Origin: Sulfurimonas sp. HSL3-1
Lineage (GTDB): Bacteria > Campylobacterota > Campylobacteria > Campylobacterales > Sulfurimonadaceae
NCBI RefSeq assembly: GCF_039645995.1
Contig: NZ_CP147920.1
Location: 1,550,001 to 1,614,000, forward strand
Reading direction: 5' to 3'
DNA length: 64,000 nt
A program made the position numbers and the translations under genes. Numbering within the stretch: the stretch's first letter is position 1; every line of letters begins with the position of its first letter. The notes under the pieces are model-generated. The model had not been told where the DNA came from, searched no databases, and was given only the letters and a program-made list of their open reading frames with translations. Below are positions 1 through 64,000 of this stretch, one piece after another.

Positions 1-103
1 CGCCCCAGGCACCCTCGAACTGTTTTTTGTTTGCCAGGACATCCCGGTACTCAGGATGCTGGAAAAGGTTCTTACCGTTGTCGATTTTATCTACATTCTG
101 CAT
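1..103 (-). CDS. nifK: Nitrogenase MoFe protein beta chain NifK, N-terminal fragment
   Basis: Only the first 34 codons lie in the window; the gene continues past the left edge. The peptide starts [14 protein letters not shown] and contains HPEYRDVLANKKQFEGAWG, which resembles the N-terminus of NifK. Its ATG shares one base with the nifD stop codon (TAATG), so the two subunits of dinitrogenase are probably translationally coupled. A purine-rich ribosome binding site (GGAAGGAGAAG) lies inside the 3' end of nifD. NifK carries half of the P-cluster ligands; none of those cysteines is in this fragment. The call rests on this short match and on position directly after nifD. Confidence 0.9.
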   Translation of the reverse strand, partial: MQNVDKIDNGKNLFQHPEYRDVLANKKQFEGAWG

Positions 104-1575
104 TAGGCTTCTCCTTCCGTTTCCCAAGGTGCTTTGCTATATCCCCAAACCGGAGAGTTGATCGCGAGGTCCATATCGGATGCGAAGATCGCGAAACCGT
201 CGAATCCGTGGTACGGACCGCTGTAGTCCCAAGAGTGCATCTGGCGATACGGCAGACCCATTTTCTGGAAGACGTATTTTTCTTTAATACCAGAAGCAAC
301 GAGGTCCGGCTCAAGTTTCTTGACAAACGCTTCGAGTTCGTATTCGTTGACGTCATCGTAGATGACAGTTGAACGCATGATCTCGTCTTTTGTACGCTTG
401 TAGTCATCGTCGTGTGCGAATTCGTAACCCGTACCGATAACTTCCATACCGAGGTCTTCGTAAGCACCGATAACGTGACGCGGGCGGAGACCACCGACGA
501 ACAGCATTACCTGCTTGCCTTCGAGGCGCGGGCGGTATTTGTCGACAACAGCGTTGATCATCGGCTCATACTTAGCGATGACTTCTTCACATTTCGCTTG
601 GATCTTCTCGTCGAAGAATGCAGCGATTTTGCGCAGAGACTTGTAAGTCTGAGTCGGTCCGAAGAAGTTGTATTCAACCCAAGGAATACCGAACTCTTTC
701 TCCATGTGACGGGAGATGTAGTTCATAGAACGGTAGCAGTGCAGGAGGTTCAGTTTAACCTTCGGCGTCTGTGCCATTTCTTTGAGCGTAGCATCACCTG
801 ACCACTGAGCAGTTACACGCAGACCCATCTCTTCGAGAAGGATACGGCTTGACCATGCGTCACCACCGATGTTGTAGTCACCGATGATCGCAACGTCGTA
901 CTCAGTCGGTTCGATAGCGTCACCCAGTGTTTCAACGTTGCCGTCGAAGACGTAGTCACGGACAGTGTCGTTCGCGATGTGGTGACCCAGAGACTGAGAA
1001 ACACCGCGGAAACCTTCACAGTTAACCGGAACAATCGTGTTACCAGTCGCTTTCGCGTAAACTTTAGAAGTCGCGTTGATGTCGTCACCGATCAGACCGA
1101 TCGGACACTCAGACTGGACAGTGATACCGTTGTTCAGCGGGAACAGTGCGTCGATCTCTTCGAAACAGACAGCCAGTTTCTTGTCACCGCCGAAGACGAT
1201 GTCTTTTTCCTGGAAGTCGGAAGAGAAGTTCATCGTAACGAATGTATCGACACCGGTTGTACCGATGTAGTAGTTACGACGGCCGGCACGTGAGTACTGA
1301 CCACAACCGATCGGACCGTGAGAGATATGAACCATATCTTTAACCGGACCCCAAACAACACCTTTAGAACCGGCATAAGCACAACCACGCTGGCTCATGA
1401 CACCCGGAACAGTTTTCTTATTCGAACGAACGTTACCGCAAGTTTTTTGGCTTTCATCCTCCGGTGAACCTACACCGAGGTGCTTAGCACGATTTTTTGC
1501 AGCTTTCTCCGGGTACGCCTTGAGTACCTCTTCAATCGCTGCTTTTTGTTTTGCTTCCAATGATTCTGGACCCAT
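103..1575 (-). CDS. nifD: Nitrogenase MoFe protein alpha chain NifD
   Basis: The 490-residue alpha subunit of Mo-dependent dinitrogenase binds FeMo-co and reduces N2. P-cluster ligands are visible at Cys65 (RGCAYAG), Cys91 ([10 protein letters not shown]) and Cys157 ([11 protein letters not shown]). FeMo-co ligands are Cys280 ([12 protein letters not shown]) and His447 ([12 protein letters not shown]). Gln194 and His198 (SQSLGHH) and Lys431 near homocitrate are also present, so the enzyme should be catalytically complete. It is the Mo type, not Vnf or Anf: length and motifs fit NifD and no delta-subunit gene follows. It is transcribed with nifH and the 117-residue gene upstream, and a good ribosome binding site (GAGGAGGATA) precedes the ATG. 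Base composition is more AT-rich at third positions than most of the window. Confidence 0.98.
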
Positions 1576-1623
1576 AATATCCTCCTCTATGTCTTTTAAA
1601 GAATCTATAATTTAATAGTTTGC

Positions 1624-1977
1624 TTACGCTGCCGTAATACGGAACTGAGCCATAGAGTCGAATTTCTTACAAAGGGCCATAGTCTCGTCATCGCCTGCAT
1701 CGAGACGCTTGGAGAGCTCTGCAATCTGATAGCGGTTTGTATAGATCATGTAGTCAGACTCAGCCGTTGTAGCGTAGTGTACAAGTGCTTTGAACATGAA
1801 CGTATCTTTGTTCGTATAAGAAAGCTCTTCTTTTTGACCTTCACGGCTTTCCATCATCATTTTAATTTCGCTGACGCTGCCGAAATCAACGCCTGAGTTA
1901 TCCAGTTTTTCAACAACTTTTTCGTCCGGGATTGAATTCCCCATATCTGCTGGGAAGTGGAAACCAAGAATAAACAT
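1624..1977 (-). CDS. Unknown 117-residue protein between nifH and nifD
   Basis: I do not recognise this family. It lies between nifH and nifD in the same orientation, about 100 bp after nifH and 48 bp before nifD, with a strong ribosome binding site (AAGGAG) before the ATG. The protein is small, acidic and soluble, with no signal peptide, membrane segment or cysteine. It begins MFILGFHFPADMGNSIPDEK and has a helical, charged C-terminal half (EDA/KRLDAGDDETMALCKKF contains its only Cys). In methanogens and some bacteria the nifH-nifD gap holds the PII-like nifI1/nifI2 genes; this protein lacks the PII T-loop and beta-alpha-beta pattern. Position suggests a role tied to NifH or NifD regulation, protection or maturation, but that is inference. 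Confidence 0.8.
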   Translation of the reverse strand: MFILGFHFPADMGNSIPDEKVVEKLDNSGVDFGSVSEIKMMMESREGQKEELSYTNKDTFMFKALVHYATTAESDYMIYTNRYQIAELSKRLDAGDDETMALCKKFDSMAQFRITAA

Positions 1978-2028
1978 AATAATTCTCCTTCTTTGTCTGT
2001 TTTTTTCTTTTCATTATGAGAATTTTTA

Positions 2029-2044
2029 TTCCCCCGAAGGGGAA
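2029..2044 (-). other. UUCG-tetraloop hairpin between nifH and the next gene
   Basis: On the transcribed strand this is TTCCCC-TTCG-GGGGAA, a perfect 6-bp stem with the extra-stable UUCG loop, followed by TAAAAA. It sits just after the nifH stop codon. It has no long T tract, so I favour mRNA 3'-end protection or partial termination that would raise nifH over nifDK; this is inference. Confidence 0.65.
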
Positions 2045-2078
2045 AACGCATCTTTCAACCAAGGAAAGCCAAAGGCGA

Positions 2079-3310
<1,232 letters not shown>

Positions 3311-3311
3311 C

Positions 3312-4820
3312 TTAAATATTATTTTTAAAATGAAAGACGGTGAGATTGGTGCGGCGAAAACCGCGCCGGGTGTAGAAGTGCAGTGCGTTTTCATTGTCGA
3401 TATCCGCGGCGAGTTGGATGCGTTTGTAGCCGTACGACTGTGCCATGAAACGCATTTTGTTGATGAGACGGCTGCCCACACCCATCTTACGGTACTCCTG
3501 TAACACGACGAGGTCCTCGATCTGTCCGACAAAATCCCCCTCGGCGCTGGAGATGAGACGCTGCATCGTCAGCATGCCGACGACCTTCCCCTCGTGACGC
3601 GCGACAAGCAGGTCGGTCCCTTCGTGGGTGTAGAGTTTCGCGATCCCCGAGAGCTGCTTGTCGAAGTCGATCTCGAAATCCTGTTCGATCGCGAAAAGCA
3701 CCCCCAGCAGTCCCGCCATATGCGGCAGGTCCGCCTCCGTTGCAGGCTCGATTGTGATCCCCGTTTTCATATTGATATCGCAGATCTCCGGGTGGAGCAC
3801 TTCGATGACGAGCTTCGCATGTTCGTTCAGCGGATTGTCGCCGATATAGAGCGACTGCAGGTTCTTCATATTCGCCAGCGCTTCGGGAAGATCCACGATA
3901 GCGTTACCGTCGATATCGAGTTCGTACAGTTCGGCATAGCGGCTGATCGATTCGGGCACCTCGGCAATGGCGTTGGAGGAGTAGCACAGAGACCCCAGGG
4001 CGGTCGACGGCACCATCGGGAATGCCGTCAGCCCGCAGCCGTCGCAGGAGAAGGCCCGCAGATAGGGAGCAAAGTCGTCCGCGATCTCCAACGAAGCGAG
4101 CGCATTATCGTCGAGCGTCAGCACCTCGAGCTCCTCCAGCCCGTGTAAGGCGATGTGGCGGAGACGGTTCGAGGCGAGATTGACCGATTCGACCCCCAGG
4201 GTGAAAAAGGCCTTGTCGATCGTCTCGATGCGGTTGTCGGAAAGATCCAGCTCCAGCAGGGAACTGAAGTACGCCGCCTCCGGCGGGACACTTGTGATCA
4301 GGTTGCCTTCGAGGTTCAGCCGTTCGACGGACGTGAGCTGGGCCGGCATCGCGGAGATATCATTAATGTAGTTGGTCGCGAGGTTGAGGGTGCGGAGTTC
4401 GTTGGGTACGCTCAGACAGCGCTCAAAACTTTCGAGAACGTTGCCGCTGAGATCGAGGACCCGGAGCGTCGTGCAACGGCTCAGTTCTGAAACGTCGCCG
4501 ATGCGGTTCCCGCTGAGGTTGAGCGAACGGATCGGGGACATGCCCAGGATGGCCGGAACGGCCGTGAAAACGTTGCGCCGAAGATCGACGTTGCTCAGTT
4601 TCGTCATCGACGCCATGGAATCCGGCAGGGATGAAAGCTTGTTGTTGCCCAGATTGAGCGCGACCAGTTCGCTGAGCAGTCCGAACGCTTCGGGCAGCTG
4701 CTGCAGGGAACGGCTGCTGAGATCGAGGCGCTTCACCTCAGCGGGCGCTTTGATCTCCGATGAAATGGCCCGCTGTTCCATCAGCCATGCGCGCAGTGTC
4801 TCCCATTGCCTTTCGGGCAT
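3312..4820 (-). CDS. Leucine-rich-repeat protein fused to a GNAT acetyltransferase domain
   Basis: Residues about 25-330 form a run of roughly a dozen leucine-rich repeats with the pattern LxxLxLxxNxL (for example LVALNLGNNKLSSLPDSM). Residues about 355-500 are a GNAT N-acetyltransferase domain, with the acetyl-CoA loop in the segment QEYRKMGVGSRLINKM. The LRR part probably binds a protein partner and the GNAT part may modify it. I chose the ATG at 4820 because AAGGAG lies seven bases upstream; a GTG at 4826 would give a four-base overlap with the preceding gene but sits too close to that ribosome binding site. It is the last gene of the leftward run from the FeoA gene. The substrate is unknown. 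Confidence 0.85.
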   Translation of the reverse strand: MPERQWETLRAWLMEQRAISSEIKAPAEVKRLDLSSRSLQQLPEAFGLLSELVALNLGNNKLSSLPDSMASMTKLSNVDLRRNVFTAVPAILGMSPIRSLNLSGNRIGDVSELSRCTTLRVLDLSGNVLESFERCLSVPNELRTLNLATNYINDISAMPAQLTSVERLNLEGNLITSVPPEAAYFSSLLELDLSDNRIETIDKAFFTLGVESVNLASNRLRHIALHGLEELEVLTLDDNALASLEIADDFAPYLRAFSCDGCGLTAFPMVPSTALGSLCYSSNAIAEVPESISRYAELYELDIDGNAIVDLPEALANMKNLQSLYIGDNPLNEHAKLVIEVLHPEICDINMKTGITIEPATEADLPHMAGLLGVLFAIEQDFEIDFDKQLSGIAKLYTHEGTDLLVARHEGKVVGMLTMQRLISSAEGDFVGQIEDLVVLQEYRKMGVGSRLINKMRFMAQSYGYKRIQLAADIDNENALHFYTRRGFRRTNLTVFHFKNNI

Positions 4821-4822
4821 AC

Positions 4823-5089
4823 TCACTCTCCTTCCGCCAAACGGCGTATCCGCTCGAGTCGCTGTTCAATGAGGTGTTCGATCTCTTCAAAATCATAGGT
4901 ACCGAACTGGTTCATATCGTACAATTTTACCAGTGCCGCGCGGCAACAACTCTTATTGCATTCGGTCACAAGTTTTTTTGCTTTTTTAAATGGGAGGGAG
5001 GTATTTTGAAAGATGTCGATGGCCTCGGCCACGTTTTTTTCGCCGCATTCGCAGATCTCCATCCGGAGGATCTCTTCTTTAGTGCGCAT
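4823..5089 (-). CDS. Unknown 88-residue cysteine-containing protein
   Basis: I do not recognise the family. The protein is soluble and helical, with five cysteines: CxC near residue 13-15 (ICECGEKN) and CNKSCC around residues 44-49. Such grouped cysteines suggest metal or Fe-S binding or a redox role. It lies within the nif cluster between the CCE_0567-family gene and the LRR-GNAT gene, and its stop codon touches the start of the latter, implying one transcript. The C-terminal third (EEIEHLIEQRLERIRRL) is a charged helix. Function is not known. Confidence 0.75.
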   Translation of the reverse strand: MRTKEEILRMEICECGEKNVAEAIDIFQNTSLPFKKAKKLVTECNKSCCRAALVKLYDMNQFGTYDFEEIEHLIEQRLERIRRLAEGE

Positions 5090-5128
5090 GATTAGCCTCC
5101 GCAGGACAGGCGTCCATGGCGGGGAGGA

Positions 5129-5323
5129 TCAAAGACCGTTTTCAGTCTTGAACGTGTTGGCTTCTTCGACGGCAACACGAAGTTTTTCACTCAGTTCCGG
5201 CATTTTGACATAATCGGTCCAGAGCGTATCTTCGACGATATCGTGGATCTCAGAAGCGATCTCGACCGCCAGACGTTTGCGTTTGGCCAACTCTTTTTTC
5301 AGTTCTTTTGCATCAGCTGACAT
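5129..5323 (-). CDS. CCE_0567-family (Rop-like, DUF683) nif-associated protein
   Basis: The ATG at 5323 has AAGGAG upstream and yields 64 residues; the longer frame is not supported. The sequence KELAKRKRLAVEIASEIHD followed by IVEDTLW and a second helix matches the two-helix pattern (A..LHDLvE..L) of the small metalloprotein family named after Cyanothece CCE_0567, which is found next to nifX and nifW in many diazotrophs. Its biochemical role is not established. Here it stands between a FeoA-like gene and the small cysteine protein, in the same direction as nifV and nifB. Confidence 0.75.
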   Translation of the reverse strand: MSADAKELKKELAKRKRLAVEIASEIHDIVEDTLWTDYVKMPELSEKLRVAVEEANTFKTENGL

Positions 5324-5349
5324 TCTATCTCCTTGTTCGAGGTGGTTCA

Positions 5350-5393
5350 GGCCCCTCTGCAAACACGACCGAAATCGTCTTTGCAAAGAGGCC
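5350..5393 (-). other. Long intercistronic hairpin after the FeoA gene
   Basis: Fourteen-base arms (5350-5363 and 5380-5393) pair with only two mismatches, both of which can be G-U wobbles in one orientation. The loop region can form a further ACGA/TCGT stem. It begins two bases after the stop codon of the FeoA gene and has no T tract, so it looks like an RNA processing or stability element rather than a terminator. Confidence 0.65.
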
Positions 5394-5394
5394 C

Positions 5395-5622
5395 TCAGGC
5401 CACTTTATGGACCTCGATCAGGGCAGCTTCCTCTTTGCGGAGACCTACCAGGGTACGATTGATCATCACCTGGACGGTGCTTTTGAACCAGCCGAAATGC
5501 TTAATGCTGATCTGCGCATTCGGCATCAGGCCCATTGCCAGCAGGCGTGCACGCAGTGCACCGTGGACGTTGATGGCGTCCACCGCTGCTATTTCACCGA
5601 CTTTCATCTGCAGTAAACACAT
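5395..5622 (-). CDS. feoA: FeoA-domain protein
   Basis: A 75-residue SH3-like FeoA domain: it has the pattern LRARLLAMGLMPNAQI, followed by VQVMINRTLVGLRKEEAALI. FeoA proteins accompany the ferrous iron transporter FeoB or act as small regulators. No feoB is adjacent, so this nif-cluster copy may serve iron supply or Fe-S homeostasis during nitrogenase assembly (inference). GGAGCC precedes the ATG. The protein is preceded by a GNAT gene in the same direction, with a 12-bp gap. Confidence 0.85.
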   Translation of the reverse strand: MCLLQMKVGEIAAVDAINVHGALRARLLAMGLMPNAQISIKHFGWFKSTVQVMINRTLVGLRKEEAALIEVHKVA

Positions 5623-5634
5623 TCCAGGCTCCTT

Positions 5635-6459
5635 TTAAAGTGAAAATGCGTATATATTTTCGAACTTAATCGTATTGCCGCCCTTGCTCATATGGACGAA
5701 CTTCTGTTGTTGCTTGAAGTGGTACTTCTCATACAGGTCCACGACCGGCTTCACGCCGAGGGGAACGTCGGCAAAGACTTTTTTGAGGCCCCGGAAATAG
5801 AGGACCCCTTTCATCATCTTCTCCGCTTCATCCTCATGCCCTTCACGGACCTGCCAGGGGCCCAGATAGACATGGCGTGCGTTCACGACGCTGGAGTGCT
5901 GGAAGGCATTGGGCAGCGTGAACTTGAGTGAGCTTGTGCGCTCCATCTCGTCCATGAGGAAGTCCAGACGGTTCTCACCGAAGGTCTCATGGTCGATGAC
6001 GGAGATGGCGGACTCGAAATTGCCGCCGTCAAGCTCTTTGGCATGGGCATTGGTGAAGTTGAACGGCGGTACCTTGCCGACATTGATGAAACGACCCACT
6101 TCGATATTGGATTCAAAGCCGTGGGCTTCGAAAAACGGCACGAGGTCCGGATTGGCATGGAGATAGATTTTGCGGAAATCGTTCTCCAGTACCGTCAGAA
6201 GCGTCTTGAAAAGGCGGGTGCCGATTCCCTTCTTCTGATACTCCGGGCGTACCATGAAATATTTCATCTGTGCCGTTTCGGAAAAACCGATGGACATAAT
6301 CGCCCCGACAAGCTTGCCGTCTTCATAAGCACCGTAACACAGATGCGGCGAGTGCATCATCATCAGTTTGATATGGTATCCGTCAGCGAGCCAGCCTACC
6401 GTATCGGCAATCTTGACCAGTTCACTGACGTCTGCGAATTTGAGCCATCCTATGAACAT
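5635..6459 (-). CDS. GNAT acetyltransferase with a second C-terminal domain
   Basis: The 274-residue protein has an N-terminal GNAT fold with the acetyl-CoA loop around residues 75-90 (VRPEYQKKGIGTRLFKTLL) and FFEAHGFE at its end. A C-terminal half of about 130 residues resembles the extra domain of YitH/HolE-type acetyltransferases (YLGPWQV, then a DVPLGVKPVVDLYEKYHF segment). It overlaps the 3' end of nifV by 10 bp, so the two are co-transcribed. It is a second, unrelated acetyltransferase in this nif cluster besides the LRR fusion. Its substrate cannot be read from the sequence. Confidence 0.8.
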   Translation of the reverse strand: MFIGWLKFADVSELVKIADTVGWLADGYHIKLMMMHSPHLCYGAYEDGKLVGAIMSIGFSETAQMKYFMVRPEYQKKGIGTRLFKTLLTVLENDFRKIYLHANPDLVPFFEAHGFESNIEVGRFINVGKVPPFNFTNAHAKELDGGNFESAISVIDHETFGENRLDFLMDEMERTSSLKFTLPNAFQHSSVVNARHVYLGPWQVREGHEDEAEKMMKGVLYFRGLKKVFADVPLGVKPVVDLYEKYHFKQQQKFVHMSKGGNTIKFENIYAFSL

Positions 6460-7571
6460 TGGCTCTGCCTGTAAAGAGATACGAGCTCCATGTCGTCAAG
6501 GACCTGCTTTCGTGACGTGACGATTTCGCGGATCCGTGGCAGCAGTGAGTGCAGCGCACTCTTTTCGGCAGTAATACCAAGCTGTTTGAGATGGTACATG
6601 ACCGTGCCGGTTCCCGAATGTTTGCCGATGGGGAAGGCGCGAAGCCCCCCGACCTCTTCGGCATCAAACGGTTCGTAGGCACGGCTGTTTTTCATCATAC
6701 CGTCGGCATGAATACCGCTCTCATGAGCAAAAAGGCGCTCCCCGATAATGGGAGCATTCGGCGCGATGGTCACGCCCGCCGCCTCGGCGACGATGGCGAT
6801 GAGCGAACGCATCTGCATCGCGTCGATATGACGCGCGTCGCCGTAGAGATGCTTGAGGGCCATCGAGATCTGCTCGAACGAAGCGTTGCCCGCCCGTTCG
6901 CCCAGTCCGATAACGGTTGTATTGACGCTCTGTGCACCGGCATCGAGTCCGCTGAGCGCATTCGCATTGGCAAGACCGAAATCATTGTGCGTGTGCATTT
7001 CGATCGGAAGGAGATTGAGGGAAACCAATGCTTTGATGGCTTCATAAGTGCGCGTCGGTGTCAGAATACCGACGGTGTCGCAGTAGCGGAAACGGTCAGC
7101 ACCGAGCGCATGGCCCAGCTGCATCACTTCGGCAATAAAGGAGAGATCGGCACGGGAGCTGTCTTCGGCTCCGATGCAGACATAGAGTCCTTCGCGTTTC
7201 GCGGCCAATATGACTGCCTCGAGTTGCGAAAGCATCCGTTCCTTGTCACCGCCGAACTTGACGTCGATCAGAATGTCAGAAACGGGAATGGAGAGGTCAA
7301 CGGCCGGCACGCCGCATTCAAGCGATGCCTCAAGATCACGCATCGTCGCACGGTTCCAGGTCATCATCCGTGCACCCAGCCCCAGGGCCAGAAGCTCGCG
7401 GATGTCTTCTTGTTCGCGCGTTCCCATCGCGGGAATACCGATTTCGAGTTCATCGGCGCCGCACGCATCAAGCGCGCGGGCGATCGCTATCTTTTCAGCG
7501 GTGTTGAACGCCACATAGGGCGCTTGTTCACCGTCACGTAACGTCGTGTCGTTGATAAAAGCCATTTCCAT
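6450..7571 (-). CDS. nifV: Homocitrate synthase NifV
   Basis: Condenses acetyl-CoA with 2-oxoglutarate to homocitrate, the organic component of FeMo-co. The 373-residue TIM-barrel protein begins FINDTTLRDGEQAP, the signature of the HMGL/isopropylmalate synthase family, and has the metal-binding HTHNDFGLANANAL motif near residue 195 and the GERAGN motif near residue 224. It lacks the C-terminal regulatory domain of LeuA, which favours NifV over isopropylmalate synthase; location between nifB and other nif genes supports this. Two in-frame ATGs (7571, 7565) both have usable ribosome binding sites. Confidence 0.95.
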   Translation of the reverse strand: MEMAFINDTTLRDGEQAPYVAFNTAEKIAIARALDACGADELEIGIPAMGTREQEDIRELLALGLGARMMTWNRATMRDLEASLECGVPAVDLSIPVSDILIDVKFGGDKERMLSQLEAVILAAKREGLYVCIGAEDSSRADLSFIAEVMQLGHALGADRFRYCDTVGILTPTRTYEAIKALVSLNLLPIEMHTHNDFGLANANALSGLDAGAQSVNTTVIGLGERAGNASFEQISMALKHLYGDARHIDAMQMRSLIAIVAEAAGVTIAPNAPIIGERLFAHESGIHADGMMKNSRAYEPFDAEEVGGLRAFPIGKHSGTGTVMYHLKQLGITAEKSALHSLLPRIREIVTSRKQVLDDMELVSLYRQSQCS

Positions 7572-7630
7572 CCTTCACCTTCGTCAATTCGTCTCATCTG
7601 ACGCAAATGCGAAAGCATTTTCTGCTTGTT

Positions 7631-7662
7631 AGCGGCCTTCCGCTGTTTCCCGCCGAAGCGGG
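7631..7662 (-). other. Tandem hairpins between nifB and nifV
   Basis: Two stems lie in the 100-bp gap: AGCGG-CCTT-CCGCT (7631-7644) and CCCGC-CGAA-GCGGG (7649-7662). Read on the transcribed minus strand, the second has a UUCG loop. There is no T tract. These are probably transcript stabilising or processing elements within a nifB-nifV transcript. Confidence 0.6.
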
Positions 7663-7674
7663 GAGAGCGATTGC

Positions 7675-9090
7675 TTAGTTCGCTTCCATCTCCTCGGGGA
7701 GATTGAAGTATTTGCGTGTTGCTTTCAGGACGGAAGCTTCCATCGGCTGATAAGCGTAGCTCATGTCGGCGACGAGGCCGGCAGCTTTGAGGTCATCCTG
7801 CGGACAACCGCCGATCTTCGCCGTGAGGATCAGCTTACAGTCTTTGAGTTTTTCAACAATAGCGTCGATCGGGTTCGTGCCATCCGGACCTGCACAGTAC
7901 TCATAGTCGAGTTTGCGGTGGTGGATGAAGCGGATACCGAGGTCGCCTGCTTCGTAGATGAGGAACTCTTTGACAGAACCGAAGTGCTGGTTGATCATAC
8001 CTTCGCCCGCTGTCGTAACGGCAACGAGGATCGTCTGACCGTCAGAACTGAGGTCTGCTTTCTCTTTACGGACACGCTCGTTCGCTCTGTCAAGGAAGAA
8101 GCGGAACTCTTCGATCTTGGCGTGCGCCTCTTTGCGTCCTTCAACGTTGTAATGCTCTTCGAGTGCGTCGAAGCTCATTTCTGCGAAGCGTTCTTTCGTG
8201 AATTCCGCACCGCGGTCTTCACCGATCAGACCGACGGCATCTGCGCGGCACTGGCGGCAGTGCTGCATCAGTTTCATATCCATACCGCACGCTTCTTGCA
8301 CTTCCATCTGCTGCTGGTCAGTCGCAGACGGAACACCGTCGAGGGCGAATTTCGTACCGAACTCCGGCTCGGAGATGATCGGCATGATGTTGTGGAGGAA
8401 GACACCGATCTCTTTCAGTTTCTTGGAAACTTCCGGCAGGTGCTTGTCGTTGATACCCGGGATCAGAACGGAGTTCGCTTTGATGAGGATACCGTGTTCA
8501 ACACACTTCGCCATACCTTCGAGTTGCTTCTCGAGCAGGATGCGTGCCGCTTCTTTGCCGTAGATACGTTTGTTGTTGTGGTAGATCCACGGATAGATTT
8601 TCGAACCGATCTCACCTGTTTCGTCGACAGAGTTGATCGTGACCGTGATGTGGTCAATGTCATATTTGACCATTTCGTCAACGTAGTCCGGCAGGGCAAG
8701 ACCGTTCGTAGAGAGACAAAGTTTCAGGTCAGGCGCTTTTTCGCGGACCATTTCGAATGTCTTGAATGTTTTTTCCGGGTTGGCGAGGGCATCCCCCGGT
8801 CCGGCAATACCAAGAACACTCATACGCTGAACTTCACCGCCGACGAACATAACCTTCTTGACGGATTCTTCCGGCGTCAGGCGTTCGCTTGTAACCCCAG
8901 GACGGCTCTCGTTGGAACAGTCGTATTTACGGTTACAGTAGTTACACTGGATATTACATGCCGGTGCAACCGCAACGTGGATACGTGCGTAGTGGTGGTG
9001 GGCTCCTTCAGAGTAACATGGGTGATCGTGGACCTTTTCTGCAATATCAGCTGGCAATGCTGATTCTGTTGGGCTTGAACCGCAGCTCAT
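7675..9090 (-). CDS. nifB: FeMo-cofactor biosynthesis protein NifB
   Basis: Radical SAM enzyme that makes NifB-co, the 8Fe-9S-C core of FeMo-co. The ATG at 9090 has AAAGGAG upstream and gives MSCGSSPTES, 471 residues. The SAM cluster motif CxxxCxxC is Cys45, Cys49 and Cys52 (APACNIQCNYC). Further conserved cysteines follow (YDCSNESRPG; ACGMDMKLMQHCRQCRADAVG). From about residue 360 there is a C-terminal NifX/NafY-like domain (TILVAVTTAGEGMINQHFG), the two-domain form found in many bacteria. It is transcribed divergently from a NifX-like gene; the shared intergenic region carries CGACAA motifs. Confidence 0.97.
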   Translation of the reverse strand: MSCGSSPTESALPADIAEKVHDHPCYSEGAHHHYARIHVAVAPACNIQCNYCNRKYDCSNESRPGVTSERLTPEESVKKVMFVGGEVQRMSVLGIAGPGDALANPEKTFKTFEMVREKAPDLKLCLSTNGLALPDYVDEMVKYDIDHITVTINSVDETGEIGSKIYPWIYHNNKRIYGKEAARILLEKQLEGMAKCVEHGILIKANSVLIPGINDKHLPEVSKKLKEIGVFLHNIMPIISEPEFGTKFALDGVPSATDQQQMEVQEACGMDMKLMQHCRQCRADAVGLIGEDRGAEFTKERFAEMSFDALEEHYNVEGRKEAHAKIEEFRFFLDRANERVRKEKADLSSDGQTILVAVTTAGEGMINQHFGSVKEFLIYEAGDLGIRFIHHRKLDYEYCAGPDGTNPIDAIVEKLKDCKLILTAKIGGCPQDDLKAAGLVADMSYAYQPMEASVLKATRKYFNLPEEMEAN

Positions 9091-9405
9091 TTTAGCTCCT
9101 TTAATAGATGTATAGGTTTGACGAACCTGACCTTGCATCATGTAGCTACAATCATATTCTGCTGCCAATGTTGCAAACCCTATTCCAGCCCTTTTCCCCG
9201 TGTTGGGGCTACCACCACCGACAATCTCGACAATTTTGTCCCCTCACCCCACACCATATTGCACCGCAACATTATTAAATAGCAACTCATACACAAAGGC
9301 GTATTTCCGTCTAATCCACGGCGGGCGGGGAACTCCCGACTGGAACGCATCTTGCAATTTACGCTGCAAGTACGCCTGATTCCGGGCGACGGTAAAGGAA
9401 AACCT
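9091..9405. promoter_or_regulatory. Divergent promoter region of nifB and the NifX-like operon
   Basis: A 315-bp region without a credible gene. It contains CGACAA at 9219-9224 and 9228-9233, the latter forming the palindrome GACAA-TT-TTGTC (9229-9240). The same core, ACAATTTTGTC, occurs upstream of amtB, and related copies occur upstream of nifH. No clear -10 box was assigned to either side. Confidence 0.55.
9229..9240. promoter_or_regulatory. GACAATTTTGTC palindrome, candidate nif operator
   Basis: A perfect 12-bp palindrome preceded by a second CGACAA eight bases away. It lies about 165 bp from the start of the NifX-like gene and 140 bp from the nifB start, and matches the motif upstream of amtB (20755-20767). 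Confidence 0.5.
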
Positions 9406-9846
9406 ATGAAGATCGCTGTCCCGTTCAATCAACAGCTTGAGCTCTATCGCGATAACCCTTCGACCGCCCCGAAATTCGGTATTTATGAAATCGTTATGGA
9501 AAAGAGCCGGGTCGGTATCTCACTGCTGAGCGTCGAGATGAACCCGTGGTGCAAAACGGCGTGCGGCCTTTTTGACACCTCTTCGACCACGTGCACCTGC
9601 GATGAAGAGCGTCAAAAAGACATCCGCCATATCACCGAACACTATGCCCTGCTTGAAGTGCTCGCCGGCTGCAGCTACCTGCTGGCCGACCGTTTCTGCG
9701 ACAACACCAAACGGGCATTGACCAACGGCGGCATCCACCTGTTCAAATTCCCCTCCGTCATCCGTACGACGGAGAACGCCATCAAAAATTTCATCATAGG
9801 AGCTTCGCTTGCAAATACAGTTGAACACGTCTACTATGCGTCTTGA
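9406..9846 (+). CDS. NifX/NifB C-terminal-domain family protein
   Basis: A 146-residue single-domain protein of the dinitrogenase cofactor-binding superfamily (NifX, NafY, NifB C-terminus). It begins MKIAVPFNQQLELYRDNPST and keeps the FGIYEI strand, where family members have the FG..K.F.iYev pattern. It has several cysteines (WCKTACGLFD, TCTCDEE, GCSYLLADRFC), more than typical NifX. A role in carrying FeMo-co precursors is likely from the family; the cysteines might bind a cluster. AAAGGA precedes the ATG. It is the first gene of an operon divergent from nifB and overlaps the next gene. Confidence 0.8.
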   Translation: MKIAVPFNQQLELYRDNPSTAPKFGIYEIVMEKSRVGISLLSVEMNPWCKTACGLFDTSSTTCTCDEERQKDIRHITEHYALLEVLAGCSYLLADRFCDNTKRALTNGGIHLFKFPSVIRTTENAIKNFIIGASLANTVEHVYYAS

Positions 9847-10318
9847 AGAGCAGCCGCTTGACATCGGGTACGCTTCCGAAAAGGTCATGCTCAAAGCCCC
9901 GGACGGTACGTCACAGAGCGTCGGGGGACAGGACGGCAAGACCCATCTGATCGTAACGGTCCCTTTTATAGATGACAACTGCATCGCCGAACTGCAAGCC
10001 ATCGGCAAGGCCCTTCCGAAAGCCGACGACGTCACCGCGTCGCTGATCGTCGCCGCGACCTCCCACGAGGACCCTAAGGTCGAAGGCTTCCGCTTCCTGC
10101 TTGACAGCGACGAAGAGTTCGCCGACTGGTACGGTGTCCGCCTCAGCGGTGAGCCCCTCGACGGGGAGCTGACCAAGGCCCTGTTCATCATCTCCAAGGA
10201 TGGTGCACTCTACTATGATGAATTTGCCAAGAACCTGCATGATCCGTTCAACGCCGAAACGGCCGTACGGAAAGTCTATGCTGCGCAGGAATGCTATACC
10301 GGAAAAGGATGCCACTAA
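9809..10318 (+). CDS. Thiol-peroxidase-like (thioredoxin-fold) protein
   Basis: The start is a TTG with AGGAG six bases upstream, inside the 3' end of the NifX-like gene; an ATG at 9836 has no ribosome binding site. The 169-residue protein follows the Tpx layout: a TVPFIDDNC segment where Tpx has VPSLDTPVC, and a C-terminal ALFIISKDGALYYDEF strand pair. One cysteine (near residue 52) sits close to the peroxidatic position, but the expected resolving Cys of Tpx is absent; a second pair is at the extreme C-terminus (ECYTGKGC). It may protect oxygen-sensitive nitrogenase parts, or be a non-catalytic relative. Confidence 0.7.
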   Translation: MQIQLNTSTMRLEEQPLDIGYASEKVMLKAPDGTSQSVGGQDGKTHLIVTVPFIDDNCIAELQAIGKALPKADDVTASLIVAATSHEDPKVEGFRFLLDSDEEFADWYGVRLSGEPLDGELTKALFIISKDGALYYDEFAKNLHDPFNAETAVRKVYAAQECYTGKGCH

Positions 10319-11184
10319 TGAGCGAAACAATGACAACAACAGAGACCAAAGACTACAGTGAACTGATCGAAACGATCAAGAAAGAGATCCGCAACCAGAC
10401 GACCGTCCCCTATTTCGGGCTGGGAATCTTCAAAGGCATCACGACCAAAGAGGGTGAACAGATGCCCTTTGACTCGGATTCTATGATCCTGATGATGAAC
10501 AACGGCCGTGCCATGAGCCCGCGTCTGATGTTCGAATACTCCCGCGCCGCCATGCACCTGGAACAGCGCCGGGGCGTCGACTACATCCAGCAGATGACCA
10601 ACTGGATCTATACCAAGGAGTTTGAACCGACGCCGCTGCACAAGGCGATCCTCAACATGTCTCCGCGCTTCATCATCGACACCAACCGCGATGCCAAGCT
10701 GCAGGAGATGCTCGCCTTCGAACCGCACACGCTCATTATCGGGAAGTCCCGTATCCTTGACAACGACTACCGCTACGAGATCTACGAGTGGGATGTCGAG
10801 AACAAGAAGTACTTCCAGGTAGACGAAGAGGCCCTCGACGACGCCCAGAAGATTATCTTCAAGCCAATGGGAGCACCGCTGCCGGAGCCGAGCTTTGTCA
10901 TCTCCGACGCCGACTACGTCGACTGGCTCACCGAGGCGATGGGCGGTTTTGCCGTGCCGTCCGTGCTCAAAACCTACCGCAAGACGAAAAAGTACCTCTT
11001 TATGGGTACCTATTTCGACCGCGACACCGACCGCATGGTCGCCAACGAACTGACACACGATCTCGAGGGCGGTTACTTCATTAGTGACCAGGAGCTCGGA
11101 AAGAAAGAGAAAAAGTTTGTTGAAAAACACAACCTCGAACTGATCGAGATGTCTCTCGAAGCCTTTACCGAGGCCTTTATCTAA
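10318..11184 (+). CDS. SIR2-like domain protein in the nif cluster
   Basis: The 288-residue protein has the layout of bacterial SIR2-like domains: TVPYFGLGIFKG replaces the usual PFxGAGxS nucleotide-binding loop, then SRAAMHLEQRRG, the EPTPLHKAIL helix, RFIIDTNRDAKLQEML in place of the TTNYDxLLE motif, and LFMGTYFDRDTDRMV in place of LGxSxRDxxxR. Several of these are altered (GLG for GAG, DTNRD for TTNYD), so NAD hydrolysis may be lost or changed. Its ATG overlaps the stop of the Tpx-like gene (TAATG). SIR2-like domains are often defence NADases; this context suggests a nitrogenase-related role instead. Function unknown. Confidence 0.7.
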   Translation: MSETMTTTETKDYSELIETIKKEIRNQTTVPYFGLGIFKGITTKEGEQMPFDSDSMILMMNNGRAMSPRLMFEYSRAAMHLEQRRGVDYIQQMTNWIYTKEFEPTPLHKAILNMSPRFIIDTNRDAKLQEMLAFEPHTLIIGKSRILDNDYRYEIYEWDVENKKYFQVDEEALDDAQKIIFKPMGAPLPEPSFVISDADYVDWLTEAMGGFAVPSVLKTYRKTKKYLFMGTYFDRDTDRMVANELTHDLEGGYFISDQELGKKEKKFVEKHNLELIEMSLEAFTEAFI

Positions 11185-11196
11185 ACAATATACACC

Positions 11197-11212
11197 TGCC
11201 CCATGCGGGGCA
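11197..11212 (+). other. Hairpin between the SIR2-like gene and clpP
   Basis: TGCCCC-ATGC-GGGGCA, a perfect 6-bp stem 13 bp after the stop codon. No T tract follows, so transcription may continue into clpP. Confidence 0.5.
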
Positions 11213-11277
11213 AACGATACTCAATCTCGAGCGATCGCTTAGCGGGATGACGCGGCGAAGCCACACAAAGGAAACTT

Positions 11278-11874
11278 ATGCCATACATACCAACCGTAAA
11301 AGACAGAACCCCCCGGGGCGAACGCTATTTTGACCTTTTTTCCAAACTGATGGGCGACCGTGTCATCATGATCACCGAACCGATTGACGACCACATGATG
11401 GGGATTATCGTCTCCCAGCTGCTTTATCTTGAAGCCGAAGATTCCGAAGAGCCGATCCACATGTATATCAGTTCTCCGGGCGGTTCGGTCATGGCGGGCC
11501 TCGCCATCCTTGACACCATGCAACTGATCAGCGCGCCGGTCTACACTTACGGTCTGGGCATGGTCGCATCGATGGCTGCCGTTCTCTTTACCTGCGGCGA
11601 ACCGGGGCACCGCTACGTGCTCCCCAACGCTGAAGTGATGATCCACCAGCCCCTGGGCGGTGCGCAGGGCCAGGCCAGCGATATCGAGATCCAGGCCAAC
11701 CACATTATCAGCCTCAAAAAACGGCTCTACAAGATCCTCGCCGAAGCGACCGGCGCGACAGTCAAAACCATTGAGAAAGCCAGCGATCGGGACAACTACT
11801 TCATTGCTGAAGATGCTATCAAATTCGGTCTGGCGGACCAGATCCTCAATGCTATTACGAAAAAGGAAGTCTGA
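11278..11874 (+). CDS. clpP: ATP-dependent Clp protease proteolytic subunit ClpP
   Basis: The 198-residue serine protease has the catalytic triad Ser98 (GMVASMAAVLF), His123 (MIHQPLGG) and Asp172 (SDRDNYF). The sequence around the serine deviates from the usual GQAASM. It is followed at once by clpX (TGATG overlap), and both sit downstream of the nifB-divergent operon. In Azotobacter vinelandii a nif-linked ClpX2 controls levels of NifB and NifEN (established knowledge), so this pair could be a nif-dedicated Clp protease. The general housekeeping ClpP could also be this one; the window cannot show whether a second copy exists. AAAGGAAAC precedes the ATG. Confidence 0.93.
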   Translation: MPYIPTVKDRTPRGERYFDLFSKLMGDRVIMITEPIDDHMMGIIVSQLLYLEAEDSEEPIHMYISSPGGSVMAGLAILDTMQLISAPVYTYGLGMVASMAAVLFTCGEPGHRYVLPNAEVMIHQPLGGAQGQASDIEIQANHIISLKKRLYKILAEATGATVKTIEKASDRDNYFIAEDAIKFGLADQILNAITKKEV

Positions 11875-13100
11875 TGAGTACCAAAGAAGAAAAAACATGT
11901 TCGTTCTGCGGGCGTAAGCAGAGCGAAGTGAAAAAAATGTTCTCTTCTGAGAACACCAATATCTGTAACGAGTGTGTCACGACCTGTTCGAACATCCTGC
12001 AAAAGGAAGTCCGCTACGAACAGCAGGAAAAACTGCACCAGGAGCTGCCGAAGCCCGCGAAAATCGTCGAGTTCCTCGACAAGTACATTATCGGTCAGGA
12101 GGACGCGAAAAAAGTCCTCGCCGTCGCACTGTACAACCACTACAAGCGGATCGAAAACCCTATCTACAATAATGTCGAACTGGAAAAATCGAACATCATG
12201 CTGCTTGGACCGACGGGAAGTGGTAAGACGCTGCTCGCCAAGTCCCTTGCCAAGATCATGAACGTCCCCTTCGCCGTCGCCGATGCCACGGCCCTGACCG
12301 AAGCAGGCTACGTCGGCGAAGACGTCGAGAGCATCCTCTCACGCCTCCTTGCCGCGGCCAACTACGACATCGAAGCCGCCCAGCGCGGGATTATCTACAT
12401 CGACGAGATCGACAAGATCGCCCGTAAAAGCGAAAGCGCCACAATGGGCCGCGACGTCTCCGGCGAGGGTGTCCAGCAGGGTCTGCTCAAGATCCTGGAG
12501 GGCAGCGAAGTCTACGTCCCGGTCAAAGGGAGCCGTAAAAACTCCACAACGGAGACCGTCCTCTTCGACACGACGCACGTCCTCTTCGTCTGCGGGGGCG
12601 CCTTCGTCGGCCTCGTGCCGGATAAGCATACGAAGCGCACCAATAAAGTCGGCTTCGCGAAGGTTCAGAAGAGCGAGATGGCTGCCGACTTCAAAGTCGA
12701 CCAGCGCGCGCTGGTCCACTACGGTATCATCCCCGAGTTCATCGGGCGTATCCCGGTCATCGCGCAGCTGCGCGAACTGACCAAGGATCAGATGGTCCAG
12801 ATTCTCCAGGAACCGGACAACGCCCTGATCAAACAGTTCCAGGCGCTCTTCGAGATGGACGGTATCACCCTCGAGTTCGAAGAGAAGGCCCTCGAAGCGA
12901 TCGCCCAGCAGGCGATCGACAAGGGTGTCGGCGCCCGCGGTCTTCGCGGGATCATCGAAGAGGCGATGCTGCCACTGCAGTACAGCTGCCCCTCAAGAGA
13001 GAACCTCGAGAGTGTCACGATCACCGAGGCGGTCGTCGCCGACCCGACAACCGAACCGATCTATACCTTCAAAAAAGAGGACGAGAGCGCCGAGGCGTAA
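11874..13100 (+). CDS. clpX: ATP-dependent protease ATP-binding subunit ClpX
   Basis: AAA+ unfoldase of ClpXP, 408 residues. The N-terminal C4 zinc finger uses Cys9, Cys12, Cys31 and Cys34. The Walker A motif GPTGSGKT is at residues 112-119 and Walker B (YIDEIDKI) near residue 174. The pore loop (GYVGEDVE) and the sensor-2 [11 protein letters not shown] region are present, so it should be active. It overlaps clpP by one base and is the last gene of the operon. A short stem-loop follows at 13112-13134. See clpP for the nif link. Confidence 0.95.
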
Positions 13101-13111
13101 TCCCTCTCTTC

Positions 13112-13134
13112 GCTCCCTATACCTTCAAGGGAGC
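13112..13134 (+). terminator. Possible terminator after clpX
   Basis: GCTCCCT and AGGGAGC form a perfect 7-bp stem around a nine-base loop, 12 bp after the clpX stop codon. There is no T run, so it is a weak candidate. Confidence 0.4.
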
Positions 13135-13266
13135 ACACCCTCCAATCCCGGATTTCCAGACACTCCTTTCTGATTATTCAACTCGCAACGAGCGTATTAT
13201 AGAGGAAAGTTTTGTATGCATCTCCGGCGGCTAAAACGGCAAACCCCTTCAACATGAGGAAGAAGC

Positions 13267-15315
13267 CTAAGCGGAGACGACCCGGTTGCGGCCGGAGCGC
13301 TTTGCGGCATACATGGCCGCATCAGCCGCTTCGAGCAGTTTGACCGGACTGCCGGTACTTTTCGAGAGGCTGGCGACACCGATACTCACTGTCAGAAAAA
13401 ACTCCCCTTCACCCCCCGTCATATAGGGCTCCCCTGCGATCTCGCCGCACAGACGCTGTGCCAGCTCCATCGCTTCATCATGTGAAGATTCGGGCAGAAT
13501 GATTACGAACTCTTCGCCGCCGTAACGGGCAGTCATGTCCGTTTTACGCATCGTTTTTTTCAAAATGTCCGCCACCTTTCGCAGCGCCATATCCCCGATC
13601 TGATGACCGTAGGTATCGTTGATCTTCTTGAAATGGTCGATATCGAGCATAAAGAGCGACAGCGGGTGGTTGTAGCGTTCCGCCCTGCCGACCTCGGCAC
13701 TCAGCTGTTTTTCCAGCACGTGGCGGTTGTACAGCCCGGTCAGGGCATCGTGCCGCGCCGAATACTCCAGCGCCCGTTCCATCCGCCGGTATTCGGTAAC
13801 GTCACGGACGATCCCAAGCACCCGCTCCTCCTCACCGATCATGATGGGAGTGGCGGAGATCTCCGCCAAAAAGACAGTGCCGTCTTTGCGCCGCAGCTTT
13901 TTCTCCCGCCGGGACGGTTGGCGTGTCCTGATGATCCCCGGGAACATCTCCGGTTCCTGGCCGGGGGGCAGCAGGTCGAACACATGCATCCGGCTGAGTT
14001 CGCTCTTCGAGTAGCCGACGAGTTCCGTATAGGCGTTATTGACCATAATGAAATGCCCACTCCTGTCCACCAGACCGATCCCGTCCATGCTCTGTTCCAC
14101 GACCGCGCTCAACAGTGCCTCGCGGTCTTTCAGGGTCTGCTCATACTTTTTGCGGTCCGTAATGTCATAGATCGTCCCGATGGACCGGACCGGCGTACCC
14201 TTCGCATCATAAAAAGTCTCGCCGCTTTCGAGGACATATTTGACCCTGCCGTCGCGCAACAGCAGACGGTGTTCGATTCTGTAGGGCGTATGACGGCTGA
14301 CCGACTCCTGGTAGGTCCGGTCGACCAACGACCTGTCGTCGGGGTGTATAAAGTGTGCGAACAGCTCATAGGAGACGTCGTAATCGTCCCGATCGATTTC
14401 AAAAATCGGGTACACTTCATCCGACCAGGTTAGCGCGTTCGTTTCGAGGTTGAGTTCCCAGCTGCCGAAGTGCGCCAGGCTCTGCGCCTCCTGAAGTTTG
14501 CGCTGGGATGTTTCAAGGTTCTGCGTACGCTGCTCCACAAGGTACTCTAGTTTTTGCCGGTCAAGTTTATTGCGTTTGACGAGATAGCGGTAGATAAAAA
14601 GGTTGATAAAGATGTATCCGACAATGACCCCGAACATCACATATTCAAAAAAGGCGAGTTTGGCGTTCAGGGCATTGAAAATCCCCTCGATCCTGTCGTT
14701 GAGCAGGCTTAGAAAGTCGTCGATGGGATTCATAATCTTCTGCTTGGCCTCATAATAGGCCTTGGAATGCAACAACGCGATGGCCCTCTGCCGGTCGGGT
14801 TCCGCCCGGACCGTGTACATCCCCTCGGCATCCTTGAAACGCCCTTCCGCAGCGTTTATCGCCTCGATCTCCAGCTTGACAATCTCGTTTAAGTTGGCTT
14901 CCGCCATTGTCAGTTTTGCGGTTTCTTCCGGGGAAAAGGGGAGTTCCGCAATGATGGCATCCATGGATTTTTTCTCCCCCGGCGGATGCTTGCGTTCTCT
15001 GTCCTCTTTCGACAGGTCCCAATAGACCTTGGCATACCCTTTGGGTCTGGGCGCCATGCCGTTGCGGATATCCAGGGTCGTGTAGTAGCGATGTTTGAAT
15101 TCGGGGTCTTTCGTCACAACATAGGAGCGTGCGAAATGCGTGAGGTCGTCGGAGGTCTGCCGCAGTTCGTCGGCGGTGACCAACATCTGTTTGGCATCAA
15201 GAATCTCCTGTTCCATCCGCACGTGGAGTGTCCCGGCCTTATAAAAGATAGCCGTTACAATACCGATCATCATGATTTCACTTAAAATAATAAAAAGATT
15301 ATTTTTTGTTCCCAT
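13267..15315 (-). CDS. Membrane-bound PAS-PAS-GGDEF diguanylate cyclase
   Basis: Makes cyclic di-GMP. The 682-residue protein has a first membrane helix at about residues 6-26, a periplasmic sensor region to about 220, a second membrane helix (EYVMFGVIVGYIFINLFIY), two PAS domains (about 280-390 and 400-515) and a GGDEF domain. The active-site motif is GGEEF near residue 600, and an RKTD inhibitory I-site lies exactly five residues before it, so feedback inhibition is likely. The start ATG at 15315 has no clear ribosome binding site and lies only 10 bp from a TATAAT box. It sits between clpX and nifS, in the opposite orientation to both. Confidence 0.9.
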   Translation of the reverse strand: MGTKNNLFIILSEIMMIGIVTAIFYKAGTLHVRMEQEILDAKQMLVTADELRQTSDDLTHFARSYVVTKDPEFKHRYYTTLDIRNGMAPRPKGYAKVYWDLSKEDRERKHPPGEKKSMDAIIAELPFSPEETAKLTMAEANLNEIVKLEIEAINAAEGRFKDAEGMYTVRAEPDRQRAIALLHSKAYYEAKQKIMNPIDDFLSLLNDRIEGIFNALNAKLAFFEYVMFGVIVGYIFINLFIYRYLVKRNKLDRQKLEYLVEQRTQNLETSQRKLQEAQSLAHFGSWELNLETNALTWSDEVYPIFEIDRDDYDVSYELFAHFIHPDDRSLVDRTYQESVSRHTPYRIEHRLLLRDGRVKYVLESGETFYDAKGTPVRSIGTIYDITDRKKYEQTLKDREALLSAVVEQSMDGIGLVDRSGHFIMVNNAYTELVGYSKSELSRMHVFDLLPPGQEPEMFPGIIRTRQPSRREKKLRRKDGTVFLAEISATPIMIGEEERVLGIVRDVTEYRRMERALEYSARHDALTGLYNRHVLEKQLSAEVGRAERYNHPLSLFMLDIDHFKKINDTYGHQIGDMALRKVADILKKTMRKTDMTARYGGEEFVIILPESSHDEAMELAQRLCGEIAGEPYMTGGEGEFFLTVSIGVASLSKSTGSPVKLLEAADAAMYAAKRSGRNRVVSA

Positions 15316-15324
15316 AATATATCT

Positions 15325-15330
15325 ATTATA
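15325..15330 (-). promoter_or_regulatory. -10 box of the diguanylate cyclase gene
   Basis: TATAAT on the minus strand, nine bases before the ATG. The transcript would have almost no leader, or the true start is a downstream ATG. Confidence 0.5.
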
Positions 15331-15461
15331 GCAGAGTCGGGGGATGGGCCGCAATCAAGATGGCCTATCGACCCCTCGACACGAAAAAAATCCCCCTTTT
15401 TGCGTAGCGAACGCTTTTGCACCCTCTTCTCGAACGGATTTTGCATTCTACGGGGCATTAA

Positions 15462-16667
<1,206 letters not shown>

Positions 16668-16670
16668 GAA

Positions 16671-16874
16671 ATGCGTTACCTGATAAACGTTCGCGTCGAC
16701 GGGACGAAAAAGCGCACCTATCCCGTCGATGCGGCGGATGAGACACAGGCCAAAGAACGCCTGCTGCTTCGTCTTCCTCCGCACCAGCGCGAGACGCTTA
16801 TTGTCGACGAAATCAAGATCGACCCCGCATCACTGGTCAACGCCGATCCTTACGGGATCTTCGGCGAAGAGTGA
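16671..16874 (+). CDS. Unknown 67-residue protein after nifS
   Basis: I do not recognise it. It starts three bases after nifS stops and so is almost certainly co-translated. It begins MRYLINVRVDGTKKRTYPVD and ends NADPYGIFGEE; charged, no cysteine, no membrane segment. The first half looks like a small beta-sheet domain. A helper role for NifS is suggested only by position. Confidence 0.65.
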   Translation: MRYLINVRVDGTKKRTYPVDAADETQAKERLLLRLPPHQRETLIVDEIKIDPASLVNADPYGIFGEE

Positions 16875-17165
16875 TCAGTCGCGCTGCTGCATCGCCTTGC
16901 GCTGCGGCGTATAGGCCCACCACACTTTTGCCTCTCCCCCGTTCATAAAATCCGTAATCGACATAAATACATCCAGGACACAGGGATCCTGTTCCGAACC
17001 CGTCAGCTCGCAGAGTATGCCGTAGAGTTCAACCGGGTCCTGCCCGACAAGCTGTTCGGGACGGTTGATCCCGATCCGGCGAAGATCACCGGCCAGCGAA
17101 GGCCCGATGTTTGGCAGATCCGTCAACGTTCTCGTCGTTTCGCGCTTCACTTTATCCGGGTGCAT
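16875..17165 (-). CDS. Helix-hairpin-helix protein (Cdd1-like)
   Basis: About 96 residues from the ATG at 17165. The core TRTLTDLPNIGPSLAGDLRR followed by IGINRPEQLVGQDP is a helix-hairpin-helix of the 'pathogenicity locus' Cdd1 family, with a C-terminal Cys-rich LYGILCELTGSEQDPCVLD and WWAYTP. Members are small proteins of unclear function, possibly DNA- or protein-binding. The ribosome binding site (AAAGGGAA) is weak and slightly far; a longer frame to 17288 exists but has no family similarity upstream. It ends convergently against the small gene after nifS with no gap. Confidence 0.7.
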   Translation of the reverse strand: MHPDKVKRETTRTLTDLPNIGPSLAGDLRRIGINRPEQLVGQDPVELYGILCELTGSEQDPCVLDVFMSITDFMNGGEAKVWWAYTPQRKAMQQRD

Positions 17166-17480
17166 AGGCGTGTTCCCTTTCACTGGGGCTTGGGGAACGG
17201 GTAGAAAAGAAGGAGAGATACCGCAGGGTTTTCGCAGCTTACCCGCTCCCTTTGCAGTATAGATATTCACCAGCATAGCAATAAACATTTTAAGATGTGC
17301 TAAATTTAGTTTTTTTATATTTACATAAATTACTAAATTAGAAAGAAAATTTCAGTAATGAAAGGAATCCCAGAGTGATCCGAACATCAACGTCAACAGG
17401 AGAGAGATAATCTTAGCCGCAAAATCATAGAACACAACTTGCATCACGACGGCCATATCACAATATAAGGATGACTCCCT
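17166..17480. other. Intergenic region before the 187-residue unknown gene
   Basis: A 315-bp AT-rich stretch, very T/A-rich at 17290-17350, with the palindrome CTAAATTTAG near 17298. It should contain the promoters of the helix-hairpin-helix gene (leftward) and of the gene at 17481 (rightward, AATATAAGGATGA before its ATG). I see no gene or RNA in it. Confidence 0.5.
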
Positions 17481-18044
17481 ATGTCAACAGTACAGGACTT
17501 CATTTACGGGAACAACCTGCAGTGGCAGGCTTCTTTCAGCGAGAAAACGGACAAATACGATTACGGCTACCGCGGCAGCCTCGTCATTACGCCGGGCAAG
17601 GTACTCTCTGCCGACAAGCAGCTCCCGCCGAAAGCGACCGCAACACAGGTTATCCTCGTCAGCAACAGCGACAAAATCGACTTCATCGCCTGCGAACTGG
17701 AAACCTTCGATTTCTTCGAACCGTTTGTTGAACAGTACAAAGAGGTCCTTTCCACCGACGGTCTTTATATTCTCTTCGTCACCGACCTCGACGCCGACGG
17801 CAAGTTCGAGTACGAGGGCTTCACTTTTTACGCCTTCTCACTGGACGAAAGCTCCGTATGGAACGAACTGCTCGACCATGCAGATCTCTCCAAGGGCGAC
17901 CTGAAAAAACTCGGTGCCGGCGAAAAGATCGATACCGTCTATGACGAGATCAAGGTCACAACACTGCGCATCGCCGACAAGAGCTATGACGACGTCAAAG
18001 CGGCGAAAAGCGGCGAAGGTAGAGTCCTCTTCGGCGCGGTCTGA
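17481..18044 (+). CDS. Unknown 187-residue soluble protein
   Basis: I do not recognise it. It begins MSTVQDFIYGNNLQWQASFS and is rich in beta-strand-like segments and acidic residues, with no signal peptide, no membrane helix and one cysteine. Codon use is typical of the window and AAGGA lies before the ATG, so it is a real gene. It stands alone between convergent or divergent neighbours inside the nif island, between nifS and amtB-glnK. Function unknown. Confidence 0.75.
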   Translation: MSTVQDFIYGNNLQWQASFSEKTDKYDYGYRGSLVITPGKVLSADKQLPPKATATQVILVSNSDKIDFIACELETFDFFEPFVEQYKEVLSTDGLYILFVTDLDADGKFEYEGFTFYAFSLDESSVWNELLDHADLSKGDLKKLGAGEKIDTVYDEIKVTTLRIADKSYDDVKAAKSGEGRVLFGAV

Positions 18045-18097
18045 TCGCACCGCCCTCCGGGGCATCCCCTCTTCAACTTTTCCCTCTAGACCTTTTC

Positions 18098-18865
18098 CTA
18101 CCCGTCCCGGCTTAATACATAAGGATTGCGCTGTGCCGTCGGCATGATGAGCACATCCTGGATGTTGACGTGTGCCGGCGCCTGCAGCATGTAGAGGGCC
18201 AGATCGGCGATGTCGTCGGCATGCAGCGGTTCGTACCCTTCGTAGACGGCATCGGCCCTGCGCATGTCACCGCCGAAACGGGTCGCGGAGAAATTCGTCT
18301 CAACCGCCCCCGGTGCGATGTTGCCGACCCGCACGGCCGTTCCGTCTAGGTCGATGTTCATCGCCTCCGTCAACGCGTGCACGGCCGACTTGGTCGCACA
18401 GTAGACATTGCCGCCCGGGTAGGTCATCTTTCCGGCGATAGAGCCGATATTGAGGATATGCCCGCCATTGCGACGGCGCATCTGCGGGATGACGGCGCGG
18501 CTGACATAGAGCAGCCCCTTGACGTTCGCATCGATCATCTCCTCCCATTCGTCGGCATCCCCTTCATCCAGAGGTGAGAGCCCGAGCGCCAGACCGGCGT
18601 TGTTGATCAGGATATCGACGGCGCTCTCTTCCAGCAGGGCGCCCATGGCCGCCTCGACTGCATGCCGGTCGCGGACATCGAATGTCACGGTATCGATCGT
18701 GACGCCGTGCTCGGACAGTGCCGTTTTCAGCGCATCGAGCTTTTCCTGGCTGCGCCCGTGCAGCACCAGGTCCGCACCCGCCGCGGCCAAACGCCGAGCG
18801 CACGCCTCGCCTATGCCCGATGTTGCCCCGCTGACAAAGGCTCTTTTCCCTGTTAATGATTTCAC
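18098..18865 (-). CDS. Short-chain dehydrogenase/reductase (YdfG-like)
   Basis: The 255-residue Rossmann-fold oxidoreductase has the cofactor motif TGATSGIGEA at about residues 14-22, NNAG near residue 88, the catalytic Ser (GSIAGKMTYPG) and YCATK with the Tyr-Lys pair near residues 154-158. An Arg/His-rich LVLHGRSQEK after the second strand suggests NADP. It resembles 3-hydroxy acid dehydrogenases such as YdfG. It lies downstream of glnK in the same direction with a 125-bp gap, so it may be a separate unit. The substrate is unknown. Confidence 0.88.
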   Translation of the reverse strand: MKSLTGKRAFVSGATSGIGEACARRLAAAGADLVLHGRSQEKLDALKTALSEHGVTIDTVTFDVRDRHAVEAAMGALLEESAVDILINNAGLALGLSPLDEGDADEWEEMIDANVKGLLYVSRAVIPQMRRRNGGHILNIGSIAGKMTYPGGNVYCATKSAVHALTEAMNIDLDGTAVRVGNIAPGAVETNFSATRFGGDMRRADAVYEGYEPLHADDIADLALYMLQAPAHVNIQDVLIMPTAQRNPYVLSRDG

Positions 18866-18990
18866 GATTGACTCCCGGAATATGATGGGGACAATCTATC
18901 GGTTTTGAGGTGAAAAGGGGCTAAAAAAGGGGAGGTATGTCTAAAAGAGTGGAGAGGGAAAAAGGCGGGAGTTCCCCGCCGGTGAAAAGG

Positions 18991-19392
<402 letters not shown>

Positions 19393-19396
19393 TCAA

Positions 19397-20701
19397 TTAG
19401 AGGTTGAACCCGCGCTCGCCGTGGATGGATTCGTCCAGACCCATTGTCTCTGTCTCTTCGTCAACGCGTGCACCGCCGGTGATCGCAGAGGAGATCAGGT
19501 AGACAATGACCGTACCGACCAGGGTCCACAGACCGACGATCAGGACAGATTCGAACTGCACAAAGAGCTGACCCATACGGTCGCCGCTTGCTTTGAGCGG
19601 ACCGTCCCAGAGGAGGTCCTGATCGTTCAGAGCGAAGATACCCGTTGCGATCGCACCCCACAGACCCGCGAGGAAGTGGATACCGAACGCGTCGAGGCTG
19701 TCGTCGTAGCCCAGTTTCTTTTTCAGGATCGCCACACCGAAGAAGCCGATGAGTGCACCGACGATACCGACGATGAAGGCACCGCCGACACCGACGAAGC
19801 CGGCTGCCGGCGTGATCGCGACGAGACCGGCAACGATACCGGAAGCGACACCGAGCAGGGTCGGTTTCTTGAACATGAACCATTCAATCAGCATCCAGGT
19901 GACACCGGCAGCTGCCGTAGCAATGGTCGTTGTCAGAACCGCCAGGCCTGCAACAGCGTTCGCACCGAATGCGGAACCGCCGTTGAAGCCGTACCAGCCG
20001 AACCAGAGGATCGCCGCACCGGCAGCGGTGAGGATAATGCTCGCCGGTTTCATGGCTGTCTTAGGATAGCCTGCGCGCTTGCCGAGCATGATTGCCAGGA
20101 CCAGACCGGCCAGACCGCCGTTCATGTGGACAACCGTACCGCCGGCGAAGTCAAGGGCACCCTCATCGAAGAGGTAGGCACCGTCGCCGCCCCATACCAT
20201 GTGCGTGATCGGTGCGTAAACCACCAGGCCCCACAGGACAACGAAGAGCATCCATGTTGAGAACTTCATACGCTCGATCGCGGAACCGGATGCGATCGCA
20301 ACGGTGATCGCTGCAAACGTACCCTGGAACGCGATGAAGACGAAGGTCGGGTAGCTGCCGGAAAGGTCAGACCAGTTGATACCGGAAAGGAAGACGTTCC
20401 CGAAGCCGCCGAACACGTTCTGCAGTGCCGCGCTCTCGTTCGCGCCGAAGGCGATGGAGTAGCCTGCAATGACCCAGACCACAAACGCTACCACGAACGC
20501 ACCCATTACCATTGCATAGGTATTAAGTACATTCTTTGTACGCGTCATCCCGGCGTAAAAGAGTGCCAGACCTGCCGGCGTCATCAGCAGTACGAACGCT
20601 GTTGACACCATCATCCAGGCCGTATCACCTGTATCGAGCGTATCCTCTGCCAGCGCCAGCGTCGGCAGAAGCATCATCATGGACAAAAGCCACTTCTTCA
20701 T
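19397..20701 (-). CDS. amtB: Ammonium transporter AmtB
   Basis: The 434-residue inner-membrane ammonium channel has an N-terminal signal segment (MKKWLLSMMMLLPTLALA) and eleven predicted helices. Conserved features include FYAGMTRTKNVLN, DFAGGTVVHMNGGLAGLV with the first pore histidine, and the second pore histidine in AFGIHFLAGLWG. The C-terminal tail (DEETETMGLDESIHGERGF) is the part that contacts GlnK in the family. It is cotranscribed with glnK. Upstream lies a candidate nif-type operator ACAATTTTGTCGG and a small stem-loop next to the ribosome binding site (AAAAAAGGATTAACC). Confidence 0.96.
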   Translation of the reverse strand: MKKWLLSMMMLLPTLALAEDTLDTGDTAWMMVSTAFVLLMTPAGLALFYAGMTRTKNVLNTYAMVMGAFVVAFVVWVIAGYSIAFGANESAALQNVFGGFGNVFLSGINWSDLSGSYPTFVFIAFQGTFAAITVAIASGSAIERMKFSTWMLFVVLWGLVVYAPITHMVWGGDGAYLFDEGALDFAGGTVVHMNGGLAGLVLAIMLGKRAGYPKTAMKPASIILTAAGAAILWFGWYGFNGGSAFGANAVAGLAVLTTTIATAAAGVTWMLIEWFMFKKPTLLGVASGIVAGLVAITPAAGFVGVGGAFIVGIVGALIGFFGVAILKKKLGYDDSLDAFGIHFLAGLWGAIATGIFALNDQDLLWDGPLKASGDRMGQLFVQFESVLIVGLWTLVGTVIVYLISSAITGGARVDEETETMGLDESIHGERGFNL

Positions 20702-20714
20702 TGGTTAATCCTTT

Positions 20715-20734
20715 TTTCGCAGCCTTGACTGCGG
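20715..20734 (-). other. Small stem-loop in the amtB leader
   Basis: CGCAG and CTGCG form a 5-bp stem with a six-base loop (about 20718-20733), directly upstream of the amtB ribosome binding site. It could modulate translation but is short. Confidence 0.35.
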
Positions 20735-20754
20735 AAGTTTCATGAAAATGGTAT

Positions 20755-20767
20755 ACAATTTTGTCGG
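20755..20767. promoter_or_regulatory. ACAATTTTGTCGG motif upstream of amtB
   Basis: It shares the 11-base core ACAATTTTGTC with the nifB/NifX-like divergent region (9230-9240) and resembles the repeats upstream of nifH. On the minus strand it is followed at once by GTATACCAT, a possible -10, 54 bp before the amtB start. A binding site there would affect amtB transcription. Confidence 0.5.
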
Positions 20768-20861
20768 CTTTTTGCTCTCTTGTTGTGATTATTTTTTAGG
20801 CAATAAGGAAAGAACACCGCCTGGCAGGTGGTGGCTCTGAAGGCTGTAGTCGTAGTGGTAA

Positions 20862-20877
20862 AGGGCCAAAAGGCCCT
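20862..20877 (-). terminator. Possible terminator after the 116-residue gene
   Basis: AGGGCC-AAAA-GGCCCT, a perfect 6-bp stem 20 bp after the stop codon at 20899. On the minus strand it is followed by TTTACC, a poor T tract. It may end the ferredoxin-nifX operon before amtB. Confidence 0.45.
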
Positions 20878-20898
20878 GTGGAAGGGTCCGGGGTGCGC

Positions 20899-21249
20899 CT
20901 ACGCCGCTTCGTCGGCAGAGAGCCGCGCGCGGATCGACGCTTTAAAAGCTTTCATCTTCGGACGCGTGATGGCATCCATGGCCGACTCGCGCAGCGGTTT
21001 GATCGCCGCGGCGATCTCATCGCTCAGCGCGGAGCGTCCCTGGAGGATCAGCGCGTGCGCGTCTTCAGCGAACATCGCACTGCTTTTATCGGGCACAAGG
21101 TCGTAGAGCGCCATAAACAGTGCACGCTGTCCCGTACCCATTTTGCACGTATCGTCCGAGATCTTAAGGGCCACCGTAATAGCGCAGTCGATTTCGAAAG
21201 GCGAAAGCGCGGCGGCGATTTCAGCCAGACGGTTTTTATCAAAGTTCAT
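20899..21249 (-). CDS. Unknown 116-residue protein, end of the nifX operon
   Basis: I do not recognise it. An all-helical, soluble protein starting MNFDKNRLAEIAAALSPFEI with two cysteines (DCAITV, DTCKMG) and an alanine- and arginine-rich C-terminus. It follows the 91-residue gene by 19 bp in the leftward operon that starts with the Sel1-NifU fusion. Its ribosome binding site lies in that gap (AAAGGAAGC). Position alone ties it to nitrogen fixation. Confidence 0.75.
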   Translation of the reverse strand: MNFDKNRLAEIAAALSPFEIDCAITVALKISDDTCKMGTGQRALFMALYDLVPDKSSAMFAEDAHALILQGRSALSDEIAAAIKPLRESAMDAITRPKMKAFKASIRARLSADEAA

Positions 21250-21268
21250 AAGGCATCCGATGCTTCCT

Positions 21269-21544
21269 TTAGCAGCTTTCGCATTGTGCTATACCGAGAC
21301 GGCCGAGCAGGTCGGCGAAAAACTCGCCGCCGTCACGGTCGTACTCGTCGTGAAACTCGATATAGATCGATGCATCGCTGAAGTGATTTAGGCTGGGGGA
21401 GATACCGCGCTGCTGCGACACGGAGTCGATCGTATCGAGAATCCGTGACTTCACGCTCTCGGAACCGTCAAATTCGATCTGCAGTCCCTGATAACGCTCT
21501 TCGCGCTGGTGAAAGGCCCGAATGGGCACAGGGTTTACGGCCAT
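21269..21544 (-). CDS. Unknown 91-residue protein in the nifX operon
   Basis: I do not recognise it. It begins MAVNPVPIRAFHQREERYQG, has an alternating strand/helix pattern (LQIEFDGSESVKSRILD; ASIYIEFHDEYDR) and ends in CESC. The terminal Cys-x-x-Cys could bind metal or act in redox. It starts 10 bp after the upstream ferredoxin gene stops and is 19 bp from the next gene, so it belongs to the same operon. Confidence 0.75.
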   Translation of the reverse strand: MAVNPVPIRAFHQREERYQGLQIEFDGSESVKSRILDTIDSVSQQRGISPSLNHFSDASIYIEFHDEYDRDGGEFFADLLGRLGIAQCESC

Positions 21545-21554
21545 TGGCAGTGCC

Positions 21555-21950
21555 TCAACCCGCCTCGTTCAGCTCTTCTGGCTCTTCCTCGACCAGTCTG
21601 CCGACACCGCGGTCTTCAACCGGGATGTCCTCGCGGAATTTCTTTTTACGGAAAGACGGCGTTTTGAGCTTGCCGTTCTTTTCGCCGAGTTTGTAGATCT
21701 CTCCGTTGAGGAAATGCTCTTCGAATTCCGGTGTGAACGGCATGTCCCAGGTAATCGTACCGATGCTCGGGCAGATCGCGGCACACTGCGGATCGTCGTA
21801 GATCCCGACACACTCAACACACTTTTCAGGCTGGACGTAGTAGCGCTTCTCGCCGGTAGGGTTATCCGAATCGTCTACAATCGCATTGACCGGGCAGACT
21901 TGCAGACAGGCGTCGCAGGTGATACATTTGTCATCAATAATTACAGCCAT
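21555..21950 (-). CDS. 2[4Fe-4S] ferredoxin, nif-associated
   Basis: The 131-residue ferredoxin has two cluster motifs: CITCDACLQVCP near the N-terminus and CVECVGIYDDPQCAAICP, the latter with the longer Cys-x8-Cys spacing of FdxN-type nif ferredoxins. It probably donates electrons to NifH or to NifB. A charged C-terminal tail of about 60 residues (FRKKKFREDIPVEDRG, then an acidic end) is longer than in simple ferredoxins. It is a paralogue of the ferredoxin at 22585, which shares the MAV-I-DECI-CDAC start. Confidence 0.92.
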   Translation of the reverse strand: MAVIIDDKCITCDACLQVCPVNAIVDDSDNPTGEKRYYVQPEKCVECVGIYDDPQCAAICPSIGTITWDMPFTPEFEEHFLNGEIYKLGEKNGKLKTPSFRKKKFREDIPVEDRGVGRLVEEEPEELNEAG

Positions 21951-21990
21951 AATTTATCCTTTAAGGTTTGTTGTGGATTTGATCCTTGTG

Positions 21991-22014
21991 AAACCTCCGT
22001 CATCCCGGGGGTTT
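21991..22014 (-). other. Intercistronic hairpin between nifX and the ferredoxin gene
   Basis: AAACCTCC and GGGGGTTT pair with one mismatch around an eight-base loop, in the 80-bp gap. No T tract. Confidence 0.4.
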
Positions 22015-22030
22015 TAGAAGAAGCAAAGCC

Positions 22031-22408
22031 TCAGGCGCTGCGCTGAGCACCTTTGTGGAAAATGCGCAGCAGCCACAGGGGCGGCTGCGTATTCAGCATC
22101 TCGTGGATCTGGTCGATCGCGCCCTGGAGCGCTTCACCCTCCTTGACCTGCACGGGGTGAATCCCCGCAGCCTGGACCATCTTGGATGCCTTCGGACCGA
22201 TCTGGGTGCAATACAGAATATCCGCCTCTTCGATCGTGCCGATCTTGTAGTTGAGTTTCGCCACTTCTTCCTCAGGCTCGTCCGAGCTTTCAATAACTTT
22301 GAGCAGCGTCGCGCTCTCCTTATCGACCTCGTACAGATGGAAGGTTTTGGACCAGCCGAAGTGCTGATCGATCTTTTCGCCCGTGGATGAAGCAAATGCG
22401 ATTCTCAT
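22031..22408 (-). CDS. nifX: FeMo-cofactor carrier protein NifX
   Basis: The 125-residue protein begins MRIAFASSTGEKIDQHFG, with FHLYEV following, the signature of the NifX/NafY cofactor-binding family. It has the GTIEEADILYCTQIGPKAS segment and a C-terminal tail WLLRIFHKG typical of NifX. It carries NifB-co or VK-cluster between NifB and NifEN in other diazotrophs. It lies between the two ferredoxin genes in a leftward operon, preceded by a 176-bp gap with two hairpins. Confidence 0.9.
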   Translation of the reverse strand: MRIAFASSTGEKIDQHFGWSKTFHLYEVDKESATLLKVIESSDEPEEEVAKLNYKIGTIEEADILYCTQIGPKASKMVQAAGIHPVQVKEGEALQGAIDQIHEMLNTQPPLWLLRIFHKGAQRSA

Positions 22409-22465
22409 GATTACTACCTTTTGTGTATGATGCGAGAGGAAGCTATCCGCTTCACCGTAAAGCGC

Positions 22466-22518
22466 CTTTCATGTGTCAAACACCCTCTCCCGCCGAAAAG
22501 GTGCTTGACACATGAAAG
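22466..22518 (-). other. 19-bp stem hairpin upstream of nifX
   Basis: Arms 22466-22484 and 22500-22518 are complementary at 18 of 19 positions; the exception can be a G-U wobble. The loop is 15 bases (22485-22499). It has no T tract on the transcribed strand. Its position between the upstream ferredoxin gene and nifX suggests RNase III processing, attenuation or transcript stabilisation. Confidence 0.8.
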
Positions 22519-22531
22519 CTAAGACATACCA

Positions 22532-22553
22532 GGGTTCACTCTAGGGTGACCCC
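22532..22553 (-). other. Second hairpin upstream of nifX
   Basis: GGGTTCAC (22532-22539) and GTGACCCC (22546-22553) pair with one mismatch around a six-base loop, immediately after the stop codon of the upstream ferredoxin gene and before the large hairpin. Confidence 0.5.
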
Positions 22554-22584
22554 GGTGTTAACGTCGTGTTTCGGACGCTACGAA

Positions 22585-22977
22585 TTAGAACGAGTCAGAG
22601 ACGTTGGCGTGGCCTTCGCGCACGTCCATACCGATCTCATCCATGAACTTCTGTTCTTTGACTGACGGAAGCATCAGCCCTTTCTTTTTGTGTTCGCGGA
22701 TCTTGTAGGTACCGTCTTCGTTCCCTTTGGAGTAGTACTCTTCGAAATCAACGGTAAAAGGCATATCCCATACGATAGAACCTTCGGTCGGGCACGCTTC
22801 CGCACAACGCGGCGCATCCGCATGGCCGACACACTCAACACACGTCTCCGGCTTCACATAGAAGCGCTCGTCGTCGTAGGGGTTCTTTTCGTCACCGTTG
22901 CTCAAGATTGCCGCGACCGGACATTCCGGTGCACAAGCGTCACAGTTGATGCACTCATCCGTAATCATTACTGCCAT
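22585..22977 (-). CDS. 2[4Fe-4S] ferredoxin, nif-associated (first copy)
   Basis: The 130-residue ferredoxin has CINCDACAPECP and CVECVGHADAPRCAEACP cluster motifs and a shared family segment SIVWDMPFTVDFEEYY also present in the paralogue at 21555. The C-terminal tail is basic then mixed (HKKKGLMLPSVKEQKF). It is a candidate electron donor to nitrogenase reductase. AGGAGAAACAA precedes the ATG and the TOBE gene lies 27 bp upstream, in one operon. Confidence 0.92.
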   Translation of the reverse strand: MAVMITDECINCDACAPECPVAAILSNGDEKNPYDDERFYVKPETCVECVGHADAPRCAEACPTEGSIVWDMPFTVDFEEYYSKGNEDGTYKIREHKKKGLMLPSVKEQKFMDEIGMDVREGHANVSDSF

Positions 22978-23004
22978 TTGTTTCTCCTGTTAAAAGTATG
23001 CTCT

Positions 23005-23454
23005 TTACGGTGCAACTTTCGTTCCTGCACGCTTCTTGAAACTGTCTACTGTCATTGGGACCACATCGGGTTCCAGGTGGATGTCGACGCCGCGCAGCAG
23101 CATCGTCGCGTCGCAGCCGACCTCGAGCCCCAGCTCATGACACGCCTTCTCCGTGATCAGCGATACGACCGTGCCGATATCGCTCTCAAAAGTGAGTTCG
23201 CAGAGCGAATCCTTGCTGCGGATCTTTTTCAACGTTCCGGGAATGCGGTTTTCAATGGAGACCTTGCCCGGGCACTCTTTGCTGACGCAGACCGACGCCT
23301 CCTGGAAGGAGAAGCAAACCTTGTCCCCCACCCCGGCCCAGACAGGGGTCTTTGTTTTGATGAGACGGATCTGGGTCTCGTTGCATTGAAGCGTGATGTA
23401 CGTAACGATGTCCGTGCGTTCGATATCGGTAACGACTGCGGCTATCTTGTTCAT
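23005..23454 (-). CDS. TOBE/Mop-like putative molybdate-binding protein
   Basis: The 149-residue protein looks like two TOBE-type small-ligand domains in tandem: residues about 1-60 (NKIAAVVTDIERTDIVTYI) and about 70-135 (NRIPGTLKKIRSKDSLCEL followed by VVSLITEKACHELGLEVG). The second is the clearer match to Mop/TOBE domains that bind molybdate or tungstate. In a nif operon this suggests Mo storage, sensing or delivery to FeMo-co synthesis. It is unlike full ModE because there is no HTH domain. It starts 10 bp after the Sel1-NifU fusion gene ends. Confidence 0.75.
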   Translation of the reverse strand: MNKIAAVVTDIERTDIVTYITLQCNETQIRLIKTKTPVWAGVGDKVCFSFQEASVCVSKECPGKVSIENRIPGTLKKIRSKDSLCELTFESDIGTVVSLITEKACHELGLEVGCDATMLLRGVDIHLEPDVVPMTVDSFKKRAGTKVAP

Positions 23455-23464
23455 CCCGCGCTCC

Positions 23465-24364
23465 CTACATCAGGTAAAGGACGACATTTTTGTCGATCAG
23501 CTCCTCGAAAGCGTCGAGCAGCATATCCGCCGTCGAGGTTGAACCGAGGTGACAGCCCGAGCAAGCGCCCAGGTAGTTCAACCAGATCTGCGGCGTCTCC
23601 CCCGGCACGTAGTTGAGCAGTTCGATCCCGCCGCTGTCGGCTTCGAGTGTCGGGCGGATCTTCTGGTCGATAACCTGCATGACCAGCGTAATCTGTTTTT
23701 CCACCGGCAGACTGCGGAACGGCTTGTTCAGCACCGTCGCCAGTTCCTTGTTGCTGACGTAGGTGACAACTTCCTGCGCCCGCACATTGTTATTGTGCGC
23801 GGCGGTAATCAGGTAGCGCATCGCTTCGGCCTTCTCGCCCGCTTCTTTGAGGAGCATGCCCGCTTTGAACTGGGCGTCGACATGCCCGATATCGGCTGCC
23901 TGCTTGAAATAGGTAAGCGCATCCTTCTCATTGGGCGTACCGTCGAGCCCTTTTTCGAAGATCTGCGCCAGGCTCATCATCGCATGCATGCTGCCCTGCT
24001 CGGCCGCCTTTGCAAACCACTCTTTTGCCGCCTCGATGTCGCGACCGCATCCTTTGCCCTGCATCGCCATGACGCCCAGGTTCACCATCGCATTGGCATC
24101 CGCTTTTGCCGCCGAATCGACAAAGAGGTCATACGCCTCTTTATACTGTTTCGCCTCGTAGGCACTGACTCCTGCTTCGAATGTCGTCATTATCTGCTCC
24201 TCCTGACTTTGAAAATAGGCTTCGAGCCGTTCATATGCATCCTCTTCGGCCTCCTCGAAGGTATCGCCGATTCCTTTGATCTCCGGGAACTCGACGAACT
24301 GGGCAACGCAGCCGTCCCCCTCCTCGTTGGAAAAACCGAAATAATCAAGTGCATACTTTTTCAT
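23465..24364 (-). CDS. HicB-like / Sel1-repeat / NifU C-terminal domain fusion protein
   Basis: The 299-residue protein from the ATG at 24364 (AAGG upstream) has three parts. Residues 1-55 resemble the HicB-like fold (DYFGFSNEEGDGCVAQFVEF, then GIGDTFEEAEEDAYERL). Residues about 65-205 are Sel1/TPR-like repeats (AMVNLGVMAMQGKGCGRDIE; AMMSLAQIFEKGLDG; AQFKAGMLLKEAG). Residues about 220-299 are a NifU C-terminal (Nfu) domain: IRPTLEADSGGIELL and the cluster motif Cys268-x-x-Cys271 (GACSGCHLGSTS). It is the first gene of the leftward nifX operon and may be the Fe-S scaffold that adapts clusters to a Nif partner. The combination is unusual. Confidence 0.85.
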   Translation of the reverse strand: MKKYALDYFGFSNEEGDGCVAQFVEFPEIKGIGDTFEEAEEDAYERLEAYFQSQEEQIMTTFEAGVSAYEAKQYKEAYDLFVDSAAKADANAMVNLGVMAMQGKGCGRDIEAAKEWFAKAAEQGSMHAMMSLAQIFEKGLDGTPNEKDALTYFKQAADIGHVDAQFKAGMLLKEAGEKAEAMRYLITAAHNNNVRAQEVVTYVSNKELATVLNKPFRSLPVEKQITLVMQVIDQKIRPTLEADSGGIELLNYVPGETPQIWLNYLGACSGCHLGSTSTADMLLDAFEELIDKNVVLYLM

Positions 24365-24375
24365 AGCCAGCCTTA

Positions 24376-24413
24376 TGCAAAGAACGTTCCAGAAGTATGG
24401 AACATTTTTTGCA
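24376..24413. promoter_or_regulatory. 38-bp imperfect palindrome in a divergent nif promoter
   Basis: TGCAAA (24376-24381) with TTTGCA (24408-24413), and GTTCCA (24386-24391) with TGGAAC (24398-24403), share one centre of symmetry at 24394.5; only two of the four intervening base pairs mismatch. It lies in the 79-bp gap between the leftward Sel1-NifU operon and the rightward NifX-like operon, so it is probably a regulator site for both. Confidence 0.7.
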
Positions 24414-24443
24414 ATATAAGGAAAAATCATCTAAGGAGGCGAC

Positions 24444-24839
24444 ATGATCGCTATACCGGTGGACAAGGCGTCAATGGATGCCACGTCATCGAAACTTTTC
24501 GGAAATGTTCAGGCATTCGCCCTTTATAATAATGATGAAAAGGCATTCCGTTTCATTCCGAACGGCGGCCAAGGAGACGGTGTCAAAACCGCCAAACTGC
24601 TTGCCGATCTCTCCGTAACCTCCGTCGTCTACTCTTTCATGGGTAACGGCCCCTACGGCGTTCTGGAAGCGGAAGGCATCGGCGTCTACTACCTGGGGAA
24701 AGAGCCGCTGGCGCTCTCCACCATCGTCGAAGGTCTGGCGACGGAAAACTACGTCAAGGTTGTTTCCGAAAACGCGCAGACCTACCTCGATCCGGGCACG
24801 GCGTCGGGAGAATGCGGATGTGGATGCAGCCATGACTGA
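24444..24839 (+). CDS. NifX/NifB C-terminal-domain family protein with Cys-rich tail
   Basis: The 131-residue single-domain member of the NifX/NafY superfamily begins MIAIPVDKASMDATSSKLFG, with AFALYNND following, and has the family's GVKTAKLLADLSVTSVVYSF and GPYGVLEAEGIGVY segments. It ends in CGCGCSHD, a potential metal-binding tail. It is closer to the iron-molybdenum cluster-binding proteins of the MTH1175 type than to NifX. AAGGAGG precedes the ATG. It is the first gene of a four-gene rightward operon. Confidence 0.85.
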   Translation: MIAIPVDKASMDATSSKLFGNVQAFALYNNDEKAFRFIPNGGQGDGVKTAKLLADLSVTSVVYSFMGNGPYGVLEAEGIGVYYLGKEPLALSTIVEGLATENYVKVVSENAQTYLDPGTASGECGCGCSHD

Positions 24840-25077
24840 GATCATTACCAAAGAGATGCACGAAATCCGCGGCCTGATCGCACAGACCGTCGCCAAGCGC
24901 AATGCGCTCAAGGCGGAGATGCAGGAGTGGTACGAACGCTTCCCCAACGAACGCTTCGGCAAATTCAAGGACCTGATCGCCGTCGACGGCGTTCTTTCCC
25001 AGCTTGATTCACACTACAAGCAGCTCTGGGACTTCCACAACGCCCGCACCGAACCTGTGCAGAAAAAGGCAATGTAA
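24832..25077 (+). CDS. Unknown 81-residue helical protein
   Basis: I do not recognise it. It starts at an ATG that overlaps the upstream gene by eight bases. The sequence MTEIITKEMHEIRGLIAQTV is helical throughout and contains LKAEMQEWYERFPNERFGKF. No cysteine or membrane helix. It lies in the rightward nif operon four bases before the next start codon. Confidence 0.75.
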   Translation: MTEIITKEMHEIRGLIAQTVAKRNALKAEMQEWYERFPNERFGKFKDLIAVDGVLSQLDSHYKQLWDFHNARTEPVQKKAM

Positions 25078-25080
25078 GGT

Positions 25081-25725
25081 ATGCCGGAGTACAGCAAGGC
25101 CAGTAAGGCCCGCGTGCCTGATGAGACCTCTGAGTACAGTGAAAAAGGGCGGCTGAGGGCCGCAGGAGCACAGATCGACCGCTACCGGATCATCCTGGAC
25201 AAGGACAACTTCCAGCCTGAAGAGCCCCACTGGCGGCGCATCAGCAAAAACACCGTCAGTCTTTTCCAGGTCCTCATCGACCAGGACCTTCACGAGCTTG
25301 TCATGGTGCTGGAACACTACCCCCGCTACATCGAGTGGGTCTGTGAACACTTCCGCTACGCCTACAGTTACAGCGAGAACGAAGCGAGCATCGACGCCGC
25401 GTCCCGGCTCCTGGAGCTGGGAGAGCCCTTTTTCACCAAGCAGTTTGTCCGCAACCTCGTACGCAAGCTCCCGCGCCTCGATGCCATGGAGCTCGAAGCG
25501 CTCAAAACCTTTGCCGAAACGGTTGCGGCACAGCACGGGCAGTGGCATCCGATCATTACGAACCACTATTGCGACGCCATCGGAGAGAGCGTCGAATCCC
25601 GTAAACTGCATCCGCTGCAGCGCCTGGCCATCACCGGCAAGATCGCGAACATTGCACGGATCGACACCTTCGAGTACGACGCCGAAGACCGCGACGCCGT
25701 CCTCGATATCCCCTACATGAATTGA
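25081..25725 (+). CDS. Unknown 214-residue soluble protein in the nif operon
   Basis: I do not recognise it. It begins MPEYSKASKARVPDETSEYS and has a charged, mostly helical body with two His-rich segments (EHYPRYIEWVCEHFRYAYSY; HGQWHPIITNHYCDAIGES). Histidines and two cysteines could bind metal. It starts four bases after the 81-residue gene and is followed after 20 bp by the last gene of the operon. Position in the operon is the only functional clue. Confidence 0.75.
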   Translation: MPEYSKASKARVPDETSEYSEKGRLRAAGAQIDRYRIILDKDNFQPEEPHWRRISKNTVSLFQVLIDQDLHELVMVLEHYPRYIEWVCEHFRYAYSYSENEASIDAASRLLELGEPFFTKQFVRNLVRKLPRLDAMELEALKTFAETVAAQHGQWHPIITNHYCDAIGESVESRKLHPLQRLAITGKIANIARIDTFEYDAEDRDAVLDIPYMN

Positions 25726-25745
25726 ATTGAAAAGAAAGGTTACCC

Positions 25746-26252
25746 ATGGATAAAGAAACTATCAAAGAAGAACTGCTTAAACACGCGCGCAACGCTTTTG
25801 AAACCGCTTCCACCCTGCGCGAGAACGAGCGCATCGAGGTCTACCTGCACGACGGCATCGCCAAGACCTCCGATGTCCTCGACGACAGCGACGAGATCGT
25901 CTACGGCGACAACCGGGTGCTCTGCTACCAGGTCCAGGGATACGACTACCTGGAGGGGGAGATCAAGACGTGGATCGACTATGCACGCGTCATCCCCCAG
26001 CCGACCGACGACGACACACCGCTGCCCGAACCCACCGACATCGAAAAGTCGATCCGCGAGCTCATCACCGACCTGGCAAAACCCAAAGGAGTGAGCCCCG
26101 ACGACATCAGCTCCTTCGAGGTCTTCGCCAACCTGCCGATGGACCTCCTGGGAACGATCGAACAGCAGATCATCGAGTACTGGTGGAGCGCCGAAGAGGA
26201 AGAGAACGGCAAGAAGCTCGCCCTCGCACAGATCGAAGAGGCATTGGCCTAG
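25746..26252 (+). CDS. Unknown 168-residue acidic protein, last gene of the nif operon
   Basis: I do not recognise it. It begins MDKETIKEELLKHARNAFET and is strongly acidic with a beta-rich central part (IVYGDNRVLCYQVQGYDYLE) and a helical C-terminus ending EENGKKLALAQIEEALA. Some small nif proteins of uncertain role, such as NifZ, have similar size, but I see no convincing match. AAAGGT precedes the ATG. Two hairpins follow. Confidence 0.75.
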   Translation: MDKETIKEELLKHARNAFETASTLRENERIEVYLHDGIAKTSDVLDDSDEIVYGDNRVLCYQVQGYDYLEGEIKTWIDYARVIPQPTDDDTPLPEPTDIEKSIRELITDLAKPKGVSPDDISSFEVFANLPMDLLGTIEQQIIEYWWSAEEEENGKKLALAQIEEALA

Positions 26253-26262
26253 ATATTCAACG

Positions 26263-26322
26263 CCGTCCGGACACAGTCCGGACGGTCCAACCACCTGCTT
26301 TCACTACTTTCTTCAGTGAAAG
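26263..26322 (+). terminator. Double hairpin at the end of the nif island
   Basis: CCGTCCGGAC-ACA-GTCCGGACGG (26263-26285) is a perfect 10-bp stem with a three-base loop. A second stem, CTTTCACT / AGTGAAAG with a nine-base loop, lies at 26298-26322. They stand between the rightward nif operon and the leftward aminopeptidase gene and may end transcription in both directions, although neither has a long T run. Confidence 0.65.
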
Positions 26323-26352
26323 TACCCCCACCCTTTATTCAGCATTGACGCT

Positions 26353-27606
26353 TTAAAGCGCCAGCAGCATCTCGTAGAGTTCGAAGGCATCCTTCGTGCC
26401 CGCCAGTTCGCGGATGGAGTGCATGGCATAGGTCGGCAGTCCGACGTCGAGGGTCTCTATGCCCAGCCGCGTCGCGGTGATGGGGCCGATGGTGGAGCCG
26501 CATCCCATATCGCTGCGGGTGACGAACTCCTGCAGCGGGTGGCCCGCGCGTTCCGAAGCGAGGACGAAGCGGGAGACGGTACGGGAGTTTGACGCGTAGC
26601 GCTGGTTGGCGTTGAGTTTCAGTACCAGACCCTTGTTGATGTAGGGGGCGTGCTCCGGGTCGTGCTTGTGGGCGTAGTTGGGGTGTTGGGCGTGGGCGTT
26701 GTCGCAGGAGACCATCAAGGAGCGCTGGCAGAGCTGAACAAAGGCTTCATAGCTCCCCGTGATACGCTGCAGCGTATTTTCCAAAAAGGGGCCCGCCGCC
26801 CCGCTGGTGCTCTCGCTGCCGACCTCTTCGTGGTCGGAGAGGATCATCAGGTAGGGACGGTCATTGCCGACGCTGCAGATGGTAAGCAGCGCCACGTAGC
26901 AGCTCAGCAGGTTGTCCAGGCGCGCCGAGGCGATAAACTCCTTTGCCACGCCGACATAGGAAGCCTTTTGCGTATCGTAAAGGCTCAGCTCATGCGACAG
27001 CAGCCGCTCGAAGTCTGCCACGCCAATAGCTTCAAGCTGCTTGCCTACCCACGCTTCGAAATCAAAGCTTTCGTCGCAGCCGATGAGTGCCGGCAGGTCC
27101 GTCTGGGGATTGACGGAACGGCTCTGGTTCGCCTCACGGTCGAGGTGGATCGCCAGGGAGGGGATCACCGCCACTGCGTCACCCGTGTCGATATTCGCCT
27201 CTTTGAGCTCCCCCGTTTTCGTCCGGTAGGCCACCCGCCCGGCAATGCCGAGGTCCCGGTCGAACCAGGGGTTCATCAGCAGCCCGCCATAGGGCTCGAC
27301 GCCTAGGCGCACCGTACCGCTGCCCTTCAGTACCGGCGAAGGCTTCAGTTTGAGGTTGGGCGAATCCGTGTGCGCCCCGAACATGGCGTAGTCGCTCTCG
27401 CCCGTGTAGGTGAAGGCGATCACCGAAGAGGCGTTGCGCGTCGTGTAATAGCGCCCTCCCGCCTCCAGCGTCCATTCGCTGCGCTCGTCCAGGTAGGTGA
27501 ACCCGGCGTTCTCCAGCATTCCCGTCACGTTCGCAACCGCGTGGAACGGCGTCGGCGACGCATCCAGAAAGCCCAAAAGTCCGTCGTTGAAATCTTCTCT
27601 CGTCAT
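26353..27606 (-). CDS. M18-family aminopeptidase
   Basis: The 417-residue metallopeptidase resembles aspartyl aminopeptidase (M18). It starts with FLDASPTPFHAVANV and has the metal ligands in AHTDSPNLKLKP (His near residue 79), DESF and DHEEVGSESTSGA (Glu pair), plus DNAHAQHPNY and the final GCGSTIGPITA segment. It releases N-terminal residues, preferably acidic, from cytosolic peptides. A TATAAT -10 lies about 40 bp upstream of the ATG. It is transcribed alone, convergent with the nif operon. Confidence 0.92.
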   Translation of the reverse strand: MTREDFNDGLLGFLDASPTPFHAVANVTGMLENAGFTYLDERSEWTLEAGGRYYTTRNASSVIAFTYTGESDYAMFGAHTDSPNLKLKPSPVLKGSGTVRLGVEPYGGLLMNPWFDRDLGIAGRVAYRTKTGELKEANIDTGDAVAVIPSLAIHLDREANQSRSVNPQTDLPALIGCDESFDFEAWVGKQLEAIGVADFERLLSHELSLYDTQKASYVGVAKEFIASARLDNLLSCYVALLTICSVGNDRPYLMILSDHEEVGSESTSGAAGPFLENTLQRITGSYEAFVQLCQRSLMVSCDNAHAQHPNYAHKHDPEHAPYINKGLVLKLNANQRYASNSRTVSRFVLASERAGHPLQEFVTRSDMGCGSTIGPITATRLGIETLDVGLPTYAMHSIRELAGTKDAFELYEMLLAL

Positions 27607-27645
27607 GCTCTTTCCCGTATGATATAGTCGTTTGATTGATATCTG

Positions 27646-27651
27646 ATTATA
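27646..27651 (-). promoter_or_regulatory. -10 box of the M18 aminopeptidase gene
   Basis: TATAAT on the minus strand, 40 bp from the ATG. Confidence 0.6.
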
Positions 27652-27734
27652 GCGTCCGCACCGCTTCAGGACGCTTATGGGAGCAGAGCAGCCAAGCGTA
27701 CGCTAGCAGGCTTTAAGCGTACAGCGACAGCATC

Positions 27735-28802
27735 TCACGCGCTTTGCAGCAGCGGCAGCTTCTCGAGCAGGGTTTCGCAGTACTCCCACTGGTCCAGTGA
27801 CTGTTTCCATGCCTCCGGGATTGCGTTCACACCGTAGAGGGCGCCGAGTACCATCCCGATGGCGATGGCCCGCGAGGCGTTGTCGCCGCCGACCATCGCG
27901 TTGGCCTGCAGCGCCTTTTTCAGACCGTCCGTTTCGCCGCCGTATTTGAGGATGAAGTAGACGGCACCCGGCAGTGTACCCTCCGTCGGGCTCGCCTTGC
28001 CGACGCGCACCGGTTCGGAGCGGCCGATATCCCACAGCCGGGCCATACTGGTGAGTGCCAGGTCGTCGACGAACTTCTCTTTGCCGAGCGGGGATTCCGG
28101 GTCGGTCGCCTCTTCGAACTTGGCGATCGCCTGGAGGGTTTTGGCCTGGAAGAAGCCGCCCATCTGCTCGCCGACGGCGCGGATCGCATCGATGGGAGCC
28201 GTCCCGTTCAGTACCCGGTGGGTCACTCGGGCGAAGTACTCCCCGCCGCCGAGCGCCTCGGCGTTGCGGTGGGTAAACATCGCCTTCTGCGACGCGTCGA
28301 CCACCGCCTCTTCCGTATCATAGTAGCCGTGCGCCGCGACGTGCCGGATCGCCATCGCGTTGGAGATCCCGCCCAGGTTCTCGACGGGGAAGCCCCGCTT
28401 CACCTGCGCGTAGGTCTCCTTGGTCATCGTGCAAATCCACGACCCCCAGCCGTTCTCCAGCCGCTGCATCCAGTGGGGGATGAGCTCGGAAACGCTGACT
28501 GCGCGCGGGGGCTCCGCCGTCTTGGCCAGATGCTCGAGAAAGAGAATATTGTAATCGCCGTAGTCGGTCGTCCCGCCCGCCTTTTTGCCGGGGTGGTAGT
28601 TCTGCGCCCCCCAGCCGATGCCGTGGGTCTGTCCGCCCATCATCTCGCCCGGAGACATGAAACGGTCCACCGGTTTGCGGCCGTAGGCCAGGTAGATCTT
28701 CTGGGCGTCGTACTCGTAGTGGCTTCCGAGGCAGAGGGCATCGCCGACAATCGCACCGAAAAATGCCCCTTTGATCGCCTCTTGTTTTGTGATCGCGCTC
28801 AT
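27735..28802 (-). CDS. ADP-ribosylglycohydrolase-family protein
   Basis: The 355-residue protein belongs to the family that includes DraG, which removes ADP-ribose from NifH. The N-terminal GAFFGAIVGDALCLG and the C-terminal MVGGDNASRAIAIGMVLGAL match the family. The metal-site motifs are altered: TTDYGDYN in place of the usual TDDT, and DNAS in place of DTDT, so binding of two Mg ions may differ. No DraT gene is visible. Being near a nif island, a DraG-like role is possible but not shown. It follows the thioredoxin gene by nine bases in one operon. Confidence 0.85.
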   Translation of the reverse strand: MSAITKQEAIKGAFFGAIVGDALCLGSHYEYDAQKIYLAYGRKPVDRFMSPGEMMGGQTHGIGWGAQNYHPGKKAGGTTDYGDYNILFLEHLAKTAEPPRAVSVSELIPHWMQRLENGWGSWICTMTKETYAQVKRGFPVENLGGISNAMAIRHVAAHGYYDTEEAVVDASQKAMFTHRNAEALGGGEYFARVTHRVLNGTAPIDAIRAVGEQMGGFFQAKTLQAIAKFEEATDPESPLGKEKFVDDLALTSMARLWDIGRSEPVRVGKASPTEGTLPGAVYFILKYGGETDGLKKALQANAMVGGDNASRAIAIGMVLGALYGVNAIPEAWKQSLDQWEYCETLLEKLPLLQSA

Positions 28803-28811
28803 GACCGTCTC

Positions 28812-29255
28812 TCAGAGCGTCATCTGGATCAGGCTCTCCGCCCACATGCTGAGCTGGTCTTTGGAGAGTTTGCTGGTAAAACGGTTCATCTCCATTCCCC
28901 TGCTGAAGGCAATGGTCGTGGGCAGTTCGTTCACACCGTATTGCAGCGCAAGCGGCGCGTCGTTGAGTGTATTCACCTTTAAAAAGCGCACTTCAAGGGC
29001 GCAGGAGGAGGCCGCTTTTTCGAAATCCGGCGCCATCTCCATGCAGGGACCGCAGTCGGGGGAGTAGAAATCGACGATGACGGGAATGTCGTTTTCGGCG
29101 ATGTGGAGCTTGAACGCCTCCGCGTCGCAGGTGACGGGGGTCGTGTCCGTCAGGGGTTTGCCGCAGCTGCTGCAAGGCACCTCTTTTTTTTCGACTTCGT
29201 TGACGACGCTGTTGACGCTTTGGCAGTGGGGGCATACGATCTTGAGAGTGTCCAT
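28812..29255 (-). CDS. Thioredoxin with N-terminal zinc ribbon (TrxC/Trx2-like)
   Basis: From the ATG at 29255 (GGAG upstream) the 147-residue protein has an N-terminal zinc ribbon with CPHC and CSSC near residues 8-11 and 29-32, then a thioredoxin fold with the active site CGPC (SPDCGPCMEM) and the cis-proline segment ELPTTIAF. Zinc-ribbon thioredoxins are often induced by oxidative stress. It overlaps no other gene and precedes the ADP-ribosylglycohydrolase-like gene in the same operon. Confidence 0.9.
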   Translation of the reverse strand: MDTLKIVCPHCQSVNSVVNEVEKKEVPCSSCGKPLTDTTPVTCDAEAFKLHIAENDIPVIVDFYSPDCGPCMEMAPDFEKAASSCALEVRFLKVNTLNDAPLALQYGVNELPTTIAFSRGMEMNRFTSKLSKDQLSMWAESLIQMTL

Positions 29256-29397
29256 CTTTGGCTCCGGAAATATAGTGTTGCCGGAGGGCATGCAAAATCC
29301 ATGCCCGTCGGCCGTTTTTGCCGCTGAAACGGAGTGCTGTTCCGTTTAAAAAGATGGAGTATCATCCCGCTTATACACCCTTAAAAAGGTATCTGCC

Positions 29398-30150
29398 ATG
29401 ACCCATTCACGTGTTCCCCAGATCATTTTGCTTTACTGGATCATCAAGATCGCTTCAACCACCCTTGGCGAAACCGGCGCTGATATGTTTTCCATGACGT
29501 TTGAGATCGGCTACGGAAGTACCATTCTCATTTTCCTTGCCATCTTCGCCCTGCTGGCCGCCGTCAAGATCGCGATGAAACGCTACGATCCGGCCCTCTA
29601 CTGGCTGACGTTTACCGCCTCGGCCATCGCCGGAACCGCGATATCGGATTTTATCGACCGAACGCTGGGACTGGGGTACGCCGCGGGATCAATGCTCCTG
29701 CTCGTTCTGCTGGCAGGTGTCTTGTTGCTGTGGCGTGCCAAAACGCGTTCGCTCTCGGTCGAACAGATCAGCTCTGTCCCGGCGGAGACCTACTACTGGC
29801 TCGCCTTTTTGATCGCCAACACGCTGGGAACGGCGGCAGGTGATTTCCTTGCAGACGACCTTCAGATCGGTTTCATGTACAGCGCCCTTCTGATCGGCGG
29901 GGTTCTGGCCCTGACGGCGCTTTTGCACTATGTCACCGCCCTTTCGCCGGTCCTGCTCTTCTGGATAGCATTCATCCTGACCCGTCCTTTCGGCGCGACA
30001 TTCGGCGACCTGTTGACCAAATCCGCCGACGACGGGGGCGTGGCATTCGGCACCATCGGCGCCTCGCTCGTTTTCACTCTGATGCTCGGTATCGCCCTCT
30101 TCTTCGAAATACGTCGTGAAAGGGCCTATATCCCGGAAGAAAAGGCATAA
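29398..30150 (+). CDS. COG4705-like multi-span membrane protein
   Basis: The 250-residue protein has about eight membrane helices and repeats of the pattern Y/FW-xxF-x-TxxGxxxxD: LYWIIKIASTTLGETGADMF, LYWLTFTASAIAGTAISDFI, YYWLAFLIANTLGTAAGDFL and LFWIAFILTRPFGATFGDLL. This is the repeat unit of the uncharacterised membrane-anchored family COG4705 (DUF347). Its transported substrate, if any, is not known. It precedes the dehydrogenase genes by 27 bp and may share their transcript. Confidence 0.85.
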   Translation: MTHSRVPQIILLYWIIKIASTTLGETGADMFSMTFEIGYGSTILIFLAIFALLAAVKIAMKRYDPALYWLTFTASAIAGTAISDFIDRTLGLGYAAGSMLLLVLLAGVLLLWRAKTRSLSVEQISSVPAETYYWLAFLIANTLGTAAGDFLADDLQIGFMYSALLIGGVLALTALLHYVTALSPVLLFWIAFILTRPFGATFGDLLTKSADDGGVAFGTIGASLVFTLMLGIALFFEIRRERAYIPEEKA

Positions 30151-30177
30151 TACGCAAAACAGAAAAAAGGAGTACAC

Positions 30178-31038
30178 ATGCATCTGGGATTTATCGGGCT
30201 CGGACACCTCGGCCGCGCCGTCGCCGAGCGGCTGCTGGAGTGCGGACATACGCTCAGCGTCTACAACCGGACGCCGCAACGAGCCGAGGGGCTGGCTGTC
30301 AACCTCTGCGGCCATCCGCGCGACGTCATCGAGCAATGCGACGTCGTACTGCTCTGCCTCTTCGACAGCGCCACGGTCGACGCCGTTCTCTCCGGCGAAA
30401 ACGGCCTGCTTGGCGCCAACGCCCCCGGCAAGACCGTCATCGACCTGACCACCAACCATTTCGACGCCGTTGCGAGTTTCCACGAACGCTGCCGTCTTGC
30501 GGGGGCCTCCTACCTGGAGTGCCCGGTGCTCGGCAGCGTCGTCCCCGCGGCCAACGGGGCGCTGACGGTGCTGGCCAGCGGGGAGGAAGAGGTCTTTGAG
30601 GCGGCCCGGGGCATCCTCGAATCCATCGGAGCGCACCTCTTCTACCTGCGCGAACCGGGGCGGGCGACAAAGATGAAGCTCGTCAACAACCTCGCCCTGG
30701 GCGGCATCATGGCCGTTTTGGCGGAAACGGTCGGCATCGGCGAAGCGGCCGGGATCGAGCGTGAAACGCTCCTGGAGATCCTCGCCGTCGGCGGCGGCAA
30801 ATCCCTCGTGTTCGACGCAAAACGCCAAAAACTGCTCGACGACGACTACGCGCCCCACTTCTCCAACGCCCTGATCTACAAAGACCTGCACTGCCTGCAG
30901 GACCTGGCCTACGGCCTTGAACAGCCCCTGTACACGGCCGCCATGGTCAAAGAGCTCTATGCCCGCACCTTCGCCGAAGGGTTCGAGGGAGAGGATTTCG
31001 CCTCCGTCGCCAAACTGTTCCGGAAGCGCAAGCAGTGA
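30178..31038 (+). CDS. NAD(P)-dependent 3-hydroxyisobutyrate dehydrogenase-family oxidoreductase
   Basis: The 286-residue beta-hydroxyacid dehydrogenase begins with a Rossmann fold MHLGFIGLGHLGRAVAERLL, followed by the arginine-containing NRTPQRAEG that favours NADP. The substrate-binding signature CPVLGSVVPAANGALTVLASG and the catalytic-lysine segment KMKLVNNLALGG are present. It resembles glyoxylate/succinic semialdehyde reductases. AAAAAGGAG precedes the ATG. The next gene starts with an overlapping GTG. Confidence 0.9.
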   Translation: MHLGFIGLGHLGRAVAERLLECGHTLSVYNRTPQRAEGLAVNLCGHPRDVIEQCDVVLLCLFDSATVDAVLSGENGLLGANAPGKTVIDLTTNHFDAVASFHERCRLAGASYLECPVLGSVVPAANGALTVLASGEEEVFEAARGILESIGAHLFYLREPGRATKMKLVNNLALGGIMAVLAETVGIGEAAGIERETLLEILAVGGGKSLVFDAKRQKLLDDDYAPHFSNALIYKDLHCLQDLAYGLEQPLYTAAMVKELYARTFAEGFEGEDFASVAKLFRKRKQ

Positions 31039-31733
31039 GAACGCTCCTCGTTACCGGCGCCGCGCAGGGGATCGGGCTCGCGACTGCGACCCTTTTTGCC
31101 GGACGCGGCTGGAAAGTCTACGGCCTCGACATCCAGGCGGAATCCCTCTTCGCCGCATCCCTGCAAGGCGGATTCGAACCGCTCGCCTGCGACCTCGCGG
31201 ACCCGAAAAGCATTGAAAGAGCGGCGGCATCCCTGACGCACCTCGACGCCCTCGTCAACAACGCCGCAACACATGCCAACGGCGACCCCCTGACACTCTC
31301 CGTAGAGGAGTGGAAACGGGTACTCGACGTCAACCTGACCGCGCCCTTCCTCCTCAGCCGGGCCGTGGCACCGCTGCTGATGCAAAGCGGCGGCAGCATC
31401 GTCAATATCGCCTCAACCCGTGCGCTGATGAGCGAACCGCATACCGAGGCTTACAGCGCGAGTAAAGGGGGCCTGCTCAGCCTCACCCACGCCATGGCCA
31501 TGAGCCTCGCCCCCGTGCGCGTCAACGCTGTCAGCCCCGGCTGGATCGAACACGCCGCCCCCGAATCTCTGCACGGTTTTGACCACACCTTCCATCCGTC
31601 GGGACGGGTCGGCGGCGTCTCCGATGTCGCGGAGATGGTCTGGTACCTCACCGGCGACAATGCGGAGTTCATTACGGCACAGAACTTCGTTATTGACGGC
31701 GGCGTGACGAAGAAGATGATCTATCCGGAGTGA
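31035..31733 (+). CDS. Short-chain dehydrogenase/reductase
   Basis: The 232-residue SDR begins at a GTG that overlaps the preceding stop codon (GTGA). It has TGAAQGIGLATATL, NNAA near residue 72, the catalytic Ser (NIASTRALMS), YSASKGG with Tyr and Lys, and the C-terminal SDVAEMVWYLTGDNAEFITA motif. FABG-like overall. It is translationally coupled to the beta-hydroxyacid dehydrogenase, so the two may act on related carbonyl compounds. Confidence 0.88.
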   Translation: MRTLLVTGAAQGIGLATATLFAGRGWKVYGLDIQAESLFAASLQGGFEPLACDLADPKSIERAAASLTHLDALVNNAATHANGDPLTLSVEEWKRVLDVNLTAPFLLSRAVAPLLMQSGGSIVNIASTRALMSEPHTEAYSASKGGLLSLTHAMAMSLAPVRVNAVSPGWIEHAAPESLHGFDHTFHPSGRVGGVSDVAEMVWYLTGDNAEFITAQNFVIDGGVTKKMIYPE

Positions 31734-31741
31734 CGGGGGCT

Positions 31742-32164
31742 TTACGATGCGGGCTGAAACGGCACCCTTTCAATCGCCGCTTCGCGCAGATTGTCCGCAA
31801 GCGTCCAGAACCACGCTTCCCCGTTCACCGGTGACAGCAGCATAAAGGAGGGATCGTCCGCGCTGAAGTGCGCCAGGTACTCCCGGGTCTCGATCAGCTG
31901 CTGCTTGATCGCGCGATCCTCCACCGCTCTCATCTCCGCGCGGATCCGCAGCATTGTCGTAAAGTCCTGCGACAGGTAGCAGAGCTCCACCTTCGGGTTG
32001 GCCCGCAGCTGTCGCCCGACGGCTTTGGCGGTCGACGAGGTGAAATAGAGCTTCCCGCCGATGATGTTGCTTAAAAATCCGCGTACATGCGGCTGTTCCC
32101 CCTCCGCGGTCGCAAGGGTACAGACAGGGTTTTGTGTGATAAATGCCAGAATTTCCTGAGGCAT
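31742..32164 (-). CDS. Pyridoxamine 5'-phosphate oxidase-family protein
   Basis: The 140-residue split-barrel flavin-binding protein begins MPQEILAFITQNPVCTLATA, followed by EGEQPHVRGF and LYFTSSTAKAVGRQLRANPKV, the family's typical segments. Members bind FMN or F420 and include general stress proteins; the exact substrate is unclear. It is convergent with the SDR gene. Confidence 0.85.
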   Translation of the reverse strand: MPQEILAFITQNPVCTLATAEGEQPHVRGFLSNIIGGKLYFTSSTAKAVGRQLRANPKVELCYLSQDFTTMLRIRAEMRAVEDRAIKQQLIETREYLAHFSADDPSFMLLSPVNGEAWFWTLADNLREAAIERVPFQPAS

Positions 32165-32248
32165 AAACTACTCCTTTTTTCGGCACAGTATAGGCAAAGT
32201 CCCGGGGGCTTCGCGAGTACAAACACGCTGAAAAAGCGCACGATTCGG

Positions 32249-33124
32249 CTATTTGAAGCGTGAGGCGTACTCGGAGGGGGTCTCGCCGAAGGCCGCTTTG
32301 AAACGGCGGGCCATGTACGAGGCGGAGTTGAATCCCGCTCCGAGCGCGGCATCGGTCACGCTCGTCTTCCCCGACTCCAGCACCTTCTTGACATGCTGCA
32401 GCCGCACGCGCAGCAGGTAATCCCCCGCGCTCATCCCCAGCGCGGACCGAAAGAGCCGCCCGAAATGCGACACGGAGACGCCCGCGACCTCCGCCAGCGT
32501 TCGCTGCTCCAATTCATAGGCGTAATGGAGGTGGATATATTCGACCGCGGCATTGATGCGCCCCTGCAGCGAAACGCTCTCACGCTCAGCCGGGAACGTC
32601 GAGAGCGTATTGCGGACGATCAGGTGTGTCAGGCTCTGTGCCAGCGAGGCGGCCAGCGGACGGGCCTGTTCCCGGCACGACTGCATAAAGAGCTGCAACA
32701 GCGGCTGGATCCCTTCGTCCAGATCGAACATCTCGCCGTTGAATGCCACCGGATCATCGCGGTATTGTCCGTAGACGCTCTCAAAACTGCCGGGATTGAC
32801 GAAGATGGCGCAGTAGCGCGGCGGAAGGTAGTTCTGTACCTCGTGGTGCGCAATGCGGGGGGAGAGGCAGAAAAGATGGCGGGGCTTCGGCGTCAAACGC
32901 CTTCCCTCTAGGACGACCTGCGTCGCTTCGTCGTACTGGATCACGAACATATAGGCGGGGTGCTCATGTTCGGGCGTCACGGCATAACCGCACTGCCCGC
33001 CGACGGGGATGAACGCGCAAAACTCGGGCGAAACATAGGCGTCGACGAAACGCAGCTGCTCCTCCGTCACATCACCGACGAGCGATCGGATCGTCCGCAG
33101 CGCTTCGGGCGAGATCGTCTGCAT
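32249..33124 (-). CDS. AraC-family transcriptional regulator
   Basis: The 291-residue regulator has an N-terminal cupin-like ligand domain (VGGQCGYAVTPEHEHPAYMF, RHLFCLSPRIAHHE) and two C-terminal helix-turn-helix motifs (LAEVAGVSVSHFGRLFRSAL; VTDAALGAGFNSASYMARRF). The second ends in the typical AFGETPSEYASRFK. It is likely to sense a small molecule. Its targets are not evident; it lies between the PNPOx-like gene and dnaE in the same leftward direction. Confidence 0.9.
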   Translation of the reverse strand: MQTISPEALRTIRSLVGDVTEEQLRFVDAYVSPEFCAFIPVGGQCGYAVTPEHEHPAYMFVIQYDEATQVVLEGRRLTPKPRHLFCLSPRIAHHEVQNYLPPRYCAIFVNPGSFESVYGQYRDDPVAFNGEMFDLDEGIQPLLQLFMQSCREQARPLAASLAQSLTHLIVRNTLSTFPAERESVSLQGRINAAVEYIHLHYAYELEQRTLAEVAGVSVSHFGRLFRSALGMSAGDYLLRVRLQHVKKVLESGKTSVTDAALGAGFNSASYMARRFKAAFGETPSEYASRFK

Positions 33125-33141
33125 TAAGTGCCGTGACCGCG

Positions 33142-36762
<3,621 letters not shown>

Positions 36763-36800
36763 CGTAGGCCTTCAAAAACGTATTCGGTAATCAGGAAGTT

Positions 36801-36806
36801 ATTATA
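36801..36806 (-). promoter_or_regulatory. -10 box of dnaE
   Basis: TATAAT on the minus strand, about 40 bp before the dnaE ATG. Confidence 0.55.
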
Positions 36807-36894
36807 GTGGGATGCGGGTAAAAAGAAGCTCTCGCCGAGCGCCGGGCTCGGGAATTGGAGGGCGCATTAAGCGAGGGGCAAAAGCACTGAACGC

Positions 36895-39066
36895 CTAGAA
36901 GCGGTAGATGAGTCCGGCGAAATACTCTTTGCCCGGTGCGACCGTGATCGTCGGGTCCTCCCGGTCGAAGGTACCGTCCCCGCTCTTGTCGCCGGTGAAG
37001 TAGACCGTCTGGTAGTAGTGTTCGTCAAAGACGTTGTTGACCTTGACGTAGCACTCCAGTTCGTTGCCGCCGACGTGCATCGTATAGCGCGCCTGCAGGT
37101 TAAGAAAAGCGTACCCCGGCATCTTGATCATGTTCGTCTCGTCCGCATAGTATTCCGATTGCGCGTACACCTGACCGATCACCTTCAGGTTCGGCGAGAA
37201 CCTTATTGTCGTGTAGAGGTCGAAGATGTTGTTCGGGGTTCTCGGCAGCTCGTTGCCGACGATGTCATACTCCGGTCCGCGGTAGGCGATCTTCACGGGG
37301 TCATGTTTCGTGAACTCCGCCTTCAGATAGGTATAGGCGAGGTTGAACGAGAGGCGCCGCGTGGGGTCGCTCTTGAGGGAGAGTTCCACCCCCCGGTTGC
37401 GCGCATCACCGATATTGTCCGTGATGCCGCCGCTGGTCGCAAACGAATAGGTCCCGAAACGGTAACCGATGATATCTTTCGTATCCATCTGAAAAACGGA
37501 AAGCTCGTAATCGAGGAGATGGCCACCAAGATTCCCCCGCGCGCCGACCTCGTAGGTGATGCTGCGCTCGACGTCGATGGGCACGGCCACGCCGTCCGTA
37601 CGGTTGCGGTTTTCGTAGTTCGTGACCATCTTGTCCACCGTCGGTGTCCGGTAGCCGGTGGAGATGTTGGCGTAGAGGGTCGTGTCGGCGTCAACGGCAT
37701 AGGTCGTCCCGACCCGGTAGCCGTTTTCATTATAGGTGTGATCGTCATAAAGCTTCTCATTGTTCCAGTCGGTACCGTTGTAGTCGTGCGAAACAACCTC
37801 GTACATATCTTTCTGAATATCGTGGCGCATATTGAATACAGCCGTCCATGCCGGTGTCACGGCATATTTCAGCTCACCATAGAAGGCGTGCAGACGCTGG
37901 TCGTCATTGGTGTGTGTCAGCTCCCCGGCATAGTTCGCAACGGGATTTCCCTCGACGTCCGTCGAGTTGTAGTCGATCAGTGTCTCGCTGCCGGACTGGT
38001 ACTGGCGATCGCCGAACTCGTAGCCGACAAGATAGGCGAAATCCGCCAGCTCCTGTTTGAACTCCAGCTTGGCCCCCTTCTGTTTTTTGTGTTCCAGGGT
38101 GTGCCGCGCGTAGGTGTCACCGATGCCGTCGCCGTCGGTATCCTGCGGGCTGGAGATGTAATCGTATTCGTCAATGTAGTCGTAGACGTTCAGCAGCAGG
38201 TTCCCCCCGTTGGCAAACTCTTTCGTATAGGTAAGGATGTACTTGTCCAGGTCGACCTCGTTGTCCTTCTGAAAGCCGCTCGCCGCCGTACCACGGGGAT
38301 TGGCGTCCGCCGCGGTGACACCGGTCGATGAAGCGCGTTTTTGCTCCTCGTACTTGAGCGTCTTGTCGATGCCCAGCGTCACGTCGCTCGTGTCGTCGAT
38401 ATAGTAGGAGAGCTTGCCGCTGAGCGACTTGTTCCAGTAAGCAGAATCAACCCAGTAGCCGTCACTTTTGCGGTAGTTCGCGTTCAGACTGGCGGCAAAG
38501 CTCTCCCGGCTGATGCGGGCCGTCGCTTCGTAATCCTGGGCATTGAAGCTTCCCGCTTCCGCACTGACCGAATAGGCGTCGTCGCCGCCCCGTGGCTTGG
38601 AGGTCGTAATAACGATGGCACCGGCCATCGCGCGGTTGCCGTAGAGATAGGCCGCACTCCCTTTGATCACCTTGATGCTGGTGATATCGCTCATATTGAG
38701 ACGGAATTTGCCGCTCTTGGCGTAGACGGGGACCCCGTCGACAATAATCGCGACCCCGGTATCCTCCCACATAAACTCCTGCTGGTTGATCCCACGGATA
38801 TGGATCTCGACGACTTCGTTGCCCATAAAGTCCGCCGTCACGCCCGGCACGGTCTGAAGCACCTCGTTGAGCTGCTTGGGGTTGATCTGCTCGATCAGCT
38901 CCTGATCAATGTAGTTCACCGTCGAGGCTTCGGTTCTTCCCGCCGCTTCGTTGGTGATCGTCGATGACTCGACGCTGATCGTCTCCATCGTATAGTTGTC
39001 TGCCGCTCCGAGCGTCGTAAACGCTCCAAGCAGTACGGCACTGGCAGCCGCAACACCTCTTTTCAT
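36895..39066 (-). CDS. TonB-dependent outer-membrane receptor
   Basis: The 723-residue protein has a signal peptide (MKRGVAAASAVLLGAFTTLGAA), a TonB box (METISVESS), a plug domain (about residues 45-160, with TVPGVTADFMGNEVVEIHIRG following its family pattern) and a 22-strand barrel ending in KEYFAGLIYRF. Similar proteins import iron chelates, cobalamin or other metal complexes; the substrate cannot be told from sequence. AGGAGG precedes the ATG and a 30-bp inverted repeat lies just upstream. It follows the DCCP-like operon in the same direction. Confidence 0.92.
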   Translation of the reverse strand: MKRGVAAASAVLLGAFTTLGAADNYTMETISVESSTITNEAAGRTEASTVNYIDQELIEQINPKQLNEVLQTVPGVTADFMGNEVVEIHIRGINQQEFMWEDTGVAIIVDGVPVYAKSGKFRLNMSDITSIKVIKGSAAYLYGNRAMAGAIVITTSKPRGGDDAYSVSAEAGSFNAQDYEATARISRESFAASLNANYRKSDGYWVDSAYWNKSLSGKLSYYIDDTSDVTLGIDKTLKYEEQKRASSTGVTAADANPRGTAASGFQKDNEVDLDKYILTYTKEFANGGNLLLNVYDYIDEYDYISSPQDTDGDGIGDTYARHTLEHKKQKGAKLEFKQELADFAYLVGYEFGDRQYQSGSETLIDYNSTDVEGNPVANYAGELTHTNDDQRLHAFYGELKYAVTPAWTAVFNMRHDIQKDMYEVVSHDYNGTDWNNEKLYDDHTYNENGYRVGTTYAVDADTTLYANISTGYRTPTVDKMVTNYENRNRTDGVAVPIDVERSITYEVGARGNLGGHLLDYELSVFQMDTKDIIGYRFGTYSFATSGGITDNIGDARNRGVELSLKSDPTRRLSFNLAYTYLKAEFTKHDPVKIAYRGPEYDIVGNELPRTPNNIFDLYTTIRFSPNLKVIGQVYAQSEYYADETNMIKMPGYAFLNLQARYTMHVGGNELECYVKVNNVFDEHYYQTVYFTGDKSGDGTFDREDPTITVAPGKEYFAGLIYRF

Positions 39067-39083
39067 TTATACCCTCCTCTTAA

Positions 39084-39113
39084 AATATTAAATAAACATA
39101 TGTATTTAATATT
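39084..39113. promoter_or_regulatory. 30-bp inverted repeat upstream of the TonB receptor
   Basis: AATATTAAATA (39084-39094) and TATTTAATATT (39103-39113) are perfect complementary arms around an eight-base spacer, 18 bp before the receptor's ATG on the minus strand. Extremely AT-rich, it could be a repressor site overlapping the promoter or leader. It does not match the classical Fur box. Confidence 0.6.
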
Positions 39114-39241
39114 GAATATAATAATTAAGACTAGATTCTAGGAAAGGGGTGTTACAGATGTGTTAAATAGAGGGTTTTCATGAAAATTAATTGCTAAATT
39201 CGAAAAAAATGGGCGGATTCGGTATCCGTCCGGGACGGCGC

Positions 39242-40054
39242 CTACACCGCTTCGCCGCTTTCGTAGCCGTAGGACTCCCAGGCAAGGACCGCAGCGCCGA
39301 GGGAGGTCGTGATCTGCGGAAACGCCGGCACGAAGATCGGTTTGCCCAGCTCGTTCTCGATGGCGTTGACCAGCCCGTTGTTGAGCGCCGGGCCGCCGTC
39401 GAAGTAGATCCCTTCGTGGATGCCGACCCGCTTCACGAGCTTCACGATCCGCTTGGCGATGGAGTAGTGGACCCCGCTGACGATCTCCTCGACACGGTGG
39501 TTGTTTCCCAGCAGGCCGATGATCTCCGACTCGGCGAAAACGGCGCATGTGCTGTTGATGGAGAGCGGCGTGCCGGTGGATTTGAAGTGGTACTCCCCCA
39601 GTTCGTCCACGCCGATCTCCAGGTTACGGGCGACGACGTCAAGGAACTTGCCCGTCCCCGCCGCGCAGCGGTCGTTCATCGCGAAGTTGACGACGTTCCC
39701 CTCGCTGTCCATGGAGATCGCCTTGGAGTCCTGCCCGCCGATGTTGATGATCGTCTTAATCTCGCCGTGCTCCTGCGCCGCGGCCCGCGCGCCGATGGCG
39801 TTGGCGGTGATCTCACTGATGTTTTCGTCCGCCTCCTTGAAGAGTTTGCGGCCGTATCCCGTCGCGACGGTGTAGCGCAGCGCCTCCGGGGCGACGCCCA
39901 CCTCCGCCATCAGCTGCGCCAGGCTCTCCTGGGCGTACTTGTAAAACATGCTGCCGCTGGCACTCACGCGGTGTCCGACCAGACGCCCCGTACCGTCGAC
40001 GATGGCGATCTTAATCGCCGTCGACCCGATATCGATCCCTGCAAAATACTCCAC
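39242..40054 (-). CDS. ATP-dependent activator of an HgdB/DCCP-type iron-sulfur protein
   Basis: The 270-residue ASKHA-fold ATPase belongs to the BadF/BcrA/HgdC family. The start is a GTG at 40054, sharing a base with the upstream stop codon, with AAAGGAG six bases before it. It begins VEYFAGIDIGSTAIKIAIVD, the phosphate-binding motif. Cys130 (MNDRCAAGTGKF) and Cys170 (INSTCAVFAESE) are the two cluster ligands; in this family a homodimer bridges one [4Fe-4S] cluster and injects electrons at the cost of ATP. GGQDSK and the C-terminal GGPALNNGLVN motif are intact. Its partner is the HgdB-like protein encoded just upstream. Confidence 0.92.
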   Translation of the reverse strand: MEYFAGIDIGSTAIKIAIVDGTGRLVGHRVSASGSMFYKYAQESLAQLMAEVGVAPEALRYTVATGYGRKLFKEADENISEITANAIGARAAAQEHGEIKTIINIGGQDSKAISMDSEGNVVNFAMNDRCAAGTGKFLDVVARNLEIGVDELGEYHFKSTGTPLSINSTCAVFAESEIIGLLGNNHRVEEIVSGVHYSIAKRIVKLVKRVGIHEGIYFDGGPALNNGLVNAIENELGKPIFVPAFPQITTSLGAAVLAWESYGYESGEAV

Positions 40055-41328
40055 TACTGTCTCCTTTTTCTGCTCTTGAGCGATTCGACGAAGGCTTCGA
40101 CCCGCGTCGTGAGCTGCCCGAGCTGACTGGGGCTGTAGTCGCTCTCCAGGTAGAGGATGGGGATCCCCTCCTTCTCCATCGCCGCCAGCACCGAGCGCTG
40201 CTCCATCTCGTAGACCTGGCACCCCGCGAAGGCCTGGTAGACGACGCCGTCGGCGCTGTACTCTTTCACCAATTCGACGATACGTCGGATCCGGTCGTCG
40301 TTGCGGGTAAAGACCGGGCAGGTGCACCCTTTCAGATAGCGGTCCGCCACCGCGTCGACCATGTCGTAGAGGAACCACTCGTCCACCGAAACCATGTCGT
40401 TGAAGAGGCGGTTCGAGGAGCAGCTCTCATCGGCGACGATCACCGCGTCCGCCATCTCGATAAGCTGCGGTACCTTCAGGTTAGGGAAGATCGGGGGCGA
40501 TCCGGTGTAAACGATGCGCGGGCTGCGCTTGCGGGCGGCGCCGATCCCCTCTTTTACCCTCTCCTCCATCTCCGCGAGCAGCCGCTCCACCGCCGCGCTC
40601 CACGCCTCGGTCTTGTCGAAGAAGAAAGCGTTGGTCACGAGGAACATATCGTTGCCCGAGATCGGCGGCAGCTCCGCTTTGCGCAGGGCGTTCAGACGGT
40701 GGTAAAGCGTCTGGGCATAGCCGACCTTCCGGATGGAGGCTTTGAGCTTCCCGCGCGTCAGCTTCGTTTTCAGCTCCTTTGAGAGGGTCTTGGTGAAGTT
40801 GCGCACGCTGCGGCGCCAATACTCCCGACTCTCCTCGCTCTCTTTGACCCGGGGAAACTCCATCTCGTACACCGGGTAGCCCATCTCCTCGACGATCCCC
40901 GTCGCCTTCGTCTTCTGGTCGCAGGTCGTCGGGGTCACGACGAGGTCCGGGGTATCGGCGAAGTGGTCCGTCGCAAAGGCCCCCACTGTCGCCTTGACCA
41001 GCGGGCAGGATTTCGACGGCAGGTATTCGCCGCCGATCTCGTCGTCGGTGTAAAAGCCGTTGCAGAGCCGCACCGGCGCCGCGCCGAGGGCGTCGATCAC
41101 CTCGTAAGGAACCTGGATGCACATCGTCCCCACTTTCGTTTTCCCCTCGTGCATCGGCGTCATGTCGCAGTGGTAGCGCCGGTGAAGCTCGTAGAAGTAC
41201 GCCATCGCCTCCGGAGGGTTGACGGCGTATTCGCGCAGCGTGTCGAGCACCTTCACCGCTTCCATCGCCTTGTGGCGTCCCTGACGCTCTCTGGGCGTCT
41301 CTATCGTGTGGTCGTTACGGGCGTTCAT
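40054..41328 (-). CDS. HgdB-like iron-sulfur protein (double-cubane-cluster/YjiM type)
   Basis: The 424-residue protein is of the 2-hydroxyacyl-CoA dehydratase beta-subunit family. Conserved parts include VPYEVIDALGAAPVRLCNG, SCPLVKATVGAF, TTCDQKTKATG, DESCSSNRLFND and GCQVYEMEQRS. Candidate cluster cysteines are 70, 89, 108, 136, 303, 335, 337 and 370. Only one such subunit is present, not the two expected for dehydratases, which favours the homodimeric DCCP/YjiM branch. That branch carries an [8Fe-9S] double cubane that reduces small molecules with ATP-driven electrons. The start overlaps the polyferredoxin gene by 14 bp. The substrate is unknown. Confidence 0.85.
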   Translation of the reverse strand: MNARNDHTIETPRERQGRHKAMEAVKVLDTLREYAVNPPEAMAYFYELHRRYHCDMTPMHEGKTKVGTMCIQVPYEVIDALGAAPVRLCNGFYTDDEIGGEYLPSKSCPLVKATVGAFATDHFADTPDLVVTPTTCDQKTKATGIVEEMGYPVYEMEFPRVKESEESREYWRRSVRNFTKTLSKELKTKLTRGKLKASIRKVGYAQTLYHRLNALRKAELPPISGNDMFLVTNAFFFDKTEAWSAAVERLLAEMEERVKEGIGAARKRSPRIVYTGSPPIFPNLKVPQLIEMADAVIVADESCSSNRLFNDMVSVDEWFLYDMVDAVADRYLKGCTCPVFTRNDDRIRRIVELVKEYSADGVVYQAFAGCQVYEMEQRSVLAAMEKEGIPILYLESDYSPSQLGQLTTRVEAFVESLKSRKRRQ

Positions 41329-42301
41329 CTTCGCCTCCGGGTCTGTCTATCTGCATACGTTTGGAAAATCCTTCCTTGGTGGACTGAAAAATGGTCAAAC
41401 CGGCGATATCGGCCTGCAGGCACCCCTCTTCCGGGCAGGCGGCGATGCACTTCATGCAGAGCGTACAGTCGTCGCGCAGGATGTCGCGGCTCTGCACGTC
41501 ATCGGCGATATCCTTGATCTGCATGTCGCAGACGGTGTAGCAGTCGCCGCACTTGGTGCACTTGCCGCCGTCCTTCTTCAGCTTCAGTATGGAAAACTTG
41601 CTGAAGGAGTACTGCAGCGCGCTCATCGGGCAGAAGAAACAGAAAAAGCGTTTCTTCACAAAGGAGCCGGCGAGGAACATCCCCGTGATGACCATCCCCA
41701 GCGCCGTCAGGATCATCGTCGTTTTGCTCGAGAAGTCGATCGTCCATTGCGAGAAATCCCCGACAAAGAGCGGCGTGATCATCCGCCCCGGGCAGATCTG
41801 GCAAAACGCCGCCCGCCACTCGCCCCCGATCAGCCCCGCGCCTATCGCCACCGGCAGCAAGAGCAGAAGAACGAGCAGCACGTACTTAATAACCTTGAGG
41901 CGGTTGAACTGCGTCTGGTTGTAGCTGCTGTAGCGGATGCCGAAAAGCTTGCGCAGCGAAGTGAGCCAGTCCTGCATCGTCCCCAGGGGACAGACGAACC
42001 CGCACCAGGCCTTGTTGAAGACGATAAACCAGAGCAGGAAGGTGACGAATCCAACCAGAATCCCGATGCTCGCCATGCTGAAGAGCATGCCCAGCGGCCG
42101 GCCGAGCTGATGCTGCAGCGGCAGCAGGTAGCACATGCCGCCGTTTTGGCGGTCGTAGCCGCAGGAGAGCACCGGCATATTGCTACCCAGATCGATCGCG
42201 AAGTAGGCTCCGTAGACCAGGAGCACGAAACTAACCAGCTGGACGATGGCGCGGAAACGGCGCAGGTTGCCCAGATCGAGGAAACGTCTAATCCTTTTCA
42301 T
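41315..42301 (-). CDS. NapH-like membrane polyferredoxin
   Basis: From the ATG at 42301 the protein is 328 residues with about five membrane helices and two CxxxCP motifs (CGFVCPLGTMQDW; CFFCPMSALQ) seen in NapH/NosR/RdxA-type proteins. Two C-terminal [4Fe-4S] motifs follow (CTKCGDCYTVC and CTLCMKCIAACPEEGC). Such proteins take electrons from quinol across the membrane. It overlaps both its neighbours, so it is in one operon with the HgdB-like protein and is the likely electron source for its activase. A GTG/ATG six codons upstream (42319) is possible. Confidence 0.85.
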   Translation of the reverse strand: MKRIRRFLDLGNLRRFRAIVQLVSFVLLVYGAYFAIDLGSNMPVLSCGYDRQNGGMCYLLPLQHQLGRPLGMLFSMASIGILVGFVTFLLWFIVFNKAWCGFVCPLGTMQDWLTSLRKLFGIRYSSYNQTQFNRLKVIKYVLLVLLLLLPVAIGAGLIGGEWRAAFCQICPGRMITPLFVGDFSQWTIDFSSKTTMILTALGMVITGMFLAGSFVKKRFFCFFCPMSALQYSFSKFSILKLKKDGGKCTKCGDCYTVCDMQIKDIADDVQSRDILRDDCTLCMKCIAACPEEGCLQADIAGLTIFQSTKEGFSKRMQIDRPGGEDERP

Positions 42302-43289
42302 CGAAACGGACCTCCGCATACGGCTTCACCCTCCGGCGCCGGTAGAGGTAGACGAAGATGCCGGTGAGCAGCAGCGCCGCCGTGCCGAAAAGGAGCGCAA
42401 AGGCGTACGACTTGTAGCTGCTCGGTTCCGGAAAGAAACGGCCGGGGTAGGTCGTCACGAAACGGTGTGTGCCGTACGGTGCCTCCCCAAGCGTGCCGTT
42501 CCCCTCTTCCGACCATGCCGCCGTCACGACAAAGCGCTCTTCGTGGCGTTTGTCAAATGCGTTCCAGGCCGGAAAATACGCTTTGATCAGCGTAAACGTT
42601 GCCGAGCCGTTTTCATCGGAAACGGTCCGTTTGCTCCACCCCTCGCCGGTGCGCATCGTCACGGCCACTCCGGCCTTCGGCACGCCTTTATACATCGTCT
42701 TGAACATCAGCGTGTCGCCGGAGACGAAATGAGTGAAAAGTCCCTCTTCCGCCTCTTTGACGCGGACAATTTCGAACGGAAGCGCCGTCTCATTTGAGCG
42801 GTTGAGCTCCACCTTGTCCCCGTGGCGGCCGTAGGTCAGCTCATACTTGGCGCTGTTCGTACAGCGCACGCCCTCTTTGACGCTATCTTCGACGTAGTAG
42901 ACGGCGTAGCGCCCCGGGGTGCGGGTCGCGACAGTGAGCGACGCGCTGCCCCGTTTCACCGACACATTGGCCTCAACGCCCCGGTGGTCGTTTTCAAAGG
43001 CCATCGCCATCCCGCCGGCGCTGCCGAGCGTGCGAGGAGTGCCTCCTCTGCCGCCGGTCACCAGCCACAGTTTCGTGCGTCCCTCCGGGCGGCCGTATCC
43101 GCTGCCGGAGCCCATGCCTTCCCACTTCTTCGCCCCCGCATAGGGGTTTTCCCTGCTGATCCACAGGGGGGCGCAAAAGACCTTGGCATGCGTCGCTTTC
43201 GCATACGCTGCTTTCGGCACGATCCCCTCGGGCCTCGCCGCCAGTGCGGTCACCGCCGTCAGCGCGACGGCGATCAAATATTTGACCAT
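42288..43289 (-). CDS. Membrane-anchored periplasmic protein, DUF4198-like
   Basis: The 333-residue protein has a signal peptide (MVKYLIAVALTAVTALAA), a large periplasmic part of beta-rich segments and a C-terminal membrane helix (YAFALLFGTAALLLTGIFVYLY) followed by a basic tail. The part GVPKAGVAVTMRTGEG and VSDENGSATFTLI resembles DUF4198 domains that sit near Ni or Co transporters. One Cys pair is in the periplasm (KVFCAPLW, VRCTNS). It overlaps the polyferredoxin gene by 14 bp. Role unknown; possibly substrate or metal binding. Confidence 0.75.
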   Translation of the reverse strand: MVKYLIAVALTAVTALAARPEGIVPKAAYAKATHAKVFCAPLWISRENPYAGAKKWEGMGSGSGYGRPEGRTKLWLVTGGRGGTPRTLGSAGGMAMAFENDHRGVEANVSVKRGSASLTVATRTPGRYAVYYVEDSVKEGVRCTNSAKYELTYGRHGDKVELNRSNETALPFEIVRVKEAEEGLFTHFVSGDTLMFKTMYKGVPKAGVAVTMRTGEGWSKRTVSDENGSATFTLIKAYFPAWNAFDKRHEERFVVTAAWSEEGNGTLGEAPYGTHRFVTTYPGRFFPEPSSYKSYAFALLFGTAALLLTGIFVYLYRRRRVKPYAEVRFDEKD

Positions 43290-43301
43290 ATCTTCTCCTC
43301 G

Positions 43302-43946
43302 TTATAAATGGCTCAATCCGTTGATGGTTGCGATGCCCACCGCCATCAGCAACAGCGCGGCGATCCGCTCGATCGCCGTCTTGTAACGCGCAAGCTGCGC
43401 CACCGCTTCACGCGCCACCTGGGAGAAAAAAAGCCCGTACAGGGCCCAGGATGCGCTCACCGCCCCAAGGCCGAAGGCCAGGCCCATCGCCAGGGCATCC
43501 GCCGCGTTTGCGCTCCCTGCCGCCACGGCGATGAGCGACATGACGGGGGCGCAGGGGTTCAGCGTGATCGCAAACCCCATCGCAAAGTAGCCGACGCTCC
43601 CGGTCGTCCCCTGCCTTCCCCCTGAAACACTGCAACAGCGGCGCTGCCAGAAACTCCGGTGCAGCAGCACGCCGCCTACGAAAACGGTGCTGATCCCCAG
43701 CAGGCTCTGCGAAAGCGCGGGATCGTCGAGCAGCGACTTGACCGCCATCGCGCCGAAAGAGGCCGCCACCGCGATCAGGCTGTAACTGACGATCCGCCCC
43801 AGGCTGAAGATGGAAACGACATAAAGCGCCCCGCCCTCTCTGCCGTTTTGCGTCAGCAGCAAGGGGCTTAGAAAGGGCATACAGCTGAACATGCAGGCCG
43901 TCGCGCCGTAAGAGAGACCGATAAGCAGTAAAGAGAGGTACGCCAT
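43302..43946 (-). CDS. CcdA/DsbD-like membrane thiol-redox protein (TauE/SafE-annotated family)
   Basis: The protein, 214 residues from the ATG at 43946 (AAGG five bases upstream; a TTG one codon earlier is less likely), has six predicted helices. Paired cysteines Cys18 and Cys22 (GATACMFSCMPF) in the first helix and the conserved NPCAPV motif near residue 130 match the CcdA/DsbD membrane domain, which carries reducing power across the membrane. A basic loop near residue 100 carries CCSVSGG. It is the first gene of the leftward operon with the periplasmic protein, polyferredoxin and HgdB-like pair. Confidence 0.8.
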   Translation of the reverse strand: MAYLSLLLIGLSYGATACMFSCMPFLSPLLLTQNGREGGALYVVSIFSLGRIVSYSLIAVAASFGAMAVKSLLDDPALSQSLLGISTVFVGGVLLHRSFWQRRCCSVSGGRQGTTGSVGYFAMGFAITLNPCAPVMSLIAVAAGSANAADALAMGLAFGLGAVSASWALYGLFFSQVAREAVAQLARYKTAIERIAALLLMAVGIATINGLSHL

Positions 43947-43949
43947 CAA

Positions 43950-44126
43950 AACCTTGTCTGCACACGCCCGGAAGCGATCCGGTATATTATTTGTAAATTA
44001 TTAGTGATTATTACTTTTAACTGTTAATTATTTGTTAAATATACGCTCTCCCGATCTCCACATGCCGATTGCGGGGCGGAAGCGGCAAAAACGCAACAGC
44101 GGACAGCCCCGCGTGCATGGTAAAAT
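43950..44126. other. AT-rich intergenic region upstream of the CcdA-like gene
   Basis: Very AT-rich at 43985-44040 (repeated ATTATT/TTAATT). It should hold the leftward operon's promoter. I could not assign boxes with confidence. Confidence 0.4.
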
Positions 44127-44378
44127 ATGCGTCAGACATCCCGCCTCCAAAGGATTTTCATCAAGCGTCTCAAACCCCTCCTGGCGCGGCTGGCCGAGCG
44201 ATACGGCAGACCCGTGCTCTGGCTCTACGCTTTTATCTTTCTGCTGGCCGCCACGGGGCTGCTCGCGGCGGTCTACTTCCTGCTCGGCTGGCTGATGCTG
44301 CAAAGCCCGAACGCCGTACTCGTGCTGACCGGAGTGCTCGTCGCACTGATTTTTTTCCTGAACCGGCGGCGCAAATGA
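44127..44378 (+). CDS. Small two-helix membrane protein
   Basis: The 83-residue protein has a basic N-terminus (RLQRIFIKRLKPLLARLAER) and two membrane helices (LWLYAFIFLLAATGLLAAVY; SPNAVLVLTGVLVALIFFL), ending RRRK. No ribosome binding site is visible and TAAAAT directly precedes the ATG, so the transcript may be leaderless or the start is elsewhere. Its stop overlaps the pseudouridine synthase start (ATGA). Function unknown. Confidence 0.6.
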   Translation: MRQTSRLQRIFIKRLKPLLARLAERYGRPVLWLYAFIFLLAATGLLAAVYFLLGWLMLQSPNAVLVLTGVLVALIFFLNRRRK

Positions 44379-45061
44379 GCCCGCTGACGCTTCATTTCGA
44401 CCATGATGATTTTGCCGTTGTCGCCAAACCGGCAGGGATGAGCTTTCACAGCGAAGCCGGGGCCGGATTCGTCGTACGGGCCGCTGAACTCACCCGGTGT
44501 CCCCTCTACCCGGTCCACCGCCTCGACAGGATGACCTCGGGGCTCGTCATCCTCGCCAAGAGCAGCGAAGCGGCCGCTGCCTTTACGGCGCTGTTCGAAA
44601 AGCGTGAAATCGAGAAGTACTACCTCGCCCTCAGTCTGCGCAAACCGAAAAAGAAGCAGGGATGGATCAAGGGGGACATGGCCAAAGCGCGCCGCGGCGA
44701 CTGGAAACTGCTCAAAACGACGGAAAACCCGGCGGTGACCCGCTTCATTTCCGCCCCCCTGCGCGAAGGGGAGCGCGCCTTCCTCGTCAAACCCTACACC
44801 GGCAAGACCCACCAGATCCGCGTGGCGCTGAAAAGCCTGGGCTCCCCCATCGCCGGCGACGTGCGCTACGCCGACAAGGCGGAGGCGGACAAAGAGGAGC
44901 GCGGCTACTTGCACGCCTACGCCTTGTGCTTCACCTACAACGGCGAGCCTTTCAGTTTCACCCTTTCCCCCGACGAAGGGGAGCGTTTTCTGTCGCCCGA
45001 GTTTACCGATCTCCTGCAGGCATGGCAGGTCCCCTGGGAGCATTTTCCCGAGAAGAAATAG
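44375..45061 (+). CDS. RluA-family RNA pseudouridine synthase
   Basis: The 228-residue enzyme from the ATG at 44375 has DDFAVVAKPAGMSFH, the catalytic Asp in HRLDRMTSGLVILAK and the family motif KPYTGKTHQIRVALKSLG. It lacks an S4 domain, like the short TIGR01621 members. It isomerises specific uridines in rRNA or tRNA. A longer frame upstream (44069) is not supported. Confidence 0.9.
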   Translation: MSPLTLHFDHDDFAVVAKPAGMSFHSEAGAGFVVRAAELTRCPLYPVHRLDRMTSGLVILAKSSEAAAAFTALFEKREIEKYYLALSLRKPKKKQGWIKGDMAKARRGDWKLLKTTENPAVTRFISAPLREGERAFLVKPYTGKTHQIRVALKSLGSPIAGDVRYADKAEADKEERGYLHAYALCFTYNGEPFSFTLSPDEGERFLSPEFTDLLQAWQVPWEHFPEKK

Positions 45062-45142
45062 TCCTTCCCGTTACCACTGACATATTTTTTTGCGTTATAC
45101 TTGAAACACCACGACCCTGACGGGTCCGAGCGGAGCGACAAC

Positions 45143-46492
45143 GTGAACCCCTCAACCTACGACGTCCTCATTGTCGGCGGCGGCATCTCCGGTGCAGCGC
45201 TGCTCTATGCCCTGGAGCGCTACAGCGATCTGGGCAGCCTCTGCCTCCTCGAAAAATACAGTGCCCTGGCCACGCTCAATTCCAGCGCCACTTCCAACTC
45301 GCAAACCCTGCACTGCGGCGATATCGAAACGAACTACACCCTGGAGAAAGCGGCCAAGGTCAAACGGACCGCCAAAATGGTAGAGAAATACTGCCTGCAG
45401 CACGGCTACGAGAACGATATCATCCTTGCCCACCAGAAGATGGCCCTGGGGGTCGGGTACGACGAAGTCAACTTTATGACGAAGCGCCACGAGGAGTTCA
45501 GCAACCTCTACCCCTACCTACGGATCTATGACCGCGACACGCTCAAACGGATCGAACCCGCCGTCGTTTACGACGCGGACGGCATGGAGCGTCCGGAGCC
45601 CATCGTCGGTGTCGGTGTACAGGGGGAGTACACCACCGTCGACTTCAAGCGCCTGAGCGACTCCTTCGTCGAAAACGCCATGCGGGGGAAGCAGATCCAC
45701 ACAGACGTTTTTTTTAACCAACACGTCATGCAGATCGAAAAACGCGGAGAGCTGTTCGAGGTCCGCAGCGGCGGCGGCACCTACTACGCCCGCTTCGTCG
45801 TCGTCGACGCCGGGGCCCACAGCCTCTTCCTCGCGCACCGCATGGGGTACGGGCTCGACTTCGGTATTTTGCCGATGGCGGGCAGCTTCTACCGCTCGAC
45901 AAGGCATATCCTGAACGGCAAGGTCTATATGGTCCAAAACCCCAAACTCCCCTTCGCCGCCCTGCACGGCGACCCGGACCTGCTGCTGGGCGGCCTCACC
46001 CGGTTCGGCCCCACGGCCCTGATGCTGCCCAAACTGGAACGCTACAAGCGCGGGACGTATATCGATTTCCTCCGGACGCTCCGATTCGACCACAATATCG
46101 CAAGCATCTTCTACGACCTGCTCAAAGACCGGGACATCCGAAACTACGTCCTGCGCAACTTCCTCTTCGAAGTGCCGTGGCTGAACAAGCGCCTCTTTGT
46201 CAGGGATGCGCGAAAGATCGTCCCCTCGCTGCAGCTCTCCGACATCGAGTACGCCGCCGGTTTCGGCGGGGTCCGCCCGCAGGTGCTCGACAAAAAACAG
46301 CGCAAACTGCTGCTGGGAGAGGCGAGCATCGATACCGGCGAAGGGATCGTGTTCAATATGACGCCTTCCCCGGGGGCGACGAGCTGCCTGGGCAACGCCC
46401 GGCGCGACGTGGAAACGGTCTGCGCCTATCTCGGCCGCCGCTTTGACCACGCCCGCTTCGATGCGGAACTTACCGAAGGAGACCGTCCATGA
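45143..46492 (+). CDS. mqo: FAD-dependent malate:quinone oxidoreductase-like protein
   Basis: A GTG at 45143 with GGAG seven bases upstream gives 449 residues. FAD-binding motif VLIVGGGISGAALLYALERY near the N-terminus; then TLNSSATSNSQTLHCGDIET and the C-terminal SPGATSCLGNARRD segment, as in Mqo-like proteins of Campylobacter and Wolinella. It oxidises malate (or 2-hydroxyglutarate) at the inner membrane face and reduces quinone. The next gene starts with an ATGA overlap. An alternative is LhgO; the substrate is not certain. Confidence 0.8.
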   Translation: MNPSTYDVLIVGGGISGAALLYALERYSDLGSLCLLEKYSALATLNSSATSNSQTLHCGDIETNYTLEKAAKVKRTAKMVEKYCLQHGYENDIILAHQKMALGVGYDEVNFMTKRHEEFSNLYPYLRIYDRDTLKRIEPAVVYDADGMERPEPIVGVGVQGEYTTVDFKRLSDSFVENAMRGKQIHTDVFFNQHVMQIEKRGELFEVRSGGGTYYARFVVVDAGAHSLFLAHRMGYGLDFGILPMAGSFYRSTRHILNGKVYMVQNPKLPFAALHGDPDLLLGGLTRFGPTALMLPKLERYKRGTYIDFLRTLRFDHNIASIFYDLLKDRDIRNYVLRNFLFEVPWLNKRLFVRDARKIVPSLQLSDIEYAAGFGGVRPQVLDKKQRKLLLGEASIDTGEGIVFNMTPSPGATSCLGNARRDVETVCAYLGRRFDHARFDAELTEGDRP

Positions 46493-47601
46493 AAAAGCTG
46501 CTCTACATCACGGACCAGCAGGAGTACGCCGACCACGGCACCATCGCCCCGCTCTTCGGTCACTACCTCAAAAAGTACCTGCAGGTCTCGATCGTCTACT
46601 ACACCCGCTACAAAGACAGCTTCCAGTACAAAGGCGACGACTGTATCGTCCCCGAGGAGAAGCTGCATTCCATCATCGGCTACCTCGACGAAGAGGGGGT
46701 GGATGTCGGCAGCTTCGATTTTATCCTGGTGCGCAACCGCTTCGATATTCTCCGCACGGTGCTCGCCCACCGTGCGCGCTACGGCTACAGGGTCGGTTTC
46801 CGCCTCTCCTTCCCCAAGAACGAGACGGCCTACACCGCCATGATGGCCAAATACAAACGCGCACTCCTGCCCTCCCTCGCCCTGAAGTACAAGCGCGGCC
46901 GGGAGCGGAAACTGATCGAAGCCTGCGATCTCTTCCTCCCCTCTTCGGCGATGCTGGCCTCGGGGCTCTACCCCGCTCTGGCGCTGCCGACGTTCCCCCT
47001 GCCCGCCGGAATCGACCCCGCGCGCATCGCGGGCCCCAAAAACGACGGTACCGCCCCGCGGCGCTTTATCTACGTCGGCTCCCTCGACCCGCTGCGGCGT
47101 TTCGAAACGCTGCTCGACGCTTTTACCGCGCTCACCCGCCTGGAGTGGTCCCTGGATATCTCCACCTTCGACCCCACCTATCTCAAAACAATCCTCAAAG
47201 GGTACCCGATGCTCTCCGGGCGCATCCGGATACTGCAGGCAGCCAACCTTTCGGAACTGGGACGCCAGATCGGCGCCTGCGATGTCGGCCTGGCCCTGAT
47301 GCCCGCCCTGCCGATCTTTGCCATGACCCTTCCGGCAAAGGTGATGGACTACTACGCCGCCGGCGTACCGGCACTGCTCACCGATACTCCCAAGAACCGC
47401 GACCGCCTGCGCGACGGGGATGAAGCCTTCTTCTGCACTTTCGATGCCGCCGCCATCGCCGCGACGCTCGAAACCCTGATCCGCAGTGACGCCGCGCACC
47501 TTGCCCTCGTCCGCGAACAGGGGCTAAGGCGGCTGCTCGGAGCGGGACGCTCCTACGACGTCATGGCCGAACAGCTCTACCGCCGCCTCACCGCGATCTG
47601 A
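46489..47601 (+). CDS. Glycosyltransferase (GT4-like)
   Basis: The 370-residue protein has a weak N-terminal Rossmann domain (MKKLLYITDQQEYADHGTIA) and a C-terminal half with the GT-B features FIYVGSLDPLRRFETLLDAF, DVGLALMPALPIFAMTLPAK and VMDYYAAGVPALLTDTPKNR (nucleotide-binding region). It probably transfers a sugar from a nucleotide donor to a glycan. It is translationally coupled to the mqo-like gene although the functions look unrelated. Confidence 0.82.
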   Translation: MKKLLYITDQQEYADHGTIAPLFGHYLKKYLQVSIVYYTRYKDSFQYKGDDCIVPEEKLHSIIGYLDEEGVDVGSFDFILVRNRFDILRTVLAHRARYGYRVGFRLSFPKNETAYTAMMAKYKRALLPSLALKYKRGRERKLIEACDLFLPSSAMLASGLYPALALPTFPLPAGIDPARIAGPKNDGTAPRRFIYVGSLDPLRRFETLLDAFTALTRLEWSLDISTFDPTYLKTILKGYPMLSGRIRILQAANLSELGRQIGACDVGLALMPALPIFAMTLPAKVMDYYAAGVPALLTDTPKNRDRLRDGDEAFFCTFDAAAIAATLETLIRSDAAHLALVREQGLRRLLGAGRSYDVMAEQLYRRLTAI

Positions 47602-47608
47602 ACGCAGT

Positions 47609-47623
47609 AATTGCATAGCAATT
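47609..47623. promoter_or_regulatory. Inverted repeat upstream of ppnP
   Basis: AATTGC-ATA-GCAATT, a perfect 6-3-6 repeat that ends six bases before the TACAAT box. Candidate operator. Confidence 0.4.
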
Positions 47624-47629
47624 CTTGGC

Positions 47630-47635
47630 TACAAT
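47630..47635 (+). promoter_or_regulatory. -10 box of ppnP
   Basis: TACAAT, 24 bp before the ATG at 47659. Confidence 0.5.
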
Positions 47636-47658
47636 GACGCAAAAATGAAGGAGGATTC

Positions 47659-47976
47659 ATGTCTACATTTGAAAATGTCAGTGTCCAGAAAGAGGCCAAC
47701 GTCTACTTCGGAGGGAACGTCACGAGCCGGACGCTCACCCTGCCTGATGGCAGCGTCTTAACCCTCGGCATCATGCTGCCGGGCGAATATGAGTTCGGCA
47801 CGGGCAAACCGGAGCTGATGGAGATTTATGACGGGGAACTGGATATCCTGCTGCCGGGCGAGAGCGCTTGGCAGACAATCCACGGCGGCCAGAGTTTCAA
47901 TGTCGGGGGCGACACCAAGTTCCAGGTCCGTGTCAAAAGCATCACGGACTACTGCTGCACCTACCTCGACGCGTAA
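47659..47976 (+). CDS. ppnP: Pyrimidine/purine nucleoside phosphorylase PpnP
   Basis: The 105-residue cupin (DUF1255/YaiE family) contains ANVYFGGNVTSRTL, LGIMLPGEYEFGTGKPELME and DYCCTYLDA at the end, matching PpnP. It cleaves nucleosides by phosphorolysis. AAGGAGGA precedes the ATG. Monocistronic, between a convergent DJ-1 gene and the glycosyltransferase. Confidence 0.9.
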   Translation: MSTFENVSVQKEANVYFGGNVTSRTLTLPDGSVLTLGIMLPGEYEFGTGKPELMEIYDGELDILLPGESAWQTIHGGQSFNVGGDTKFQVRVKSITDYCCTYLDA

Positions 47977-47982
47977 CGGCGC

Positions 47983-48546
47983 CTAGGCGCAGTAATCGGC
48001 GAGCACGCCGCGTTTTACGTTCTCATAGGCGGACGCCCCCGCCAGTTTCTTCACGATCTCGAGCCCGAAACAGATAGCGGTACCGGGACCGCGCGACGTC
48101 ATGACGTTCGCATCTTCCACGACCGCGGCGCGCGCTCCCTGAAACCCTTCCGTCCGTATCTCCTTCTCGACACCGGGATAGGCCGTATAGTTCGGCTTCA
48201 GCACACCGGCGGCATTGAGGGCGATCGGCGCCGCACAGATGGCGCCGATCGGCTTGCCCTTGGCATCCATCTCCCCCAGCAGCGCCTGGATACCGGCATG
48301 TTCTGCAAGGCGTTTCGTGCCGCCGCCCCCGCCGGGCAGGACGATCATATCGATATCGTCCGCACCCAGCTCCCCGATGGGCGCTTCGGCCTTGACGACC
48401 AGGCCGTGTGCTCCTTCAACCTCCAGTGCGTTGTCCAATGAACGTACGAGAACGTCGATTCCTCCGCGGCGCAGCACGTCGATGACGGCAACGGCTTCGA
48501 TCTCTTCAAATCCCTCGGCCAGCGGGACCAATACTTTTTTCGGCAT
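47983..48546 (-). CDS. DJ-1/PfpI (YajL-like) protein
   Basis: The 187-residue protein begins MPKKVLVPLAEGFEEIEAVA. The nucleophile elbow is around residue 107 (AICAAPIAL, with the reactive Cys) and Glu18 is present. Family members are chaperones or deglycases protecting thiols from stress. A TACAAT -10 lies 31 bp upstream of the ATG. Confidence 0.92.
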   Translation of the reverse strand: MPKKVLVPLAEGFEEIEAVAVIDVLRRGGIDVLVRSLDNALEVEGAHGLVVKAEAPIGELGADDIDMIVLPGGGGGTKRLAEHAGIQALLGEMDAKGKPIGAICAAPIALNAAGVLKPNYTAYPGVEKEIRTEGFQGARAAVVEDANVMTSRGPGTAICFGLEIVKKLAGASAYENVKRGVLADYCA

Positions 48547-48576
48547 GTGAGACTCCTCAATCAGCTTAATAGGATA

Positions 48577-48582
48577 ATTGTA
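48577..48582 (-). promoter_or_regulatory. -10 box of the DJ-1 family gene
   Basis: TACAAT on the minus strand, about 31 bp from the ATG at 48546. Confidence 0.45.
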
Positions 48583-48611
48583 GCACGGAAGAAAAAAAGA
48601 GAGAGGAAAAT

Positions 48612-48631
48612 CCCCGGGCAGAATGCCGGGG
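48612..48631 (-). terminator. Terminator after efp
   Basis: On the minus strand the stem CCCCGGCA / TGCCCGGGG (one-base bulge) follows the efp stop codon by about eight bases and is followed by ATTTTCC. It is a rho-independent-like terminator with a short T run. Confidence 0.6.
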
Positions 48632-48639
48632 AGGCGGGA

Positions 48640-49206
48640 TTATTTTACTTTTTCGACATACTCGCCGTCAACGGTGTTGACTTTGATCGTATCGCCTTCG
48701 AGGACATGATAGGGGACCTGTACGACGGCACCCGTCTCCAGCGTCGCCGGCTTCTTGGAGCCGCTTGACGTATCGCCTTTGAAGTTCGGCGGGGTTTCGG
48801 TAACGACGAGTTCCATCGTATCCGGCGCATCGACGGAGATCGCCTGGCCGTTGTGGAAAACGATCTCCACGTTGGTACCGTCTTTGAGCCACTTCATCGC
48901 ATCTTCGCACTGCTCATACAGCAGGCCGAGCTGCTCGTAACTCTCGTTGTCCATGAACTGCAGCATTTCGCCGTCGTCGTAGAGGTACTGCATCGTTTTG
49001 TGTTCCATGTTCGGCACTTCGAACTTGTCGCCCGCATGGACCGTCTTCTCGATCACTTTTCCGTTGAGGAAACTCTTGACTTTCATACGGACGAATGCCG
49101 CACCCTTGCCCGGTTTGACGTGCTGGAACTCCACGACCTTGAAGGGTACGCCCGAGATCTCAAGGCGCACGTTTTTCTTGATGTCACCCATTCCGATTGT
49201 TGCCAT
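48640..49206 (-). CDS. efp: Translation elongation factor P
   Basis: The 188-residue protein (ATG at 49206, AAGGG upstream) has the three beta-barrel domains of [23 protein letters not shown] at the N-terminus with the modifiable residue loop at about 30-36 ([10 protein letters not shown], Lys in the loop), the [15 protein letters not shown] segment, and [20 protein letters not shown] in domain III. It helps ribosomes pass polyproline stretches. No adjacent modification gene is visible. Confidence 0.95.
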
Positions 49207-49219
49207 CATATACCCTTAG

Positions 49220-49225
49220 ATTATA
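49220..49225 (-). promoter_or_regulatory. -10 box of efp
   Basis: TATAAT on the minus strand, 13 bp before the ATG at 49206. Confidence 0.5.
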
Positions 49226-49268
49226 ATTTTCCGGGATTTTACACTATTTTCGCTAAAAAGCGGCGGGG

Positions 49269-49817
49269 TCACTGGTACCAGTGTCGCCGGATGCGCCGCC
49301 CCGATTCGTATTCGTCCACCAGAACCCGCGGCGGCGTCCCCCGCGAAAGGGTGATGATGATATTGCGCTGTCCGTCGACGATCAGCATCTCCCCGTGCTC
49401 CAACGTCTTGTAGTCGCCCCGGCTGACGTGATCGTAGACGATGCTGAGGACATGATCGTATTTAGGCAGGGTAAAACCCTCAATCGGCACTCCGTCGACG
49501 AGGTGCTGGTAGAGCAACCGCTTGGCCAACAGCAGCGTCGCAAAGAAGGTCGCCGTGCTGCGCATTGAAGAGGTCTTGACCAGGGGGCGCTGAAGGTCAC
49601 CCAGAGGGTTGATCATGTCGCTTTTGGCGCAGGCCATACCGACCATCGCGGCAAAGTGGGCTTCGCGGCTGCCGGCGTAATAGGCCGACAGTCCCGATTT
49701 GCATGCCTGCAGATAGTCGCCGTCGCGGTAGAGGGCAAGCACCTGTTTCGTATCGGCGCCGTAGCTTGAGAGCGTCAGGAGCGCCAGGAGTGTCATTAGA
49801 GGAAATAATCGCTTCAT
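49269..49817 (-). CDS. Unknown exported protein
   Basis: The protein, about 182 residues from the ATG at 49817, has a signal peptide (LFPLMTLLALLTLSSYGA) and no clear family. It is helical, with ALYRDGDYLQACKSG and DHVSRGDYKTLEHG TPR-like stretches and two cysteines. It ends close to efp in the same direction. Function unknown; periplasmic location is inferred from the signal peptide. Confidence 0.7.
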   Translation of the reverse strand: MKRLFPLMTLLALLTLSSYGADTKQVLALYRDGDYLQACKSGLSAYYAGSREAHFAAMVGMACAKSDMINPLGDLQRPLVKTSSMRSTATFFATLLLAKRLLYQHLVDGVPIEGFTLPKYDHVLSIVYDHVSRGDYKTLEHGEMLIVDGQRNIIITLSRGTPPRVLVDEYESGRRIRRHWYQ

Positions 49818-49824
49818 GGTGGGC

Positions 49825-49830
49825 ATTATA
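49825..49830 (-). promoter_or_regulatory. -10 box of the exported protein gene
   Basis: TATAAT on the minus strand, only seven bases before the ATG at 49817; the transcript would have almost no leader. Confidence 0.45.
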
Positions 49831-49912
49831 GCACTTCTGCCGACGCAAGGAAAAACGGCGTCGGGCCCCTTCCTAGTGCATCTTCAAGCAACTTTCGCTA
49901 AAATCGTCCTCC

Positions 49913-50548
49913 ATGCAGATAACGATCGATGAATATGCCAACCGCTTCAAAATGTCCAAAGAGATGATCCGCGCCAAACTGCGTGCGGGCAGACTGCCGC
50001 ATACCGTCATCGACGGCACGACCTACATTAGCGTTGAAGCGCCGGCCACGACCGCTCCCAGGCAGAGCACCCCGCAGCGGACTACCGCCGGGGCCGTCAT
50101 CATGATGTACCAAAAAGAGAATGCCGAGCTCAAGCGGAAGATCGAGGAGCTGGAGACGAAGATCGACCACCTCATCGGGGACAAGGAGCAGATGCTGCGC
50201 GAAGAGCGCGACCGCATCGAGAGCATCTATGTCTCGCGGGACGAACAGCTCAAATCCTTCCTGGAGCTTGTCAACGCCAAACTCGTGCAGGAGGGACTCA
50301 AACTCGCCTCGCATACTGAAGCGACAGAGACGGCCCCCTTCGGTGACATCCCGGCGGCCCAGCCCCTGTCCGAACAGATTGAGCTGTTCCGCTACCTCGA
50401 GGCCAAGCACTTCTCCTCTTCGGAGACGAAAACGGTCAAAAAGCGCTTCGCAAAAGCGTACGGCAGCGATATCCGCGTCATCCAGCAAAACGGCGAATTT
50501 ATCCTCGACTTCTCCAAGTACGACTACAGCGATCTTCTGGCGCGCTGA
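49913..50548 (+). CDS. DUF3972-like protein with N-terminal HTH-like segment and coiled coil
   Basis: The 211-residue protein begins MQITIDEYANRFKMSKEMIR with a helix-turn-helix-like start, followed by a coiled coil at about residues 65-115 (ENAELKRKIEELETKIDHLI and following). The C-terminal part (LFRYLEAKHFSSSETKTVKK) has a short helical domain. It resembles Campylobacterota proteins with DUF3972, but I cannot confirm the family by search. It stands upstream of the AT-rich HTH patch. Confidence 0.65.
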   Translation: MQITIDEYANRFKMSKEMIRAKLRAGRLPHTVIDGTTYISVEAPATTAPRQSTPQRTTAGAVIMMYQKENAELKRKIEELETKIDHLIGDKEQMLREERDRIESIYVSRDEQLKSFLELVNAKLVQEGLKLASHTEATETAPFGDIPAAQPLSEQIELFRYLEAKHFSSSETKTVKKRFAKAYGSDIRVIQQNGEFILDFSKYDYSDLLAR

Positions 50549-50631
50549 GCGCACCCTCAGGACATCGCCTTTCCGATAGCGTCCAACACTATATATTTGC
50601 CCTCATCCATCCTCTCCCGATAAATTATTTT

Positions 50632-50649
50632 TATACGGAATACCGTATA
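50632..50649. promoter_or_regulatory. TATACGG inverted repeat, candidate autoregulatory operator
   Basis: TATACGG-AATA-CCGTATA is a perfect 7-4-7 repeat. A further TATACGG half site is at 50735-50741 and a TATACGA at 50653-50659, all in the AT-rich leader of the small HTH gene at 50783. They look like sites for a dimeric repressor acting on that gene. Confidence 0.55.
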
Positions 50650-50782
50650 AAATATACGATTTAATGTAATCTTTGTGTATTTTATAGTATTTATATACCT
50701 CTATTTTCTATAAATGTACTATTATTGTATTTTATATACGGTTTTTTGCTTTATTTAAGAATCCTTCTTCTACAATGGAGCA

Positions 50783-51028
50783 ATGGAACACTCCGATCTT
50801 TTCAATATTCTGCACAATGCGGTGGAAGCCCAGGGCAACGGCAAGAAGATCACTCAAAAAGAGATGGCGTCGCTGCTCGGGGTCTCCATGCGCACCTATC
50901 AGGACTGGCGTTTGGGCAATGCGAAGCCGCAGGCTGCCAGGGCCGTCATGCAGATGCTGGGGAAGCTCGAAGACGACGACATCATCAGGGTCGTGCGAAA
51001 AATCAACCGATTGGAGGAAGCCTCATGA
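50783..51028 (+). CDS. Small HTH (XRE/antitoxin-like) DNA-binding protein
   Basis: The 81-residue protein contains KKITQKEMASLLGVSMRTYQ then DWRLGNAKP, the pattern of a helix-turn-helix with recognition helix SMRTYQDWRLG. It begins MEHSDLFNILHNAVEAQGNG. No ribosome binding site is evident, but a TAAGAATCC lies before it. Its upstream region is AT-rich with palindromic sites, so it probably represses itself. The next gene starts with an ATGA overlap. Confidence 0.7.
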   Translation: MEHSDLFNILHNAVEAQGNGKKITQKEMASLLGVSMRTYQDWRLGNAKPQAARAVMQMLGKLEDDDIIRVVRKINRLEEAS

Positions 51029-51198
51029 CGACATTGACACAAAAAGAGCGTGAAGATCTGCAGTCCGTTTTCAATTCAATTTCCGATAGCGAACCGACAC
51101 GGGGCGCCAAACTATGCCGTATAAAGAATATAATTTTTATTTATATTCAGTCTCGTTTCCACCATCTACTGAAAAAACGGGTTTCCTACCAAAAATAG
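51025..51198 (+). CDS. Unknown 57-residue protein, partner of the small HTH gene
   Basis: It overlaps the HTH gene's stop codon (ATGA) and has GGAGG seven bases upstream. It begins MTTLTQKEREDLQSVFNSIS, then becomes AT-rich and ends in a basic, aromatic segment (YIQSRFHHLLKKRVSYQK). It might be a truncated gene or a small toxin-like partner of the HTH protein. No known family. Confidence 0.55.
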   Translation: MTTLTQKEREDLQSVFNSISDSEPTRGAKLCRIKNIIFIYIQSRFHHLLKKRVSYQK

Positions 51199-51271
51199 GC
51201 ACTTCCGGGGGACAAATCCCCCCATTTCCCCCCAAAATCAATCACTTGAAGATAAATTTAAGCAAACAGAC

Positions 51272-51277
51272 TATAAA
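51272..51277 (+). promoter_or_regulatory. -10 box of the HU gene
   Basis: TATAAA, about 87 bp before the HU start codon; weak. Confidence 0.35.
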
Positions 51278-51363
51278 GTAACCGTCAGAACAGCTTTGCG
51301 AGCGCCAATCCCCTAAATTGCGTGCTCCAAGAGGTGTTATATTTCAATGACTTGGAGCGTTTT

Positions 51364-51648
51364 ATGAACAAAGCACAGTTTGTCGAACTGGTTCAGAAGC
51401 ACGGTGACTACAAAACTAAAGCAGAGGCAGAAGCTGCCATTAAAGCATTCGCGGATGCGGTAACGGAAGCACTCGTCGCAAAAGAGGATGTCACACTTGT
51501 TGGTTTCGGTAGCTTCACATCTGCCCTTCAAAAGGGAAAAAGCGGTACGGTTCCGGGTACGGACAAAAGCTACACAACAGCGGACAAAATGGTTCCGAAG
51601 TTCAAAGCAGGAAAAGGTCTCAAAGACCGCGTTGCCGAAGGCAAATAA
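51364..51648 (+). CDS. HU-family DNA-binding protein
   Basis: The 94-residue histone-like protein from the ATG at 51364 (GGAG upstream) has MNKAQFVELVQKHGDYKTKA, the VTLVGFGSFTSALQKGKSGT beta-arm and the C-terminal PKFKAGKGLKDRV. It bends and compacts DNA. The beta-arm lacks the usual Pro at the tip (RNP) and reads VPGTDKSY, a variation seen in Campylobacterota HU. Confidence 0.92.
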   Translation: MNKAQFVELVQKHGDYKTKAEAEAAIKAFADAVTEALVAKEDVTLVGFGSFTSALQKGKSGTVPGTDKSYTTADKMVPKFKAGKGLKDRVAEGK

Positions 51649-51790
51649 CTCCTCACTCCGGCCGCGTGCCGCGGCCCGCTTTCCCCATACAACCATTAAC
51701 TTCTGATTCTAATCCCTTCATAACCCATTTCAGACAGGATTCTTCTGGCACACTCATGCCCATAAACATCTATGCATGCAAAGGCACCCT

Positions 51791-52183
51791 ATGGAAAAAG
51801 TGACCAAAACGGAACAGGAGTGGCGTGCGCAGCTCTCGCCGGAAGCCTACCACGTCTGCCGCGAGCACGGTACGGAAGCCCCCTTCAGCGGAAAATTCTA
51901 CCAGCACAAAGGCGACGGTGTCTACCGCTGCGTCTGCTGTGACGCGCCGCTCTTTACCTCGGATACGAAGTTCGATTCGGGGACGGGCTGGCCGAGCTAT
52001 TTCGAACCCTACAGCGACGAGGCACTGGTCGAGATCAAAGATACGAGTTTAGGGATGACGAGGGTGGAGGTAAGGTGCGCGCGCTGTGACGCCCACCTGG
52101 GGCATGTCTTTCCCGACGGTCCGGAACCGACGGGGCTGCGCTACTGCATCAACTCCGTCTGCCTGACCTTCGATGAGGGGTGA
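51791..52183 (+). CDS. msrB: Methionine sulfoxide reductase MsrB
   Basis: The 131-residue enzyme from the ATG at 51791 (AAGG six bases upstream) has the zinc-binding CVCC and CARC pairs, [11 protein letters not shown] and the catalytic cysteine in [10 protein letters not shown]. It reduces the R-epimer of methionine sulfoxide. It is a single-domain form with no MsrA fusion. Confidence 0.95.
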
Positions 52184-52185
52184 AT

Positions 52186-52695
52186 TTAGAAGTTGACGGC
52201 CAGACCGATCATGTAGTTGTTCATCGCCTCGGACGTGTTGACATACTCGACGTAGAGGTCCAGCTGGTTGTTCAGCTCGTACATTCCGGCAATACCGCCC
52301 GAAATCGCCAGATCGCCGCGTGAGTGAAGCTCGTCGCCGAGGTTCGGGAGAATGAGACCGAATTTCGGGCGGACTTTGAAGGCGGAACCCGGGATATCGA
52401 TCGTATAGGTCGCATAAACACCGAGGGTCGTGACATCGATCTTGTTGTTGCTGTTACTGATCTCCGGTGCAACCAGGGATGTACTCAGCTCCGCTTCCAC
52501 GCCGAGGTTTTTCAGCACAGTGTCAAGCTCCAGACCGCCCTTGATCGCCAGACCGACGCCGTCGTCGACATGTTTCGGCATCGCTTCGAGACCGATACCC
52601 GCACCGACGTAGAAACCGTTACTGCCCTGCTGCTGGGCGTAGAGAGAAGATGAGAGCAGCACTGCCGCTGCGACTGATACAATTTTTTTCATCAT
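52186..52695 (-). CDS. Outer-membrane beta-barrel protein
   Basis: The 169-residue protein has a signal peptide (MMKKIVSVAAAVLLSSSLYA) and a beta-barrel pattern (GFYVGAGIGLEAMP; YATYTIDIPGSAFKVRPKF) ending in the aromatic MIGLAVNF, typical of OmpA-like/OmpW-like small porins. A TATAAT box lies about 28 bp upstream. Its role is unknown. Confidence 0.85.
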   Translation of the reverse strand: MMKKIVSVAAAVLLSSSLYAQQQGSNGFYVGAGIGLEAMPKHVDDGVGLAIKGGLELDTVLKNLGVEAELSTSLVAPEISNSNNKIDVTTLGVYATYTIDIPGSAFKVRPKFGLILPNLGDELHSRGDLAISGGIAGMYELNNQLDLYVEYVNTSEAMNNYMIGLAVNF

Positions 52696-52722
52696 TTTGT
52701 CCTTTCTATTGTTATGGCCGGC

Positions 52723-52728
52723 ATTATA
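52723..52728 (-). promoter_or_regulatory. -10 box of the outer-membrane protein gene
   Basis: TATAAT on the minus strand, 28 bp before the ATG at 52695. A plus-strand TATAAT for the PPIase gene is 12 bases away. Confidence 0.5.
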
Positions 52729-52739
52729 GCACCATGAGA

Positions 52740-52745
52740 TATAAT
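52740..52745 (+). promoter_or_regulatory. -10 box of the PPIase gene
   Basis: TATAAT, 22 bp before the ATG at 52767. Confidence 0.5.
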
Positions 52746-52766
52746 GGCGGAAAAAAAGGAGAGCCT

Positions 52767-53306
52767 ATGCGAAAATTTTTCGCCTTTACCATCCTCTTTC
52801 TTGCTGCAGCAGCCCTCTTCGGCGCACCGGCCAAACACCCCCATGTCCTTCTGAAAACGAACCAGGGAACGATCGAACTCGAGATCCGTGAAGACCTCGC
52901 TCCCCTGGCGGCGGAAAACTTCCTCACCCACGTCAAAGAAGGCTACTACGACGGGATCATCTTCCACCGTATCATCAAGGGTTTCATGATCCAGGGCGGC
53001 GACCCGACAGGCACCGGCCGCGGCGGCGAATCCATCTGGCACAAACCCTTCAAAAACGAGTACGCCCCCAACGTCATCTTCGACAAACCGGGTATCCTTG
53101 CCATGGCCAACGCGGGGCGCAATACCAACGGCAGCCAGTTCTTTATTACAACGGCGGGGGCCCCCTGGCTGAACGGCGGCTACACGATCTTCGGTTATGT
53201 CGTCAAAGGGATGGATGTTGTTTATAAACTGGAAGGGGTCCGCACAGGCAGACAGGACCGTCCGCTGGAGGCGCAGACGATTCTCAAGGCAAGCGTCGCC
53301 GAGTAG
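52767..53306 (+). CDS. Cyclophilin-type peptidylprolyl isomerase
   Basis: The 179-residue protein has a signal peptide (MRKFFAFTILFLAAAALFGA) and a cyclophilin domain: FHRIIKGFMIQGGDPTGTGR, FKNEYAPN and SQFFITTAGAPWLNGGYTIF. It catalyses cis-trans isomerisation of prolyl bonds, here in the periplasm. AAAAAAGGAGAG precedes the ATG. Confidence 0.94.
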   Translation: MRKFFAFTILFLAAAALFGAPAKHPHVLLKTNQGTIELEIREDLAPLAAENFLTHVKEGYYDGIIFHRIIKGFMIQGGDPTGTGRGGESIWHKPFKNEYAPNVIFDKPGILAMANAGRNTNGSQFFITTAGAPWLNGGYTIFGYVVKGMDVVYKLEGVRTGRQDRPLEAQTILKASVAE

Positions 53307-53312
53307 CGGCGC

Positions 53313-54899
53313 TTAGAGCATCATGCCGCGGATCGTGTAGAAGATCGCGGCGGATAGCACGGCGGCAGCGGGAACCGTGATCACCCATGCCGCAATAATC
53401 TTCTTGATCGCATCGCGCTTGACATATTTGATCTTCTCGGCGCGCTTGAGCTGCTTCTTATCAATACGGATCTTCTCCTCTTCTTCCTCGATCATCTGGT
53501 ACAGCTGGACGATACGCTCGTAATCCTCCTGGCTTTTGCCCTCTTTCGCCTCCAGGGTCTCCTTCTCGGCGTTCATTGCATTCAGGACCTTCTCATCCTC
53601 GGCCAGCTGACGGCGCTCGACGCGGATCAGCTCCTCCTCTTTCGTATGGTAGAGGAATTCGCGCAGGAAACCGACGCCGAAGACGCCGCCGATGGCGATG
53701 TGCGTGGAGCTGACCGGCAGGCCGAGCTGTGATGCGACGATGACCGTAATGGCCGCCGCCATCGCGATGCTGTAGGCGCGGACCTGGTCGAGCTCGGTGA
53801 TCTCGCTGCCGACGGTGCGGATCAGCTTCGGACCGTAGAGTGCCAGCCCCAGCGCGATCCCGATGGCGCCGACGAGCATGACCCACATCGGGATACTCGC
53901 CTTGGTGCTGATAACGCTGTGCTGCACGGCATCGGCAATCCCCGCCAATGGACCGACGGCGTTGGCGACGTCGTTCGCCCCGTGGGCGAAGCTGAGCAGC
54001 GCCGCGGCGAAGATCAGGGGAATCGTAAAGAGCTTGTTGACGTCGTCACGATGGTTGCGCAGCGACACTGCTGCCGTGGCGACCATCGGCTTGACCATAA
54101 AATAGATCGCGACGGCCGCGGCAAATCCGATCCCCAATGCCGTCGGAAAATCGATTTTGACGATATGCTTGACCCCTTTGAGCATTAGGTAGGTGACGAA
54201 GGCCCACCCCATCACCGCGACATAGAGCGGGACCATTTTCTTCATGGCGCTCAGTTTATCCTCTTTGTAGATCATCGTCTTCTTAATGGTAAAGAGGAAG
54301 AGCGCGGCGATCACCCCGCCGAGCAGCGGTGAGATCACCCAGCTGGCGGCGATGGTACCCATCGTGCCCCAGGCAACGGCGCCAAAACCAGAAGCGGCGA
54401 TCCCCGCCCCCATGACGCCGCCCACGATGGAGTGCGTCGTCGAGACCGGCGCGCCCATCGTCGTTGCCAGGTTGAGCCAGAGCCCGCCGGCCAGCAGCGC
54501 CGCCGTCATGGCCCAGATAAACTGGGAGGCATCGACGAAGGCTGCAGGATCAATGATCCCTTTTTTGATCGTCCCGACGACGTCGCCGCCGGCAATAATG
54601 GCCCCGCTGGCTTCAAAAATGGCGGCGATAATGATCGCGCCGCCCATCGTCAGTGCCCGGGAACCTACGGCCGGTCCCACATTGTTGGCGACATCGTTCG
54701 CCCCGATGTTCAGCGCCATGTAGGCACCGAAGAGCGCGGCAATCGCCAGAAAGAGGCTGTTGGTGACGCCGGAGTGCGTTACCGAGCTGTAAAAGAGTAC
54801 GCCGACCATGAAAAAGAGGGCCAGCCCCAGTTTCGTAAAATCGTTTTTCGAGCTTTTGACAGCCTTCTTCTCCATTTTTTTGACGGTTCTAATATCCAT
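53313..54899 (-). CDS. Low-affinity inorganic phosphate transporter (PiT)
   Basis: The 528-residue transporter has two PiT repeats: GANDVANNVGPAVGSRALTM and ANDVANAVGPLAGI, about ten membrane helices and a long cytoplasmic coiled-coil insert (EKETLEAKEGKSQEDYERIV). It takes up phosphate or metal-phosphate. It is the last gene in the folP-side cluster, 20 bp downstream of folP. Confidence 0.93.
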   Translation of the reverse strand: MDIRTVKKMEKKAVKSSKNDFTKLGLALFFMVGVLFYSSVTHSGVTNSLFLAIAALFGAYMALNIGANDVANNVGPAVGSRALTMGGAIIIAAIFEASGAIIAGGDVVGTIKKGIIDPAAFVDASQFIWAMTAALLAGGLWLNLATTMGAPVSTTHSIVGGVMGAGIAASGFGAVAWGTMGTIAASWVISPLLGGVIAALFLFTIKKTMIYKEDKLSAMKKMVPLYVAVMGWAFVTYLMLKGVKHIVKIDFPTALGIGFAAAVAIYFMVKPMVATAAVSLRNHRDDVNKLFTIPLIFAAALLSFAHGANDVANAVGPLAGIADAVQHSVISTKASIPMWVMLVGAIGIALGLALYGPKLIRTVGSEITELDQVRAYSIAMAAAITVIVASQLGLPVSSTHIAIGGVFGVGFLREFLYHTKEEELIRVERRQLAEDEKVLNAMNAEKETLEAKEGKSQEDYERIVQLYQMIEEEEEKIRIDKKQLKRAEKIKYVKRDAIKKIIAAWVITVPAAAVLSAAIFYTIRGMML

Positions 54900-54919
54900 C
54901 GTTTCTCCCCAATTGATGT

Positions 54920-56062
54920 TTATAAGTGATAAAGCGCCTCGTAAACCTTCAGCGCCTGAGCATGTGCCTTGACGTCATGCACCCGTATGATCTCTGCGCC
55001 GTTGCGCACGGCTTCGAGATGCAGAGCCAGCGTTCCCGGTAACCGCTCAAACGGTTCGGAGGGAACAATTTTAGCAATCATCGACTTACGGCTTGCCCCG
55101 ACGAGCAGCGGGTATCCGAAGCGTCTGAAATGCTCCAGGTCGCGGATAAGTTTGAGGTTGTGTTCCAGGCTCTTTCCGAAGCCGATGCCTACATCCAGCA
55201 CGATCTCTTCGACCCCGTACGCCTTTGCCTTGGCGATGCGGGATTCGAAAAAGTCGCCCAGCTCCCCGAAAAGATCGTCGTACTCCGGCTGCGACTGCAT
55301 CGTCTGCGGGGTGCCCTGCATATGCATGATCACCGCCGTGGCGCCGTATTCGCCGCAGAGCTTCGCCACCGCGTCGTCGGCCAGACCGGTAATGTCGTTG
55401 ACGATCGTAAATCCCCGCTCCAGGGCATAAGAGAGCACCGAAGGCGCGTAACTATCCAAGCTGAAGTCCGCGCGCTCGTAGAGGCGGTGGGCGTAGGCCG
55501 CATCGATAACGGGCTTCACCCGTTCAAGCTCTTCCTCTGCCGGTACCGCCGCGGAGCCCGGCCGGGAGGAGACCCCGCCGAGATCGATGATCTGGGCCCC
55601 CTCCTCGATCATCGTTTCGATCCGTTCGACCGCGGCGGCATCTTTGAAACGGCTTCCCGAAAAGAAGCTGTCCTCGTTGGTGTTGACGATCCCCATGATC
55701 TTCGCCGCTCCGGGCTTTTTCACCCCGGCAAAACGCTTCAGCTCGAAGGCCACCTCCTTGAGCCCGAAGGGCTGGGCCAGCTCCTTGCGGGAAAGCTCTT
55801 CAAGCTGCCGCGTCGTCGCCAGCAGCAGGGCATCGACCCGCGGGGTCTGCGCCAGGATCGTCCCCTTGGGCACTGCCAGGTCCGCCCCGACGGAGAGGGC
55901 GTCCTGTTTGAGGATATTGGCCGCGCCGACATGCAGGTCGCGAATGTAAATGAAATGGAGCGCCGCCTTGGCCGCGAGGATCTTCCGTCCCCCGGCGTCG
56001 ACATCGAGACGCGCCAGCAGCGTCCGAATGTCGCTCTGCGTCGAGAGGCGTTCAACCCGCAC
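54920..56062 (-). CDS. folP: Dihydropteroate synthase with N-terminal extension
   Basis: Makes dihydropteroate from pABA and hydroxymethyl-dihydropterin pyrophosphate. The C-terminal part has the signatures IMGIVNTNEDSFFSGSRF, DLGGVSSRPGSAAVPAEEE and VLDVGIGFGKSLEHN. An N-terminal extension of about 120 residues (MRVERLSTQSDIRTLLARLD) is typical of Campylobacterota FolP. The start overlaps the delta' gene by 11 bp. Confidence 0.92.
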   Translation of the reverse strand: MRVERLSTQSDIRTLLARLDVDAGGRKILAAKAALHFIYIRDLHVGAANILKQDALSVGADLAVPKGTILAQTPRVDALLLATTRQLEELSRKELAQPFGLKEVAFELKRFAGVKKPGAAKIMGIVNTNEDSFFSGSRFKDAAAVERIETMIEEGAQIIDLGGVSSRPGSAAVPAEEELERVKPVIDAAYAHRLYERADFSLDSYAPSVLSYALERGFTIVNDITGLADDAVAKLCGEYGATAVIMHMQGTPQTMQSQPEYDDLFGELGDFFESRIAKAKAYGVEEIVLDVGIGFGKSLEHNLKLIRDLEHFRRFGYPLLVGASRKSMIAKIVPSEPFERLPGTLALHLEAVRNGAEIIRVHDVKAHAQALKVYEALYHL

Positions 56063-56675
56063 GACGCTGCTCCGGCAGAAAGGGCATCAGTACCGTCAAC
56101 AGGACGTTCTGCAGCCGGGCGTTTACTTCCAGCAGCCGGAACGCCCGTGCGAAAGCGTCGAGCTGCTCCGTGCTCAACGGAAGTTTCTCGACAACGCTCG
56201 CCTGGTAGAAAAGCCGCTCGATCAGCGCCTTGGACTCGTGGCGGTCCATCCGTCCTACCGAGGTGACGAAGCCGTACAGCGCCCCCAGGTCGAGCGATCC
56301 CAGGGTCAGCTCCACCCCCTGCGGCGCTTCGCCGGAGAGCTCGTTGAGGATCGGCAGGCGCGAACGTACCGTCGGCAGCAGCACCGACTTGCTCGGCGCG
56401 ATGATGACGAGGGCGATATTGGTGGGAGGTTCTTCAAGCAGTTTGAGCAGGGCGTTCTGGGAGTAGATGTTGAACTGCTTTGCCGCCAGGACGACGTATT
56501 TCAGCGACGCCTCGCTGATATAGGCTTCGGCGATGACCGCTTTAGCGTCCTCGATGAGGAAATCGTCGCGGACGAAACCGACGACGCGGCTAGGGTGCAC
56601 CGCCTTTTTGAAAGCCTCGAAGCGCTCCTCGATCTCCTCGGCGAGGATGATGTGGCTGCGTTCGAAACTACTCAT
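56052..56675 (-). CDS. holB: DNA polymerase III subunit delta' (HobB-like)
   Basis: The 207-residue protein has the clamp-loader segments VVLAAKQFNIYSQNALLKLL and PSKSVLLPTVRSRLPILNEL. It lacks a P-loop and is much shorter than typical HolB, as in Campylobacterota. It loads the sliding clamp. It overlaps hobA upstream (8 bp) and folP downstream. Confidence 0.85.
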   Translation of the reverse strand: MSSFERSHIILAEEIEERFEAFKKAVHPSRVVGFVRDDFLIEDAKAVIAEAYISEASLKYVVLAAKQFNIYSQNALLKLLEEPPTNIALVIIAPSKSVLLPTVRSRLPILNELSGEAPQGVELTLGSLDLGALYGFVTSVGRMDRHESKALIERLFYQASVVEKLPLSTEQLDAFARAFRLLEVNARLQNVLLTVLMPFLPEQRRAG

Positions 56676-57216
56676 CCGCGTCGACCTCCCCGAAAAGGAC
56701 CGCGTTGAGCGAGAGGTCGAACAGGCGGTAGAGCTGCAGGAGCTTGATATCGAGGTAGGGGTCGAAAGAGCGCAGCTTCATCGCGTGGCCGAACTCTTCG
56801 TCGAGGAGCCAGAGGCAGCTGTTGTCCGCCCGCTTGGCGATCTCTGAGCGGGGATCGCTCCCCTTGCCGACGTACCAGAAGAAGTAGTTGCCCGCGAAGG
56901 AGAGGTCGAGCATGTCGGCGAGCATATCCATCGCGTCGCCGCTCGTCATCTCATCGAACTCCGGGTAGATCCGGTCCAGGCTGATCAGCGGCACCATCGG
57001 CCGGTCGTTGGAGAGCTGGTTGATCGTCGAGGAGATGTAGTGCTGGAACCATTTGCGCTTGCGGTCGGTCACCAGGACGATCGTCTTTCCCGTGACAATC
57101 TGCGACACGGCGAGCATGGTGGAGGCCGTCCATTCGAAACGGTTCTCTTCGACCCAGTTGAACGACGCCCCCTCGGAGCGTATGGTCTCGAGCATCCATT
57201 TCATGAACGACTGCAT
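56668..57216 (-). CDS. hobA: DnaA-binding initiation factor HobA
   Basis: The 182-residue protein promotes DnaA oligomers at oriC and is found only in Campylobacterota (established). The sequence MQSFMKWMLETIRSEGASFN, KTIVLVTDRKRKWFQHYISS and SFDPYLDIKLLQLYRLFDLS matches HobA. It is the best single lineage marker in the window. It lies six bases downstream of lysC. Confidence 0.93.
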   Translation of the reverse strand: MQSFMKWMLETIRSEGASFNWVEENRFEWTASTMLAVSQIVTGKTIVLVTDRKRKWFQHYISSTINQLSNDRPMVPLISLDRIYPEFDEMTSGDAMDMLADMLDLSFAGNYFFWYVGKGSDPRSEIAKRADNSCLWLLDEEFGHAMKLRSFDPYLDIKLLQLYRLFDLSLNAVLFGEVDADE

Positions 57217-57222
57217 AGGGGT

Positions 57223-58434
57223 TTACTTCTCCAGTTCGTAAACGCTGTGAAGCGCGCGTACCGCCAGTTCGGCGTACTTTTCATCGATGACCATGGAGAC
57301 CTTGATCTCGGAAGTGGAGATCATCATGATGTTGATGTTCTCCTGCGCCATCGACTTGAACGCCTTCGCGGCAACGCCCGTGTGCGATTTCATGCCGACG
57401 CCGACAATAGAGACCTTGCAGATCTTTTCGTCGTAGCTGGCCTCTTTGATCTCGCCCTCTTCGATAAAGGTCTCGACGACTTTTTTCGCATCGCCGAGTT
57501 CATTCATCGGGACCGTAAAGTCCAGGTTCGTCGAGTCGTCATGCCCAAGGGTCTGGATGATCATGTCGATGTTGACGTTGTTCGATGCCAGCTTGCCGAA
57601 AATATCGGAAGCGATGCCGGGACGGTCGACAACGCCTCCGAGTGAGATACGCGCCTGATTACGGTCGAGCGCCACACCGCTAACCAATGGTTTTTCCATA
57701 ATGTTCTCTTCCTTTGTGATCAATGTCCCTTCGGCATCCGAAAAGCTCGAACGGGTGACGAGGTTGACGTTAAGTTTCTTGGCCAGTTCGACCGAACGGT
57801 TCTGCAGGACTTTTGCGCCGAGCGATGCGAGCTCGAGCATCTCGTCGTAGGAGATCTTCTCCAGCTTTTTCGCCTTCGGCTCAATGCGCGGATCGGTCGT
57901 ATAGATCCCGTCGACGTCCGTATAGATCTCGCAGAGATCCGCTTCGAGCGCCCCGGCAATCGCCACGGCGGAGAGGTCGCTGCCGCCGCGGCCGAGCGTC
58001 GTGACGCGCCCCTGCTCGTTGACACCCTGAAAGCCCGCGACGACGACCACCTTGCCCTCGCCAATTGCGCGGCGCATCGGCGTCGGGTCGATGTGCTCGA
58101 TCCGCGCTTTCGTATGGACCGTGTCGGTCACGATCCCGGCGCGGCGGCCGCTCATGGATTCGGCCGGCAGCCCCATTTCGTTCAGCGCGATGGAGAGCAG
58201 CGCCGCCGTGACCCGCTCACCGGAGCTCAGCAGCATATCCACCTCTTCGCGCTGGGGGTTGTCGCTGTAGTGTTCGGCGTAGGAGACCAGCTTGTTGGTC
58301 TCACCGCTCATCGCCGAAACGACGACGACGACGTCGTTCCCCTCTTTGACCGTTTTGGCAACGCGGTTGGCGACGTTCTGGATGCGCTCCAGGTCACCGA
58401 CGCTCGTACCACCGTATTTCTGAACAATCAGCAT
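57223..58434 (-). CDS. lysC: Aspartate kinase
   Basis: The 403-residue enzyme phosphorylates aspartate in the lysine, threonine and methionine pathway. It has [15 protein letters not shown], the [16 protein letters not shown] substrate motif and two C-terminal ACT domains ([39 protein letters not shown]) for feedback regulation. It is one base after rppH stops. Confidence 0.94.
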
Positions 58435-58435
58435 C

Positions 58436-58906
58436 TTACAGATACCCCTTTGCTTTAAAATAGCCGATCACCTTCTCGTAGATCGGTTTCTTGAAGTGTG
58501 CAACGTAGTCATACAGTGCATCGATCTCGATGAACTTGTAATCGATAAACTCCGGATGTTTCGTCTCCAGGTTGATCTTCGCCTTGTGCTTGAGGCGTAC
58601 GAGAAAATAGCGCTGTGTCTGCCCGCAATAGGGGCGCATGCGCTCCGCGACGTGCTCCGGAAAATCATATGCAAGCCAATCGGGATACTCGGCGACGACT
58701 TCCACCTTTTTCGTACCGATCTCCTCTTCGATCTCGCGGATCAGCGCCTCTTCGGGAGACTCTCCCCGGTCGATACCCCCCTGCGGGAATTGCCAGATGC
58801 CGCTGATATCGCTGCGTTCGGCGATAAAGATCTGCTTGACCTCCGGGTACTCCGGCGGGACAATGATCGCCGCGACGTTCGGACGGTAGGGTTTGACGGA
58901 TTCCAT
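58436..58906 (-). CDS. rppH: RNA pyrophosphohydrolase
   Basis: The 156-residue Nudix enzyme removes pyrophosphate from mRNA 5' ends. The Nudix box GGIDRGESPEEALIREIEEE is complete and the N-terminal MESVKPYRPNVAAIIV matches the RppH family. A long structured leader precedes it. Confidence 0.93.
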   Translation of the reverse strand: MESVKPYRPNVAAIIVPPEYPEVKQIFIAERSDISGIWQFPQGGIDRGESPEEALIREIEEEIGTKKVEVVAEYPDWLAYDFPEHVAERMRPYCGQTQRYFLVRLKHKAKINLETKHPEFIDYKFIEIDALYDYVAHFKKPIYEKVIGYFKAKGYL

Positions 58907-58928
58907 AGGCCTCTTTACTCGTTTTGGA

Positions 58929-58976
58929 GCACCTCTAATAACCCCAGCGCAAACCGGGTAGGGTTATGAGAAGTGC
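58929..58976 (-). other. Hairpin in the rppH leader
   Basis: Arms 58929-58944 and 58961-58976 are complementary at 14 of 16 positions, with a 16-base loop. On the minus strand it lies between the promoter and the rppH ribosome binding site. On the plus strand it is followed by TTTTTT, so it could also be a terminator there. No plus-strand gene lies upstream. Confidence 0.65.
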
Positions 58977-58996
58977 CCGCTTTTTTCAATGCGCGT

Positions 58997-59002
58997 ATTA
59001 TA
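58997..59002 (-). promoter_or_regulatory. -10 box of the rppH-lysC-hobA operon
   Basis: TATAAT on the minus strand, about 91 bp before the rppH ATG. Confidence 0.55.
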
Positions 59003-59078
59003 GGGCAAGCGCGGTTAAATCGTGCTTGTTTTTTGCCCGGCTCAACCGCGGCTAACGTCCAAGGGATTACAATGCGGC

Positions 59079-60134
59079 ATGCTTTTATATGTCCATATCC
59101 CTTTTTGCGACAGCAAGTGCCATTACTGCAGCTTCAACTCCTATGTCGACAAGTTCGCGCTGCGGCGCGATTACATGGCGGCGCTCGGACGGCAGCTGGA
59201 AGAAGAGATTGAACGGCTGGACCTGGCACCGGAGAGCCTCGAGACCCTGTTTATCGGCGGCGGCACCCCTTCGACGGTCGCGCCGGAGCTCTACGCCCCG
59301 CTCTTTGCACGGCTCCGTCCCTACCTGAAACCCGGTGCGGAGATCACCAGCGAGGCCAACCCCAACAGCGCGACACCCGAGTGGCTGGCGGGCATGAAAG
59401 CGCTCGGAGTGAACCGCATCAGTTTCGGCGTCCAGAGTTTCGACCCGGAGAAGCTGAAGCGGCTGGGACGCGCCCATACCCCCGACCAGGCGGTGAGTGC
59501 CGTCACGGCGGCACAGGGCGCAGGATTCGAGCACCTCTCCCTCGACCTCATTTACGGTGTCGCCGGGGATACGAAACCGCTGCTGGAGCACGACCTGGAA
59601 CAGGCCTTCGCCCTCCCCGTCGACCACCTCAGCGCCTACGCCCTCACCATCGAGGAGGGAACCCCCTTCTCCGCCACCCCGGAGGTCGCCGACGAAAAAC
59701 TGGCATTGACCTCATGGCTCTTCGAACGCATCAGAACGCACGGTTTCACGCAGTACGAGATCTCCAATTTCGGCCGCTACCGCTCCCGCCACAACCTCGG
59801 CTACTGGGAGTACAAGCCCTACATCGGGCTGGGCGCCGGCGCCGTGGGCTGCATCGACAACGTCCGCTATTACCCCCACCGCGACGTTGAGGCTTACATC
59901 GCCGATCCCCTTTTTCGCACCACCGAGCCCCTTGATGCGGACGCGGTCAAAACCGAACGCCTCTTCCTCGGACTGCGCTCCGTCGTCGGCATCCCCGAGG
60001 CACTGCTCGACCCGGAGGAACTGCAACGCGCCCGCTGGCTTGAAGCGGAGGGGAAACTGCGCTGTGAGGCCGGCCGCTTTTACAACACAGACTACCTGCT
60101 CAGCGACGAGATCGTCCTCTACCTCCAGGGGTAA
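59079..60134 (+). CDS. hemW: Radical SAM heme chaperone HemW
   Basis: The 351-residue protein from the ATG at 59079 has the radical SAM motif CDSKCHYC near residue 10, GGGTPSTVAPEL and a HemN-like C-terminal domain (VDHLSAYALTIEEGTPFSAT). It is related to coproporphyrinogen III oxidase but belongs to the HemW/YggW branch, likely a heme carrier. It is not an active HemN because the C-terminal portion and length match HemW. Confidence 0.9.
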   Translation: MLLYVHIPFCDSKCHYCSFNSYVDKFALRRDYMAALGRQLEEEIERLDLAPESLETLFIGGGTPSTVAPELYAPLFARLRPYLKPGAEITSEANPNSATPEWLAGMKALGVNRISFGVQSFDPEKLKRLGRAHTPDQAVSAVTAAQGAGFEHLSLDLIYGVAGDTKPLLEHDLEQAFALPVDHLSAYALTIEEGTPFSATPEVADEKLALTSWLFERIRTHGFTQYEISNFGRYRSRHNLGYWEYKPYIGLGAGAVGCIDNVRYYPHRDVEAYIADPLFRTTEPLDADAVKTERLFLGLRSVVGIPEALLDPEELQRARWLEAEGKLRCEAGRFYNTDYLLSDEIVLYLQG

Positions 60135-60169
60135 GCGCGCCCATTCGCTTCCCCTTAAACCTCCTGTGC

Positions 60170-60175
60170 TATAAT
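60170..60175 (+). promoter_or_regulatory. -10 box of tatB
   Basis: TATAAT, about 69 bp before the tatB ATG. Confidence 0.55.
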
Positions 60176-60243
60176 CCCGGATCATAAATTTATCTAACGG
60201 GAGAGCCGCCGCTATCCGCAGCAGCACCCTGACGGGAAACGCC

Positions 60244-60678
60244 ATGTTCGGAATGGGATTTTCAGAGATCCTCATCATCGCTATTATCGCCATCTTGTTT
60301 CTGGGACCGGACAAACTGCCCCAGACCATGGTCGATATCGCCCGTTTCTTCCGCAGCGCCAAGCGTACGCTGGCCTCGGCCAAGGCCTCTATCGAGGAGG
60401 AGCTGCATGTCGACGACATCAAGCGCGAAGTGAACAGCTACAAGGACAACCTGCTCGAAGAGAAAGAGAAACTGAGCCAGGCGAGCGCCTTTACCGAACT
60501 GACCGACGAGTTTGACGCCGTTATCGACATGGCCGGCGAAACGACGACGGTAGAATCCCCCGCCCCCAAAAAGCCTAAAGCCGAAGCCGCCCCGGATGCC
60601 AAAAAACCGGAAGTCGTCACCTTCAGCAAAAAGAAAAAAAGTACAGAGAGTACCGATGAGGACAATGAGAATGCGTAA
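60244..60678 (+). CDS. tatB: Twin-arginine translocase subunit TatB
   Basis: The 144-residue protein has an N-terminal membrane helix (GMGFSEILIIAIIAILFLGP, with the DKLPQTM motif after it), an amphipathic helix and an acidic cytoplasmic tail rich in Lys and Ala. It forms the Tat receptor with TatC. Confidence 0.93.
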   Translation: MFGMGFSEILIIAIIAILFLGPDKLPQTMVDIARFFRSAKRTLASAKASIEEELHVDDIKREVNSYKDNLLEEKEKLSQASAFTELTDEFDAVIDMAGETTTVESPAPKKPKAEAAPDAKKPEVVTFSKKKKSTESTDEDNENA

Positions 60679-60782
60679 CTTTTCTGCCCTGACCGGGGCA
60701 AGCCGTTTTACTTGTTCTGTCCTCGCTACGCCGCGGAATTCCGCTGACGCTGCATGTGCAACAGCGGCTAATGGAGAAGAGA

Positions 60783-61580
60783 ATGTTTGACGAACTGCGT
60801 CCCCACCTTGTAGAGCTGCGTAAACGCCTGGGCATCTCCGTCCTGACACTGATCGGCATGTTCTTCATCATGTTCTATTTTCACGAGCCGATCCTCGAAT
60901 GGATGATCCACCCCCTCAACGACGCCCTGATCGAAGTCGGCAAAAAGTCCGTCAACGCCGCCAACGGTATGGTAACGACCAACCAGGTCGGCGGAGCCTT
61001 CTTCGTCGCGCTGAAAGTCGCCTTCTTTGCGGCCATTCTCGGCGCGCTGCCGGTCATCCTCTGGCAGATCTGGCTCTTCATCGCCCCGGGCCTCTATGAG
61101 AACGAAAAGAAGATGATCCTCCCCTTCGTCTTCGGCGGGACGACGATGTTCGTCGTCGGCGTCGCCTTCGCCTACTACATCGTCACCCCCTTCGGGTTCG
61201 ACTTCCTTATCACCTTCGGTAGCTTCAAGTTCACCCCGCTGATCAACATCGAGGATTACGTCGGCTTCTTTACGAAGATCATGTTCGGCTTCGGCCTCGC
61301 CTTCGAGCTCCCGGTCTTTGCCTACTTCCTGGCGCTGCTCGGCCTCGTCGACGACCGCCAGATGACGGCGTTCTTCAAATACGCCATCGTCCTCATCTTT
61401 ATCGTCGCCGCCCTGCTCACGCCGCCGGACGTCCTGACGCAGCTGTTGATGGCCGGTCCGCTGATCGTGCTGTACGGCTTCTCCATCCTCATCGTCAAAA
61501 TGGTCAACCCCGCACCGAAAGAGGATGATGAAGATGACGACGAGGACGAGGAAGAGGCCGTTGCCCCTCAGAACGTCTAG
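60783..61580 (+). CDS. tatC: Twin-arginine translocase subunit TatC
   Basis: The 265-residue integral membrane protein has six helices and MFDELRPHLVELRKRLGISV, GALPVILWQIWLFIAPGLYE and FELPVFAYFLALLGLVDDRQ, all family signatures. The start at 60783 has GGAG six bases upstream. The C-terminal tail is acidic (EDDEDDDEDEEE). It exports folded proteins with TatB. Confidence 0.95.
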   Translation: MFDELRPHLVELRKRLGISVLTLIGMFFIMFYFHEPILEWMIHPLNDALIEVGKKSVNAANGMVTTNQVGGAFFVALKVAFFAAILGALPVILWQIWLFIAPGLYENEKKMILPFVFGGTTMFVVGVAFAYYIVTPFGFDFLITFGSFKFTPLINIEDYVGFFTKIMFGFGLAFELPVFAYFLALLGLVDDRQMTAFFKYAIVLIFIVAALLTPPDVLTQLLMAGPLIVLYGFSILIVKMVNPAPKEDDEDDDEDEEEAVAPQNV

Positions 61581-62577
61581 TTACGACTTCACCCTCCCCG
61601 AAGCGCTTATTGCCGTCCACCCGGCCCAGCCGCGCGACCATGCGCGGCTGCTCGTTTATGACCGCAAAACCGACACGCTCACCCACACGCGCTTTGATGA
61701 GATCGAGGCCTTCCTGCCCGAGGGGTGCGGTATCATCTTCAACGACACCAAGGTGATCAAGGCCCGCCTTTTCGGAAAAAAAGAGAGCGGCGGAAAGGTC
61801 GAACTCCTCATCAACCGCCCCCTCGACGCCTACCGGGTCAGCGTCTATATCCGGGGGAAGATGAAAGCAGGCAGCCGTCTGCTGTTCGGACAGGAGCTCG
61901 AGGCCGTCGTCGAGGAGCTGCACGAGGACGGCAGCCGCACCGTTACGTTTGAGCGCGGAGGGGAGAAGCTGCGTTTCGAAGCCCTCCTGCCGATCATCGA
62001 TATCATCGGGCATTTGCCGCTGCCCCCCTACATCCAGCGTGAGGACAACGACGAAGACGCCGTGGAGTACCAGACGGTCTTCGCGAAAAACGAAGGCGCC
62101 GTCGCCGCGCCGACGGCGTCGCTGCACTTTACCGACGCACTCTTCGCCTCGGTCTGCGCGCACCACCCCCACGCCTACGTCACGCTACACGTCGGCGCCG
62201 GTACCTTCAAACCCGTCGAAGCGGAGATCATCACCGACCACCCGATGCACTCGGAGTACTACGAGATCCCAAACAATGCCAAGGCCCTCATCGACGGCGA
62301 CCTGCCCCTGCTCTGCGTCGGCACGACCTCGACCCGCACCGTCGAGTACTACGTCCGCACCCGGGAAACCGGGGGCGAAGCGAACCTCTTTCTGCACCCC
62401 GGCAACCCGCCGCAGCGCGTCAACCACCTGCTGACCAATTTCCACCTGCCCAAATCGACCCTGCTGATGCTTGTCGCCTCCTTCGTCGGACTGGAAAAGA
62501 CCCACGAACTCTATGCCGAAGCGATCCGGGAACGCTACCGTTTCTACAGCTACGGCGACGCGATGCTGATCCTCTAA
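61525..62577 (+). CDS. queA: S-adenosylmethionine:tRNA ribosyltransferase-isomerase QueA
   Basis: Makes epoxyqueuosine in tRNA. The sequence SSYDFTLPEALIAVHPAQPR, GIIFNDTKVIKARLFGKKE, THLVGAGT-type HVGAGTFKPV and HLPKSTLLMLV matches QueA. The start is uncertain: an ATG at 61525 or 61534, or a TTG near 61560 closer to the family start. It overlaps tatC. Confidence 0.93.
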   Translation: MMKMTTRTRKRPLPLRTSSYDFTLPEALIAVHPAQPRDHARLLVYDRKTDTLTHTRFDEIEAFLPEGCGIIFNDTKVIKARLFGKKESGGKVELLINRPLDAYRVSVYIRGKMKAGSRLLFGQELEAVVEELHEDGSRTVTFERGGEKLRFEALLPIIDIIGHLPLPPYIQREDNDEDAVEYQTVFAKNEGAVAAPTASLHFTDALFASVCAHHPHAYVTLHVGAGTFKPVEAEIITDHPMHSEYYEIPNNAKALIDGDLPLLCVGTTSTRTVEYYVRTRETGGEANLFLHPGNPPQRVNHLLTNFHLPKSTLLMLVASFVGLEKTHELYAEAIRERYRFYSYGDAMLIL

Positions 62578-62585
62578 GTCCCTCC

Positions 62586-63089
62586 CTACTCGTCGTCATC
62601 CATCAAGGCGAACGCCAGCCGCTCCTTGAGCGATGCGAGGGCCTTTGCCGCGCAGGCGGCATCCAACTTGCCTCCGGGTGCACCGCTGACGCCGACGGCA
62701 CCGATAAGGGTGTCGCCCGATTTCACCGGAAGCCCCCCTTCCATCATAATCAGCCCGTCGATGTTGTTCAGCTCATTGCGGATATCGCTGCGGTTGGCGA
62801 CAAATGTCGTCGTGTCCGTCCCCGCCATGATCACCGCGTTGGCTTTCTGTTCGGCGATCTGCATCGTAAAACGCGCCGCATAGGTGTCGCGCATCACCAC
62901 CTGGACATTGGCGCTGCGGTCGACGACGACGGCACTGACCCAGTACCCCTCCTGCCGGCAGGCCTCGACGGCGCGCTTGGCGACCTCCGAGGCGAGGCCG
63001 AGATCCATGCGTTCGATCCGGACGACGTCGGCGGCGGTGAGCAGAAAAGCGGGCAGTGTCAATACGCCCAAGATGGTTGCGATTTTCAT
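62586..63089 (-). CDS. GlcG/HbpS-family protein, exported
   Basis: The 167-residue protein from the ATG at 63089 has a signal peptide (MKIATILGVLTLPAFLLTAA) and a GlcG/HbpS domain (GYWVSAVVVDRSANVQVVMR; LIMMEGGLPVKSGDTLIGAV; GVSGAPGGKLDAACA). Members bind heme or flavin-like ligands. AAGGAG precedes the ATG and a TATAAT lies 29 bp upstream. Confidence 0.88.
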   Translation of the reverse strand: MKIATILGVLTLPAFLLTAADVVRIERMDLGLASEVAKRAVEACRQEGYWVSAVVVDRSANVQVVMRDTYAARFTMQIAEQKANAVIMAGTDTTTFVANRSDIRNELNNIDGLIMMEGGLPVKSGDTLIGAVGVSGAPGGKLDAACAAKALASLKERLAFALMDDDE

Positions 63090-63117
63090 AAGCACTCCTT
63101 TGCATAGTGTGGCATCG

Positions 63118-63123
63118 ATTATA
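63118..63123 (-). promoter_or_regulatory. -10 box of the GlcG/HbpS-like gene
   Basis: TATAAT on the minus strand, 29 bp before the ATG at 63089. Confidence 0.5.
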
Positions 63124-63186
63124 GCAGAGCGGTAGGAACGCGAAAATGGTAAAATGGCGCACACTCCACCATTAAACGGCGAGACC

Positions 63187-63726
63187 ATGACGAAACTCCT
63201 GACCCTTTTGACACTGACCGTGCTCATCACCCTCCTGGAGGGCTGCCAGCAAAAAGCCCCTGTGCCCCTCCCTACCGTCGAGCACGTCGATCTGGAGCGC
63301 TACAGCGGTCTCTGGCACGAGATCGCCCGCTATGAAAACCGCTTCGAGGAGGGGTGTGTCGGGGCGACGGCCACGTACCGGCTGAAAGCGGATCATGTCG
63401 CGGTCGTCAACCGCTGCTATGACGATGCCGGGAGGTTAAAGGATCAGGCGCGAGGAGAGGCCCGCGTTGTCGAAGCGAGCGGGAACGCCAAACTACGGGT
63501 GAGCTTTTTCTGGCCCTTTTACGGCGATTACTGGATCATCATGCTTGCCGACGACTACCGCTATGCCGTTGTCGGCGATCCCCAGCGCAAGTACCTCTGG
63601 ATCCTTGCCCGCGACACGGTGCTGGACGACAGGGACCGGGAAGCGATTCTCGCGCGCCTCGTCGCACTGAAATACGACCCCTTCAAACTCTACTGGACCG
63701 GCTTCAAGGCGATGTGCAACCACTGA
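63187..63726 (+). CDS. Lipocalin lipoprotein (Blc-like)
   Basis: The 179-residue protein has a lipobox (ITLLEGC, with Cys acylation) and the lipocalin motif YSGLWHEIARYENRFEEGC, with the GxW pattern. DYWIIMLADDYRYAVVGDPQ and LWILARDT are the other conserved regions. It is an outer-membrane lipocalin of the Blc type, possibly in lipid transport or repair. Confidence 0.9.
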   Translation: MTKLLTLLTLTVLITLLEGCQQKAPVPLPTVEHVDLERYSGLWHEIARYENRFEEGCVGATATYRLKADHVAVVNRCYDDAGRLKDQARGEARVVEASGNAKLRVSFFWPFYGDYWIIMLADDYRYAVVGDPQRKYLWILARDTVLDDRDREAILARLVALKYDPFKLYWTGFKAMCNH

Positions 63727-63729
63727 GCC

Positions 63730-64000
63730 TCAGCTCTCCCGACAGTCGATGACGATCTCGTCGAGTCCGACGCGCGTCGTCATAGTATGGGGTTCATCAC
63801 TGTAGCCCAGGGCAAGCACCGCATGGGGTTCAAGACCCATAAGCCCGAAACGCTCTTTCGCCCTGTCGATACTGAACCCGCCCATGGGATGCACATAGAT
63901 GCCGCGTTTGGAGGCTTCGACGATCAGAAAAGCCATCGCCGTGCCGCTGTCGAAGGCGTGCCATCGGTTCGGTTTTCGGTTATAGGAGAAGGTCTGGGTC
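63730..64000 (-). CDS. Nitroreductase-family protein, C-terminal part
   Basis: The 5' end lies beyond the window. The visible part contains RWHAFDSGTAMAFLIVEASK and GIYVHPMGGFSIDRAKERFG, typical of NAD(P)H-dependent FMN nitroreductases. It ends with VIDCRES. It converges on the lipocalin gene. Confidence 0.85.
   Translation of the reverse strand, partial: TQTFSYNRKPNRWHAFDSGTAMAFLIVEASKRGIYVHPMGGFSIDRAKERFGLMGLEPHAVLALGYSDEPHTMTTRVGLDEIVIDCRES

Follow-up and report, generated by a model that had tools for sequence, protein, structure and literature searches.

The window analysed here, a stretch of 64,000 nucleotides from Sulfurimonas sp. HSL3-1 (contig NZ_CP147920.1, positions 1,550,001 to 1,614,000 of the forward strand), carries one operon of five genes on the + strand, which faces away from nifB and encodes, in this order, a NifX-like protein, a Prx-like protein, a SIR2-like protein, ClpP2 and ClpX2. 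The features of the locus, numbered from the first letter of the window, are as follows.

6450-7571, - strand: nifV (homocitrate synthase; TIGR02660, 477 bits), downstream of nifB
7675-9081, - strand: nifB (TIGR01290, 565 bits), the divergent neighbour, with its ATG at 9081
9172-9187, - strand: sigma-54 promoter match, TGGAATAGGGTTTGCA, facing nifB
9341-9356, + strand: sigma-54 (-24/-12) promoter match, TGGAACGCATCTTGCA, 50 nt upstream of the ATG of the NifX-like gene
9406-9846, + strand: NifX-like gene, ATG 9406 to TGA 9846, 146 aa
9809-10318, + strand: Prx-like gene (predicted Tpx fold), starting at TTG 9809 (169 aa) or at the annotated ATG 9836 (160 aa), stop at 10318
10318-11184, + strand: SIR2-like gene, ATG 10318 to TAA 11184, 288 aa, its ATG overlapping the Prx-like stop (TAATG)
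11278-11874, + strand: clpP2, a nif-only ClpP paralogue, present as a second ClpP in the same 17 own-family genomes with nifB
11874-13100, + strand: clpX2, a nif-only ClpX paralogue, with the RKH pore loop changed to RKN and a divergent zinc-binding domain

The initial annotation had described three overlapping + strand genes between 9406 and 11184, divergent from nifB, as an operon. Coordinates, strand, overlaps and orientation were all borne out, but the operon extends beyond 11184, with clpP and clpX following on the same strand. The three reading frames are not chance ORFs, since each of the proteins is conserved in many genomes (identity within each family is 71-97% for SIR2, 44-99% for Prx and 31-99% for the NifX-like protein) and the gene overlaps are conserved too: the Prx stop and the SIR2 start overlap or lie at most 5 nt apart in 38 of 54 loci, with a spacing of -8 nt in 12 of 15 distant loci, while SIR2 and clpX are separated by -16 to +2 nt in 17 loci from other families. 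For the Prx-like gene, TTG 9809 is the likelier start than ATG 9836, because the extra N-terminal residues are conserved in relatives and GGAG lies upstream. The opposite strand carries nifB, nifV, two GNAT-domain genes, FeoA and nifH. The GNAT-domain genes of this nifB-nifV-nifH operon, one of them a leucine-rich-repeat/GNAT fusion (3312-4826 and 5635-6459, - strand), recur in related nif loci.

The gap of 324 nt between nifB and the NifX-like gene holds the two sigma-54 matches as an outward-facing pair. The pattern TGGNAN6TTGCA has 4 matches in the 64-kb window against 0.28 expected, and similar sites were found in the nifB/operon gaps of relatives in 5 of 25 cases facing the operon and in 3 of 25 facing nifB (background 2.5% per 500 nt), so that these sites are enriched, not universal. 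NifA upstream sites (TGT-N10-ACA) numbered 6 in the window against 7 expected, with 0 in the nifB gap. Elsewhere in the window, a Sel1-repeat/NifU fusion (23465-24430, - strand) lies near divergent sigma-54 sites at 24376-24391 (-) and 24398-24413 (+).

Co-occurrence with nitrogen fixation and the second ClpXP

The co-occurrence was measured in 220 high-quality Campylobacterota genomes, sampled evenly across the phylum. Of these, 26 have full-length NifB and 194 are the others; 14 genomes whose only NifB-like match is short were kept out of the full-length class. The initial annotation had tied the SIR2-like gene to cofactor synthesis from its place beside nifB, and this linkage holds across genomes: the gene is present in 25 of the 26 full-length-NifB genomes and in 0 of the 194 others (Fisher p 5e-32), or in 15/16 against 0/36 when counted by genus (p 4e-12), and its relatives lie in plasmid nif operons as well. 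ClpX2 was found in 20/26 against 0/194 and the Prx-like protein in 17/26 against 0/194. All 17 genomes with the Prx-like protein carry SIR2 and ClpX2 too (Prx against ClpX2 within the nif genomes, p 4e-4), and SIR2 and clpX2 are neighbours in 19/19 sampled genomes that carry the two, clpP2 separating them in the own family. Six Sulfurospirillum-type genomes carry SIR2 without ClpX2 or the Prx-like protein, and one genome (G206) carries ClpX2 without SIR2. A scan of genomes gave 80 loci, of which those with informative titles were Campylobacterota, with nif neighbours in most. DraT (PF07357), a NAD-using nif regulator, gave 0 matches in the 220 genomes, the control genomes being equally silent.

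In a second set of 60 relatives, the SIR2-like gene was present in 17/17 nifB-bearing genomes of the own family and in none of the family's others. Possible exceptions in this set are two drafts (G037 and G052) which have SIR2 and ClpX2 and no full NifB match. The former carries the gene order SIR2-clpX2-NifA-like. In the latter (1.4 Mb, 97% complete), fragments of SIR2 lie at the ends of contigs, and an apparent NifX-like gene and ClpX2 are present without a nifB match (L158 4674-5066; L161 4937-5166; L162 12442-12717), which reflects either an assembly gap or use of the module outside nitrogen fixation. In genomes of family f11 (e.g. G194 and G126) we observed NifB-like radical SAM proteins, mostly of about 282 aa, which are without the C-terminal Nitro_FeMo-Co part; these genomes are without the SIR2 or ClpX2 of the nif module.

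Second ClpP and ClpX copies are found in all 17 nifB-bearing own-family genomes (one of these, the draft G029, being without a housekeeping ClpX match). ClpP2 is ~49% identical to the genome's other ClpP, and ClpX2 proteins are 60-100% identical to each other and about 49-52% identical to housekeeping ClpX. In a comparison of 67 ClpX2 and 8 housekeeping ClpX sequences, ClpX2 keeps the AAA+ core, the GYVG pore loop and the four Cys of the zinc-binding domain, but only 23% of the consensus positions of this domain are the same and the RKH loop reads RKN. In E. coli ClpX, the zinc-binding domain and the RKH loop read adaptors and clients. The gene orders SIR2-clpX2-nifA and clpX2-nifA exist (L163, L157), and clpX2 or SIR2 adjoins a NifA-like activator (L163, L157 and L126). 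As a separate observation, a NadB-like gene, named from its N-terminal sequence only, adjoins nifA-SIR2 in Sulfurospirillum-type genomes and clpX2-nifA in G206 (L126 4561-6282; L114 4656-6293; L157 5446-7101), and is a possible second NAD link. In the literature, clpX/clpP of Azoarcus are under NifA control (PMC3916325), and the ClpX2 of A. vinelandii regulates NifB and NifEN levels according to the title of Martinez-Noel 2011, cited in PMC5715403.

Beyond the phylum, a relative of the SIR2-like protein (21-26% identity) is encoded in 73 plasmid records, in 71 of which the match covers at least 80% of its length. All five of the regions opened, rhizobial and methanotroph ones, were nif operons, typically in the order nifA-nifB-fdxN-(nifZ)-nifT-SIR2. 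With a rhizobial SIR2 query, 76 plasmid records were found against 239 with nifB, the two genes lying within about 7 kb in those records that, on inspection of the rows, were seen in both sets. In five nif regions (rhizobial, Bradyrhizobium and Methylococcus), SIR2 has no annotated clp gene beside it. Published work also lists SIR2 family proteins from nif clusters: Rcc03262 of Rhodobacter capsulatus went undetected in a nifA mutant (PMC6925177), PST_1325 of Pseudomonas stutzeri (PMC11332353) and a Rhodovulum protein (PMC9412634) are named in passing, and ZMO1821 of Zymomonas mobilis, whose level rises during N2 fixation, has been guessed to act as a deacetylase (PMC8594446, PMC8600466). No functional test of such a protein was found in the literature searched. 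The SIR2 component is thus a known but unstudied nif-associated annotation, which takes away part of the novelty claimed for the module at the outset; the literature searched contained no report of SIR2 combined with a degenerate Prx and a nif-only ClpXP.

The same distribution bears on whether the SIR2-like protein acts with ClpXP2, as we propose below. The main rival reading, which we regard as only slightly less likely, is that the SIR2-like protein helps directly in cofactor assembly, as a NifT/NifZ-like accessory of NifB or NifEN, with the Prx-like protein as its partner, and shares an operon with ClpXP2 only as fellow nif genes. SIR2 persists without ClpX2 in the six Sulfurospirillum-type genomes, and also in rhizobia, where its place is behind nifB-fdxN-nifZ-nifT. 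Among full-length-NifB genomes, SIR2 tracks NifB (25/26) more closely than it tracks ClpX2 (19/26). Because ClpX2 is missing from those six genomes and no clp is annotated in the rhizobial and Methylococcus regions, SIR2 need not be a ClpX2 adaptor. What speaks for a closer tie to ClpXP is that SIR2 and clpX2 are adjacent in 19/19 cases elsewhere, with spacing near zero or overlapping.

Properties of the SIR2-like, Prx-like and NifX-like proteins

The AlphaFold model of the SIR2-like protein (pLDDT 91) was closest to the solved structures of ThsA (Z 19.8, 240 residues aligned), DSR2 and KomC, the three together spanning Z 17-20, and on the model the protein has a SIR2 fold of the ThsA/DSR2 type. 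These matches came from the fold search, the SIR2 profile having given chance hits only against PDB sequences. PF13289 (SIR2_2) matched 38/38 members of the family at E<=0.01 (best 2.5e-10), the window protein itself scoring 20.6 bits, under the 24.5 cut-off. The altered motifs GLG and DTNRD, which had been pointed out from the sequence, are present, and a Phe follows the altered GAG motif in the family (GLGIF/GMGVF). The catalytic residues were mapped by alignment with a canonical SIR2_2 protein of a relative (L137, with TTNYD and KFHGD). The catalytic Asn of the TTNYD motif (ThsA N112) is kept as N123 in all 38 members, and the catalytic His (ThsA H152) is replaced in all 38, KLHG having become KP[M/L]G (30 M, 8 L; M184 in the KPMG of the window protein). 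In rhizobial relatives the His is kept and the Asn lost, and in the Methylococcus relative both are lost; such a shifting loss between lineages would be expected if the conserved function is something other than catalysis. Judged by these residues, the SIR2-like protein looks catalytically degenerate.

The expectation that a SIR2-like protein would be an NAD hydrolase, which in this setting would deplete NAD+ when oxygen or phage stress arises and so shut down either the cell or its nitrogen fixation, did not survive the loss of the catalytic His in 38/38, and we consider such an activity very unlikely. The fold is that of the ThsA, DSR2 and KomC NADases and the Asn is retained throughout, but either N112A or H152A abolishes the activity of ThsA, H152A disturbing oligomerisation too (PMC7272460); in addition, the rhizobial relatives are without the Asn and the Methylococcus one without both residues, and no defence-gene context was seen. 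A defence island was considered separately and rejected: the presence of the gene tracks NifB rather than a normal defence context, and the search for antiphage SIR2 systems gave only a weak PADLOC match (E 0.004).

Lysine deacetylation is still less probable. It would undo acetylation of Nif proteins by the two GNATs of the neighbouring nifB-nifH operon, as proposed for ZMO1821 in Z. mobilis, where Nif proteins are acetylated (PMC8600466), and the recurrence of the two GNAT-domain genes in related nif loci is in its favour. Deacetylation by the SIR2-like protein is, however, unlikely because there is no zinc site: the four-Cys zinc module of sirtuin deacetylases is missing, with no CxxC in the 38 members and 0 Cys in the window protein, and SIR2_2 proteins are without the zinc module that deacetylation needs (PMC12700824). 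The catalytic His is missing as well.

The model of the Prx-like protein (pLDDT 89) superposes on the Tpx of Aquifex (2yzh) with a TM of 0.82, and the Redoxin Pfam match is above the cut-off, so that the protein is predicted to have the Tpx fold. The initial annotation had named C49 as a candidate peroxidatic Cys and seen no resolving Cys; C49 is there, but its position is not conserved, a Cys occupying the peroxidatic column in 2/34 relatives, lying within 5 columns in 4/34 and at that column in none of the distant families. Full conservation is seen for one Cys only, the C-terminal C159, which lies within an invariant G158-C159-H160, with Y154, T155 and G156 nearly invariant, and this tail is predicted to be flexible (last three residues pLDDT <50). 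With neither peroxidatic nor resolving Cys conserved in the family, the peroxidase reading fails and the protein, by its sequence, is not a peroxidase; a true thiol peroxidase protecting NifB from peroxide, for which the fold, the Pfam match and C49 near the peroxidatic position could be cited, is highly improbable given these counts and a further Tpx-like gene elsewhere in the genome.

The NifX-like protein is Cys-rich as described initially, with 6 Cys. C65, H75, H79 and C98 are invariant in 22 relatives and C63 and C89 nearly so, and these conserved Cys/His are possible metal or cluster ligands. Matches to known families are weak: Nitro_FeMo-Co (PF02579) scored 13.4 bits with the window protein (cut-off 26.3) and matched 8/22 members at E<=0.1 (best 4e-4), the best PDB match of the profile was 1rdu (E 0.058), and hhalign against NifX gave 20% probability. 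From these the protein appears to be a very divergent Nitro_FeMo-Co relative. An ordinary NifX-family gene is found separately at 22031-22408.

Proposed function and comparison with known systems

In these sulfur-oxidising bacteria, a nif-dedicated ClpXP module with two degenerate enzymes is well supported, and the operon points to a dedicated, apparently undescribed control of nitrogenase assembly. The initial idea of a redox, NAD or oxygen-response module is thus kept in its link to nif and given up in its peroxidase and NADase nature. The reading that we tentatively favour is turnover of cofactor-assembly proteins or NifA by the nif-only ClpXP, with the SIR2-like and Prx-like proteins as sensors or adaptors. 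ClpX2-ClpP2 would be the executing protease, and its likely clients, by analogy with Azotobacter ClpX2, would be NifB, NifEN or other proteins of cofactor assembly, or else NifA. Our grounds for inferring the adaptor role are the gene coupling, the invariant tail and the degenerate active sites. The putative pocket of the SIR2-like protein may read a nicotinamide- or ADP-ribose-type ligand, although in ThsA neither the N112A nor the H152A mutant bound NAD (PMC7272460), which speaks against a ligand. The flexible GCH tail of the Prx-like protein may dock to a partner or bind metal, and the two together may gate or select ClpX2 clients by redox or energy state. The more specific proposal, that the pair forms a redox or NAD sensing adaptor complex delivering nitrogenase-cofactor assembly proteins to ClpXP2, is rather doubtful at present. 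The NifX-like protein probably serves to carry or chaperone a NifB-co-type cluster, and the operon may be regulated by NifA.

The stability and oxygen sensitivity of NifB and NifEN limit the transfer of nitrogenase to plants and other hosts, and an operon of a dedicated protease and two degenerate enzymes offers testable candidates for how diazotrophs keep cofactor assembly in step with their redox or energy state. The "SIR2 family protein" annotations of proteobacterial nif clusters gain a working hypothesis from it, and the SIR2-like protein illustrates how metabolism can recruit a defence-type NADase fold.

Among known systems, the ClpX2 of Azotobacter vinelandii is, by the title of Martinez-Noel 2011, likewise a second ClpX linked to nitrogen fixation, and the one of the window lies near nifB; the clpX2 of the window differs in standing behind SIR2-like and Prx-like genes and, within the own family, in being accompanied by a dedicated ClpP2. 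The rhizobial, Bradyrhizobium and Methylococcus SIR2 proteins share full-length homology (21-26% identity, E 1e-12 to 1e-19) and a nif operon context with the window protein, whereas the rhizobial ones show the reverse pattern of catalytic residues, and no Prx-like or Clp partner is annotated alongside them. Rcc03262, PST_1325 and ZMO1821 are likened to the window protein by their nif-cluster annotation, not by sequence. The defence SIR2_2 NADases ThsA, DSR2 and KomC share the fold, but the SIR2-like protein has no sensor or C-terminal domain, is missing the catalytic His and stands in a nif context. With NifX and other Nitro_FeMo-Co proteins, the NifX-like protein has the nif context in common, together with a weak Pfam match in 8/22 members, and it is set apart by its own invariant C65, H75, H79 and C98. 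The thiol peroxidases of Aquifex (2yzh) and Helicobacter pylori (Tpx) share the fold of the Prx-like protein at 21-22% identity, from which it differs in that the peroxidatic and resolving Cys are not conserved and in having its own invariant C-terminal GCH tail.

Follow-up and report, generated by a model that had tools for sequence, protein, structure and literature searches.

The question raised by this locus is what an HgdB/HgdC reductase pair does in an operon otherwise composed of genes for membrane and periplasmic proteins; we know of no natural role of the double-cubane HgdB/HgdC reductases. The window, which is the whole stretch of 64,000 nucleotides of Sulfurimonas sp. HSL3-1 that was analysed, carried the five genes, all on the minus strand (Table 1), as the first-pass annotation had described them, with overlaps or short gaps. 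The junctions of +12, -14, -14, and -1 bp from DsbD_2 to HgdC indicated a five-gene operon, and its order was beyond chance since it recurred in 89 loci of five phyla. The DsbD_2 gene started with ATG, with a TTG one codon upstream. The five annotated genes were real, but the TonB receptor gene (175 bp downstream of the operon, on the same strand), both control sites, and the larger cassette had been missed.

Table 1. Features of the operon and its surroundings, with positions counted from the first letter of the window
Feature	Coordinates	Strand	Remark
DsbD_2 (CcdA/SafE-like) 6-helix membrane protein	43302..43946	-	first gene of the operon; PF13386
DUF4198-fold periplasmic protein, N-terminal signal/anchor and C-terminal transmembrane helix	42288..43289	-	
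NapH-like polyferredoxin	41315..42301	-	
HgdB-type double-cubane-cluster reductase, cassette clade of DCCP	40054..41328	-	
HgdC-type ATPase/activase, GTG start	39242..40054	-	
TonB-dependent outer-membrane receptor, siderophore-receptor type	36895..39066	-	PF00593 and PF07715
Control site TTAACA-N5-TTAACA, exact, upstream of the five-gene operon	44022..44038	-	
Control site with 1 mismatch, upstream of the TonB receptor	39150..39166	-	

Protein families of the operon

The HgdB protein matched the HGD-D domain (PF06050, E 2e-97), and its best solved relatives were the DCCP structures PDB 7yyl and 6eno (E about 1e-70). Against NF040772, the NCBIfam equivalog of DCCP, it scored 356.2 bits and passed the cut-off of 350 by a narrow margin, whereas the scores against the dehydratase and benzoyl-CoA reductase equivalogs were far under their cut-offs (BzdN 82/454, BcrC 55/421, and HadC 65/700 bits). 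Seven cysteines (C70, C89, C108, C136, C303, C337, and C370) were kept in 80/80 cassette HgdB proteins, and all of them aligned with cysteines of DCCP (7yyl); the position of Cys89 was occupied by another residue in BzdN. Two further cysteines, Cys335 (76/80) and Cys54 (68/80), were characteristic of the cassette clade. In the tree, cassette HgdB formed a supported clade apart from DCCP, YjiM, and BzdN, although long outgroup branches limited the reading of its exact origin; the HgdB-like proteins of Azoarcus pAZKH, on very long branches, were not relied on. Each cassette had one HgdB, and no second, different HgdB-like subunit was found. Sequence comparison placed HgdB in the double-cubane-cluster (DCCP) group, which agreed with the earlier view of a single, DCCP-like subunit that was unlikely to be a CoA dehydratase, and the tree did not place the clade firmly with the acyl-CoA dehydratases. 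The partner HgdC matched BcrAD_BadFG (PF01869, E 8e-54) and carried the activase signature TIGR00241 (224 bits, cut-off 125). Its cluster cysteines C130 and C170 were invariant in 79 homologues, and a single match in the genome showed it to be the sole HgdC gene there.

The NapH-like protein had four predicted transmembrane helices, two [4Fe-4S] ferredoxin motifs, both predicted to be cytoplasmic, two cytoplasmic CP motifs, and Fer4_5/Fer4 domains, with scores under the curated cut-offs (TIGR02163, 72/213 bits, E 6e-20; NF007013, 75/234 bits). The residues C47, C57, Q63, H64, C167, and C170 were invariant in 77/77 cassette proteins and were placed in periplasmic loops by the positive-inside rule. 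E. coli NapH and YccM, with which the proteins were compared, had neither these four cysteines nor the Gln-His pair. The residues suggest that cassette NapH has an additional site for a metal or cluster on its predicted outer face, so it may be a transmembrane electron carrier. The NapH model found no match in the PDB, which was silent on novelty because the model was of middling quality (pLDDT 76). DsbD_2 exceeded the PF13386 cut-off (57.3 bits, cut-off 24.9), and its residues Cys19, Cys23, Cys106, and Cys133 were invariant in 64 homologues.

The periplasmic protein matched the DUF4198 family (PF10670) with an E value of 2e-6 and 28.6 bits, just under the cut-off of 34. The best fold match of its AF2 model (pLDDT 86) was Zcp, a protein solved with Cu, Zn, and Co (Z 18.6), and the score against a Ni-bound DUF4198 protein was 16.0, compared with values near 6 for unrelated folds. 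Modelling showed that the domain shares its fold with the copper/zinc-binding protein Zcp. This relative was found by fold comparison only; a search of the PDB sequences with the DUF4198 profile gave nothing useful. Nickel-binding DUF4198 proteins have a conserved metal site at an N-terminal His (PMC12537917), and the protein of the window had no His after its N-terminal hydrophobic stretch. In relatives, the DUF4198 domains were fused behind membrane segments, which belonged to a second polyferredoxin in most of the Campylobacterota relatives, and many of them contained His-rich or Cys-Cys segments.

Distribution of the cassette and its TTAACA control site

A scan of bacterial genomes yielded 80 further loci, which together with the loci of related genomes and the window gave 89 in the table; the collections overlapped in part, so the counts refer to loci and not to independent events. 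The cassettes came from Campylobacterota, Pseudomonadota, Bacteroidota, Calditrichota, and one Acidobacteriota MAG, and the linkage of the genes was conserved in them. Among the loci with enough flank to be testable, NapH was directly upstream of HgdB in 81/81, the DUF4198 protein was upstream of NapH in 72/72, and HgdC was downstream of HgdB in 80/84. A TonB receptor was encoded upstream in 49/59 testable loci, and DsbD_2 was present in 49/56. Genes for ExbB, ExbD, TonB, an RND permease, and a second polyferredoxin were frequent neighbours in relatives, and in Sulfurovum mangrovi the set was borne on one plasmid. No inner-membrane importer for a chelate or substrate was found in the core set. 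The cassette is a widespread bacterial set that is larger than five genes.

Sixty related genomes were examined for co-occurrence. Seven of them had both the DUF4198 protein and a cassette-type HgdB, none had just one of the two, and the DUF4198 subtype of the window occurred only alongside cassette HgdB. Two genomes without cassette HgdB carried lighter operons, composed of TonB-DUF4198-NapH-DsbD_2 with ExbB or TonB, behind the same control site, which makes HgdBC look like a supplement to a set of uptake genes.

The control site was a direct repeat, TTAACA-N5-TTAACA, which preceded the first gene of the cassette. With at most one mismatch it was found at 46/52 Campylobacterota cassettes (0.97 expected from shuffles), and 27 of the 52 had it in exact form (about 0 expected). 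The genome of the window had three exact sites in total, compared with one for the reversed pattern, and these preceded the window operon, a second HgdB operon (L015), and a separate operon with the second polyferredoxin and RND genes (L119). Sites with one mismatch lay before the TonB receptor of the window and that of L119, and also before a TonB-polyferredoxin pair (L129), a multihaem cytochrome (L131), and an OprC-like receptor (L135), while a few others had no clear target. The pieces that form one operon in relatives are thus scattered in this genome, yet have the site in common. Two-component genes were located near several cassettes, and the genome of the window had many OmpR-type paralogues. 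A search of 90 upstream regions with one simple consensus revealed no excess of Fur boxes over shuffles.

Since the site was present in 78/100 related genomes, its other targets could be read from genomes free of the cassette. The 81 sites taken from them were a non-random sample, mostly of the window's family and in the order of the search listing; 58/81 lay within 110 bp upstream of a gene, compared with 8/40 sites of the reversed pattern (p 8e-8), and 9/81 were inside genes, compared with 19/40. The 58 first genes included 11 TonB receptors, 6 DsbD_2, 3 CopZ-like HMA, and 2 NosL genes, none of which was ever first behind the 40 control sites (p 8e-5), indicating that the regulon is linked to copper. 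The DsbD_2 genes in first place were mostly followed by cbb3 oxidase genes. Seven of the 11 receptors matched the TonB-copper model TIGR01778, below the cut-off where checked singly, and all seven carried the CxxxM...HxM motif of the OprC/NosA copper receptors (PMC8610252). The idea of a regulator specific to the cassette was rejected, because the site is common among Campylobacterota and is used by copper genes in this phylum. As several genes of the regulon are respiratory (cbb3, cytochromes), it may respond to redox state or oxygen, with copper enzymes also under the control of that signal.

The CxxxM-HxM motif was absent from the receptors of the window, L119, and L015 and present in that of L135, and the cassette receptors scored best against siderophore receptor models. 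The case for copper rests on the regulon, because the receptors lack the OprC site and the DUF4198 protein lacks the N-terminal His. By analogy with the CrtA-CrpH system of Bordetella and with iron clusters of the PepSY/DUF4198/TonB type, we infer that a metal is acquired and that it is probably copper. In proposing heavy-metal chemistry on the periplasmic side, the first-pass annotation had come close.

Direction of electron flow and choice of metal

Our best explanation, to which we give an even chance, is that the cassette is a TonB-dependent reductive metal-acquisition system of the copper regulon, in which HgdBC feeds electrons via NapH to the periplasm. A metal chelate, most likely of copper, would enter through the TonB receptor, and in the periplasm the membrane-anchored DUF4198 domain would deal with it. 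HgdC with ATP would push electrons into the double-cubane HgdB, and in the hypothetical direction HgdB would pass them on to NapH at a potential far lower than quinol supplies. NapH would act as a transmembrane Fe-S wire whose predicted periplasmic four-Cys/His site hands the electrons over there, with DsbD_2 as its putative thiol partner. At such a potential, very stable complexes or sulfide-bound metal could be reduced and the metal released, and the RND permease of relatives may export the emptied ligand. The control site held in common with copper-supply genes suggests that ATP-driven electrons serve to extract a scarce metal, probably copper. We speculate that the low potential is needed just for very stable or sulfide-bound complexes, which would suit sulfidic habitats. 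An ATP-driven reductant is superfluous for the step from Cu(II) to Cu(I), except where the complex is very stable, a point that weighs against this explanation. More tentatively, and with somewhat less than an even chance, HgdB and HgdC might be not a substrate enzyme but an electron booster charging the Fe-S wire, and a TonB-imported complex of copper or another metal would be reduced in the periplasm at a potential below that of any quinol.

The main rival keeps the same uptake and reverses the flow. NapH would pass electrons from quinol or ferredoxin to HgdC, ATP would raise them, and HgdB would reduce the ligand or complex in the cytoplasm, where the chelator is destroyed or modified and the metal released. 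HgdC gives electrons to an HgdB-type catalytic subunit in known systems, and the NapH of nitrate reduction is a subunit of a quinol dehydrogenase. Both facts favour this reverse route, as do the predicted soluble, cytoplasmic nature of HgdB and HgdC and the obligate linkage with uptake genes; however, the core set has no inner-membrane importer for the chelate, the predicted periplasmic Cys/His site of NapH is conserved, and some genomes have the TonB-DUF4198-NapH-DsbD_2 set without HgdBC. We consider the reverse route unlikely. The first-pass annotation, which had electrons from quinol raised by ATP for a small substrate, had picked one of two possible directions, but outward flow from HgdBC fits the evidence better: the TonB uptake, the domain with a metal-binding fold, the predicted Cys site of NapH, the absence of an importer, and the lighter versions of the operon all agree with it.

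The metal may instead be iron, imported as a ferric siderophore, with the low potential of HgdBC reducing very stable ferric complexes and the site read by a general metal or redox regulator. The potentials of ferric catecholates lie below the reach of quinol, the cassette receptors gave their top scores with siderophore receptor models, and DUF4198 proteins are also encoded in PepSY/TonB clusters regulated by iron (PMC8238504). We nevertheless regard iron as distinctly improbable, since one simple consensus revealed no Fur box at the cassette promoters and the co-regulated genes are copper genes. There is a slight chance that HgdB, as a DCCP-like reductase, acts on a small anaerobic substrate and that common redox regulation is all that places it with the uptake genes. 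The characterised DCCP reduces small molecules and the regulon includes respiratory genes, but the association of HgdB with the DUF4198 protein and NapH is without exception in five phyla, both in occurrence and in position, which argues against this reading. A subunit of a 2-hydroxyacyl-CoA dehydratase or benzoyl-CoA reductase, suggested by the Pfam HGD-D domain, is hardly credible in view of the single HgdB per cassette, the model scores far under those cut-offs and above the double-cubane one, the replacement of Cys89 in BzdN, the separate clade, and the lack of CoA genes seen nearby.

Comparison with known systems

The HgdB/HgdC pair resembled DCCP/DCCP-R (6eno, 7yyl) in its type, its seven aligned cysteines, and its NF040772 score. 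Cassette HgdB was about a third identical to DCCP, however, and it differed in its own well-supported clade, in the extra conserved Cys335 and Cys54, and in being tied obligately to NapH and DUF4198 genes and usually to a TonB receptor as well. YjiM/YjiL of E. coli is likewise a single HgdB with an HgdC, but it belongs to a separate clade and has no TonB, NapH, or DUF4198 neighbours. In Bordetella pertussis, the TonB-dependent copper-chelate importer CrtA is co-encoded with CrpH, a putative periplasmic copper reductase (PMC13038864). As proposed for the cassette, TonB-dependent copper-chelate import is joined there to a putative inner-membrane reductase, which serves haem-copper oxidases, but the reductase is a PepSY_TM haem protein and not an Fe-S wire with an ATP-driven double-cubane supply. 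The reductive iron clusters with PepSY, DUF2271, DUF4198, and TonB (PMC8238504) share the TonB receptor, a secreted DUF4198 protein, and a transmembrane electron carrier, whereas their path is a flavinylated DUF2271/PepSY one repressed by Fur, and HgdBC is not part of their description. The cupric reductase CcoG and the membrane ferredoxins of the NapH/NosR/PceC type are membrane polyferredoxins with CX3CP-type motifs and a link to copper or periplasmic reduction, to which cassette NapH adds the invariant, predicted periplasmic 4-Cys and QH site. As for the OprC/NosA copper receptors, relatives with the OprC motif had the TTAACA site in common with the cassettes, but the cassette receptors were without CxxxM-HxM.

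A literature search found no description of the combination of HgdBC-type genes, a TonB receptor, and 4Fe-4S proteins, and its iron-limitation variant gave the same outcome, in line with the earlier statement that no account of the five-gene set was known. The component families are known, and their combination is previously undescribed in the literature searched.

The cassette brings a rare, nitrogenase-like and ATP-powered reductase together with a putative membrane Fe-S wire and an outer-membrane receptor for metal uptake. One clade of DCCP is thereby connected with TonB-dependent uptake of metal across five phyla and with a copper regulon in Campylobacterota, so that the role of double-cubane reductases becomes directly testable. 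If the proposed mechanism is true, bacteria would spend ATP on lowering the potential of electrons to capture a nutrient metal. It would also enlarge the short list of bacterial systems known to acquire copper and would account for a cluster in which the reductase genes currently bear the annotations acyl-CoA dehydratase and activase. Should HgdB and HgdC indeed be an electron booster, this would be the first ATP-powered transmembrane reduction for metal uptake and would give an entire clade of DCCPs a physiological role.

Further cassettes and HgdB/HgdC pairs

The genome of Sulfurimonas sp. HSL3-1 contained a second, paralogous cassette (L015), the HgdB of which was 68% identical to that of the window. 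The HgdC gene was absent from this cassette itself, and the HgdC of the window, the only one in the genome, may serve both cassettes. A complete cassette was also carried by the 396-kb plasmid NZ_CP087125 of Sulfurovum mangrovi (L137), with the receptor annotated as two reading frames. The Campylobacterota-like cassette found in a MAG labelled Petrimonas (Bacteroidota; L049) reflects either transfer or a binning error. In other Campylobacterota, distant HgdB/HgdC pairs of the DCCP or YjiM type occurred with the cassette absent (L023-L026).

Polyferredoxins and DUF4198 proteins

Where relatives have a fused DUF4198 protein, its N-terminal half corresponded to the polyferredoxin of L119, a locus elsewhere in the Sulfurimonas sp. 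HSL3-1 genome. YeeE/YedE-like genes adjoined the receptor/polyferredoxin pair of L129, and a divergent pair in L180 resembled it. The H-x-N-C-C and Cys-Cys segments were conserved in the second-type DUF4198 proteins, a sequence feature suggestive of soft-metal binding.

Features of the compared loci
Feature	Locus	Coordinates	Strand	Remark
Light uptake operon	L255	2350-7704		TonB receptor-DUF4198-NapH-DsbD_2, then TonB or ExbB; no HgdBC
Light uptake operon	L256	493-5575		as L255
Second polyferredoxin, RND permease, TonB receptor	L119 (G000:C1:1188000-1205000)	2514-9444	-	control sites as at cassette
TonB receptor, another second-type polyferredoxin	L129	2026-5562		one-mismatch control site in front
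Paralogous cassette	L015 (G000:C1:1403000-1422000)	4192-10371		
Second-type DUF4198	L015	6362-7312		
Second-type DUF4198	L042	6345-7298		
Second-type DUF4198	L046	8064-8999		
Paired membrane cytochrome-like proteins, thioredoxin-like or TonB gene	L130	4858-7403		control site in front
As L130	L182, L192			control site in front

The control site

A membrane cytochrome-like pair also adjoined the cassettes of L041 and L045. Based on loci L175, L176, L179, L183, L186-L188, L190, L191, L216, L244, L245, L248, L251, and L252, the direct repeat TTAACA-N5-TTAACA is apparently the mark of a general copper regulon of Campylobacterota.
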